Shown here piece after piece: positions 1-36,758 of a stretch of 36,758 nucleotides of DNA (position 1 is the first letter of the stretch; each line of letters starts with the position of its first letter). The notes beneath the pieces were generated by a model. That model searched no databases. It had not been told where the DNA came from and saw nothing but the letters and a program-made list of their open reading frames with translations. The translations under genes and the position numbers were made by a program. The stretch comes from Candidatus Kuenenia stuttgartensis (GTDB taxonomy: Bacteria; Planctomycetota; Planctomycetia; Planctomycetales; Planctomycetaceae). The stretch spans positions 1-36,758 of the forward strand of contig CAMDRI010000039.1 of assembly GCA_945906725.1 (NCBI GenBank). Direction: 5' to 3'.

Positions 1-123
1 CCGCAGCTCCTCGACAATCCCTTCGCACATCAGCTCGCTCCATGCTTGTTTGGCAGATCAATCTCTGCCTCAAGCTCTGGCGCAAATCTCATGCCGTGGG
101 TCGGTCCATCGCCGTTGGAATTG
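1..123 (-). other. Possible coding remnant at window edge
   Basis: Reading leftward from the beta-helix gene, one frame gives a stretch beginning MRFAPELEAEIDLP (ATG near 90) that stops at about 29. A second frame, opening near position 75, reads SAKQAWSELMCEGIVEELR and runs off the window. Joined by a one-base frameshift near position 70 the two would form one plausible acidic N-terminus. I do not recognise the protein. This could equally be chance open frame. Confidence 0.2.
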
Positions 124-1215
124 TCAGAGTTGTGTATAAACGACAGCCCCCGCTCGCTGCTCGATCAGGCTGTACTCGACCCGAAACGTCCCCGACAAAT
201 CCCGGCCGTCATTGGCCCCATTTTTGGCCACAATCGTGCTCCGCAGGTGTGAGGTGGCACCGTCCCTGCTGTAAACGCCGCCGCCGTTGGTCCCGGAGAA
301 GTTCTCGGCGATTGTGCTCTGGCTGACCGTCAGCCTGCCGTCGTTGTAGACACCGCCGCCGTCGTCATCGGCCGAGTTCTTGGCGAGCGTGCTGTGGCTG
401 ACCGTCGCCGTGCCGCCGTCGTTGTAGAGGCCGCCGCCGCCGGAACCGGCCGAGTTCTCGGCGATTGTGCTGTGGCTGACCGTCAGCGGGCCGTTGTTCC
501 AGATGCCGCCGCCATCGAAAGCCGAGTTTCCGGTGAGCGTGCAGTGGCTGACCGTCAACGTGCCGGAGCTGTCGATGCCGCCACCGTCCAAAACGGCGGT
601 GTTGTCGGCGAGCGTGCTGTGGCTAATCGTCAGCGTGCCGAAGTTTTCGATGCCGCCGCCATGGTAAGCCGAGTTGCCGGCGAGCGTGCTGTGGGTGATC
701 GTCAGCGTGCCGTAGTTGAGGATGCCGCCGCCAAAGCCAGCCTCGGGATCAGCCACAGCGCCGTTGGTCAACGTCAGCCCCGTGAGCGTCACGGTGCTTC
801 CCACCTCGAAAATGCGTGAGGCGGCATTGCCATCGATACTCAGCAGATCAGCTCCCGGCCCGTTGATCGTCAGATTGGAAGTGATCTCCAACTGCCCGCC
901 CCCCAGCGTGATGGTCTGCCCGGGCGAGGCGAACAAAGCCGCCGCGAACTGGATCGTGTCCGTCCCGCTGCCTGCGGTCGAGCCATCCACGCTCGTATCC
1001 GTGTTGGCCGCTTGAATCGCCTCGCGCAACGTGACCTGACTATCGAACGTCAAGTTATCCGCTGCACTCGTCACCGTGATGATCGCCGGGACCAGCCGAT
1101 CCTCCAGTCGCTCCAGCTACCACCCCCGCCCGCCGCAGCGACGACGCCGACCACGAGCCGTTCGACTCACACAACCCCGAACCACGGACACCGCACGACG
1201 AACATTGAAGAGCAT
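124..1215 (-). CDS. CSLREA-type beta-helix exported protein, leader interrupted by TAG (possible pseudogene)
   Basis: The best start is ATG at 1215, seven bases after an AGGA ribosome site. The first 32 codons are Arg-rich and end GGRGW; codon 33 is TAG (1119-1117). The same frame then continues LERLEDRLVPAIITVTSAADN, the leader typical of planctomycete surface proteins, followed by a CSLREA-like segment (VTLREAIQAANTD). After it come about six or seven copies of a 24-26 residue repeat of the form TLTISHSTLAGNSA..GGGI.N.G, which is expected to fold as a right-handed parallel beta-helix. The protein stops soon after YSLIEQRAG, where relatives usually continue, so the C-terminus also looks truncated. 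A GTG at 1074 could restart translation but would lose the export leader. Role unknown; the family is extracellular. With the TAG and the short end I think it is probably decaying, unless the TAG is a sequence error. Confidence 0.7.
240..770 (-). repeat. Tandem ~72-bp coding repeat
   Basis: The DNA repeats with a period of about 72-78 bp, each unit encoding one beta-helix coil (LT[IV]SHST[LI]A.NSA...GGG[IVL]). Unit length is a multiple of three and the copies differ mostly by substitutions, so this is a protein repeat and not a CRISPR array or a minisatellite. Confidence 0.75.
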
Positions 1216-1269
1216 GGCAATTTCCTAGAAGAAAAAGGGGAATTCATCCATTGAAACACCGTAGGACGG

Positions 1270-2445
1270 TCAGGCGGCTTTCGCGCCCGGGAGCGGGACG
1301 TCGGGCACGGTCAGGCGTTGCAGCACGAGTTCAGCAGCGTGGCAGGTGGCTCCGGTTTGGGCGAAGCGAGTGCGGAGGTCGCACATTTCTTCGCGGGCGG
1401 CGGCGAGGCGGTCGTCGACGCTCAGCCAGCCGTGCAGGACTTCGGTCAGGGGGGTGAGAAGTTTCTTTTGACCGCCGGCGAAGAGGAACTCCGGCATGAC
1501 CTCGCGATCAAGGAACAGGTTCGGCAGCGAGGCGTACTTCACGTTCACAAGGGCTTTGCCGATGAGGTACATCGGCCACGAACACCAATACATCACCGCG
1601 GCTGGCTTGCCGCGCGCGAGGACTTCCAGGCTGATCGAGCCGCTGACCATCAGACAAAAGTCGCCAGCCTCGATCACTTCCGGCGTCTTGCCGACGAACA
1701 AATGCACCGGCAGGCGGCTGGCGTGAGTCATCAAATGCGTGCTGCAGAAACGGCGATGCGATTCCTTATAGCACGCCACCAGAAATCGAACCTGCGGATG
1801 ACGCTCGTGCAACCGGCGGATCGTTTCGACCATCAGCGGGAAGTTGTGCCGCACCTCGCTGTCGCGCGAGCCGGGCAGGATCGCCACGTTGCGGTATTTC
1901 GACGACGACCAGTCTTCGAGAAATGCTTCGTCGAGCCGATGCTCGGCGACTTCGTCGAAGAATGGATGCCCGACGTAATCGACTTTCACGCCGCGCTGTG
2001 CGTACCAATCCGGCTCGAACGGCAGCACGCACAGGACGTCATCGACCCAGCGGCGAATGCGCGACACGCGGTACTCGGACCAGGCCCACACTTGAGGCGG
2101 CACATAAAAGATGACTCGCACGCCGGCTCGCTTGGCGTACTTGGCGATGAACCAGTTGAAGCCGGAGTAATCGATCAGGATCACGGCATCGGGCCGCTGC
2201 TGCTCGATGTACTGCCGTGCCTGCTGAGCCAGCTTCCAGAATTTCCAGAGCAGCGGGATGACGACGAAGATCCCCATGATGGCAAGATCAGTCAGGCGGT
2301 AGTGAATCTCGCAGCCAGCCGCTCGCATCGCCTCGCCGCCGAAGCCGACGCAACGCACGTCAGGGCGACGGCGACGCAGTTCACGGATTAGAAACGCGGC
2401 GTGCTGATCGCCACTGGGTTCACCGACGGAAAAGAAAATGTGCAT
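1270..2445 (-). CDS. lpxB: Lipid-A-disaccharide synthase LpxB
   Basis: LpxB is a glycosyltransferase (family GT19) that condenses UDP-2,3-diacylglucosamine with lipid X to form the lipid A disaccharide on the inner face of the cytoplasmic membrane. The 391-residue protein has the family's usual length. Visible signatures are SVGEPSGDQH at residues 6-15, GFGGEAM near 40, a membrane-associated hydrophobic stretch near 60-75, VPPQVWAW near 125, LPGSR near 195 and SGSISLEVL in the C-terminal nucleotide-binding half, followed by VKYASLPNL. I chose ATG 2445 because MHIFFSVGE matches LpxB N-termini and AGGGA lies upstream; an in-frame start at 2472 would add nine residues. No other lipid A gene is beside it. 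It supports an LPS-containing outer membrane in this organism. Confidence 0.93.
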   Translation of the reverse strand: MHIFFSVGEPSGDQHAAFLIRELRRRRPDVRCVGFGGEAMRAAGCEIHYRLTDLAIMGIFVVIPLLWKFWKLAQQARQYIEQQRPDAVILIDYSGFNWFIAKYAKRAGVRVIFYVPPQVWAWSEYRVSRIRRWVDDVLCVLPFEPDWYAQRGVKVDYVGHPFFDEVAEHRLDEAFLEDWSSSKYRNVAILPGSRDSEVRHNFPLMVETIRRLHERHPQVRFLVACYKESHRRFCSTHLMTHASRLPVHLFVGKTPEVIEAGDFCLMVSGSISLEVLARGKPAAVMYWCSWPMYLIGKALVNVKYASLPNLFLDREVMPEFLFAGGQKKLLTPLTEVLHGWLSVDDRLAAAREEMCDLRTRFAQTGATCHAAELVLQRLTVPDVPLPGAKAA

Positions 2446-2594
2446 GCGATTCCCTTCGCGCGGTCCGACCATCCTTGGATCGCGTGATTGGCCAGAATGA
2501 TTCAGCCAATCGGGACGGTATTTCTACGGCGAAAAGGGGTCAAGATGACTCGCGAGCAGTGACGGCGTCTTCGCGAAGAATTCACGAGCGGTTC

Positions 2595-2720
2595 GTAGCC
2601 CTGTCGCTCCGCGACAGGAAAGCCGATCGCACACAAACTCCGGATTGACTCTTGCAGGTTGAACGCACCAAAGAGGCCCCATCGTCGTTCGGCAATCCTG
2701 TCGCGGAGCGATAGGGCTAC
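2595..2720. repeat. REPIN-like inverted pair, family A
   Basis: The left arm has a GTAG head at 2595-2598 and an 8-bp hairpin CCTGTCGC-TCC-GCGACAGG (2600-2618). The right arm is the same sequence inverted (2697-2720) with one G-U pair and ends in CTAC. The arms enclose about 78 bp of unrelated sequence. It fills the spacer (2446-2730) between lpxB and the next gene; I see no gene here. Confidence 0.7.
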
Positions 2721-2730
2721 GTTGAGCGGG

Positions 2731-3327
2731 CTACTTGGTCGTCAGCAGCGACTCGGCGTGTTCAAGGATTTCGCGCAGGCGACGTGTGCGCGTTGGCTCA
2801 TCGCGCAGTTCGGTCGAGCGGAAGGCAGAAGTCCAGACGACTTTCTTGTCACGGTATGCGACGAGCGTGACGCTTGCGGCGGGTACGATGCTTAAGCTAT
2901 CTCGCTCGCCGAGAGCTTCCGGGCCGACTCCCAATGGCAAGTTGAGCTGATGATCGAACGAGACCGTTTGCAGATGCGGCGAGACTTTGCTCGGCTCATC
3001 ACTGAGCATCACGCCGAAGGCTCGCAGTCCATCGGCGCGGCGGCGGTCTACGAACTCGTCAACCGCCTTGAGGACTGCCGAGGTGCCTGCTTCCAAGCGA
3101 CGCAGCAGCAGCATCACAACCGGCCGATCACCGTTGCGACAGACAAAACACACCGAGCGATTCATCTGCGGCCCGGTGATCGCTCGCACGAAAAACGATG
3201 GCACCTCTTTGCCAACAGCCGGACCGGAGGTCAGCGGTTTCTGTTCGGCGACCGGTTCAGCGGCAGCGACAACTTGTCGCGTCAGCGGGCCAAGACCGAG
3301 GGCGGCGATGAACTGGCGGCGGTTCAC
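2731..3327 (-). CDS. Exported thioredoxin-fold (redoxin-like) protein
   Basis: 198 residues from GTG 3327, which has GAGAGG eight bases upstream and starts VNRRQFIAALG, a Tat-like twin-arginine leader. An in-frame ATG at 3402 lies beyond a hairpin repeat and is less likely. After a short linker, residues 40-198 resemble the alkyl-hydroperoxide-reductase/redoxin fold: KEVPSFFVRAITG, then a CFVC motif at 60-63 followed by NGDRPVVMLLLRR, and near the C-terminus VTLVAYRDKKVVW, like the last strands of a thioredoxin fold. The CxxC suggests a redox or metal site outside the cytoplasm. The function is inferred from fold-level resemblance only. The stop TAG is part of a GTAG sequence bordering the preceding repeat-rich spacer. 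Confidence 0.7.
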   Translation of the reverse strand: MNRRQFIAALGLGPLTRQVVAAAEPVAEQKPLTSGPAVGKEVPSFFVRAITGPQMNRSVCFVCRNGDRPVVMLLLRRLEAGTSAVLKAVDEFVDRRRADGLRAFGVMLSDEPSKVSPHLQTVSFDHQLNLPLGVGPEALGERDSLSIVPAASVTLVAYRDKKVVWTSAFRSTELRDEPTRTRRLREILEHAESLLTTK

Positions 3328-3358
3328 GGTCGGGCCTCTCGGTTGGGTTGCACTTGAA

Positions 3359-3422
3359 GTAGCCACGTTCGCCAGAACGTGGGTCATTGACAATTCACCC
3401 ACACTCTGGCGAGTGCGGCTAC
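3359..3422. repeat. REPIN-like inverted pair, family E
   Basis: A 64-bp element with termini GTAGCC...CTAC. Each arm is itself a hairpin: ACGTTC-GCCA-GAACGT on the left and CACTC-GCCA-GAGTG on the right. Several of the differences between the arms are compensatory, so both stems stay paired. It lies in the 99-bp spacer between the aminotransferase and the thioredoxin-like gene. Confidence 0.75.
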
Positions 3423-3426
3423 GGTG

Positions 3427-4617
3427 TCACAAGACCGACACGATGGCGTCGCAGAGGCGATCCATCGAGGCGGCGTTCATGCCGGCAACGTTGATGCGGC
3501 CGTCTCGCACGAAATAAATTCCGTGCTGCTCGCGGAGCGCATCGACTTGCTCGGACTTCAGGCCAGAGAACGAAAACATGCCAGTTTGCTGGGAGATGAA
3601 GGACCAATCGCGGCCAGTCTTGCGGCTGGACATCGTCTTCTGAAAGAGCGACCTCATGCCATTGATGCGGTCGCGCATCGCAGCGAGTTCGGCGTCCCAT
3701 TGCTGTCGCAGCGCGGGATCAGCGAGCACCGTCGCGACGATTGCCCCGCCGTGCGATGGTGGGTTGGAGTAATTCGTGCGGACGCAAGACTTGATTTGGC
3801 TCAATGCGATCTCGGCTGCTGCGGCGTCCTTCGCGACGAGCGTCAGCGCACCGACTCGTTCGTTGTACAAGCCAAAGTTTTTCGAAAACGAACTAGCGAT
3901 GAGCAACTCCGCTCCCGGTCGAGCGAGGGCGAGCAGTCCGGCCGCGTCCTCTTTCAGTCCCCGGCCAAAGCCTTGGTACGCGAAGTCTAGCAGCGGCAGC
4001 ACGCCGCGTTCGGCCAGCACTTCGGCAATTTGAGTCCACTGCGCCGGAATCGGATCGACCCCGCTGGGGTTGTGACAGCAGCCGTGCAGGCAGACGACGT
4101 CACCGGCCGGGACGGTCTTCAACGCCGTCAACAGACCGTCGAAGTCGAGGCTGTTTTTCGCCGCATCGAAATACGGATAGCTGGCGACATTCAACCCCGC
4201 CGCCTTGAAGATCCCTTGATGGTTCGGCCAGGTCGGTGCGCTGAACCACACGGTTGCCGACGGGAACAATTTCTTGATGAAGTCAGCAGCGACGCGCAGC
4301 GCTCCAGTGCCGCCGGGGCATTGAGCAGTGCAGGCTCGTCCGGACTTCACGATTTCGTGAACGGCCCCGAACATCAGTTCGCGCACCGCTCGGCCGTATT
4401 CCGGTAAACCCTCGATGCTGAGGTAGGTCTTGGTTGCTTCCCCTTCCAGCAGTCGACGCTCCGCCTCCTTCACGCATTTCAAAACCGGCGTGCGGCCCTG
4501 ATCGTCTTTGAAGACGCCGACGCTGAGGTTCACCTTGTCGGGTCGCGAATCTTTCTTGAACGCTTCGGTCAAACCGAGGATCGCATCGGGCGGCGCGGCA
4601 GTCACTTTCTCGAACAT
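3427..4617 (-). CDS. Class I aspartate/aromatic aminotransferase
   Basis: A PLP-dependent aminotransferase of 396 residues, the usual length of the AspC/TyrB (Ialpha) group, which moves amino groups between aspartate or aromatic amino acids and 2-oxo acids in the cytoplasm. Evidence: MFEKVTAAPPDAILGLTEAF at the N-terminus, VNLSVGVFKDDQG, CLHGCCHNPSGVD (substrate/PLP-binding Asn-Pro region), DFAYQGFGRGLKEDA, and SSFSKNFGLYNERVG with the Schiff-base lysine. ATG 4617 is chosen because MFEKV is the standard family start; an upstream in-frame ATG at 4668 would add 17 poorly fitting residues. Sequence alone does not separate aspartate from aromatic preference. The upstream leader contains a GTAG-headed hairpin (4638-4660). 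Confidence 0.92.
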   Translation of the reverse strand: MFEKVTAAPPDAILGLTEAFKKDSRPDKVNLSVGVFKDDQGRTPVLKCVKEAERRLLEGEATKTYLSIEGLPEYGRAVRELMFGAVHEIVKSGRACTAQCPGGTGALRVAADFIKKLFPSATVWFSAPTWPNHQGIFKAAGLNVASYPYFDAAKNSLDFDGLLTALKTVPAGDVVCLHGCCHNPSGVDPIPAQWTQIAEVLAERGVLPLLDFAYQGFGRGLKEDAAGLLALARPGAELLIASSFSKNFGLYNERVGALTLVAKDAAAAEIALSQIKSCVRTNYSNPPSHGGAIVATVLADPALRQQWDAELAAMRDRINGMRSLFQKTMSSRKTGRDWSFISQQTGMFSFSGLKSEQVDALREQHGIYFVRDGRINVAGMNAASMDRLCDAIVSVL

Positions 4618-4637
4618 CAATGAGCTTTCTCTGAAGA

Positions 4638-4694
4638 GTAGCAACACGCGGTTCGCGTGTTTCGGCAAACATCGTCACAGGCGAGCCGCCTGTG
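4638..4694. repeat. GTAG-headed hairpin plus second hairpin
   Basis: GTAG (4638-4641) is followed by a perfect stem ACACGCG-GTT-CGCGTGT (4644-4660). A second perfect stem, CACAGGCG-AGC-CGCCTGTG, lies at 4676-4694. The arrangement resembles the other REP-like elements in this window, but the two stems are unrelated in sequence. It sits just upstream of the aminotransferase start. Confidence 0.55.
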
Positions 4695-5127
4695 CCCACA
4701 AAAGGTGGCCGAGGATTCTCACTCAGCGACGTGGCAGCGGGAAGCATCGAACAACGGTCGTTCTCCAGAATGTTCGACGTGGTGACGTCACTCTCTTGAG
4801 AGTCTCGCTGGTGCGTTGCGTTGGGCCGTGGTCAGGCTCGAATTGAGTCGCCAAAAAATCGCAACCGCCGGAAAAGTTCTCATGACCGTTAAGGCTTTAC
4901 GTCGAAACTTATTGGCCGTCGAAATCCAGTTTGCGACTGGCGTCAGTTCGTCAACGGCTTGCTCAGCAAGAAGATGGGATTGACGACCAATTCCAAAGGT
5001 CGTAGAAGTCCCTCGCAGATTGACGAACCGAAGTGCTCGACCGATTTTTGGGTTGTCACCAAAGTTAAGTCATCAGTCGGGATCGACGGATCAATGGAGT
5101 GAATCCTGAATGCCGCCCCTCAAATCT

Positions 5128-5162
5128 GGGTGCCAGAGGGTCGGCGACAGTTCTCGGCACCC
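5128..5162 (+). promoter_or_regulatory. Leader hairpin of small peptide gene
   Basis: GGGTGCC-A-GAG (5128-5138) pairs with CTCGGCACCC (5153-5162), giving a 10-bp stem with one bulged A. It ends 21 bases before the ATG at 5184 and about 6 bases before AAGGAG. It could protect or regulate the leader of the mRNA. There is no T-run, so it is not a terminator. The role is inferred from position only. Confidence 0.4.
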
Positions 5163-5183
5163 GTCTCAAAGGAGTAAGTGACT

Positions 5184-5261
5184 ATGGCTGCTGCAAAGAA
5201 GACCGCGAAGAAGTCCACGAAGGCCGCTGCTGGTAAGAAGACTGCGAAGAAGAGCAAGTAA
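5184..5261 (+). CDS. 25-residue Lys/Ala-rich basic peptide
   Basis: ATG 5184 follows AAGGAG by ten bases, and the frame closes with TAA at 5259-5261. The product is 25 residues made almost only of Lys, Ala, Thr, Ser and Gly (MAAAKKTAKKSTK, then AAAGKKTAKKSK): ten lysines and no acidic residue. It resembles one or two AAKKTAKK units of histone H1 tails and of bacterial histone-like C-terminal tails. A strong intrinsic terminator begins 20 bases after the stop, and a stable hairpin precedes the ribosome site, so this looks like a self-contained transcription unit. A DNA- or RNA-binding role is inference from composition. It is too short for homology to prove coding, but ribosome site, composition and terminator agree. 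Confidence 0.7.
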   Translation: MAAAKKTAKKSTKAAAGKKTAKKSK

Positions 5262-5280
5262 CGAGTGACCTTGGTCATTC

Positions 5281-5325
5281 AAAAGCCAAACAGGCCGAGC
5301 AATTTTTGCTCGGCCTGTTGCTTTT
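5281..5325 (+). terminator. Intrinsic terminator, likely bidirectional
   Basis: A 13-bp perfect stem, AACAGGCCGAGCA (5289-5301), pairs with TGCTCGGCCTGTT (5307-5319) around the loop ATTTT, then GCTTTT follows. The flanking AAAAGC (5281-5286) and GCTTTT (5320-5325) can also pair, so it could also serve transcription from the opposite strand; the glycosyltransferase at 5392 ends toward it. Confidence 0.85.
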
Positions 5326-5342
5326 GGTGCGTGGCCGCCGCG

Positions 5343-5390
5343 TCTCACGTCGGAGAAGTCGTAGACGCGGATGCGAGACGCGTCAACTAC
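5343..5390. repeat. REP-like hairpin near glycosyltransferase end
   Basis: GACGCG and CGCGTC near 5363-5384 can pair, and CTAC at 5387-5390 is a GTAG head on the minus strand. It lies directly between the terminator and the glycosyltransferase stop. The stem is shorter than in the other repeats, so the assignment is tentative. Confidence 0.35.
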
Positions 5391-5391
5391 G

Positions 5392-6225
5392 TCAATCGCA
5401 CATCCCGTAACGGACGATGCAGTACAGCGCTTTGACGCCATCTTTCCAATTGATGTGCTTGCCTTGCTCGTAGGTGCGGCCGGAGTAGCTGATCGAAATT
5501 TCGAAAACTCGAAAACGGCGGCGAGCGACCTTGGCGGTGATCTCCGGCTCGAAGCCGAACCGATCTTGCCGGAGCGTCGGCGCGATCTGCTGAATCACTT
5601 CGCGCGTGAAGACTTTGTAACATGTCTCCATGTCGGTCAGGTTTAAGTTGGTGAAACAGTTCGACAACGTCGTCAGAATTTTGTTCGCAAGGTAGTGCCA
5701 GAAATACAACACGCGATGCGGCTGATCGCCCAAAAAGCGACTGCCGAAGACAACGTCCGCTTTGCCTTCAACGATGGGCCCTAGCAGGCGCGGATACTCC
5801 GAAGGGTCATATTCCAGATCAGCGTCCTGGATGAGGATCACTTCGCCGCCGGCCGCTTGAAAGCCGCTGCGCACGGCCGCCCCCTTGCCGCGGTTCTTCT
5901 CGTGGAAGACGAATTGAAAACTGTTCCACGGATCGGACGGCGCGGCGGATTGCTCGGCCTGAAACTGCTGCAACAGTTCGCGAGTCCCATCGCGGCTGAA
6001 ATCATCAACCAGCACGATCTCTTTGCGGATGGGGACGGCTCGCACGCGATCGACCAGCGCACGCCAGTACGTCTTCTCGTTGTAGATCGGGATCACAACC
6101 GATAACACCCACTCAGGCGGAATGACAAACAGCCCCAACTGGCGGCACGCGGCCTCACCCAGCGTGTCCTTCAGCCGAGCGAACCATTCTGGTGTGTGCG
6201 GGATCAACGACAAAGAATCAGACAT
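5392..6225 (-). CDS. Family 2 glycosyltransferase (polyprenyl-phosphate sugar transferase-like)
   Basis: 277 residues. After an N-terminal extension of about 38 residues comes a GT2/GT-A domain: [15 protein letters not shown], then [28 protein letters not shown], and the metal/nucleotide-binding [14 protein letters not shown] with the DxD-type Asp residues. [11 protein letters not shown] and [11 protein letters not shown] are typical of dolichyl-phosphate mannose or glucose synthase-like enzymes, which load a sugar from a nucleotide donor onto a lipid phosphate carrier at the cytoplasmic membrane. There is no C-terminal transmembrane pair, so it would be a soluble or peripheral member. The sugar and acceptor cannot be told from sequence. 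It ends near the terminator at 5281-5325; no partner gene is adjacent. Confidence 0.88.
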
Positions 6226-6319
6226 GCGAAATCCTGCTAATGGGGGCAGAGTCTAGGTCGGAATTCCAAAACTCGAAACTCGAAGTGACCTCTGGATTAA
6301 GAACTTCGGATTTTCTAAG

Positions 6320-8785
6320 TCACCGCATATTGATCGGCTCGACGTCGATCTGAAACTCAACGTCTGAGACGCGAACGATCTGCGATGCGGCGGCTCGCCA
6401 AAGTTCGTGAATCGCACCGAGCGATTCCGCCGAGAGTTGCAGGTGAAATCGCCAGAAATCTCGCAACTTCGTGATCGGACACGGAGCAGGACCGAGAATT
6501 CGTACCGGCAGCGCGAGTTGCTCGGCGGTCACACGCAGCAGTGTCGCCATCGCCAGAGCTTCGGTTTTGACACGTTCTTCCACCGCGCCACGCAGGATGA
6601 TGCGGGTCAACGAACGGAACGGCGGTGCATCCCCTTCGCGACGGTTCTTCAACTCGTGATCGGCAAAGCCGAGGTAATCGTGTTTCGCGGCCAGCGTGAT
6701 CGATGGTTCGGTCGGGCAGGCCGATTGCACGAAGACTCGCCCTCCCCGATCCGAGCGTCCGGTGCGGCCGGCGACTTGCGCGATCAACTGAAACGTTCGC
6801 TCGGAGGCCCGCATGTCCGGCGAGTGCAGCAGCGTGTCGGCGTTGATGACTCCGACCAGCGTCACGTTTGGGAAGTCGAGCCCTTTCGCGATCATCTGCG
6901 TGCCAAGCAGGATCTTCGCCTCGCCGAGCCTAAAACGTTCGAGCGCCTCGTCGTGACTGCCGTGCTTGCGCATCGTGTCGCTGTCCATGCGGATGCAGGT
7001 CGCCTTGCCGAATTTCGATTTGACTTCCTGTTCGAGTCGCTGCGTGCCAATGCCGATGTAGTACACACCGGGATGTGCACAGTTCGGACATTTCGTCAGC
7101 GGCAGACTTTCGTACTCGCACGAGTGACAGAGAACCCGATTCTTGTCCTTGTGAAATGCAAGCGTGATGTCGCAATGCGGACAGCGGATGCTCTCGCCGC
7201 ACGCCTTGCACCACACAACCGGCGAGAAACCACGCAGGTTCAAAAACAAAATGACCTGCCCGCCGTCATCAAGCGCGAGTCGAATTTGCGAACTGAGCGC
7301 CCGTCCGATGGCCTCACCGCGCGTGATGTACGGGTCGTTGCGAGTGTCCACGATCGTTACCGAGGGCATCGGAAGTTTCGCGACGCGGTTGGCGAGAGTG
7401 AGCAGGAGGTCCGTTGGCAGTGGGCAGGGGGCAGGGGGCAGTGGAAGGGAAGGGGGTGTGGCGAAACCAAATCCGCTTGCCTGGCCCACTGCCCACTGCC
7501 CACTGCCGATTGCCCTGTGCCACGATTCCAGCGTCGGCGTTGCTGTGCCGAGCAGCAGCGGGATGCCCTCCAACCGTGCGCGTTCGCGGGCGACATCGCG
7601 AGCGTGATAGCGTGGGGTCTCTTCCTGCTTGAACGACGTTTCGTGTTCTTCGTCGATGACGATCAAGCCAAGATGTGGAGTCGGTGCGAAGACCGCACTG
7701 CGAGCTCCGACGATGACTTGGACTTCGCCCGATGCGATTCGCTGCCAGTGCCAGTGACGTTCCGAGTCGCTCAGGTGGCTGTGCAGGACGGCGACGCTTT
7801 CGAAGCGACTGCGGAAGCGGCGGATCGTTTGCGGCGTGAGGCTGATTTCTGGCACGAGCACAATCGCTTGTCGGCCGTAGCTGACGACCTCGCGGATCGC
7901 CTGAATGTAGACCTCGGTTTTGCCGCTGCCGGTGACGCCGCGCAGCAGGATCGTGCGATGCCGGGCGGTTCGCAGTTCGGTGAGGATCGCGTCGCACGCG
8001 GCGCGTTGCTCGGCGTTCAGTTGCAGGTCCGGCTGTCGCGTCATCGGCGAGAAGTCGATGTCGAACGTGTCGGTGCGCTGCACGATGGCGTCGACGAGTT
8101 TTTTATCGCGCAGCGCGCTGATGACACCGACGCCACAGTCCGCTGATTCGGCGAGTTCGTCGATTCGCATTGGCCGATTCGCCGCGCAGAGCATTTCCAT
8201 CGCGACCTTTTGCTTCGCGCCGAGCTTCCGTTCGCTGAGCGTCTCGCACACTCCGGTCGCCGGCACGAGGAACAGAATCTCGCGTGTCCCGGCCATCTTT
8301 TTCACACCAGCCGGGACGACACTGTCCAACACTTGTCCCCAGCCGCAGAGATACCGCTCTGCGATCCAGCGAGTTAGTTCCAACATGCGTGGCGACAACA
8401 GAGGTTCACGGTCGAGCACAGCCTCGATCGGCTTGAGCTTCGGCGGCTTTCCGTTTTTGAAACGATCCGGCCCGATCAAATCGCTGAACGGTCCGGCCTC
8501 GACGCAGTAACCGATCAATCGCTGCTGTCCGTTGCCGAACGGCACTAGAACGCGCATTCCTGGCTTGAGCCGCTCACGCAGAGCATCAGAGACGAGGTAA
8601 TCGAACGGCGTTTCGAGCGGCCGGTTGACGACGACGCGCGCGACCCACAAGTCGGCTGCGGCCGCGCGGTCCCAGGGTTTCAGTTCCGGCTCCAGCGGTT
8701 CAGCGGCGAACAGATTGCGTTGCTTGGGAGCGGGCATGTGGAATGTTGTTTGTGAAACTCGGTAGGGTGGGACCAGCGCCCGCAT
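6320..8785 (-). CDS. priA: Primosomal protein N' (replication restart helicase PriA)
   Basis: PriA recognises stalled forks and loads the replicative helicase. The start at ATG 8785 overlaps the SirB1-like stop (TGATG) and has GGAA four bases upstream, giving 821 residues; ATG 8737 (805 residues) is the alternative. Order of domains: 3'-DNA-binding region (VARVVVNRPLETPFDYLV), winged helix, Walker A GVTGSGKTEVY near residue 285, DEEH near 377, GTATPTLESW near 415, the zinc cysteines CKACGESIRCPHC...CHSCEYE...CPNCAH near 525-575, and the C-terminal helicase half with QMIAKGLDFPNVTLVG and QVAGRTGRSDRGG. Between HRA and LLLTLANRVA lie about 34 extra residues (about 422-458) encoded by a palindromic repeat; relatives have only a few residues there. 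Catalytic motifs are intact, so it is probably functional. Confidence 0.92.
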   Translation of the reverse strand: MRALVPPYRVSQTTFHMPAPKQRNLFAAEPLEPELKPWDRAAAADLWVARVVVNRPLETPFDYLVSDALRERLKPGMRVLVPFGNGQQRLIGYCVEAGPFSDLIGPDRFKNGKPPKLKPIEAVLDREPLLSPRMLELTRWIAERYLCGWGQVLDSVVPAGVKKMAGTREILFLVPATGVCETLSERKLGAKQKVAMEMLCAANRPMRIDELAESADCGVGVISALRDKKLVDAIVQRTDTFDIDFSPMTRQPDLQLNAEQRAACDAILTELRTARHRTILLRGVTGSGKTEVYIQAIREVVSYGRQAIVLVPEISLTPQTIRRFRSRFESVAVLHSHLSDSERHWHWQRIASGEVQVIVGARSAVFAPTPHLGLIVIDEEHETSFKQEETPRYHARDVARERARLEGIPLLLGTATPTLESWHRAIGSGQWAVGQASGFGFATPPSLPLPPAPCPLPTDLLLTLANRVAKLPMPSVTIVDTRNDPYITRGEAIGRALSSQIRLALDDGGQVILFLNLRGFSPVVWCKACGESIRCPHCDITLAFHKDKNRVLCHSCEYESLPLTKCPNCAHPGVYYIGIGTQRLEQEVKSKFGKATCIRMDSDTMRKHGSHDEALERFRLGEAKILLGTQMIAKGLDFPNVTLVGVINADTLLHSPDMRASERTFQLIAQVAGRTGRSDRGGRVFVQSACPTEPSITLAAKHDYLGFADHELKNRREGDAPPFRSLTRIILRGAVEERVKTEALAMATLLRVTAEQLALPVRILGPAPCPITKLRDFWRFHLQLSAESLGAIHELWRAAASQIVRVSDVEFQIDVEPINMR
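7416..7507. repeat. Palindromic GGCAGTGGGCAG element inside priA
   Basis: The left arm is built of GGCAGTGGGCAG-type units (7416-7444) and the right arm of CCCACTGCC units (7485-7507), inverted around about 40 bp. It is translated in frame as a Gly/Gln/Trp stretch followed by a Pro/Leu stretch (GSGQWAVGQ ... LPLPPAPCPLP), unlike PriA. No target duplication was identified. Confidence 0.75.
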
Positions 8786-9624
8786 CAATTCCACTTCGCG
8801 AGTTGCCGCTTGGCTTCGCCGAGTTGCTGCTCGAGGATCGTGCGTTGATCGTCCGGGCATTCGGCGAGGCAGTCTTCGAGCAGTCCGATCGCCTCTTGAG
8901 TCCGTTCGGATTTGAGTGCGATCAAGGCCAGATCGCGGCGTTCCTCGTAGCACGCCGGTTTGAGCGCGACGAGACGTTCTTGCACCAGCCACGCGGCCGG
9001 CCAGTCTTCGTGCTTGGCATGCAGCACCTTCAGGTTGTTGAGCATCCGAATCACAATCGCCCGCGAGTCGGCCGGCTTGAGACACGGTTTGAGTTCCGAC
9101 TCCGGCATGCTGGTAACTTCGTGGAGAAAGTGCAGGCACTCGTCGCGATCCATCACTCGGCCGCCGACAAACGGGTCGAGAAAGATTGGCCCATCGAGGC
9201 TGTCCAAACGCGTCAGGAAGTGTTGCGGAGCTGCGACGCCACGCAGGTCGAGGCCAATCGCATGCGCGACCGCCATGTACAAGATCGACAGACTGATCGG
9301 AATGCCCCGCTTCCGAGCGATGACGTTCGGCAGATAACTGCTCTCAGCGACTTGATACGCCGCTTCGTCACCCATCAGCCCGTAGGTGTCGGCGAGCAGT
9401 AGACTGAGTGCCCGGAGCGCATCCGTGTCCGACCACGCTCCCGCCGCCCGGCCTGAGAGCTCCGCCGCGCGAGCCGTGATCCAGTCGAGGGTCTCCTCGA
9501 ACTGCAGATTCGGGTTCGCGTCGCGAGCGATCTCCAGCGCCACCAACGTCAGGTTCACATCGCTGTCGCGAAGCAACAGCTTGGAGAATTCGGCATCGGC
9601 AGAGAAATCTCGTTCAGAAATCAT
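8785..9624 (-). CDS. SirB1-like transglutaminase-fold/TPR protein
   Basis: 279 residues. The N-terminal two thirds match the SirB1 group of transglutaminase-like proteins: LQFEETLDWITARAAEL, then ADTYGLMGDE and the conserved block YLPNVIARKRGIPISLSILYMAVA, GLDLRGVAAPQHFLTR and IFLDPFVGGRVMDRDEC. The C-terminal third (residues 195-279) is a pair of TPR-like helices (LNNLKVLHAKHEDWPAAWLVQERLVAL). The molecular role of the family is poorly known; the catalytic Cys of true transglutaminases is not obvious. It overlaps priA by one base (TGATG), so the two are likely translationally coupled. The start at 9624 fits; the upstream spacer is shared with the divergent lipoprotein gene. Confidence 0.85.
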   Translation of the reverse strand: MISERDFSADAEFSKLLLRDSDVNLTLVALEIARDANPNLQFEETLDWITARAAELSGRAAGAWSDTDALRALSLLLADTYGLMGDEAAYQVAESSYLPNVIARKRGIPISLSILYMAVAHAIGLDLRGVAAPQHFLTRLDSLDGPIFLDPFVGGRVMDRDECLHFLHEVTSMPESELKPCLKPADSRAIVIRMLNNLKVLHAKHEDWPAAWLVQERLVALKPACYEERRDLALIALKSERTQEAIGLLEDCLAECPDDQRTILEQQLGEAKRQLAKWN

Positions 9625-9840
9625 GCTAGGGCCATCCGTGAAATCGTCGCCGCCTTGCTCAACAAGGCGGAGCCAAGACGACAGGCGTCATTGATCGGTT
9701 TTGAGTCAGTTCTGAATTCTAAGAGTCCGCTCGCGATTCCGGGAGCAAGTCGCGGACAATATAGTCCGCCCAACGTGGCCGACGTAGCTTGCGTCGGTAC
9801 GGACGCTGGCAGCATCCACCAAGCCTCACGAAGGGCAACC
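9625..9840. other. Divergent spacer with two short hairpins
   Basis: It lies between the leftward SirB1-like gene and the rightward lipoprotein gene, and must hold promoters for both. GCGGAC-AATATA-GTCCGC (9752-9769) forms a perfect 6-bp stem. GTAG (9784-9787) heads a small hairpin GCGTC-GGTACG-GACGC (9791-9806). GAAGGG at about 9828 is the ribosome site of the lipoprotein. I could not pick a clear -35/-10 pair. Confidence 0.45.
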
Positions 9841-10839
9841 ATGCAACAATCACCGTTCGTTTTCAACACCCTGTTGGCCATTCTCCTTTTGAGTGGTTGC
9901 TCTTCCAAGCCTGCCGCCCTTCCGAACGCCGTCAATACGGACCGTCCAGCGACGAAACTCGATGAGGTCGAACTCGCGCTCAATTGGTTGCCCGAAGCGG
10001 AACACGGTGGATTCTTCGCAGCGGACGTGCATGGCTTGTTCTCCGAACGCCAATTGAAAGTGAAGATCCTCCCTGGCGGTCCCGGCGTACCGGTCATTCA
10101 AAACGTGGCCACCGGCAAGGTGACCTTCGGAGTCACGAACGCCGATCAAGTACTCGTGCAACGCGCTCAAGAGGCGGACATCGTCGCGGTGTTCGCACCG
10201 ATCCAGAAAAGCCCGCGGTGCATCATGGTCCACAAGAAGTCGGGCATCACCAAATTCGACGACTTGAAGGACATGACGCTGCTAATCAAAGCGAACCAGA
10301 CATTCCTCGGATTTCTGCGAAAGAAGCAACCGTTGACGAACGTGCAGATCGTCGATTACGCCGGAAGCGTCGGCCCGTTCTTGCAAGATGAGAAGATTGG
10401 CCAACAGGCGTACGTCTTCAGCGAGCCGTTTCTTGTTCAGAAGGAAGGAGCCGAACCGCTCAACCTGATGGTCTCGGACATTGGCTTCAACCCGTACACC
10501 AGCGTGCTCATCACGCGAGCGGAGGTCATCGAGAAGCAACCCGAACTCGTCCGCCGCATGGTTGAGGCCTGCCGCTTGGGCTGGCGGAAGTACCTCGATG
10601 AGCCAGAAAAAACGAACGAACACATTCATTCGCTCAACAAAGAGATGGGCTTGGAGATTCTTGCGTTCGGTACACGGACGCTGAAGCCGCTGTGTGAAGC
10701 CGGCCTATCGTCGCCGGACAAACTTGGCGAGATGACGACCGAACGCTGGCAAACACTGGCCGAACAACTCGTCGAAGCCGAAGCACTTAAGGCTGACGCT
10801 GTTGACCCCGCGAAAGCGTTTGACGCCAGTTTCCAATGA
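9841..10839 (+). CDS. NMT1/THI5-like substrate-binding lipoprotein
   Basis: 332 residues from ATG 9841 (GAAGGG seven bases upstream); earlier in-frame starts run through the spacer and are rejected. Residues 1-20 are a lipoprotein signal with lipobox LLLSGC, so the protein should be lipid-anchored. The rest resembles the NMT1/THI5/SsuA-type solute-binding fold: VELALNWLPEAEHGGFFAADVHGLF, ILPGGPGVPVIQNVATGKVTFG, then NADQVLVQRAQ and SGITKFDDLKDMTL. Relatives bind sulfonates, nitrate, or pyrimidine and thiamine precursors for an ABC importer. No permease or ATPase gene is in the window, so the transporter is encoded elsewhere or the protein works alone. The ligand cannot be predicted. The DUF1501 gene begins about 90 bp downstream on the same strand and may be cotranscribed. 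Confidence 0.88.
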   Translation: MQQSPFVFNTLLAILLLSGCSSKPAALPNAVNTDRPATKLDEVELALNWLPEAEHGGFFAADVHGLFSERQLKVKILPGGPGVPVIQNVATGKVTFGVTNADQVLVQRAQEADIVAVFAPIQKSPRCIMVHKKSGITKFDDLKDMTLLIKANQTFLGFLRKKQPLTNVQIVDYAGSVGPFLQDEKIGQQAYVFSEPFLVQKEGAEPLNLMVSDIGFNPYTSVLITRAEVIEKQPELVRRMVEACRLGWRKYLDEPEKTNEHIHSLNKEMGLEILAFGTRTLKPLCEAGLSSPDKLGEMTTERWQTLAEQLVEAEALKADAVDPAKAFDASFQ

Positions 10840-10930
10840 AGTCGCTGCTTGACTGCTTGTCGCGGCACTGGCCACGATGACGCGGTTCCAACAGTCCCGC
10901 CAAAAATCTCTCTGACCTACGAGACGGTCC

Positions 10931-12268
10931 ATGTTCGATGTCGGTTCATTTCGAACGAAGACTTGCGGGACGGTTGGCCGTCGATCGTTTTTGCGATTGG
11001 CGGCGTCGGTGCCGATCGGCATGGGCTTGTCGCAGGCGGTCGGGCAACAAGTCGAGCTGCCGAGGCCGCGCGCGAAGTCGGTGATCTTCGTCTTCCTCTG
11101 GGGAGCACCGAGCCACCTCGACACCTGCGATCCGAAGCCCGACGCTCCGTTGGAATTCCGAGGGCCGTTTCATCCCATCGCGACGCGCACGCCCGGCCTG
11201 AACTTCACGGAACTGCTGCCGCGCATGGCCAGCCGCAGCGACCGGTTTTCAATCATCCGCACGCACGCCACCTCCGAGCCGGGGCATCCCGACGGCGGGA
11301 CGGTGGCGCTGACCGGCTTCAAGGAAATCCCCGCTCCGGTGCAGCCGAATTTTGGGTCCATCGTCGCCAAGCATCGCGGCCACAAGGGGAATCTGCCGCC
11401 GTTTGTGTCGCTCGCGCGCGGCATCGTCATGGATGGAGCACGGCGCATCGAAGGCTACGGCGGCGGCACGCTGTCGCAGGCGTATGACCCGCTGCTCGTC
11501 GGTTGCTCGGCCGAAGGAGATGTCGAAATCCCGGCGCTGCAATTGCTCGATGGATTGAACCCGCTGCGGATTCGCGACCGAGCCACGTTGATGCGGCAGT
11601 TGGATACGGTGCCGCGAACGCTTGAGACGATGGGCTTCGATTCATGGAGCCGGAATTTTCAATCGGCCTACGATCTGTTGCTGACTCCGCAGGCTCGGCA
11701 GGCGTTCGACCTGACTCGCGAATCGGAAACGACGCGCGGCCGCTTTGGATACTCAGTCTTCGGACAGAGCAGCCTGCTGGCCTGCCGACTGGTTGAAGCG
11801 GGTGTGCCGTATGTGCAGCTCAACTACAGCCGGCATGTCGAAGCGCTCAATCCGGGATTCGAGTTCGGTTGGGACACGCACCTCTACAACTTCGAGTTGC
11901 TGCAAGATCATCACTGTCCGATTCTCGACCGCGCGTACCCGGCGCTGCTCGATGAATTGCAAGAACGCGGACTGCTCGACGAGACGTTGGTGGTGCTGAT
12001 GGGAGAGTTTGGCCGCACGCCAAGGATCAGCCCGAACGCCGCTCGCGACCACTGGCCACCGTGCTACTTCTCGATCTGGGCCGGCGGGGGCGTGCAACCG
12101 GGACGAGTCATCGGTTCCAGCGACAAGCGCGGTGAGCAGCCGATCGGATCGCCGATTTCGCCGCTGATGGTCGGAACGACGATCGCCGAATTGGCCGGTC
12201 TCGACACGCAAGCCCGCGCCGAAATGAACGTCCTCACCGGAGGCCAGGTGATCGATGCGTTGTTGTAA
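10931..12268 (+). CDS. DUF1501 Tat-exported protein (first of three)
   Basis: 445 residues. A twin-arginine leader (VGRRSFLRLAAS, residues 15-26) predicts Tat export. The mature part is a full DUF1501 domain of the alkaline-phosphatase/sulfatase-like superfamily: KSVIFVFLWGAPSHLDTCDPKPDAP, IATRTPGLNFTELLPRMA, RTHATSEPGHPDGGTVALTG, VFGQSSLLACRLVEAGVPYVQ and, near the C-terminus, LVVLMGEFGRTPRISPNAARDHWP. These Asp/His/Glu-rich blocks resemble metal ligands of that fold, but the reaction is not known. In planctomycetes DUF1501 genes usually neighbour DUF1549/DUF1553 cytochrome-like genes; here the partner is a PD40 propeller that overlaps its end by 14 bp (12255-12268), suggesting translational coupling. 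GAGACGG lies before the start. Confidence 0.93.
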   Translation: MFDVGSFRTKTCGTVGRRSFLRLAASVPIGMGLSQAVGQQVELPRPRAKSVIFVFLWGAPSHLDTCDPKPDAPLEFRGPFHPIATRTPGLNFTELLPRMASRSDRFSIIRTHATSEPGHPDGGTVALTGFKEIPAPVQPNFGSIVAKHRGHKGNLPPFVSLARGIVMDGARRIEGYGGGTLSQAYDPLLVGCSAEGDVEIPALQLLDGLNPLRIRDRATLMRQLDTVPRTLETMGFDSWSRNFQSAYDLLLTPQARQAFDLTRESETTRGRFGYSVFGQSSLLACRLVEAGVPYVQLNYSRHVEALNPGFEFGWDTHLYNFELLQDHHCPILDRAYPALLDELQERGLLDETLVVLMGEFGRTPRISPNAARDHWPPCYFSIWAGGGVQPGRVIGSSDKRGEQPIGSPISPLMVGTTIAELAGLDTQARAEMNVLTGGQVIDALL

Positions 12269-13145
12269 TCGCGACATGCTCGTTGGCTTTGGGTTCTGCG
12301 CGATCGTCGCGAGCGCGGCTGCTCTGCGCGCTGCCGAGCCAGTGCAACTGACTCGCGACGGCCGATTGAAGTTCGCGATGACCGTCAGCTCGAACGGACG
12401 CGAAATCGTGTACTGCGAGTTGGCGAATCCAGCCTTGTACCGGCTGATGAAGTTGAACTTGCAGGACCGCACGTCACAGCCGCTGCACCCGAAAGCTGAG
12501 ACTTCGGAATTCGATCCGGTGTTTGCCGCTGACGGAAAGACGTACGCCTTTCTCAAGACTATCGGCGTCCTGCAAGCCGCGATCGTGATTCACGATGACA
12601 TGGGCAACAAGCTGGGCCAAGTCGCCCCGGCTGGAGGGTTCTCCGGTTTGCGCAGTCCGGCGATTGTTCCCGATCGGTCGCGGGTTTTGTATTCGTTCGG
12701 CGAAGGGGGGCGGCAGCAACTCTTCTCTGCGAAGTTCGACGGCTCAGACCGGCAGACGCTGGCCGATACGCCGGGCATCAACAACTGGCCCGCGTTCTCG
12801 CCCGACGGCCGCACGCTCGTGTTCGGTTCGAGCCGCGATGCCGATTTCGAGATCTACCGCATGAACGCCGACGGCAGTGTTCCGCAACGACTCACCAACA
12901 GTCCGGGCCAGGACATTCGCCCGAAGTTTTCTCCCGATGGAAAACGAATCATCTTCACCAGCCATCGCGACGGCAACGCGGAGATCTACGTCATGCAGGC
13001 CGACGGCTCGCATCCGCAACGAGTGACCCATTCCCCCGAACGCGACGACTACGCCGACTGGCTCCCCGATGGCGAGCACCTTGTGATCGTCCGTGAGCAC
13101 GACGGCTGGCACGATCTGTTTTCGGTGAGCTTGCCGCCGCAATGA
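12255..13145 (+). CDS. Exported PD40/TolB-like beta-propeller
   Basis: 296 residues. ATG 12255 lies within the end of the DUF1501 gene and has GGAGG ten bases upstream; ATG 12276 is an alternative. An N-terminal hydrophobic stretch (MLVGFGFCAIVASAAALRAAE) is a probable signal peptide. After it come repeated PD40 blades: FSPDGRTLVFGSSRDADFEIYRMNADG, FSPDGKRIIFTSHRDGNAEIYVMQADG, then WLPDGEHLVIV. Proteins of this type form six-bladed propellers such as TolB, but TolB's N-terminal domain is absent and there are no tol-pal genes nearby, so it is not called TolB. A periplasmic binding or scaffold role with the DUF1501 partner is inference. Its stop TGA is the first base pair region of a repeat shared with the convergent sulfatase gene. 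Confidence 0.88.
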   Translation: MRCCNRDMLVGFGFCAIVASAAALRAAEPVQLTRDGRLKFAMTVSSNGREIVYCELANPALYRLMKLNLQDRTSQPLHPKAETSEFDPVFAADGKTYAFLKTIGVLQAAIVIHDDMGNKLGQVAPAGGFSGLRSPAIVPDRSRVLYSFGEGGRQQLFSAKFDGSDRQTLADTPGINNWPAFSPDGRTLVFGSSRDADFEIYRMNADGSVPQRLTNSPGQDIRPKFSPDGKRIIFTSHRDGNAEIYVMQADGSHPQRVTHSPERDDYADWLPDGEHLVIVREHDGWHDLFSVSLPPQ

Positions 13146-13167
13146 CGGGCAAGAGTGCCCATCCTAC
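13144..13167. repeat. Single family B repeat arm at two converging stops
   Basis: The sequence GACGGGCA-AGAG-TGCCC-ATCCTAC is one arm of the element found complete at 14464-14539. Its left end overlaps the PD40 stop (TGA 13143-13145). On the minus strand its GTAG head contains the sulfatase stop (TAG 13166-13164). The two genes are thus separated by nothing but this element. Confidence 0.7.
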
Positions 13168-15980
13168 GCCGCGTCTTTCTTCTTTTTCTTCTTGGGCTGA
13201 TCCGGATTGGCCTTTTTGCCGCCACGATTGGCGTTGCCCCACGCCGGCTCGACGTTGCCTTTGTCCCATTCGGCGTAGACGGCTTCGAGTTGCTTGAGCT
13301 TGTCGGCCTCTTGCGAGGCGAGGTCTGACTTCTCACCGATGTCCTTGGCGAGGTTGAACAGCTTCGCACCGTCCCCGATATCGGTGAGCTTCCAATCGCC
13401 TTGCCGGACGGCTCGCTGCCGGCCGAATCGCCAGAAGAGCGCGTCGTGCGGTGAGTCCTTCTTTTCCCCGGTGAGGTACGGCAGCAGGTTGACGCCGTCG
13501 AACTTCCACTCCGGCTTGATGGCAACGCCTGCCGCCGCGAGGGCTGTTGGTTGGACGTCGAGTTGAATGACCAGCCGATCCTCGACCTTGCCAGCCGGCA
13601 GCTTGCCTTTCCACTGCATCAGGAATGGCACGCGGACGCCACCTTCCCAGACCGTCGCTTTGAAACCGTTGAGCGGGGCGTTCGAGGCGGTGTTCACCGC
13701 AGTCGGGCCGCCGTTGTCACTGTGAAAGATGATGAGCGTGTTCTCTTCCAACTTGTACTCGAGCAGTTTGGCCAGCACGTTGCCGATGGCATCATCCAGC
13801 GCCGAGAGCATTCCGGCGAAGGTTCGCCGCTTGTTGTCGGTGATCTTGGGGAAGCGATCAATGTAGCTCTGCGGGGCTTCCATCGGGCCATGCACGGCAT
13901 TGAATGGTAGGTACACGAACCATGGCTTGTTGTGGTTCTTGTCGATGAACTTGTTCGCCTCGCGGGCAAAGTCGAGCGTCGTGAATTCCATTTTGTCGAC
14001 CGGCTCATTGCCGCGCAGGATCGCGTTGCGGCCTTGGCCGATCTGTTGATACGGGTGTGCTCCCCCGAGGAATCCGTAGTACTCGTCGAAACCACGCTTG
14101 AGCGGATGCGAGTCGTCGTCGCCGAGGTGCCATTTGCCGAACATCCCGGTGGCATAACCAGCGTCCTTGAGTCGATTGGCAATCGTGGTCTGTTTGATGC
14201 CGAAGTTCTCGGGAGCGGTCGGTCCGGGATTGAACTCATGGCCGAAGCGTTGCTGATAGCGACCGCTCATCAAACCGGCACGTGTCGGCGAGCAATACGG
14301 GCCGCTCACGTAACCGCTCGTGAAACGGATGCCATTCTTGGCCAGCGAGTCGATGTGCGGTGTCGGGATTTCGCTGTTACCCTGGCAACCGAGTTCTCCC
14401 CAGCCGAGATCGTCGGCGACGATCAGCAGCACGTTGGGCTTGGCGGTGTCCACAGCTTTTTTTGTAGGACGGGCACTCTTGCCCGTCTCTGCGGTTCCGT
14501 CCTCGGAGGCGGACGGCCGGGCAGGAGTGCCCAACCTACTCACCGCGGCGAACTGTTGGTTGAACAGTGTCTTGAACGGGTTCTCGGCCGGCGGGACAGC
14601 TTTTTCGTTGACGAGTTGCGGTTGAACCGATGCCCACCAGCGGTCGTATTCGGCGTCGAGTTGCTTCACGACGTCGGGACTCTTGTCGGAAATGTCGGTC
14701 TTCTCGCCGGGATCGGCTTTCAGATCGAAGAGTTGCCAGTTTTTGGTTTCTCCTTTCGAGGCGGTGACCATTTGGAATTGCGAGTTGCGGACGCTGCACG
14801 TCGCGTACTTGAACTTCGAGCGATCGGCTCCAACAGGCCAGCGGCCGACGTGCGTGAAGAGGGTGCGGTCAGACCAATCGGCGGTCGGATTCGATAGCAG
14901 TGAGACGAGGCTGCGGCCTTCGACTTGTTTCTTCACGTCGTCGTTCAGCTTCGCGCCGGCGAGTTCCGCGAGCGTCGGCAAGAAGTCGACATGCGCCGCG
15001 AGCCGGTCGCAGTCGGCGGGCTTGAGCGTTCCGGGCCAACGCCAGAAGGAGCTGGCTCGAATACCGCCAACGAACGGCGATCCTTTTTGTGCTCGCATTC
15101 CGGCGTTGAAGATTTTCACTCCCGTCGTGCCGCCGTTGTCGTTCATGAAGATGACCAGCGTGTCCCGCTCAATGCCCCACTCGGTCAGTTTTGCGAGCAA
15201 CTTGCCGACGTTGTCGTCGATGTTGGCGATCATGCCGAAGAACTTAGCCGCATTCGGGTCGTCCACCTTGTCGACGTAACGAGCCTCATCTTCCGGCCGC
15301 ACTTGCAACGGGCCGTGAGGGGCATTTGTCGCGATGTGAGCGTAAAACGGCTGCTTGCCTTTGGTCGCCTCAATCCACTTCAACGCCTGGCCGAAGAAGA
15401 CGTCGGTGCAATAGCCGTTGGTCTTCTCGAACTTGCCGTTGTGCAGGATCGCCGGGCTGAAATAGGTGTTGCCTGGCGCGTCGCCGCAGCTTCCCGGATA
15501 CGACTGGCCGATGCCGCCGGCTCCGTGAATGAACATCTCGTCGAACCCACGGCGGCTGGGCCAGTGATCTGGTTCGTCGCCGAGATGCCATTTGCCAAAG
15601 ATTCCTGTCGCGTAGCCGGAGGACTTCAAGACTTGAGCAAGCGTCGTGGCCGACAGCGTCAGCCGTTCGCGTTCGTTGATCGTGTGCGTGACACCGTTGC
15701 GGAACTCATGCCGCCCGGTCATCAACGCCGAGCGTGTCGGCGAGCAAGTCGGGCTGACCATAAAGTCGGTGAAGCGGACTCCTTCGCGATGCAGCCGGTC
15801 GATGTTCGGCGTCTTCAAAATTGGATTGCCGTGACACGACAGATCGCCGTAGCCCTGATCGTCGGTCAGCACGAAGATGATGTTTGGCCGCTTGCCCGCC
15901 AGCGAATCCGCGGCGATCAAGTCCGCAGCCACGAACAGCACCGCGAGACACAGCAACCAGAACAACCCAGAGCGATTCAT
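13164..15980 (-). CDS. Tandem two-domain sulfatase (fused)
   Basis: 938 residues, about twice a normal sulfatase. Residues 1-24 are a signal peptide. Domain 1 (about 30-470) has RPNIIFVLTDDQGYGDL with metal-binding Asp pairs, and the formylglycine motif C79-S-P-T-R. Domain 2 (about 512-925) repeats this as PNVLLIVADDLGWGELG and C563-S-P-T-R-A-G-L-M-S-G-R. Both cysteines would need conversion by a formylglycine-generating enzyme, which is not encoded here. The linker (residues 481-506) is encoded by a 76-bp inverted repeat, and domain 2 has no signal peptide of its own. The C-terminus is Lys-rich (PKKKKKKDAA), as in many planctomycete sulfatases. Sulfated-polysaccharide hydrolysis is the family role; the substrate is unknown. 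Its start overlaps the DUF3592 stop by 4 bp. Confidence 0.92.
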   Translation of the reverse strand: MNRSGLFWLLCLAVLFVAADLIAADSLAGKRPNIIFVLTDDQGYGDLSCHGNPILKTPNIDRLHREGVRFTDFMVSPTCSPTRSALMTGRHEFRNGVTHTINERERLTLSATTLAQVLKSSGYATGIFGKWHLGDEPDHWPSRRGFDEMFIHGAGGIGQSYPGSCGDAPGNTYFSPAILHNGKFEKTNGYCTDVFFGQALKWIEATKGKQPFYAHIATNAPHGPLQVRPEDEARYVDKVDDPNAAKFFGMIANIDDNVGKLLAKLTEWGIERDTLVIFMNDNGGTTGVKIFNAGMRAQKGSPFVGGIRASSFWRWPGTLKPADCDRLAAHVDFLPTLAELAGAKLNDDVKKQVEGRSLVSLLSNPTADWSDRTLFTHVGRWPVGADRSKFKYATCSVRNSQFQMVTASKGETKNWQLFDLKADPGEKTDISDKSPDVVKQLDAEYDRWWASVQPQLVNEKAVPPAENPFKTLFNQQFAAVSRLGTPARPSASEDGTAETGKSARPTKKAVDTAKPNVLLIVADDLGWGELGCQGNSEIPTPHIDSLAKNGIRFTSGYVSGPYCSPTRAGLMSGRYQQRFGHEFNPGPTAPENFGIKQTTIANRLKDAGYATGMFGKWHLGDDDSHPLKRGFDEYYGFLGGAHPYQQIGQGRNAILRGNEPVDKMEFTTLDFAREANKFIDKNHNKPWFVYLPFNAVHGPMEAPQSYIDRFPKITDNKRRTFAGMLSALDDAIGNVLAKLLEYKLEENTLIIFHSDNGGPTAVNTASNAPLNGFKATVWEGGVRVPFLMQWKGKLPAGKVEDRLVIQLDVQPTALAAAGVAIKPEWKFDGVNLLPYLTGEKKDSPHDALFWRFGRQRAVRQGDWKLTDIGDGAKLFNLAKDIGEKSDLASQEADKLKQLEAVYAEWDKGNVEPAWGNANRGGKKANPDQPKKKKKKDAA
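14464..14539. repeat. Complete REPIN-like element, family B, inside sulfatase gene
   Basis: A 76-bp element with GTAG at 14464-14467 and CTAC at 14536-14539. Its arms are ACGGGCA-CTCT-TGCCCGT on the left and the inverse of GTAGGTTGGGCACTCCTGCCCG on the right, so each arm can form its own hairpin. It is translated as a Ser/Thr/Ala/Pro-rich linker between the two sulfatase domains. 76 is not a multiple of three. Confidence 0.8.
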
Positions 15981-16543
15981 TCTCCAGCCCTTTCATCGAG
16001 GACGCTCGACGTGCCATCTGTGTTCGCATTTTCGTCCGTGGGCGGCGAGGCGGATGCTCGGAACCAGCGGGTAACGATGAGGATTCCGATGATCGTCAGC
16101 AGCACAACGCCGATTCCGCCAAAGATGGCCGGAAACAGCCAGAGCGTTACAAACGAGTCGATGCGACAGACCGCCAAGTCCTGCGGGTCGTACAAGACCG
16201 TCACTTTGTCGCCGACATCAAACTGCGGCGGCGAGGTGGACAGCCCCGATTGAAACTCATGCCGCTCTCCGCCGACGAAAAACTCCACCACAGGAGCAAC
16301 GCTCCTCTCCATTCCCACCTGTTCCATCTGTCCCACCGGTTGCTCCTGCCTCACCTGCCGAATGACCGTCCCTTCGGCTCGTTGCGCTACCGAGACGACC
16401 GACCACGACGACCAGGCCATCCCCGCGCCGACGAGACTGAAGATCAAGCCGAATAGCCCAAAAACGATGGCGAGGAAGAGGTCCTTGGAACCCGCATCGG
16501 AGGATCGGCGGCGATGTGACTTGATACGCGACATAAAACTCAC
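15977..16543 (-). CDS. DUF3592 membrane protein
   Basis: 188 residues from GTG 16543, which has GAGG five bases upstream; an ATG at 16534 would shorten it by three. There is one transmembrane segment near residues 22-47 (DLFLAIVFGLFGLIFSLVGAGMAW) and a second near 140-160 (LWLFPAIFGGIGVVLLTIIGILI). Between them is the DUF3592 extracytoplasmic beta domain: RAEGTVIRQVRQEQ, then APVVEFFVGGERHEF and FDVGDKVTVLYDPQDLAVCRIDSF. The function of DUF3592 is unknown; the family is often encoded near exported or envelope proteins. It is the middle gene of sppA - DUF3592 - sulfatase, 6 bp after sppA and overlapping the sulfatase start (ATGA), so cotranslation is likely. Confidence 0.88.
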   Translation of the reverse strand: MSFMSRIKSHRRRSSDAGSKDLFLAIVFGLFGLIFSLVGAGMAWSSWSVVSVAQRAEGTVIRQVRQEQPVGQMEQVGMERSVAPVVEFFVGGERHEFQSGLSTSPPQFDVGDKVTVLYDPQDLAVCRIDSFVTLWLFPAIFGGIGVVLLTIIGILIVTRWFRASASPPTDENANTDGTSSVLDERAGE

Positions 16544-16549
16544 GATGCC

Positions 16550-17623
16550 TCACCGATGGAGTTGCGATTCAACAGCCGATTGCCACAACGGGAAGAAGGC
16601 GGGGGCCGATCCGCAAAAGTACATCGCTCGCGGAACGGACATCTCCAGCAGCTTGCGGAATTGCGTTTCGGGATCGCGGGTTTGCACGGACCCCAGCAAC
16701 AGGCTCATCAACGAGACCGGGTAGTCGAACTCGACAACGCGGGCTTTAGTCAAACCCAGCTTGGTCTTCAGAGCAGCGAGGGCCTCATCTTCGTCGCCGA
16801 TCTCGTCGATCAGGCCGTTGGCTTTGGCTTGTGCCGCGGTGAAGATCTGACCGGTCGCGAGCTCTTTGACTTTTGCGGCATCGAGACCTTTGCGATTCTC
16901 GTCGATGATGTTCACGAAGCGTTGCAGCGACTCGTCGAGGATGCCGCTCCACAGCGTTCGTTCGCGATCGGTGAGCGCGCGCAGCGGGTCGAGCGAGTCC
17001 TTGAACTCGCCGGTTTTGAGCGAGTCGGCCGCGACGCCAAATTTGTCCGCGAGCTTGCTGGCGTCGTAGCGCGGAATAATGACGCCAATCGAGCCGGTCC
17101 AAGTCGTTGGCTCGGCAAAGATGCGTCCCTCTTCGCCGCAGCCCATCGCGACGTACACGCCACCAGACGCCGCGATACGTTTCATCGAGACGAACAGCGG
17201 TTTCGTTTTTCGGAGATCGACCAGCTTGCGGTAAATCTGGTCGCTGTCGGCGACCAAACCACCGGGGCTGTCGATGACCAGCAGCACCCCTTTGACGTGT
17301 TCATCCTCCTTGATGTGCTTGATCGCCTTGAGGAAGTGTCCGGTGAACGGCGGCATGATCGTGCCACTGACTTCCAGCACGGCGATCTTGTCGGTCGCCT
17401 GCTTGTCACCCGAGCGATATCGCTCGGTGGGGCCGTCGTCCTGTTGGAAGTACGCGCGGTACTCCGAGTTCAATCTCGCGGAATACACCAGCGAAAAGAT
17501 CAGCGCGATCAGCAGCAGCCGGACTAACCAGCGGCGTGCCCAGAACGATCCCGGCGAAAGTTGCTGAATGATGATTGGCGGGGGAGTCGTCGCCTGCGTG
17601 ACGAGCGGCGGAACAGCGGACAT
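16550..17623 (-). CDS. sppA: Signal peptide peptidase SppA (S49)
   Basis: 357 residues from ATG 17623 (GGAG seven bases upstream); longer in-frame starts run back through the promoter region. It has an N-terminal cytoplasmic tail, one transmembrane anchor at about residues 32-50, then the S49 serine protease domain outside the membrane. Key blocks are IAVLEVSGTIMPPF, KGVLLVIDSPGGLVADSDQIY, MKRIAASGGVYVAMG near 150 containing the probable catalytic Ser, TTWTGSIGVI, and DASKLADKFGV near 190 with the probable catalytic Lys. It is the short single-domain form (as in Bacillus SppA), which cleaves leftover signal peptides within the membrane. It heads the operon with the DUF3592 and sulfatase genes, both products of which are exported or membrane-bound. 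Confidence 0.9.
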   Translation of the reverse strand: MSAVPPLVTQATTPPPIIIQQLSPGSFWARRWLVRLLLIALIFSLVYSARLNSEYRAYFQQDDGPTERYRSGDKQATDKIAVLEVSGTIMPPFTGHFLKAIKHIKEDEHVKGVLLVIDSPGGLVADSDQIYRKLVDLRKTKPLFVSMKRIAASGGVYVAMGCGEEGRIFAEPTTWTGSIGVIIPRYDASKLADKFGVAADSLKTGEFKDSLDPLRALTDRERTLWSGILDESLQRFVNIIDENRKGLDAAKVKELATGQIFTAAQAKANGLIDEIGDEDEALAALKTKLGLTKARVVEFDYPVSLMSLLLGSVQTRDPETQFRKLLEMSVPRAMYFCGSAPAFFPLWQSAVESQLHR

Positions 17624-17928
17624 GTGGCAATCTCCGTTTTTTGGGCGAGCCAGTCGTACTGATACCTCGGCTCGTTCGATCAGGTTGAGCAAGGAAGTCT
17701 GGCAAACTTTGTCGACGATTCCGATTGTGCGAGCCACACACTTGGAATACCTCGCAAGACTGGCACAGTCGTCATAGGCCGAGCATGTCTGGGGCCGATA
17801 GTAACTCCCGACAGATCGGTTTTGGGAACCGGGCGGATTATTGGGTTGCAGGCGGACCCCTGCAATCCACGCCACGACCGACATCACTCAACGCGTTTAG
17901 GCCCAACAGGGACGCAGGAGCCTCGGCA
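17624..17928. other. Divergent promoter region
   Basis: 305 bp between sppA (leftward) and the YHS-like gene (rightward). GGGTTGCAGG (17843-17852) pairs with CCTGCAATCC (17859-17868) around a 6-base loop with one G-U pair, about 60 bp before the rightward start, so it may lie in that mRNA's leader. The ribosome site CAGGAG sits ten bases before ATG 17929. No clear promoter boxes were identified and no gene is supported here. Confidence 0.45.
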
Positions 17929-19470
17929 ATGAACAAGAAACATGGTTTGGTGGCAACAGCGTGGATGCTCGGCGGCGGACTGCTGCTCAATACCAGTCTG
18001 GTGGAAGCCCAAGTGGCCACGCCGGCAGACGAGTACTACGCTCCGCAACGCAGCGCCCCGTATTCCCCCAAGAAGACTCCGGGATTGTTGCCCGAAATGC
18101 TTCGAAACGCGGATGCGTCCACGAAGAGTGCCGTCGGTTCGAGCGACTCGCTGAGTGCCGACCATAAGATCAACGGGATGTCCGTTGCTCCAAAACGGTC
18201 TTCGAAAAACGTCCAGATCACCCCTGTGAATTACCAGATCGAGGGAACGAACTCGTCGGAAAATCAAGGCGATTCGGCTCCCTCACCGATTCAGAAACAA
18301 CTGGAAGAGATGTATCGCAAAGACGGCCGACCGATGCCGCAGATGAATTTCAACCAAACGCCGATCCCGGCCAATGGACAAGTTCCGAATGCGAATGCGA
18401 ATCCGAATGCCGGCAATCCACCGAACGCGGCAGCAACCAACGTCGTGCCCCCCAAGCGAAGCCTGCTCAGTAAATTGAATCCCTTCAGTCGTTCGAAAAC
18501 TGCCCCTGCTCAACTACCAAAACATCCGGCGAATCCCGTCCCGAAGATGGCGACAGTCCCTCCGCAGCTTCAACCCGAAATCGCTCCTGGAGCGAATGGA
18601 ATCAAGCCCGCCGGAGCAAACACCCCGAAAGGCCTCAACGGTGCGGCTCCACGTGCGCTGCCAATTCCGCCATCAGCAATTCCATCCCCGCAATCAACAA
18701 CGGCTCAAGGAGACAGCCAGTTGTCGGACTCTTTGCCACCAGTACCGGGCGATGCCGGCTATCAAGCTCCGGCAGCGAGCGATGCGGTTGCGGTTCCCCC
18801 ATCGCCGGCTTCGATCGACGCCGAACTGAACAATGTTTTTAACGACAAGTCCGATGAGAACGTGGAAAGCCCGGCGAACCCGCCGGCCGAGTCCAAAGCC
18901 AGCGAAGATGCAAATCCCTTCAGCGGCCTGTCACTCGACAAAGAATTTGGACCGGCGTCGAAACCAGACTCAGCAAAATCCGCCACGGATGAGCCGATGA
19001 CGGAATCCGACTCGACCGAATCTCAAGCAACTGCCTCACTCGAGGTCAATGCCGACCAGATTCCGCTGCCACCCGAAGCTCTGTCCTCCGAACCAGCCAA
19101 AGAAGAAATCGATGCCAAGATAAAGCTCATCTCTGAGCGTGGCGAACTGCGTGGCCTGAAAGGCTTCTGCCCGGTCGCGCTGCGAGATGATCGCGACCTG
19201 AAAAACGCCTTGCCGGAACACCACTCCACGTTCCAAGGTCGCACATTCTACTTCAGCACGGCCGACGCCAAGGCCAAGTTCGACGAGCATCCGAAGCAAT
19301 ACGCTCCGATCTCCGGCGGTCAAGACGTGGTGCTGCTCGCGGAGAAGGTCACGAAGGAAGGCTCCCTCGATCACGCTGTCTGGCTAAAAGGCCGACTGTA
19401 TCTCTTCACCAGTCAGAAGACGCTTGAGCAATTCGTCGCGACTCCCAAAGAGTTCGCCATCAGCGAGTAA
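17929..19470 (+). CDS. Pro/Ala-rich exported protein with C-terminal YHS-like modules
   Basis: 513 residues from ATG 17929. Residues 1-27 are a signal peptide (NKKHGLVATAWMLGGGLLL, cleavage after VEA). Residues 30-390 are low-complexity, rich in Pro, Ala, Asn and Ser, probably disordered, with a short basic patch near 180 (PKRSLLSKLNPFSRSK). From about residue 400 the chain becomes ordered: LRGLKGFCPVALRDDRDL, then FQGRTFYFSTADAKAKFDEHPKQYAPI, a YHS-type domain (CPVAL plus the YFxS...F..xPxxY pattern). A weaker second copy follows (DHAVWLKGRLYLFTSQKTLEQFVATPKEF). YHS domains are associated with metal transport and oxidoreductases, but only one Cys remains. Function unknown. A strong terminator follows 29 bases after the stop. 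Confidence 0.8.
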   Translation: MNKKHGLVATAWMLGGGLLLNTSLVEAQVATPADEYYAPQRSAPYSPKKTPGLLPEMLRNADASTKSAVGSSDSLSADHKINGMSVAPKRSSKNVQITPVNYQIEGTNSSENQGDSAPSPIQKQLEEMYRKDGRPMPQMNFNQTPIPANGQVPNANANPNAGNPPNAAATNVVPPKRSLLSKLNPFSRSKTAPAQLPKHPANPVPKMATVPPQLQPEIAPGANGIKPAGANTPKGLNGAAPRALPIPPSAIPSPQSTTAQGDSQLSDSLPPVPGDAGYQAPAASDAVAVPPSPASIDAELNNVFNDKSDENVESPANPPAESKASEDANPFSGLSLDKEFGPASKPDSAKSATDEPMTESDSTESQATASLEVNADQIPLPPEALSSEPAKEEIDAKIKLISERGELRGLKGFCPVALRDDRDLKNALPEHHSTFQGRTFYFSTADAKAKFDEHPKQYAPISGGQDVVLLAEKVTKEGSLDHAVWLKGRLYLFTSQKTLEQFVATPKEFAISE

Positions 19471-19499
19471 GCCCCCAACGTCTCTGACTGACACGATAG

Positions 19500-19534
19500 C
19501 CCCGGCGCGCAAGCGACCGGGGTTTTTCTTTTTT
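19500..19534 (+). terminator. Intrinsic terminator of YHS-like gene
   Basis: CCCCGGCGC (19500-19508) pairs with GCG-A-CCGGGG (19513-19522) around a GCAA loop with one bulge, then a T-rich run (TTTTTCTTTTTT, 19523-19534). It stands 29 bases after the TAA. Confidence 0.85.
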
Positions 19535-19536
19535 AG

Positions 19537-19614
19537 ATCAGGCTTTCCAGCCTGACTCGAATGGCCAACACGGCGTCAATCGTTGATCGAGTCAGCCTGG
19601 AAAGACTGACCTAC
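19537..19614. repeat. REPIN-like inverted pair, family C
   Basis: The left arm, CAGGCTTTCCAGCCTGACTCGA, and the right arm, the inverse of GTAGGTCAGTCTTTCCAGGC, are imperfect inverted copies with about 28 bp between them. The right arm's CTAC is at 19611-19614, so on the minus strand its GTAG head contains the hpnD stop codon TAG. It lies between the terminator of the YHS-like gene and hpnD, so it occupies the convergent junction. Confidence 0.7.
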
Positions 19615-20546
19615 TTCGGCAGCAGCTTCTGATGGATCATCGCGTCGGCTGCGATCCACAGCTTGCGCCAGCGCGGCAACGAGACCTGCTGGCGGAAGAC
19701 GTCGAATTGTCGCCGCTCGATTTCACTCAGCAGTCCACCGTAAAGCTGCAACATCGCCTTCATGATCGGCCGGCCGTGAGGCTCCAGACACGGCAGCAGT
19801 TGCTTGGCCGAGGCATAGAACGATTTTGCTCGCTCGACTTCAAATGCCATCAGGGCACGAAATCGGGCGTCGCAGCGCTGAGCGATCAAGTCCTCGAAGG
19901 TGACGCCAAATCGCTGCATGTCTTCGGCCGGCAAATACACACGCCCCGCCGTTGCATCTTCGCCGACGTCGCGCAGGATGTTCGTCAGTTGAAATGCGGT
20001 GCCGCAGTCGATCGCGCGCTGCACGGCCTCCGAGCCGTGAAAGCCCCAGATATGAATGCAACACATCCCGACCGCTCCGGCGACGAGGTAACAGTAGTCT
20101 GCGAGTTGATCGAAGGTTTGAAAACGATTTGTCTCGACTTGAGAATTGAGTTTTGCGTTTTCAAATTCCAAATCCGAGCGTACTCCGCGCACCACGGCGA
20201 ACAAATGCTCGTGCGGAATCCCGAATCGTTGCACGACGTCGCGCAGCGCCGGAAGTACCCTGATGGCTGGCTCCGACCAGTCGGCCATTCCGGATGCCAA
20301 CCAGTCCGGCCGCAAGACGTTCGTAAACAATTCCTGCCAAGCCTCCAAATCTATGATGCGTTGCGACAGCCGACGTTGCGAGTCATCGCCCAAGTCGTCC
20401 GTCACGCGCATGAAGGCGTACAACGCGCACATCGCGCGAAACTGCGGAGCCGGCAGCCCACAGAACGAATAATAAAAATTCCCGGCCGTCCGTTTCGTCA
20501 GCCGGATGCAGTGGTCGTAGCAATCTTCGAGCATCGTGCGACTCAT
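19611..20546 (-). CDS. hpnD: Presqualene diphosphate synthase HpnD
   Basis: 311 residues, a squalene/phytoene-synthase-fold enzyme. In the HpnCDE route HpnD joins two farnesyl diphosphates to presqualene diphosphate; squalene then feeds hopanoids or, in planctomycetes, C30 carotenoids. Evidence: two Asp-rich Mg-diphosphate motifs, MRVTDDLGDD (residues 46-55) and LRDVGEDATAGRVYLP in the second half, with FDQLADYCYLVAGAVGMCCIHIWGF and the C-terminal LYGGLLSEIERR that are typical of HpnD. I chose ATG 20546 (MSRTMLEDCYDHC) because it overlaps the hpnC stop as ATGA; an in-frame start at 20636 lies inside hpnC. The stop TAG belongs to a repeat. HpnE is not in the window. Confidence 0.9.
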   Translation of the reverse strand: MSRTMLEDCYDHCIRLTKRTAGNFYYSFCGLPAPQFRAMCALYAFMRVTDDLGDDSQRRLSQRIIDLEAWQELFTNVLRPDWLASGMADWSEPAIRVLPALRDVVQRFGIPHEHLFAVVRGVRSDLEFENAKLNSQVETNRFQTFDQLADYCYLVAGAVGMCCIHIWGFHGSEAVQRAIDCGTAFQLTNILRDVGEDATAGRVYLPAEDMQRFGVTFEDLIAQRCDARFRALMAFEVERAKSFYASAKQLLPCLEPHGRPIMKAMLQLYGGLLSEIERRQFDVFRQQVSLPRWRKLWIAADAMIHQKLLPK

Positions 20547-21493
20547 GCCGCCACCTTCCGCCCGATCGCTCGGCCGAGGCACTTCAGCAACAGACCGGCC
20601 GCATCCCACTTCGTGACAACGGGCCGCTGCTCCCAAACTCGATAGCCGATCGAGGCCACGCGATCGCAGACCTTCAAGCCCCCTTCGCCGAACAACTCGA
20701 TGACGACTTGCAGGCGACCACGCAATCGAGGGGCCAACTCACGCACCGCCAACAGCAACTCGCGAGCACGCTCGACCTCGAATCGCATCAGTTCGACAAA
20801 CGCGTCGTTCGTCACTCGATTCGCCAACTCTTCTCGCGAGTATCTGAACCGTTCGCAGTCTTGGAGCGGCAAGTACGTCCGGCCGATCTCCGCATCGCGA
20901 GCAACATCCTGCCAGAAGTTCGCCAACTGCAAGCCGGTGCAAACCGAATCCGACAGCGCGACCGACCGCTCGTCGTCGCAACGACACAGACGCAGCACGA
21001 TGCGGCCAACTGGATTCGCGCTGTTCCGGCAGTAGCCGAGCAAGTCGTCAAAGGTGTTGTACGAGGTGATTCGCTGATCCTGCTCGAACGCTGTCAGCAA
21101 GTCGTCGAACGGATCACGCGAAAGATCGAATTCCTTGGCCGTCCGTTGCAGCGCGATGAAAACCGGATGCGCGATCTCCTCGCCGGCCCAACATCGAGCC
21201 AACTCGCCGCGCCACCAGCCCAGCAACCGGGTCGAGAGTTCCGGATCGCCCAACTCGTCTGCCAAGTCGTCCGACCAGCGACAATAGGCATAAACATTGA
21301 AGAATGACTGCCGCAACTCGCGCGGCAATAGGCGTGCGATCAACGGAAAATTCTCGTAATGCGAGGTCGCCAACTGCCGGCAATACGCCTCCGCTTCGAC
21401 CAATGTTGAACGAGACGGAGAGGCTTCGGCCGTGACAACGTGAGGGCACCAGCGACGTAGTTCTTCCAGGAGTTGGGCCGATTTAGCGGACAT
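20543..21493 (-). CDS. hpnC: Hydroxysqualene synthase HpnC
   Basis: 316 residues, paralogous to HpnD. HpnC converts presqualene diphosphate to hydroxysqualene, which HpnE would reduce to squalene. Visible signatures are EAEAYCRQLATSHYENFPL near the N-terminus, FNVYAYCRWSDDLADELGD with the first Asp-rich motif, and LQLANFWQDVARDAEIGRTYLP with the second. C-terminal features (LIRF-type FEVERARELL, KVCDRVASIGYRVWEQRP) match HpnC more than HpnD. ATG 21493 is the only reasonable start, since an in-frame TAG lies just upstream; GAGG sits directly against it, an unusually short spacing. It is followed by hpnD with a 4-base overlap. Confidence 0.9.
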   Translation of the reverse strand: MSAKSAQLLEELRRWCPHVVTAEASPSRSTLVEAEAYCRQLATSHYENFPLIARLLPRELRQSFFNVYAYCRWSDDLADELGDPELSTRLLGWWRGELARCWAGEEIAHPVFIALQRTAKEFDLSRDPFDDLLTAFEQDQRITSYNTFDDLLGYCRNSANPVGRIVLRLCRCDDERSVALSDSVCTGLQLANFWQDVARDAEIGRTYLPLQDCERFRYSREELANRVTNDAFVELMRFEVERARELLLAVRELAPRLRGRLQVVIELFGEGGLKVCDRVASIGYRVWEQRPVVTKWDAAGLLLKCLGRAIGRKVAA

Positions 21494-21589
21494 CCTCGTA
21501 GGCTACAGCGTCGTCAGCCGTCCGCCCAGCCGATAGACTCCGCCCTCCAATGGCGTGCGGCGACGAATCATCGCGTCGGTCACGCGAAT

Positions 21590-21687
21590 GTAGCTGCCTC
21601 ACTCCCGCGAGGCTGAGCTACCGGCAAAGACCTCCGAACTCAGAAGTCGATTCGCCTTGCTCCGCCTCGCGGGAGCGAAGCGGCTAA
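21590..21687. repeat. REPIN-like inverted pair, family F
   Basis: The left arm, GTAGCTGCCTCACTCCCGCG, and the right arm, CGCGGGAGCGAAGCGGCTAA, are inverted imperfect copies sharing CTCCCGCGAGGC at their cores. They lie in the 256-bp spacer between hpnC and der, which otherwise holds the promoters of both divergent genes. I see no gene there. Confidence 0.6.
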
Positions 21688-21749
21688 GTTCGCAGGATGC
21701 GTTGCCACACTCCCCAATATCTGTGCCTCGTTTTTTGTGACTCTCATCC

Positions 21750-23198
21750 ATGCCCGTCCCACAAGTGGCCATCATTGGCCGACCGAATGTCGGCAAAAGC
21801 TCCATTCTCAATTGGCTCGCTCACAAGCTCGTTTCCGTCGTGGACCCGACGCCGGGTGTGACTCGCGACCGCGTCTCGTATTTGATGAACGAAGGGAACC
21901 GCTACTTCGAACTGATTGACACCGGCGGCATCGGCATCGTGGACCGCGACGACCTGTCCGAGGACGTCGAGCGGCAAATCCAAATCGGGATCGATCGAGC
22001 CGACCTGATTCTGTTCGTCGTCGATGGCAAAGACGGTCCGATGCCGCTCGATCAAGTCGTCGCCGACCGGCTCCGTCCGATCAACAAGCCCAAGCTGCTG
22101 GTCGTCAACAAGTGCGATTCACCCAGGGCCGTCGATGACATCCCGCAGTTTTACCGCATGCTGAACGGGCCGACCGTTTCCACCAGCGTCATCGGCAACC
22201 TCAACCGTGAGCAACTGATTGAAGCAATTCTTGCGCACCTGCCCCCCGCCGCCGAGCATGAATCGAAAGATGGTGCGTCGCTCGCCTCCGATCCGGAACT
22301 GAAATTTGCGATCGTTGGCCGCCGCAATGTCGGCAAGAGCACCTTCATCAACGCCCTGGCCGAGGAGGAACGCTGTATCGTCTCCGAGATTCCCGGCACG
22401 ACGCGTGACAGCATCGACGTCCGCTTCGAGATCGACGGCCTGCGGCTGTTGGCCATCGACACGCCCGGCGTCCGCAAGAAAAAAAGCCTTGCCAACGACA
22501 TCGAGTTCTACGGCATGGTCCGCGCCCAAAAGAGCATCCGGCGAGCGGACGTCGTCTTCATGTTCTTCGACGCTACCGAAACCGTCTCGCGAGTCGACAA
22601 ACAACTCGTCGATGAAATCGTCTCGCAGCACAAGCCGGTGATCTTCGTCATCAACAAATGGGACTTGGCCAAATCAGCCGAGATGTCGATGGAACGCTGG
22701 GGTGAGTACCTCGTCCATCAATTCGGCTCGCTGAAATTCGCACCAGTCGCGTTCTTGACGGCGAAGTCCGGCCGCAACGTCCACAAGCTGATCAACCTCG
22801 CGCAGAGCATTTTCAAGCAAGCTCGCACGCGCGTTTCGACCGGCGAGATCAATCGCGTAATCCGCGCCGCCGTCGTTCGCAACCGTCCCCCGGTACGACG
22901 CAATCAGACGCCGAAAATCTTCTTTGCCACGCAAGTCGCCACCGAGCCGCCGACGATCGTCTGCAAATGCAACAACCCCGAACTGTTCGACAACTCCTGG
23001 CAACGCTACCTGCTGAGCGTGATCCGCGAAGAACTCCCGTTCCACGAAGTTCCGGTCCGGCTGTACCTCCGCCAGCGCGAGCAAGCCGACGAACGCCGCT
23101 CGCCTTCGGCGCAAGGATTCGGACTCGACCACACCGTACATGGCGAGGCCATCGAAGAGGAAGACTTTGACGACGACGATTGGAAAGAAGAGCTGTGA
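21750..23198 (+). CDS. der: Ribosome assembly GTPase Der
   Basis: Der (EngA) is a double GTPase needed for 50S subunit maturation. The 482-residue protein has the family's order. GTPase 1 has GRPNVGKS at residues 10-17, PTPGVTRD, DTGGIG and NKCD. An acidic linker (PPAAEHESKDGAS) follows. GTPase 2 has GRRNVGKST near 190-198, IPGTTRDSID, DTPGVRKK and NKWDL. A C-terminal KH-like domain follows (IVCKCNNPELFDNSWQRYLLSVIREELPFHEVPVRLYLR), then an acidic tail EEEDFDDDDWKEEL. The second P-loop has Arg where most Der proteins have Pro (GRPNVGKST), but Gly, Lys and Ser/Thr are kept. ATG 21750 fits the family; there is no clear ribosome site upstream. It is divergent from hpnC and convergent with the Fae homologue. 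Confidence 0.95.
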   Translation: MPVPQVAIIGRPNVGKSSILNWLAHKLVSVVDPTPGVTRDRVSYLMNEGNRYFELIDTGGIGIVDRDDLSEDVERQIQIGIDRADLILFVVDGKDGPMPLDQVVADRLRPINKPKLLVVNKCDSPRAVDDIPQFYRMLNGPTVSTSVIGNLNREQLIEAILAHLPPAAEHESKDGASLASDPELKFAIVGRRNVGKSTFINALAEEERCIVSEIPGTTRDSIDVRFEIDGLRLLAIDTPGVRKKKSLANDIEFYGMVRAQKSIRRADVVFMFFDATETVSRVDKQLVDEIVSQHKPVIFVINKWDLAKSAEMSMERWGEYLVHQFGSLKFAPVAFLTAKSGRNVHKLINLAQSIFKQARTRVSTGEINRVIRAAVVRNRPPVRRNQTPKIFFATQVATEPPTIVCKCNNPELFDNSWQRYLLSVIREELPFHEVPVRLYLRQREQADERRSPSAQGFGLDHTVHGEAIEEEDFDDDDWKEEL

Positions 23199-23210
23199 CG
23201 TGGTCGACGC

Positions 23211-23241
23211 TCCTCGCGTCGGTCGGATGTGAGACACATCC
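23211..23241. repeat. Hairpins at der/fae convergent junction
   Basis: GGATGTG-AGA-CACATCC (23225-23241) is a perfect 7-bp stem, preceded by a GACGC...GCGTC pair (about 23207-23220). Together they fill the 49 bp between der and the Fae homologue. There is no T-run, so it is more likely repeat-derived than a terminator. Confidence 0.4.
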
Positions 23242-23247
23242 GCCACA

Positions 23248-23793
23248 TCAAATCTGCCCATCCAGTGCCATTTGATGGAAGCAGTGCGTTGTCTTCTCCT
23301 GGTTTTCGAGCAGCCAGTCGATCGACGGTTCGTTATGCATGGCTTTGTGAATCGCCTTCGCGATCGCCGCGCGGTGCGTCTGAAACAGAATCGCGTGGTC
23401 GATCTTCTCGTGAACGACGCTCGGATCGAGCCACACGGAGACGATGATCCCCAGGTCGTTGGCCTTCTCTTTCGGGATGTCGCCGGCTCGCACGGAATCC
23501 AGTACTCCGTTGGCAATGGCGGCCTGCACGGTCCCCATCAGGATGTTCGTGTACTTCTCGTTGTTGACCGTGACCTTGCTGACCATCACGGTCACCGGTC
23601 GGACCTGCACGTCGCAGTTCAGGATCGCGAAGACCTTTGAGTGACCCTTGGACTGATCGCCGATCAGATTGGCAATCGCGTTGCCGACTGGTCCGTCCAG
23701 TTCGCCGATCACAACTTCGGGTTCGGCGGCCGACCAGGCGGGGGCGGCTTCGACCAAGGCTTCTCCGGTGCGCATCACAATTCGCTGACTCAT
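23248..23793 (-). CDS. Formaldehyde-activating enzyme (Fae) homologue
   Basis: 181 residues, from ATG 23793 with AAAGGA six bases upstream. Fae joins formaldehyde to tetrahydromethanopterin as methylene-H4MPT. The sequence aligns along the whole family: RTGEALV at the N-terminus, VVIGELDGPVGNAIANL, KGHSKVFAILNCDVQVRPVTVMVSKVTV, MGTVQAAIANGVLDSVRAGDIPKEKANDLGIIVSVW and a C-terminal block ending NQEKTTHCFH. In the canonical enzyme the residue before the I-D-L-I-I-G strand is the catalytic His17; here the aligned residue is Glu24 (AEPEVVIG). It is therefore probably a Fae-like paralogue whose activity is uncertain. No mtdB, mch, ftr-fhc or other H4MPT gene is nearby. It reads convergently with der and divergently from the zinc-ribbon gene. 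Confidence 0.82.
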   Translation of the reverse strand: MSQRIVMRTGEALVEAAPAWSAAEPEVVIGELDGPVGNAIANLIGDQSKGHSKVFAILNCDVQVRPVTVMVSKVTVNNEKYTNILMGTVQAAIANGVLDSVRAGDIPKEKANDLGIIVSVWLDPSVVHEKIDHAILFQTHRAAIAKAIHKAMHNEPSIDWLLENQEKTTHCFHQMALDGQI

Positions 23794-23972
23794 GGTGGTC
23801 CTTTCGATGTCGGTGGCGGATGATCACGCTTTGTTCAACAAAGGGTAGGTGCCGCGCCACAATCGCGGCAAGCATCGGGATGCCTCTCCCAAACAGAGTG
23901 TCTTTCCAAGTTCCTCCGAAGTTTTCGTTTTCCATCCCTTGTCGGCATCGGGAGTCTGTTAGGTCGATTCGC

Positions 23973-25940
23973 GTGACCTGCGATTCTTGCTCAAAGGTGT
24001 TTGGCGTCAGTGACCAGAAGGCGGGCAAGCGTATCCGCTGTCCGGGCTGCGAAGAGATCATCACGGTTCCCATGGATGATGACGAACCGGACCAGCGACC
24101 TCGCAAGGTGAGTAGCTCGAAGAGTCGGAAGAAGAGCAAGAAGTCCTCGTCACCGCCGTGGCTGGCGATCGGACTTGGAGGCGGTGGGTTGGTCATCGTG
24201 GTGATCCTCGCCATCGTGCTTCTGACGGGTCGGAATGATCCCGCTCAAGTCGCGCAGCCAGCTCCACCAGCGAATGGAGCAGCGGGAACTACGACTCCGT
24301 CGCCAGCGAGCGCTGCTCCCGCGATCACAACGGCAGCGCCGAAGGCTCCAGTGGCCGTCGCATGGAGCGTCACCGTCGATCCACCGCCACAGCCGATCGA
24401 GTGGCCAGCGAACTGGAGAGGAAAGATCGACGTCTACGGTGGTCCGGACAACGCTCTGTTTCCGACGACACCGAGTCCGCTTTTCGCCGATCTCGAAGCG
24501 GATGCCGAAGTGCGATCGTGTCAGGTTTGGGATTTGGTCACCGGTCAAAAGCTCGGCAGCATGAAAACCAAAACCGGGCCGATGACCGAGCGGCGGCTAA
24601 GTCCCGACGGAAAAATGTTCCTGGGCCGAGCGGTCGATAAAGAGAACCCCACCAAGATTGATGTCTGGTCGATCGAGACCGGCCAGCTTGTCCGGCAGAT
24701 CACTGCGGACGTCGCCGGCATGAAACTGGAATTCGCCGACTTCCTGCCGGGTGATCGGATCGTGGCCTACACCTCAGGCAATCTGACTGCCGACAAAAAG
24801 CAGTTCACGCACCGTTTCCGAGTTTTCGATCTGAAGTCCGGTGAGCAGGTTGCTCAATCCGGAGACGATGCGCTGTTCGAGCACGCCCAAGCCGCGTTTA
24901 GCCCCGGTCGAAAGTATCTCGCTAGCTCCTGTCGTGGCGCTCGAGGGGACTTGGTCGTTTACGATCTCAAGACGTGCCAGATTGCGGCTCGACAGACAGT
25001 TGGTCGCAACGCGAACGATTCGATCGAAGCGATTGCGTTCTCGCCAACAGGAGACAAGTTGGCGCTCGCATTGAGTGTGTACCCCGCCACTCGCTTGGTG
25101 TTGATGGATGCCGCGAACGGTAAAGAGTCGCAAGAGCACCGATACCCGGTCTATTACTCGGACTTCGTTCCAGGAATCGTCTATCAAGGCCCGCCAATGG
25201 AATGGCTGCCAGACGCGAGTGGGCTGTTGCTCGGTGGGACGATGGTCCTCGATCGCGTCAGTGGCCGACAGCTTTGGCTCTGCTACACCGCTCCGAATGA
25301 ATACAACCTCGACAATTCGCGGCATCGCGTTCCCGTCCCTGGTGGTTTTCTCACGGTCGGGGGAAAAAGTGGCGTCTCCAAAATCACGTTACTGCCGCTC
25401 CCGGCGAACTCGTCAGAGTTGGCTCAGTCGTTGTCCGGGAACAACAGCGTTGAATCGCTCCTCAAACCGGGACAGAAGGTGAGCTTGGCGGTACAGGTCG
25501 ACAAGCTCCGATTCGGAACGCCGGATGAGACCAAGAAGGCGTTGGAGACCATGTACCGCAACATGCTCGAAAGTGCGGGCTTTGAGCTCGCCGATGATCA
25601 GCCGCAGGTGTTCACGGTCACGTACACCGAAGCCGTGGGAGGCCAGTTCAAACAGGGTTTCGGCCTGGGGGTCGGAGCAGGTGGCGGACAGCCTGTCGAC
25701 GGAACGAAGGCCTTGGTCAGTCTTGAGTGGACCAGCAACAAATCGGAGTCGCTGTGGAAGCACTCATTCGAGTACTTCCCACACACCGTCAGCACCCGCG
25801 GCCAACTGACGGCAGAAAATGTTCGGCAGAGTATGTTCGAACAACTCCAGCGCTTCGCCTTCGGTCAGCCGCTCCCCTATTTCCTTTCGACCGACAAGAA
25901 GACCATGTTGCCCGCGATCGCCACAGTCGTCCGCGAGTAG
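23973..25940 (+). CDS. MJ0042 zinc-ribbon, membrane-anchored beta-propeller protein
   Basis: 655 residues if it starts at GTG 23973, which has AGG nine bases upstream and puts the zinc ribbon at the very N-terminus. An in-frame ATG at 23880 would add 31 residues; the start is not settled. Order: CDSC (residues 3-6) and CPGC (23-26) form an MJ0042-type zinc ribbon, then a basic Ser/Lys linker, one transmembrane helix (about 63-87, LAIGLGGGGLVIVVILAIVLL), a Pro/Ala linker, and a propeller-like region with WD/PD40-like pieces (CQVWDLVTGQKLGS, IDVWSIETGQLVRQI, AAFSPGRKYLASSC, AIAFSPTGDKLALAL). The last 170 residues form a separate unassigned domain (ETMYRNMLESAGFEL, then QVFTVTYTEAVGG). This architecture is common in planctomycetes; function unknown. 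Confidence 0.78.
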   Translation: MTCDSCSKVFGVSDQKAGKRIRCPGCEEIITVPMDDDEPDQRPRKVSSSKSRKKSKKSSSPPWLAIGLGGGGLVIVVILAIVLLTGRNDPAQVAQPAPPANGAAGTTTPSPASAAPAITTAAPKAPVAVAWSVTVDPPPQPIEWPANWRGKIDVYGGPDNALFPTTPSPLFADLEADAEVRSCQVWDLVTGQKLGSMKTKTGPMTERRLSPDGKMFLGRAVDKENPTKIDVWSIETGQLVRQITADVAGMKLEFADFLPGDRIVAYTSGNLTADKKQFTHRFRVFDLKSGEQVAQSGDDALFEHAQAAFSPGRKYLASSCRGARGDLVVYDLKTCQIAARQTVGRNANDSIEAIAFSPTGDKLALALSVYPATRLVLMDAANGKESQEHRYPVYYSDFVPGIVYQGPPMEWLPDASGLLLGGTMVLDRVSGRQLWLCYTAPNEYNLDNSRHRVPVPGGFLTVGGKSGVSKITLLPLPANSSELAQSLSGNNSVESLLKPGQKVSLAVQVDKLRFGTPDETKKALETMYRNMLESAGFELADDQPQVFTVTYTEAVGGQFKQGFGLGVGAGGGQPVDGTKALVSLEWTSNKSESLWKHSFEYFPHTVSTRGQLTAENVRQSMFEQLQRFAFGQPLPYFLSTDKKTMLPAIATVVRE

Positions 25941-25988
25941 GGAAGCCAGCCTTCGCAATGCCGCCTCCTCGATTTTCGGAGTCACTCC

Positions 25989-27368
25989 ATGAAACTCTTC
26001 GTGATTGCGGCTGCATTGGTCGTCGTTTCGTCGGCCACGTCGGCCGACGAACAGTTCTGGCCGCCGGAACTACGCGGCGCGAAGAACGGCACGGTGACGT
26101 TGCAATCGAAGCAGTTCCTGAAAGTGCCGGACTCCGTCGTTGCCGCTCGCAAGAAAGAAGGAGCGGCCGAGTTCGTGATGGCCAAGTCAGCTCCGACCGT
26201 CGACTTGGCATTTCATCGCGAGTTAGGGCCGGACGCGATCTCGCGGCGACTGTGGTCGTCGTGGGGCGACATCTGCGTGGCTCGCGACGGCCGCGTATAT
26301 TGTGGCATCGGCGATCATGGCAACGACGTCGGTGGCGATGCGCGGTGCTTCATCTACTGCTGGCACCCCAAATCCAAGACGCTGACACAAGTCGTCGATG
26401 TCAACGCGATCGTCTCGCGCGAGCCGGGACAGCCCGCGTGGTCCAAGATTCACGCGAAGATCGACGAAGGACCGGACGGGACGATCTTGTTCTGCGGCAC
26501 GCTCAACGACGGAAACCGCGCGAAGAAGCCCGAATACCAATGGAGCGACACGCTGCCGGGTGCTCAGATTTATCAGTACGACCCGCAGACCGGTAAAGCG
26601 TCGGTCTTCGCCAACCTGCCGCCGAAGCGCTGCACCGCGACTTCGCTGGTCGATCACAAGCGGAACATCTGGTGGTGCAACCTCGAAGCGGGCGAAGGAA
26701 ACGCCTTGTGGGGCCTAGACCTCACGACCAAGCAGCCGGTGTTTCAAGGAGCGGACGGCTCGCTGGGCTTTAACCGCAACTTCGCACTGCTGACTGACGG
26801 CTCGATCCTGTTCAACGGCGAGAGCAGCTTGGCACTGTACGACTCGACCACGAAGCAACTCGTCCCGAAGAAATCGTCGTTTGAGAAGAGCCACGGGATG
26901 CGGGCTTCGACCCTCGAATCGAAGGAGGGTTTTGTCTTCGGCATCACACATCAGACGAATCAACTGTTCCGGTATCACGTCGGTCGCGATGAGTTGGAGA
27001 TGCTCGGACCAAACTGGCTGACCGGCATGTACACCGCCGTCTGCGTCCTCTCGCCCGACGAACGGTTCGTGTACTACCTGCCGGGGGCACACGGGCAAGC
27101 GTTCAAAGAGGGGACACCGGTCATTCAGTACGAGATCGCGACGCGGCGTCAAAAAGTGCTGGCCTTTCTGGCCGACACGCTTGAGCAAGAATGCGGGTAC
27201 GTCCCCGGCGGCACCTACGGGGTGAAACTTAGTTCCGACGGCCGCACGCTGTTCGCAAACCTCAACGGCCATGCTCCCGATGAAGTGCGTCCAACCTCGA
27301 TGAAAACTAAAGGCTTCGGCCTGTGCGCGTTCGTCGCGATTCACATCCCCGATTCGGAAGCGAATTGA
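25989..27368 (+). CDS. Exported beta-propeller-like protein, function unknown
   Basis: 459 residues with a signal peptide (MKLFVIAAALVVVSSATSA). The mature chain has repeated propeller-like blades: SWGDICVARDGRVYCGIGDHG, IDEGPDGTILFCGTLNDG, SLVDHKRNIWWCNLEAGEGNALWGLDLTT, NFALLTDGSILFNGESSLALYD and AVCVLSPDERFVYYLPGAHG. The pattern is like that of SMP-30/YVTN or quinoprotein-type propellers, but no catalytic signature is evident. I do not recognise a named family. It lies 48 bases after the zinc-ribbon gene on the same strand, so the two may be cotranscribed, and both contain propeller regions. It ends 6 bases before the convergent oxidoreductase gene. Confidence 0.78.
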   Translation: MKLFVIAAALVVVSSATSADEQFWPPELRGAKNGTVTLQSKQFLKVPDSVVAARKKEGAAEFVMAKSAPTVDLAFHRELGPDAISRRLWSSWGDICVARDGRVYCGIGDHGNDVGGDARCFIYCWHPKSKTLTQVVDVNAIVSREPGQPAWSKIHAKIDEGPDGTILFCGTLNDGNRAKKPEYQWSDTLPGAQIYQYDPQTGKASVFANLPPKRCTATSLVDHKRNIWWCNLEAGEGNALWGLDLTTKQPVFQGADGSLGFNRNFALLTDGSILFNGESSLALYDSTTKQLVPKKSSFEKSHGMRASTLESKEGFVFGITHQTNQLFRYHVGRDELEMLGPNWLTGMYTAVCVLSPDERFVYYLPGAHGQAFKEGTPVIQYEIATRRQKVLAFLADTLEQECGYVPGGTYGVKLSSDGRTLFANLNGHAPDEVRPTSMKTKGFGLCAFVAIHIPDSEAN

Positions 27369-27374
27369 AAAGCG

Positions 27375-28706
27375 TCAGCCGACCTCGAAGCCTTTGCGTT
27401 GTTCCCGGCTCAGCAGTTTGGTGGCGGCGGGTGAGTCGGCGAACTGCTCAGTTTCTGGATTCCAGGTCAGCTTCGAGCCGACGCGCATGGCGATGTTGCC
27501 GAGGTGGCAGAGACTGACGGATCGATGCTGGCTGACGACGTCGGAGATCGGCGTGTTGCGGCTGAGCGTGCAGTCGTAGAAGTTGCCCATGTGGTTTTTG
27601 ATGGCGTCGAGTTTGCCCATCCGTTCGGGGCGATCGAGGTTGTCGTTCGCGTAGATGCGAAAGTCGATGCGGCCGAACGGCTGCGACTTCAACTCCTCGA
27701 TAGGACGGCCGGCGATCGTGCCGCGGTTAACGAAGATGCGACCCGTCTCGCCTTCAAACATGATGCCATCGCGGTTGTATTCGCCGCGCGGCGAGTCGAG
27801 CACTTCCAACTCGACGCCGTTCGCGTAGCGGTAGCGAACGTGGTAATCGAGCGCGACGTTGTAGCCGTTCTCGACCGTCGGGTACTTAGCAGTCCCTTCG
27901 ATCTCGACCGGGCCGGAGTGTTGCAAGCCCGCGCCCCACTGCGCGATGTCGAGATGATGTGCTCCCGTGTCGGTCATCTCGCCGCCGGAGTACTCGTACC
28001 ACCAGCGGAACGTGTAGTGACTCCGCTCGGCGAGGTACGGCACGTCGGGCGTCTGTCCCTGCCAGAGATTCCAGTTGAAGTGTCCCGGCTCCGGCAGCGG
28101 TTTGAACGGGCCGCCGGTTTTGTTCTTGCCCATGACGACGACCATCCGCCGCAGCTTGCCGATGCGGCCGGACTGCACCATTTCGACCGCCAGCCGAAAC
28201 CGCGCGTCGCTGCGCTGCCAGGTTCCGACCTGCACGACTCGGCCAGTTTCTTTGACGATGTCGCAGACACCTTGCCCCTCGGCCACGGTCAGCGTGAGCG
28301 GCTTCTCGCAGTAGACGTCTTTCTTGGCCCGGCAGGCGTCGATCAGCATTTTCGCGTGCCAGTGGTCCGGCGTGCCGATCAAGACGACGTCGATGTCTTT
28401 GCGAGCCAGCAGATCGGTGTAGTTTTCGAACAGCGTTGCCGTGCTGCCGAAGCTGGCTCGAGCTTGTTCGCGGACATGTCGATCGACGTCACAGATCGCC
28501 ACGACGTCTCCGTACGGCAACGCCTCGCGCGTGATGACCGAGCCTTGATACCTCAATCCAATCACGCCAATACACCAACGTTCGTTCGGTGATTTGGGCG
28601 TCGTTTTTTCTTCGGCGTTAGCGGTCCAAGTATATGGCGTCAACGCCCACGCAGCGCAACCGGCCGTGCAGGTGAGGAACGATCGGCGGGACGAGTGGCT
28701 TGTCAT
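27375..28706 (-). CDS. Tat-exported Gfo/Idh/MocA family oxidoreductase
   Basis: 443 residues. An SRRSFLTCTAG twin-arginine leader (residues 6-16) marks Tat export, expected for a member that binds its nicotinamide cofactor before export. The Rossmann domain has WCIGVIGLRYQGS (a variant glycine-rich loop), DVVAICDVD and IDVVLIGTPDHWH, then the family EKPL motif (DVYCEKPLTLT). The second, alpha/beta domain includes the conserved GGEMTDTGAHHLDIAQWG with the likely catalytic His pair. These proteins act on sugars or their derivatives, and many planctomycetes carry large numbers of them. The substrate is unknown. The neighbouring gene upstream encodes the SulP-carbonic anhydrase fusion, about 230 bp away; I see no obvious functional link. 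Confidence 0.9.
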   Translation of the reverse strand: MTSHSSRRSFLTCTAGCAAWALTPYTWTANAEEKTTPKSPNERWCIGVIGLRYQGSVITREALPYGDVVAICDVDRHVREQARASFGSTATLFENYTDLLARKDIDVVLIGTPDHWHAKMLIDACRAKKDVYCEKPLTLTVAEGQGVCDIVKETGRVVQVGTWQRSDARFRLAVEMVQSGRIGKLRRMVVVMGKNKTGGPFKPLPEPGHFNWNLWQGQTPDVPYLAERSHYTFRWWYEYSGGEMTDTGAHHLDIAQWGAGLQHSGPVEIEGTAKYPTVENGYNVALDYHVRYRYANGVELEVLDSPRGEYNRDGIMFEGETGRIFVNRGTIAGRPIEELKSQPFGRIDFRIYANDNLDRPERMGKLDAIKNHMGNFYDCTLSRNTPISDVVSQHRSVSLCHLGNIAMRVGSKLTWNPETEQFADSPAATKLLSREQRKGFEVG

Positions 28707-28748
28707 CGGAGATTCCCGTTAGTTCGCAAATAATCGGTGAATCCAAAT

Positions 28749-28774
28749 TAACCCGAAGCGTCAGCAAGGGCGAG
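28749..28774 (+). repeat. Single copy of family D repeat
   Basis: TAACCCGAAGCGTCAGCAAG followed by GGCGAG. The same core is found as an inverted pair at 35097-35173. It lies in the 229-bp spacer between the oxidoreductase and the SulP gene, which otherwise shows no gene. Confidence 0.55.
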
Positions 28775-28935
28775 TGCCCCAGGCCACTCTCAGTTCCAAG
28801 TGGCCGTTGGACCGAATGTACTCGTGGTCGCTTTCGGGGAGTCCCGCTCTTCGAGCAGTTTGTCGATGACGAAATGGGATCGCCGAGATCCACATGCACA
28901 ATGCGACGGTCAGGGAACTGAGGGCTGCGAGCGAT

Positions 28936-31197
28936 TCAGCGAGCAGCGGCAGATTGCCCCTCAGTCGCCTCATCCTGGAAGAAGTCGATCTTTCCGGTGA
29001 CGACATCGTAGAGCGCGCCGACAACGGCGATTCGGCCTTCGTGGACCAGTCGGTTGATCGTGAGGCTTTCCCGTTGGATGCGTTCGACGGTGTGGATGAC
29101 ATTTCGGCGGGCGACGGCTTCGATGAAATTGGCTCGATCATTCTCAGACCATTGCTCCAGATGTTGGCACGATGGCAAATCGATCGCACCTTGTATCTCG
29201 CGAATGATCGACTCCAGATGCTGACAACCGGTGGCTTGCTCGGCGGTGGACTGCGAGCCAGCGAGGTTGACGGCGGCCGTCACCGCGCCGCATTGAGTGT
29301 GTCCGACAACGACAATCAGCTTCGCTCCGGTGACGGCACAGCCATATTCCATGCTGCCGAGTATCTTATTGCTGATGATATTGCCCGCGATGCGGATGCT
29401 GAAAATGTCTCCCAATCCCAGATCGAAGATCAACTCGGATGGCGTGCGTGAATCAATGCAACTCAAGAGCACCGCCAACGGGTGCTGCCCCAAGGCGGTC
29501 GCTTGGAGTTGGCGATCCAAATCCCGCGTCAATCGCTTTCCCGTGCGAAAGCGCTCGTTGCCCTCTTCGAGAATCTTCAACACTTGAGCCGGCGTGAACA
29601 GCTCTTGCAGATCGCGGGTCGAATAATCCACATATTGAATCTCGTTCTGAAATTGATACTTGTCCCGAAAGCCGCGAAGGCTGACTTGCACGCCGCGGAT
29701 TGGCGCGGTCTGCTCCTTGAAATCACGAATCAGGCTGAGGATGTCCGGGTCGATGTAGACCGTGTTGGCACCGTCCAACAGGATGTGGCCGCCGCGTGGG
29801 ATCGAATTGAAGACTTTGTCCAGAGCCGCTCGATTCAGAAAACTGACCTGGTTGGCCAGTTCCACATGCAAGACATCGCCACCCAAATGCCGTTCCACAA
29901 TGGTCCTGAGCGGCCGCCGCAGATTGCTGCTCAAGCTAAACGCGAGACTGACGGCCAGACCGATCAAGATGCCGATCAGCAAGTCGGTCATTACGATCGA
30001 AACGACGGTCAGGATGAACGGCAGGAACTGAAAGTGGCCTTCGTTCCACATCTGTCGAAACAACGCGGGACTGGCCAGCTTGAGACCGGTCACCAACAAA
30101 ATCGCGGCCAGACACGACAGCGGAATGAAGTTGAGTGACGTCGACAAGAACATCACCGACACCAACAACAACAAACCATGCACGATCGTTGCCAGCTTGG
30201 TCTGTCCGCCGGCGTTGATGTTCACCGAACTCCGCACAATCACCGATGTCACCGGCAGACCGCCGATGAGTCCCGCCAGCACGTTGCCGATCCCTTGCGC
30301 CACCAACTCGCGGCTGGGCGGCGATGAACGCTGCCGACGATCCAGCTTGTCGACCGCTTCCAGATTCAACAGCGTTTCCAGCGAAGCAACGATCGCAATC
30401 GTGATCCCGGCGGTATACACGGCGGGATTCCCGATCTGCGAAAAATCGGGCAGCTTGAGAAACCCCAAGAAGTCCCGCACAGAACTTGAGACCGGCACCT
30501 GAACCAAGTGGCTGGCCTCAATCAGCCACTCGTCTCCCCAATGCTCAAACAACCGCGCCAGTCCGACACCCAACAGCACAACAATCAACGGAGCGGGCAC
30601 GATCGACTTCTTGAGCCTCGGAACCCGGTCCCAGATCACCAGCAGCGCGATCGACACGAGTCCGATGAGGGCCGCGCCTCGATGCAGGTCGCCGATCATT
30701 GCCAGGATTTCCGACAGCGTGTTCTCGTGGTCTGGCTGTGAAAACGACATTTCCCCTTCGGGATCGGTGTCGTGTCCCAGGACGTGCGGAATCTGTTTCA
30801 GTATCAAGATGACGCCGATCGCCGCGAGCAATCCTTTGATGACGCTGCTGGGAACAAACGCCGACAAAACTCCGGCCCGCGCCAATCCCAAGCCAATTTG
30901 GATCAGCCCGCCAATCATCACCGCCAACAAGAACGTCTCGAACGACCCGAGATGTGCGATCTGTGCCGCCACGACCGCCGTCAGCCCGGCGGCCGGCCCA
31001 CTGACGCTCGTGTGCGATTGACTCAGGACGCCGACGACAAGACCGCCGATGATTCCGGCCAGCAGACCTGAAAATAGCGGGGCGTTCGACGCCAATGCGA
31101 CACCCAAGCACAACGGCAGGGCCACGAGAAAGACGACCATGCCAGCGATCAAGTCGCTGGGCACTGTGGCTCTCGAAAAAACTTTGGTCTGGGGCAT
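28936..31197 (-). CDS. SulP anion transporter fused to beta-carbonic anhydrase
   Basis: 753 residues in three parts. Residues 1-430 are a SulP (SLC26-like) membrane domain with about ten to twelve helices (VPSDLIAGMVVFLVALPLCLGVALAS, GLTAVVAAQIAHLG, VIVRSSVNINAGGQTKLA). Residues 440-540 are a STAS-like domain (GGHILLDGANTVYIDPDIL). Residues 550-753 are a beta-carbonic anhydrase: SCIDSR with zinc Cys580 and Asp582-Arg584, and GHTQC with zinc His633 and Cys636, then LIVVVGHTQCGAVTAA. SulP-carbonic anhydrase fusions are known and are thought to import bicarbonate and interconvert it with CO2. Here all catalytic residues look intact, so the enzyme should be active. ATG 31197 gives a normal SulP N-terminus. 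The upstream 31198-31409 has no other gene. Confidence 0.95.
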   Translation of the reverse strand: MPQTKVFSRATVPSDLIAGMVVFLVALPLCLGVALASNAPLFSGLLAGIIGGLVVGVLSQSHTSVSGPAAGLTAVVAAQIAHLGSFETFLLAVMIGGLIQIGLGLARAGVLSAFVPSSVIKGLLAAIGVILILKQIPHVLGHDTDPEGEMSFSQPDHENTLSEILAMIGDLHRGAALIGLVSIALLVIWDRVPRLKKSIVPAPLIVVLLGVGLARLFEHWGDEWLIEASHLVQVPVSSSVRDFLGFLKLPDFSQIGNPAVYTAGITIAIVASLETLLNLEAVDKLDRRQRSSPPSRELVAQGIGNVLAGLIGGLPVTSVIVRSSVNINAGGQTKLATIVHGLLLLVSVMFLSTSLNFIPLSCLAAILLVTGLKLASPALFRQMWNEGHFQFLPFILTVVSIVMTDLLIGILIGLAVSLAFSLSSNLRRPLRTIVERHLGGDVLHVELANQVSFLNRAALDKVFNSIPRGGHILLDGANTVYIDPDILSLIRDFKEQTAPIRGVQVSLRGFRDKYQFQNEIQYVDYSTRDLQELFTPAQVLKILEEGNERFRTGKRLTRDLDRQLQATALGQHPLAVLLSCIDSRTPSELIFDLGLGDIFSIRIAGNIISNKILGSMEYGCAVTGAKLIVVVGHTQCGAVTAAVNLAGSQSTAEQATGCQHLESIIREIQGAIDLPSCQHLEQWSENDRANFIEAVARRNVIHTVERIQRESLTINRLVHEGRIAVVGALYDVVTGKIDFFQDEATEGQSAAAR

Positions 31198-31337
31198 AAA
31201 TGACTCTTCGATGAATCGAGTTCAGAAAACCTGGACATCGCACGCCGCAAGCATGCAGCGACGAAAAACCGAGAGCGTACCTGCCGATTTTCGGACACTT
31301 CTCGCTGAAGCCGACAATCAGCACTGGCAAATCAGCC

Positions 31338-31389
31338 GGAACGCGCTGGCGTCCGGTTCGTGAGCCAGAACCGGACGCGAGCGCGTTCC
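31338..31389. repeat. Long near-perfect hairpin
   Basis: A 22-bp stem with one mismatch: GGAACGCGCTGGCGTCCGGT plus TC (31338-31359) against its inverse (31368-31389) around the loop GTGAGCCA. There is no T-run on either side. It could be a terminator of unusual type, but it looks more like an inserted palindromic element, and it has no GTAG head. Confidence 0.6.
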
Positions 31390-31409
31390 GAATGATGAGG
31401 CCGTCGGTC

Positions 31410-31745
31410 TCAACAGTGCAACGGGAGCGCTCGCCCGGCCTGTGAGCCGTGGCCAAGCGGTGCTTCGACCGTCACAGAGAGTCGAGCGACTCGACGTGGC
31501 CGCGAGTGAGCGACCGTCGTTCGACCTTGCCCGCGATGACGCCGCTGCCACCGCGAGGCTCCCGCCTGAGCCAGCGAGATTTCGTCCAACTCCGACTCTT
31601 CGCTCGACTCCGAGCTTTCGCGAGTCTCGCACGGTTCCTCTTCGGGCTGCCACGACAAGGCCGTCGGCAGACAGGGCTGCCACGCCGCCATCAAGCAACT
31701 CAGCCACATCAGCAAATTGGCCAGCGGTCGCGAGGTCAACTTCAT
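31410..31745 (-). CDS. Candidate small secreted protein
   Basis: 111 residues. The N-terminus reads as a signal peptide: MKLTSRPLANLLMWLSCLMAA, then WQPCLPTALSW. It is followed by an acidic Ser/Glu-rich stretch (EEEPCETRESSESSEESELDE) and a basic Arg/His/Gly-rich C-terminal half. ATG 31745 has only a weak ribosome site (GGTAAG). I do not recognise the protein. Coding is supported by the signal-peptide shape alone, in a spacer where both strands have other short open frames, so this may be a false gene. It is in the same orientation as the SulP gene and upstream of it. Confidence 0.4.
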   Translation of the reverse strand: MKLTSRPLANLLMWLSCLMAAWQPCLPTALSWQPEEEPCETRESSESSEESELDEISLAQAGASRWQRRHRGQGRTTVAHSRPRRVARLSVTVEAPLGHGSQAGRALPLHC

Positions 31746-32068
31746 GGCTTACCAAATCGTCCAACCTGAGGAACAAAGTTCACACCAGAAATCCTGGATG
31801 ACTCAGACGGCCGTATTTTGGAGATTCGTCGCCGAGACGCAAGCGGCTTTTGCGAGAAGTCCACCTCGCTCGCCAGGCCCTCAACGCTCCGCTTACTAGG
31901 CCATCAATACACTCGCGCAGCGGCGGTGCGGGGTGATGCGAATTAAGTTCGTTTGTTTCCATTTGTGGCTTGATTGACTGGGCCGATTCTGGAACTATGT
32001 TGCTCGTTCCATCGACGAATTTTCTTCGGTCCCTTGGGTCACTTTCGTCCCTTCGATGAGGTTGCGAG
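31746..32068. other. Gene-free spacer upstream of second DUF1501 gene
   Basis: About 320 bp with no convincing gene. The right third is A/T-richer than its surroundings and includes a candidate promoter. GAGG at about 32055 is the ribosome site of the DUF1501 gene. Confidence 0.45.
31974..32001 (+). promoter_or_regulatory. Candidate sigma-70-like promoter
   Basis: TTGACT (31974-31979), a 16-base spacer, then TATGTT (31996-32001). It lies about 67 bases before the DUF1501 start at 32069 in an A/T-richer stretch. The boxes match the E. coli consensus at five and four of six positions. It is plausible but unverified; planctomycete promoters are less well defined. Confidence 0.35.
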
Positions 32069-33442
32069 ATGATCGGCCTCGGTAATCTTCGGACACACGA
32101 CTGCGAATGCCTCCGGCGGCGTGAATTGCTGCAACTGGGGGCATGTTCGGCGCTCGGCTTGTCGCTGCCGCAGTGGCTGGCTGGAGCCGCGAGGGCGGAA
32201 TCGATCTCGCCGGTGAAATCGGTGCTGCTGTTGTGGATGTGGGGCGGGCCGAGCCATCACGAGATGTGGGATCCGAAACCGAATGCTCCGGCGAAAATTC
32301 GTGGCTGTTACTCGCCGATCGCGACGGCCTCGCCGGGGATGCAAATCAGCGAACTGTTGCCGATGTGCGCGGCGAACTCGAAGCAGTTCACGATCATCCG
32401 CAGCATGGCTCACGACATGAAGGACCACAATCAGGGTGGCACGGTCGCGCTGACGGGGAGCACGAACGGCTCAATGGCTTCGGGAGCGGTGCCGTTTCCT
32501 GGTCGCGTCCGGCCAAGCATGGGATCGCTGGTGTCGTATTTGACTCGACGCCGCTCGGGAGAGTGGCCGGCGTTCACGGCGATCGGACCGAACTGCAAAG
32601 TCAGTGGAGCCGATCTGCGCGGGCAGCTCGCCGGAGCGTTGGGAGCGGCTCACGATCCGTTCCGCATCGACAGCTTCACGCACGAAGATGGTTTCAAGAT
32701 TCCACCGTCGATTGAGCCGATCGCCGGAGTCGCCGGGGCGCGGCTGACCGATCGCAAATCGCTGCTCGCCGGATTGGACGAAATTCAGCGGCGAGCCGAA
32801 GCGGCCGATGCGGCGCGGTTTGACGACCTGCAACGCAAGGCGTTCGGACTGTTGACATCGTCGCACGCCAAGCGAGCACTCAACATCGACGAAGAGCCGG
32901 GCGAGTTGCGTGAACGATACGGTCACACGGTCTTCGGCCAGAACTGCATTCTCGGCCGGCGGCTGATCGAGTCGGGCGTGCCGTTCGTGCAAGTCAACTG
33001 GAGCGGTGATGCCGAAGACGAACAACAAGGCGGCGACGGCGGCTGGGACTTGCACTACCGACTCTTCGAGCGGATGCAGGATCGCTTCTGCCCGATCTTC
33101 GACCGCGCCTTCACCGCGCTGCTGAACGATCTCGATTCGCGCGGCTTGTTGGCTTCGACGCTGGTGATCGCAATGGGTGAATTCGGTCGCAGTCCGGAAA
33201 TCAGCAGCATTGGCGGCCGAGAACATTGGCCGTTCGGCTACTCGTTGGTCGTCGCGGGGGGCGGCACTCCGGGCGGAACGGTGATCGGATCAAGCACGGC
33301 CGACGGCGGCTATCCCGCGTCTCGCCCGATTCATCCGGTGGATCTGCACCTCACGGTGTTGGAGAAGATGGGCCTCGACAAACTGGAACTGTTCGTCAAA
33401 GGCTCCGAAGTCATCGGCACGCCGATCAGCGAGTTGGGGTAA
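32069..33442 (+). CDS. DUF1501 protein (second of three)
   Basis: 457 residues. The N-terminus CLRRRELLQLGACSALGLSLP (residues 14-34) resembles a Tat leader although the Arg run is longer than usual. The DUF1501 domain contains KSVLLLWMWGGPSHHEMWDPKPNAPAKIRG, IATASPGMQISELLPMCA, RSMAHDMKDHNQGGTVALTG, HTVFGQNCILGRRLIESGVPFVQV and LVIAMGEFGRSPEISSIGGREHWP. It resembles the first copy (10931-12268) block for block and, like that one, is followed by an exported PD40-propeller gene, only four bases downstream. GAGG lies seven bases before the ATG. Confidence 0.93.
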   Translation: MIGLGNLRTHDCECLRRRELLQLGACSALGLSLPQWLAGAARAESISPVKSVLLLWMWGGPSHHEMWDPKPNAPAKIRGCYSPIATASPGMQISELLPMCAANSKQFTIIRSMAHDMKDHNQGGTVALTGSTNGSMASGAVPFPGRVRPSMGSLVSYLTRRRSGEWPAFTAIGPNCKVSGADLRGQLAGALGAAHDPFRIDSFTHEDGFKIPPSIEPIAGVAGARLTDRKSLLAGLDEIQRRAEAADAARFDDLQRKAFGLLTSSHAKRALNIDEEPGELRERYGHTVFGQNCILGRRLIESGVPFVQVNWSGDAEDEQQGGDGGWDLHYRLFERMQDRFCPIFDRAFTALLNDLDSRGLLASTLVIAMGEFGRSPEISSIGGREHWPFGYSLVVAGGGTPGGTVIGSSTADGGYPASRPIHPVDLHLTVLEKMGLDKLELFVKGSEVIGTPISELG

Positions 33443-33446
33443 GTCG

Positions 33447-35072
33447 ATGTCGCGATCCTGTACTGCCGTGTTGCTGTTGTCGTTCTGCTTGCTGCCGGTC
33501 GTTCGTGCTGATGAGCCCACGCCGGTCACGCGGCTGACGAAATCACACTTCTCGAAGTTCTTCCTGCGGTATTCGCCGAGCGGTTCGCACATCGCGTACT
33601 CACGGCATTACGCCAACCGGCGAGCGGCCAATCAGATTCTGGTTGGGCTGCACCTCGTCAAATCGGACGGCAGCGACGACCGCCGCTTGTTGGCCGAGTT
33701 CGATCGCGAGGTGCAGATTCAAGAGCATCCGTCGTGGTCCCCTGACGGCAAGCGGCTCGTGATTTCTGGTGGAGGCAACGACACCGGCAACTCGTCGAAG
33801 GACACGCTTGTTTGCGACATGGACTCTGAGTTCAAAGCGACCGGCCTGCGAAAGCTCATTCCCAGCCAAGGGGTGAGCATCGGCGAGGAGCCTTGCTTCT
33901 CGCCCGACGGCAAGCGGTTGGTCGCGGTCAGCGCGACTGAGCGGTTGTTCGTCGTCGATGCCGACGGCAAGAACCTCGCTCAGGTATTGCAGGTCGATGG
34001 CTCGTACTGCCATCAGCCCGATTGGTCTCCCGACGGCGACTGGATCGCATTCGCGACCGACCGGGACGGCAACATCGAAATCTACAAAGTGCGTCCCGAC
34101 GGAACGGAGTTGACGCGGCTGACTCGCGCGCCGGGTGTCGATGCTCACCCGCGCTGGTCGCCCGACGGACGCTGGCTGAGCTTCACGTCGAACCGAAGTG
34201 GCAACTACGACATCTGGCTGATGCGCGCGGATGGCTCGGACGAGCGGAACCTCACGCGGCACTCGGCGACCGACGATCACGCGGCGTGGTCTCCAGACGG
34301 CAAATCGATCGCGTTCGTGTCGATGCGCGACGGCGGCTTCGACATCTATCGCACTCCGGTTCCGGACGAACTGGCCGTGGCCGACAAGCCCGCTCCAAAA
34401 TCGACCGCGCCGGCCTCCGCTCCAAATGATCTCGTGCTGCACTACTCGTTTGATGACGAGGCGGCGGATGCACGCACGGTGCGCGATCGCGCGGGACGGC
34501 ATCCGCTGGAACTGGCTGGATCAAAGCTCGTCGCACCCGCAAACAAGAAATCGGGTGCGTTGGCCTTCGACGGCAAGGCGTCGTCCGCTTCCGCCGGCAA
34601 CGCGACCGATCTGCGGCTGACCGGCCCGCTGACGATCTCACTGTGGGTCCGCCCGGAATCGGCCACCGGCAACGGCTATCTGGTCTCGAAGCACGGCTGG
34701 AATATCTACCTCGGCAACGATGCGATCCCGCGATTCGAAACGCGCACGGCCGAAGACAAAGCCTGGGACACGCTCGCCGCGAAGCAGCCGCTGCCACTGA
34801 AGGCTTGGTCGTTCGTCGCCGTCGTGTTCGACACGCAGGCGAAACACAAACGGATCTATGTCGATGGCAGGCTCTCGGCCGAAAGCTCCCGAAACGACGG
34901 AGCGATCGGAGCCGCCGCCGGCTACCCGCTGGACTTCGGCCACTACGCCGCCACTAAGTCGCAGCCCTTTCACGGCCAACTCGATGAAATCCGATTGGAG
35001 CAACGAGCCTTGTCCGCCGATCAAATCCGTCAGGAATTCGAACGGCAACGCAAACTGGTTTTGACGGAATAG
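33447..35072 (+). CDS. Exported PD40 propeller with C-terminal LamG-like domain
   Basis: 541 residues with signal peptide MSRSCTAVLLLSFCLLPVVRA. Residues 25-310 carry PD40-type blades (WSPDGKRLVISGGGN, FSPDGKRLVAVSA, WSPDGDWIAFATDRDGNIEIYKVRPDG, WSPDGRWLSFTSNRSGNYDIWLMRADG, WSPDGKSIAFVSMRDGGFDIYR). A short Pro/Ala linker leads to a concanavalin-like LamG domain from about 328: LVLHYSFDDEAADARTVRDRAGRHPLEL, LTISLWVRPES, WSFVAVVFDTQAKHKRIYVDGRL and FHGQLDEIRLEQRALSADQI. LamG domains commonly bind carbohydrates or proteins outside the cell. It is the partner of the second DUF1501 gene; the first pair's propeller lacks the LamG part. Its stop TAG begins a family C repeat. Confidence 0.9.
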   Translation: MSRSCTAVLLLSFCLLPVVRADEPTPVTRLTKSHFSKFFLRYSPSGSHIAYSRHYANRRAANQILVGLHLVKSDGSDDRRLLAEFDREVQIQEHPSWSPDGKRLVISGGGNDTGNSSKDTLVCDMDSEFKATGLRKLIPSQGVSIGEEPCFSPDGKRLVAVSATERLFVVDADGKNLAQVLQVDGSYCHQPDWSPDGDWIAFATDRDGNIEIYKVRPDGTELTRLTRAPGVDAHPRWSPDGRWLSFTSNRSGNYDIWLMRADGSDERNLTRHSATDDHAAWSPDGKSIAFVSMRDGGFDIYRTPVPDELAVADKPAPKSTAPASAPNDLVLHYSFDDEAADARTVRDRAGRHPLELAGSKLVAPANKKSGALAFDGKASSASAGNATDLRLTGPLTISLWVRPESATGNGYLVSKHGWNIYLGNDAIPRFETRTAEDKAWDTLAAKQPLPLKAWSFVAVVFDTQAKHKRIYVDGRLSAESSRNDGAIGAAAGYPLDFGHYAATKSQPFHGQLDEIRLEQRALSADQIRQEFERQRKLVLTE

Positions 35073-35173
35073 GTCAGCCTTTCTAGGCTGACGCAAGTAA
35101 CCCGAAGCGTGAGCGAGGCCGCATGACGAATTCGTGTCGAATGCGGCTCGCCCTCGCTGACGCTTCAGGTTAC
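35070..35173. repeat. Family C arm plus family D inverted pair
   Basis: TAGGTCAGCCTTTCTAGGCT plus GAC (35070-35092) is a single family C arm with stem GTCAGCCT-TTCT-AGGCTGAC; its TAG is the preceding gene's stop. From 35097 to 35173 an inverted pair follows: TAACCCGAAGCGTGAGCGAG on the left and CTCGCTGACGCTTCAGGTTA on the right, with about 35 bp between. Together they fill most of the spacer before the third DUF1501 gene. Confidence 0.65.
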
Positions 35174-35190
35174 GAGATGAGGACCTTCCG

Positions 35191-36636
35191 ATGCTGACGA
35201 TCCAAGGGACAAGCCAACGAGTTTGCAGCGGCCTGACTCGTCGCGATGTGATTCGCGCGGCGGGGACGGGACTGCTGGGGACTAGCTTGCCGGCGCTGTT
35301 GGCGGCGGAAGAGGCCGGAGCAATCGTCGCTCCGAAAGCCAAGTCGGTGATGTTCGTGTTTCTGTTCGGCGGGCCGAGCCAGCTCGAAACGTTCGATATG
35401 AAGCCGGGAGCTCCGAAGGAAATTCGCGGGCCGTATCAGCCGATCGCGTCGCGGTCGCCGGGACTGCTCGTCAGCGATCATCTGCCGAAGCTGGCGACGA
35501 TGTCAGACAAGTACGCCGTCATTCGGACGATGACTCACGGGCAGAACGATCACAACGCCTGCCACATCATTCAAACCGGCCACGAAATGCCTCCAGCAGA
35601 ACGCGGCCCGGCGCGCGTGAATGCGACCGAGAAGGATTGGCCGGCGTTCGGTTCGGTCGTCGAGTATCTCGATCAGCGCGCCGACGCGCAACGGCCAGCC
35701 GACCAGCGCCGTGACTTTCCGAGTTTTGTTTATCTGCCGAACCGGCTCGGACACATCCAAGGCTACGACCGATCGGGGCAGTACGCCGGCTGGCTCGGCC
35801 TGGGTTGCAACCCGCTCGCGACGAAAGTCGCCAAGCGGGACGCGAAAGACAATCCGTACTTCCGCGACTGCACCGATGAGGAGCTGACCTTCCGCGTCGA
35901 AGGGGTTGAGACGCACGCCGACATGACGCTCGATCGGTTGTCGCGACGCGAGAGCCTGCTGACTCAATTCGACGCCGCAAAGCGCGAACTCGATCAGTCG
36001 CGTGGCGTGCGCGACTTCGGCCGGCTGCACGGTCGGGCGATGGACCTCGTCACTTCGGAAAAGATGCGGGCCGCGTTCGACATCCGCCGCGAGTCAGCAC
36101 CGTTGCGAGACCGCTACGGCCGGCACCTGTTCGGCCAGTCGATGCTGATGGGCCGTCGCATGATCGAAGCCGGCGCGCGATTCGTTACCGTCTTGTGGGA
36201 TTGCCCAGACGGCTACAGTTGGGACAGCCACCAGCACTCAAACGATGTCGGCAAGCACTTGCTGCCGGGCCTCGATCAAAGCTTGTCAGCGTTGCTGGAA
36301 GACATGCAACAACGCGGATTGCTCGACGAGACGCTGGTCGTGTGTCTCGGCGAGATGGGTCGCACGCCTCGCGGCAACGCGAACTGGGGCCGCGATCACT
36401 GGGGCTACTGCTTCCCGGCCGTGCTGGCCGGAGCGGGCATTCGCGGCGGCGCGGTCTACGGCCGCTCCGACAAGGACGCCGCGTATCCGCAGGACAAACC
36501 GGTCAGCCCGCTGAATCTCGGCGCGACGGTCTTTCACGCCCTCGGCATCTCGCCCGACACCCGCATCCATGACGCTCTCGGCCGTCCCGTGCCGGTCATG
36601 GAAGGTGGCCAGCCGCTGACAGAATTGTTCGGCTGA
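35191..36636 (+). CDS. DUF1501 Tat-exported protein (third of three)
   Basis: 481 residues. The Tat leader is LTRRDVIRAAGTGLLGTSLPALLAAEEA. The DUF1501 domain has KSVMFVFLFGGPSQLETFDMKPGAPKEIRG, IASRSPGLLVSDHLPKLA, RTMTHGQNDHNACHIIQTGHE, GRHLFGQSMLMGRRMIEAGARFVTV and LVVCLGEMGRTPRGNANWGRDHWG. It differs from the other two copies in having a longer insertion (about residues 150-220) and the MTHGQNDHNACHIIQTG block. It is the typical full-length form that in planctomycetes usually neighbours DUF1549/DUF1553 genes. GAGGA lies seven bases before ATG 35191. The next gene, starting 37 bp downstream, is also exported. Confidence 0.94.
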   Translation: MLTIQGTSQRVCSGLTRRDVIRAAGTGLLGTSLPALLAAEEAGAIVAPKAKSVMFVFLFGGPSQLETFDMKPGAPKEIRGPYQPIASRSPGLLVSDHLPKLATMSDKYAVIRTMTHGQNDHNACHIIQTGHEMPPAERGPARVNATEKDWPAFGSVVEYLDQRADAQRPADQRRDFPSFVYLPNRLGHIQGYDRSGQYAGWLGLGCNPLATKVAKRDAKDNPYFRDCTDEELTFRVEGVETHADMTLDRLSRRESLLTQFDAAKRELDQSRGVRDFGRLHGRAMDLVTSEKMRAAFDIRRESAPLRDRYGRHLFGQSMLMGRRMIEAGARFVTVLWDCPDGYSWDSHQHSNDVGKHLLPGLDQSLSALLEDMQQRGLLDETLVVCLGEMGRTPRGNANWGRDHWGYCFPAVLAGAGIRGGAVYGRSDKDAAYPQDKPVSPLNLGATVFHALGISPDTRIHDALGRPVPVMEGGQPLTELFG

Positions 36637-36672
36637 GACGAACCGCGAAAACAACTTCTTGCTGGAGTACCC

Positions 36673-36758
36673 ATGTTTCCGATCCGAACTCTCGGTGTTT
36701 TTGTTTTTGCGATCGGACTGTTGGGAGTGGCATCCGCCCAAGAACCAGCCAAGCCGAC
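36673..36758 (+). CDS. Start of an exported protein, cut by window end
   Basis: ATG 36673 has CTGGAG about seven bases upstream. The 28 codons present encode a signal peptide (FPIRTLGVFVFAIGLLGVAS, cleavage probably after ASA) followed by QEPAKP. It is the gene after the third DUF1501 gene on the same strand. The family cannot be determined from this part. Confidence 0.7.
   Translation, partial: MFPIRTLGVFVFAIGLLGVASAQEPAKP

What the first reader, a model, noticed from the sequence alone, without database searches (positions are those of the whole stretch)
13164..15980. Two sulfatases joined through an inserted palindromic element
The two complete sulfatase domains, each with its own C-S-P-T-R formylglycine site, are joined by a linker of about 26 residues (about 481-506). 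This linker is exactly the translation of a 76-bp REPIN-like element (14464-14539) with GTAG/CTAC ends. The second domain has no signal peptide, and the first has no stop at the place where a single sulfatase would end. Inference: a repeat inserted at the junction of two adjacent sulfatase genes and made one reading frame of both, perhaps with loss of the second gene's leader. A two-headed exported sulfatase with two different substrate pockets could act processively on one sulfated polymer.
Basis: partly seen in the sequence, partly recalled or inferred. Interest (0 to 1): 0.68.

Follow-up and report, generated by a model that had tools for sequence, protein, structure and literature searches.

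The report
Two-sulfatase enzyme joined by translated repeat
A freshwater planctomycete has a real exported protein with two sulfatase enzymes in one chain, linked by the translation of a common palindromic repeat; relatives indicate that the repeat already sat inside the first gene and that a later deletion, not the repeat's insertion, fused the two genes.

Summary
The 938-residue ORF (13164-15980, minus strand) has two full sulfatase domains, each with a CSPTR site. Residues 481-506 are exactly the translation of a 76-bp GTAG...CTAC head-to-head repeat from an abundant family (167 end-hits in this genome, 0 for the reversed control). Congener G139 carries the same fused gene at 92% identity with a decayed element, so it is not an assembly error.

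In four congeners (G129, G148, G056, G134) two separate genes lie side by side: sulfatase1-linker-SGNH esterase, then sulfatase2 with its own signal peptide. G148 has the same element at the same codon of the sulfatase1-SGNH linker, without fusion; G114 and G134 have a different palindromic repeat there. Best reading: the repeat entered an existing flexible linker, and a later deletion of roughly 0.8-0.9 kb (esterase, stop, spacer, signal peptide) fused the genes. The esterase is absent genome-wide. G150, G083 and G114 show other losses in this segment.

Two-sulfatase fusions (PMC4807772) and translated GTAG repeats (PMC3733652) are already published. The added value is the resolved order of events, and evidence that the same protein loops are colonised repeatedly by different repeats. 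Processivity is untested.

The parts
13164..15980 (-). Fused two-sulfatase gene, 938 aa
   Evidence: orthologue L058:372-3191 in G139
15909..15980 (-). N-terminal signal peptide (residues about 1-24, MNRSGLFWLLCLAVLFVAADLIAA)
   Evidence: read from the sequence; no signal-peptide predictor was run
14541..15902 (-). Sulfatase domain 1 (residues 27-480), Cys79 in CSPTR
   Evidence: Pfam Sulfatase and SGSH_C; nearest solved structure 6bia, iota-carrageenan sulfatase group, E 5.8e-64
14464..14539 (-). GTAG/CTAC head-to-head palindromic repeat (REP dimer), translated as residues 481-506: the inter-domain linker
13227..14450 (-). Sulfatase domain 2 (residues 511-918), Cys563 in CSPTR, no leader
   Evidence: Pfam Sulfatase 515-819; nearest solved structure 6prm, exo-4S-kappa-carrageenan sulfatase, E 1.1e-99
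13137..13167 (-). Single GTAG repeat at the 3' end of the gene; its GTAG supplies the TAG stop codon (13164-13166). The same arrangement is seen in G139, G129 and G056
15977..16543 (-). DUF3592 gene immediately upstream; its end overlaps the sulfatase start by 4 bases; shared with G139 and G122

Best explanation
The ancestral locus was [sulfatase1 - Lys/Ala linker - SGNH esterase] followed by a separate, exported [sulfatase2]. A GTAG REP dimer entered the linker in frame and was tolerated because the linker is flexible. In the lineage of this genome and G139, a deletion then removed the SGNH domain, its stop codon, the spacer and the start and signal peptide of sulfatase2. It left the element as the linker and joined mature sulfatase2 in frame to sulfatase1. 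The product is one secreted polypeptide with two S1-type formylglycine sulfatase domains. Shown: the two domains, the translated element, the unfused layout in relatives, the element at the same codon in an unfused relative, and absence of the esterase. Inferred: that the element came first, that there was one deletion event, that the protein is exported, and that both domains are active.
For: Separate genes with SGNH and a leader occur in G129, G148, G056 and G134; SGNH is confirmed as Lipase_GDSL_2 in G129 and G056. Outside the genus, L106 also has sulfatase1-SGNH in one frame. In G144 sulfatase2 is a standalone gene with its own signal peptide. The element is at the same codon with the same GTGA flank in unfused G148, and the spacer of the G000 element scores higher against G148 and G139 (14.5, 12.5) than against other dimers of this genome (best 8.5). 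SGNH is absent genome-wide at E<=1e-3 from G000, G139 and G150. The locus is syntenic: DUF1501 and PD40 genes on one side, with the DUF3592 gene shared by G000, G139 and G122. Other losses in the same segment: G150 keeps only the C-terminal remnant of sulfatase2, G083 only its leader remnant, and G114 has no sulfatase2 there. G134 carries an exact direct repeat of about 33 bp (another palindromic family) in the linker and between the genes, a possible substrate for such deletions. G000 versus G139 dN/dS is 0.094 for domain 1 and 0.047 for domain 2.
Against: The domain-1 tree does not group G000 with G139. AU p = 0.146 does not reject grouping, and the domain-2 tree groups them only weakly (70/72). 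The exact joints differ (KKAV-DTAKPNV versus SPNKIA-AKPNV), so two independent deletions remain possible. G148 belongs to a different clade by the Der tree, so its element could be an independent insertion at a preferred site; by plain identity its spacer is no closer to that of G000 (0.69) than the best other dimer (0.72). No second copy of the GTAG element remains at the breakpoint to prove repeat-mediated deletion.
Confidence: 0.8

Rival explanations
1. One reading: the element inserted into the intergenic junction of two directly adjacent sulfatase genes and itself opened one reading frame through both.
For: The element lies exactly between the domains, and the element is read without stops in the frames used here and in other ORFs.
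Against: No congener has sulfatase1 and sulfatase2 directly adjacent here without the SGNH domain between them; relatives carry the element or another repeat inside the sulfatase1-SGNH linker. The leader and start of gene 2 are missing, which an insertion does not explain.
Confidence: 0.06
2. Two independent deletions in G000 and G139 produced two similar fusions at the same REP-bearing linker.
For: Different joint sequences; the domain-1 tree separates the two; the segment is lost in several ways in G150, G083 and G114.
Against: Shared DUF3592 neighbour and leader type, the domain-2 tree groups them weakly, and AU p 0.146 does not reject one clade.
Confidence: 0.3
3. The element entered the linker after the fusion, at the same site as an independent insertion in G148.
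For: G148 lies in another clade; loops in this genus are hit repeatedly by repeats.
Against: Same codon and same GTGA flank in G000 and G148; spacer alignment score higher than to any other dimer examined.
Confidence: 0.15
4. Assembly or sequencing artefact that hides a stop between the genes.
For: The window's genome is a fragmented assembly of 268 contigs.
Against: The same fusion without stops is found in two species at 92% identity, and domain identity is high up to the joint.
Confidence: 0.02

Closest known systems
Two-sulfatase-domain genes of Porphyra planctomycetes P1 and P2 (PMC4807772)
   [quoted passage not shown] same phylum.
   Different: The passage read gives no account of the linker, of a repeat or of intermediate steps. 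Other domain types are reported there (arylsulfatase A-like and iduronate-2-sulfatase/choline sulfatase-like); here both nearest solved structures are carrageenan sulfatases.
Intragenic GTAG REP elements (Di Nocera et al. 2013, PMC3733652), compared there with Rickettsia palindromic elements
   Same: GTAG-tagged palindromes, often dimers, translated in frame as 20-30 residues inside proteins; reported in Planctomycetes and the PVC group; REP ends supplying TAG stop codons.
   Different: Here the insert ends up as the linker of a two-enzyme fusion, and the same site is occupied by different repeat families in different species.
S1 sulfatases of carrageenan catabolism (PDB 6prm, 6bia, 6b0j)
   Same: Sequence homologues of both domains over most of their length with aligned motifs.
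   Different: The matched chains are 450-480 residues, one domain each; the substrate of the present domains is unknown.

Membership tests
Type I (formylglycine) sulfatase, Pfam PF00884 | Full-length Sulfatase domain, twice | tested here: met
   two stretches, best 515-819 covering profile 1-301
Type I (formylglycine) sulfatase, Pfam PF00884 | C-x-P-x-R maturation motif and conserved active-site motifs in both domains | tested here: met
   CSPTR at 79 and 563, KWHLG at 130 and 616, DNGG at 281 and 755; alignments to 6prm and 6bia
Type I (formylglycine) sulfatase, Pfam PF00884 | Sulfatase activity and formylglycine modification | not testable with these tools
   needs biochemistry
GTAG-tagged REP dimer (REPIN-like) | GTAG at the outer ends of two inverted palindromic units with a variable spacer, dispersed in many copies | tested here: met
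   GTAG...CTAC head-to-head dimers of 51-89 bp with variable spacers; 167 end-hits
GTAG-tagged REP dimer (REPIN-like) | Associated RAYT transposase (Y1_Tnp) flanked by the repeats | tested here: inconclusive
   four Y1_Tnp genes over the cut-off; none has this repeat within the fetched flanks (up to 1.5 kb, up to 4 mismatches)
Two-sulfatase fusion protein | One uninterrupted frame through both domains in more than one genome | tested here: met
   G000 and G139; unrelated fusions in L051 and L107
Exported protein | Single N-terminal Sec-type leader, none before domain 2 | tested here: inconclusive
   read from the sequence; no predictor available; unfused sulfatase2 relatives have a leader

The most novel reading that the evidence does not exclude
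Palindromic repeat families in this genus repeatedly land in the same few permissive protein loops and linkers. Examples are the sulfatase1 linker and the IscS loop after EANNLAIKG, where different species carry different inserts. Such REP-bearing linkers then act as breakpoints at which domains are deleted or swapped, making REP repeats a recurrent engine of domain shuffling.
Probability: 0.3. Interest if true: 0.65.

Novelty: new member of a known kind. Interest (0 to 1): 0.4.

Why it matters
It gives a step-by-step case of how a bacterial two-enzyme protein arose. A mobile palindromic repeat occupied a flexible linker, and deletion across that region swapped an esterase domain for a second sulfatase. 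It also shows that the same protein loops are occupied by different inserts in sister species, which can be tested systematically across planctomycetes.

Tried and rejected
(1) Insertion-made fusion: rejected on the congener layouts. (2) Assembly artefact: rejected, same fusion in G139. (3) Exact direct repeats of 10 bp or more around the lost segment in G129, G148 and G056: none found; only G134 has them, from another repeat family. (4) A mixed alignment for folding the whole protein (A1) appears to have placed sulfatase2-only sequences on domain 1, so no structure was predicted; the relative orientation of the two domains would not have been reliable anyway. (5) RAYT genes near this repeat: none among the four Y1_Tnp genes. 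(6) The repeat in viral contigs: only two contigs with exact matches, not pursued. (7) A held paper on REP-made gene fusions: the one search made found nothing relevant.

Full report
What is there. The ORF at 13164-15980 on the minus strand encodes 938 residues without a stop. Pfam finds Sulfatase twice. CSPTR, KWHLG and DNGG motifs occur in both halves (residues 79/563, 130/616, 281/755). The nearest solved structures are 6bia (iota-carrageenan sulfatase group) for domain 1 (E 5.8e-64) and 6prm (exo-4S-kappa-carrageenan sulfatase) for domain 2 (E 1.1e-99). This does not establish the substrate. Residues 481-506 are the translation of 14464-14539, a 76-bp GTAG...CTAC palindrome with a highly significant hairpin.

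The element. It is a head-to-head dimer of a GTAG-tagged repeat, one of many: 167 end-hits in this genome at up to one mismatch against none for the reversed pattern, and present in all 12 genomes of the genus. The dimers examined are 51-89 bp with variable spacers. A single copy at the 3' end of the fused gene supplies its TAG stop codon, and does so in G139, G129 and G056 too. GTAG REPs, including translated ones and ones that provide stop codons, are described in PMC3733652, so the element itself is a known kind.

The relatives. The genus has 12 held genomes. G139 has the same fused gene, 92% identical, with a decayed element. G129, G148, G056 and G134 have two neighbouring genes: sulfatase1-linker-SGNH hydrolase (about 700-730 codons; Lipase_GDSL_2 in the two tested, G129 and G056), a stop, a spacer, then sulfatase2 with its own signal peptide. 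In G134 the sulfatase2 frame has an internal TAG. G114 keeps sulfatase1-SGNH but has no sulfatase2 at the locus. G083 has sulfatase1 alone plus a remnant of the sulfatase2 leader. G150 has sulfatase1, a repeat in the linker followed by an early stop, and only a C-terminal remnant of sulfatase2. G144 has sulfatase1 and a leader-bearing sulfatase2 on different contigs. G122's contig ends inside domain 1, so its state is unknown. Outside the genus, L106 has sulfatase1-SGNH in one frame. So SGNH fused to sulfatase1 with a separate sulfatase2 is the older layout, and the sulfatase-sulfatase fusion is derived.

Order of events. In unfused G148 the same kind of element sits at the same codon (FAA|VSRSGTPARPS) with the same GTGA before it. 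The spacer of the G000 element aligns with a higher score to those of G148 and G139 than to other dimers of G000, though plain identity does not separate them. In G114 and G134 a different palindromic repeat (GGCGAGCGGGGCGGCGTCAGCCCCC...) occupies the same linker in frame; in G129 and G056 the linker is a plain Lys/Ala stretch. The element therefore most likely entered a linker that already existed. The fusion itself is a net loss of about 0.77-0.92 kb between the domains (864 nt in G129 and 1017 nt in G148 against 96 nt in G139, from the coordinates). It removed the esterase, stop, spacer and signal peptide, and joined close to the mature start of sulfatase2. The esterase is not found elsewhere in G000 or G139. 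Whether the repeat caused the deletion is not shown: G134 has an exact direct repeat of about 33 bp flanking the esterase segment, but from the other repeat family.

One fusion or two. A Der tree puts G000, G139, G122, G129, G056 and one of two G150 copies in one clade, and G083, G114, G148 and the other G150 copy in another. The sulfatase trees are poorly resolved and conflict with it, which suggests exchange of the locus. G000 and G139 are not sisters in the domain-1 tree but are not rejected as a clade (AU p 0.146), and they group weakly in the domain-2 tree. The DUF3592 gene shared upstream by G000, G139 and G122 favours one fusion; the different joint sequences leave two possible.

Function. 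Both domains stay under purifying selection between the fused genes (dN/dS 0.094 and 0.047), so both are probably in use. The likely outcome is a single secreted polypeptide with two sulfatase sites at fixed stoichiometry, with the esterase lost. Processive action is speculation.

Wider pattern. Of about 42 element sites fetched from this genome, 10 further ORFs that span an element were scanned; 8 have Pfam domains on both sides of or across the element, including an IscS-type cysteine desulfurase, protoporphyrinogen oxidase and PurL. The IscS loop after EANNLAIKG carries this element in G000, G148 and G129, other insert sequences in other congeners, and little or nothing in G122 and G139. 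The sulfatase linker is thus one case of a general habit. Unrelated two-sulfatase fusions occur in L051 and L107 and were reported in Porphyra planctomycetes (PMC4807772).

Source. 

Verdict.

Noticed in passing
L027:819-2426 (G000 C23:18970-19030): IscS-type cysteine desulfurase carries the GTAG dimer in frame in the loop after EANNLAIKG; G148 and G129 carry the same kind of insert there, G150/G134/G083/G114 carry other insert sequences, G122 essentially none.
   Followed up: partly
L025, L004, L008, L003, L002, L013, L206: The same element translated in frame inside protoporphyrinogen oxidase, PurL, DUF1553, DUF7133, DUF1549/1553, UvrD/PDDEXK and FAD-oxidase proteins.
   Followed up: partly
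L064:5001-5837 (G134): A second palindromic family (GGCGAGCGGGGCGGCG...) is present both in the sulfatase1-SGNH linker and between the two genes, giving an exact direct repeat of about 33 bp around the esterase.
   Followed up: partly
L129 (G150) and L062 (G083): Decayed remnants of sulfatase2 at the orthologous position: only a C-terminal part in G150 and only the leader in G083.
   Followed up: partly
L051 and L107: Independent two-sulfatase fusions with other second domains in a family member (G094) and an Opitutales genome.
   Followed up: no
G000 C96:416-760, C140:1993-2337, C137:1701-2039, C82:3003-3320: Four Y1_Tnp (RAYT-type) transposase genes, none with this GTAG repeat in the fetched flanks.
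   Followed up: partly
window 28936-31197 (-): Sulfate permease fused to a carbonic anhydrase domain in one ORF.
   Followed up: no

Follow-up and report, generated by a model that had tools for sequence, protein, structure and literature searches.

What does a homologue of the formaldehyde-activating enzyme (Fae) do when the catalytic histidine of the family is replaced by glutamate? This question is raised by a gene in a contig of 36,758 nucleotides from Candidatus Kuenenia stuttgartensis (CAMDRI010000039.1), the whole of which we refer to as the window. The initial annotation had put the reading frame in the right place: it runs from 23793 to 23248 on the minus strand and encodes 181 amino acids. 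The features on which the argument depends are these:

23248..23793, minus strand: coding sequence of the Glu-type Fae paralogue (Fae3-like), 181 amino acids plus stop, ATG start, assigned by Pfam, NCBIfam and alignment
23799..23803, minus strand: AAGGA, ribosome-binding-like site just upstream of the Glu-type fae ATG, read from the printed sequence
23722..23724, minus strand: Glu24 codon, column of the catalytic His of canonical Fae (phmmer and MAFFT alignments)
23716..23718, minus strand: Glu26 codon, column of Asp19, a presumed pterin contact (alignment)
23629..23631, minus strand: Phe55 codon, column of Leu48, a presumed pterin contact (alignment)
23575..23577, minus strand: Lys73 codon, column of Lys66, a presumed pterin contact, kept (alignment)
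23569..23571, minus strand: Thr75 codon, column of Thr68, a presumed pterin contact, kept (alignment)
23524..23526, minus strand: Gln90 codon, column of Gln83, a presumed pterin contact, kept (alignment)

Fold and putative pterin pocket of the window protein

Homology to Fae along the length of the protein, which had been proposed from the sequence by eye, was borne out by Pfam, NCBIfam, a PDB search and the predicted fold. The Pfam family PF08714 (Fae) scored 198.7 bits against a cut-off of 27, and the NCBIfam equivalog TIGR03126 passed barely, with 123.8 bits against a cut-off of 118.05. The PDB sequence search retrieved chain 1y5y with an E value of 1.1e-14. An AlphaFold2 model with a pLDDT of 75 (<50 for residues 45-75) was matched to 1y60 by Foldseek (E 3.4e-11) and to 1y5y_B by VIA (Z 15.7, rmsd 2.3, 142 residues aligned). 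The window protein is thus a member of the Fae family with a predicted Fae fold. It is under strong purifying selection, as comparison with 11 relatives gave dN/dS values of 0.012-0.089.

The by-eye placement of Glu24 was reproduced both by phmmer against 1y5y and by a 182-row MAFFT alignment composed of 181 proteins from 193 records, some of them without Fae, plus the 1y5y row. In both, Glu24 stands opposite the His of AHIDLIIG, and the alignment is free of gaps from there to IIG. We take this His to be His17 of canonical Fae, and the pterin contacts in 1Y60 to be His17, Asp19, Leu48, Lys66, Thr68 and Gln83; all six listed positions carry the expected kind of residue in the M. extorquens row. 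Over the 182 rows the residue in the catalytic-His column is His 68 times, Glu 101 times and Met 13 times; the Glu rows owe their number to 80 loci that were retrieved for their similarity to the query. Those loci came from a contig search with the window paralogue (75-99% identity), and their sequence motifs divide them into 56 of planctomycete type and 24 of gammaproteobacterial type.

Of the remaining contact columns, three are largely conserved across the three types. Lys66 is Lys in all 182 rows, and Gln83 is Gln in 181 of 182, including 101/101 of the Glu type. The Thr68 column holds Thr in 97 and Ser in 4 of the 101 Glu-type rows, Thr in 64 of the 68 His-type rows and Thr in all 13 Met-type rows. 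The Asp19 column is Asp in 66/68 His-type rows and Glu in every Glu-type (101/101) and Met-type (13/13) row, and the Leu48 column of the Glu type is Phe (94/101) or Tyr (7/101). Ile18 is replaced by Pro in both the Glu and the Met type, so that HID becomes EPE in the Glu type, where Glu24-Pro25-Glu26 is invariant in 19/19 dereplicated rows. In both paralogue types, Asp-Pro usually stands in place of canonical His116-Trp117. Overall, the window protein shares with canonical Fae (EC 4.2.1.147; 1y5y/1y60, Methylorubrum extorquens) the fold and most pterin contacts, and differs from it by His17 to Glu, Ile18 to Pro, Asp19 to Glu, Leu48 to Phe, His116 to Asp and Trp117 to Pro; in the phmmer alignment it also has two extra residues ahead of the motif.

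This pattern fits a Glu-type pocket that would still take H4MPT, with a changed centre of reaction. Since His116 and Trp117 also differ, the pocket may have been reshaped to take a different ligand. An additional acid/base role of the glutamates is arguable, since an invariant Glu-Pro-Glu exceeds what a dead site would need. An earlier suggestion that another residue takes over from the histidine found no support: the Glu type has no new invariant His, and its invariant His columns (51 and 170) are common in canonical Fae too.

Residue classes and phylogeny

When 101 genomes of the family were searched with Pfam, Fae was detected in 98, mostly as two proteins per genome, one scoring near 245-255 bits and the other near 190-208 bits; the window protein is of the lower-scoring sort. 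Dereplication of the alignment at 88% identity left 69 rows, in which each type was uniform at the catalytic column (His 41/41, Glu 19/19 and Met 9/9). A tree of these rows was built without the three motif columns and rooted at the midpoint. The Glu clade (support 100/99), the Met clade (100/96) and the two together (100/97) were recovered, and the window protein lies outside the 41 His rows and inside the Glu clade. The residue label needs two changes on this tree, the fewest possible. Judged from these alignments, the exchange of His for Glu is genuine and has become fixed throughout a subfamily rather than being a one-off. The His was most likely lost once, provided that the root, here the midpoint, lies among the His-type proteins. 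The sister clade carries Met, which suggests that loss of the acid/base function, rather than its replacement, would have been the first step.

Three divergent Fae homologues (L179, L180 and L162) keep the His, in the motif HIN or HIDV, and sit on long branches; the branch that leads to L179 and L180 is very long, and joins of this sort may be false. L179 and L180 are the only Fae found in genomes G277 and G257. Between phyla, the Glu type is 73.3% identical versus 57.9% for the His type (36 pairs), and within Planctomycetes the values are 82.1% versus 80.9% (15 pairs). The higher between-phyla identity of the Glu type may reflect gene transfer or tighter constraint. The gammaproteobacterial methanotrophs G101-G104 (L141-L149, L150, L158-L165) carry up to three His-type copies of Fae together with one Met-type and one Glu-type copy.

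Genomic context of the Glu type

We used Mch as the marker of the H4MPT pathway. Of 294 Planctomycetota genomes, 28 had a Fae match, and these were exactly the 28 with Mch. The Glu type, called at an E value below 1e-90, occurred in 13 of the 294, all with Mch; these 13 genomes are related, belong to three families (f1, f53 and f74) and are not 13 independent events. Twelve of them have another Fae match that scores in the canonical range, the exception being the window's own genome, and 15 of the 28 have matches in the canonical score range only, assigned by score with residues checked in part. Thus, with Mch in 13/13 and with 15 genomes that have canonical-score matches only, the Glu type depends on the H4MPT pathway yet is dispensable within it. 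A hint in the initial annotation that the gene stands apart from this pathway is not supported, given these counts and the presence of Mch in the window's own genome (G000:C30:28234-29163). Among 299 Pseudomonadota genomes, 17 had a match to Fae, of which one scored under the cut-off and contained stops; one weak match (G360) was left out of the residue classes. The Glu or Met type was present in 11 of these genomes (the Glu type in 6), and all 11 hold the His type too. One genome that is 98% complete (G030) has three Fae matches and no Mch match, possibly owing to an assembly gap.

The window's own genome (G000; 5.45 Mb, 92% complete) was searched for a second, canonical Fae, as the initial annotation had proposed. 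The assembly has none, the window gene being its sole Fae match. Both same-genus genomes examined (G056 and G083) hold both Fae types, and in G056 mtdC adjoins canonical fae. This gene is present in 93/101 genomes of the family by Pfam search, and is absent from G000 by a protein search for MtdC and by Pfam. Because mtdC, the usual neighbour of fae, is absent too, the canonical fae of G000 was probably lost in an assembly gap spanning fae and mtdC. When 12 kb of DNA around the same-genus fae was searched against G000, repeat-like protein-coding matches (query 9682-10829) were the only ones obtained and none covered fae or mtdC, so that this search does not locate the syntenic place in G000. 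Other genomes seemingly have the Glu type only. In G043 and G016 the canonical gene is truncated by the end of its contig, in G062 the contig breaks off shortly after mtdC, and G084 has a partial second Fae match; G036, G069 and G100 have no second Fae match, and in G100 mtdC lies inside its contig.

In the window, the fae gene is alone, flanked by der in convergent and by a zinc-ribbon/WD40-like gene in divergent orientation. Recurrence of der, of the WD40-like gene and of the hypothetical genes next to fae is confined to near relatives. The statement that no H4MPT-pathway gene is adjacent holds within the window, where the 20 proteins given to Pfam include no H4MPT-pathway protein other than Fae itself and where tblastn detected no mch or mtdC; as a guide to the genome it misleads, as Mch is encoded elsewhere. 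By tblastn, mch, mtdC and methylamine-pathway genes were found neither in the window nor in the 80 loci (0/81). Elsewhere in the window, a sulphate-permease-family protein fused to a carbonic anhydrase domain is encoded at 28936-31197 (minus strand), and a tandem pair of squalene/phytoene synthase genes, whose listed ORFs overlap, lies at 19611-21493 (minus strand).

Two of nine proteobacterial Glu-type loci (L132 and L213) lie directly downstream of mgsABC-gmaS-like genes. The upstream genes are annotated as glutamine amidotransferase, GlxC, FMN-binding glutamate synthase and type III glutamate-ammonia ligase, a set that we take to be the N-methylglutamate (methylamine) pathway; the L213 copies of these methylamine-type genes are 86-94% identical. 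This methylamine link was not seen in planctomycetes (window and 80 loci, tblastn), and methylamine genes were found beside 0 of 15 Met-type loci.

A radical-SAM gene is divergent to Glu-type fae, with 41-136 bases between them, in 16 of 24 gammaproteobacterial loci (L091:4998-5876 and 15 others), and is convergent to it in one planctomycete locus (L083:6776-7597). Searches of NCBIfam, Pfam and PDB sequences returned no characterised match for its product. The gene occurs in 64/101 genomes of the family; in G033 and G074 its distance from canonical fae is about 7 kb. We considered it as a required partner of Glu-type fae and rejected it: it is absent from all three genomes of the window's own genus (0/3) and is therefore not needed. 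In the clustered loci, none of the genes next to the Glu type could be identified as a regulator or a chemotaxis gene, although most of these neighbours are without annotation.

Published paralogues and the possible role of the Glu type

Fae paralogues (Fae2 and Fae3), together with the idea that they act as sensors or regulators, are already published, and we draw here on the available parts of the papers cited. M. universalis has three Fae homologues, of which fae3 is upregulated almost 10-fold on methylamine. The organism grows normally when fae2 or fae3 is deleted singly, deletion of fae3 has no phenotype on methanol or methylamine, and a Δfae1 strain that retains fae2 and fae3 fails to grow on methanol; a role in transfer between H4F and H4MPT was proposed for fae3 (PMC5023235). 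In M. alcaliphilum (Methylotuvimicrobium), deletion of fae3 caused no growth defect, fae3 of strain 20ZR did not restore an M. extorquens Δfae mutant, and Fae1-2, for which a folate role was put forward, rescued that mutant on plates only and failed in liquid; no function is known for groups 2-4 of the Fae tree, for which regulatory, sensing or folate-linked roles are suggested (PMC11748545). All nine tabulated Methylophilaceae strains have fae2, some have fae3, and one is without a true fae (PMC4109929). Deletion of fae2 slows growth of M. aquaticum on methanol (PMC7356819).

The Fae match on plasmid 1p of Methylobacterium aquaticum 22A (L133) is of the Met type and, being the only match in that plasmid, is presumably Maq22A_1p31155. 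Given this assignment of M. aquaticum fae2 to the Met type, together with the methylamine link, we infer that the Glu type is the Fae3 of the methylotroph papers, which is known here by its published description. Both are Fae-fold paralogues found beside canonical Fae in organisms with the H4MPT pathway, as are groups 2-4 (PMC11748545), and the methylamine response of M. universalis fae3 (PMC5023235) matches the two Glu-type neighbourhoods described above; unlike Fae3 of methylotrophs, the planctomycete copy in the window has no methylamine genes nearby. The Met type (fae2 of M. aquaticum 22A, plasmid 1p) resembles the Glu type as its sister clade, lacking the catalytic His and continuing with Pro-Glu, but has Met in the His column and was beside methylamine genes at none of its 15 loci. 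The window protein thus adds to a known group of paralogues whose function is unassigned. The available text of PMC11748545 contains none of the terms histidine, residue, catalytic and His17, and that of PMC5023235 neither histidine nor active site; we found no paper in the literature searched that states the residue at the catalytic-His position of Fae2 or Fae3. What seems new within that literature is that one residue position divides the family into three clades, together with the probable single origin of the pattern.

We favour, with a probability of about 0.55, the view that the window protein is an accessory H4MPT-binding protein that acts beside canonical Fae and does not catalyze the canonical fast condensation of free formaldehyde. 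As a member of the Fae3-type branch it would combine the Fae fold with an H4MPT pocket in which most contacts are kept, while the general-acid His has given way to Glu and the following residues to Pro-Glu. It would still bind (dephospho-)H4MPT or methylene-H4MPT. The role that we prefer for it would be to hold or hand over pterin-bound C1 when C1 enters from methylated amines, and the next in order would be to sense the ratio of methylene-H4MPT to H4MPT. From the fold, the mostly kept contacts, the lost general acid, the invariant Glu-Pro-Glu, the purifying selection, the company of Mch and, in nearly all cases, of canonical Fae, and the failed complementation by fae3, a probable orthologue, we infer the pterin binding, the lack of condensation activity and the exact role of the window protein. 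The possibility raised by the initial annotation, that the protein binds formaldehyde or a pterin without condensing them, agrees with the kept pterin contacts and the failed complementation (PMC11748545). Against the accessory reading stands the absence of a growth defect upon fae3 deletion in both organisms (PMC5023235, PMC11748545). A simple story of His loss also has to face the failure of Fae1-2 in liquid (PMC11748545), although both His-type copies of M. buryatense, a relative of M. alcaliphilum, keep the His; because Fae1-2 fails too, failed complementation alone is no proof of a lost His.

Three other explanations were weighed. Rather unlikely, in our judgement, is an active enzyme of altered chemistry, in which Glu24 and Glu26 would serve as acid and base in a related reaction, for example C1 transfer between methylene-H4F and H4MPT or the release of formaldehyde from a different carrier. 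The invariant Glu24-Pro25-Glu26, the low dN/dS and the two methylamine-operon neighbourhoods in proteobacteria are in its favour, as are the H4F-H4MPT transfer proposed for fae3 (PMC5023235) and the folate role put forward for Fae1-2 and suggested for groups 2-4 (PMC11748545); however, deletion of fae3 was silent in M. universalis on methanol and methylamine (PMC5023235) and brought no growth defect in M. alcaliphilum (PMC11748545), and the Met of the sister clade cannot act as an acid or base, so that catalysis was not kept there. A sensor or regulator of formaldehyde or the C1 pool, signalling via a partner protein, is less probable still. A catalytic residue lost from a kept pocket, a gene that is alone in the window and the published proposals for Fae homologues (PMC4109929, PMC11748545 and others) would suit such a function, as would the intergenic region of 41-136 bases shared with the divergent radical-SAM gene in 16/24 gammaproteobacterial loci, but the mostly unannotated neighbours of the Glu type in the clustered loci include none recognisable as a regulator or chemotaxis gene.

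It is very improbable that the window protein is a functional canonical Fae after all, its His being dispensable in its own background. The G000 assembly does hold no other Fae though Mch is present. The condensation of formaldehyde with H4MPT also proceeds spontaneously, which counts for this explanation. Nonetheless, G056 and G083 each hold a canonical copy too, and the absence from G000 of mtdC, which adjoins fae in G056, makes a gap likely. Moreover, fae3 did not complement (PMC11748545).

Returning to the accessory H4MPT-binding protein, a wider proposal can be made tentatively, on odds somewhat below even: a single ancient loss of the His may have founded two lineages, Glu and Met, of H4MPT-binding, non-condensing proteins that hold, deliver or report C1-pterins. 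If true, these would be an undescribed kind of carrier-handling protein for the H4MPT pathway, and one residue position would explain why Fae2 and Fae3 do not replace Fae1. That position sorts the 182 rows into three classes that agree with the 69-row tree, and a simple rule follows for telling condensing Fae from its paralogues. Such a rule matters for annotation, as paralogues of unassigned function are annotated as formaldehyde-activating enzymes, the one in the window exceeding the equivalog cut-off by about 6 bits. With it, the question of what Fae2 and Fae3 do becomes directly testable.
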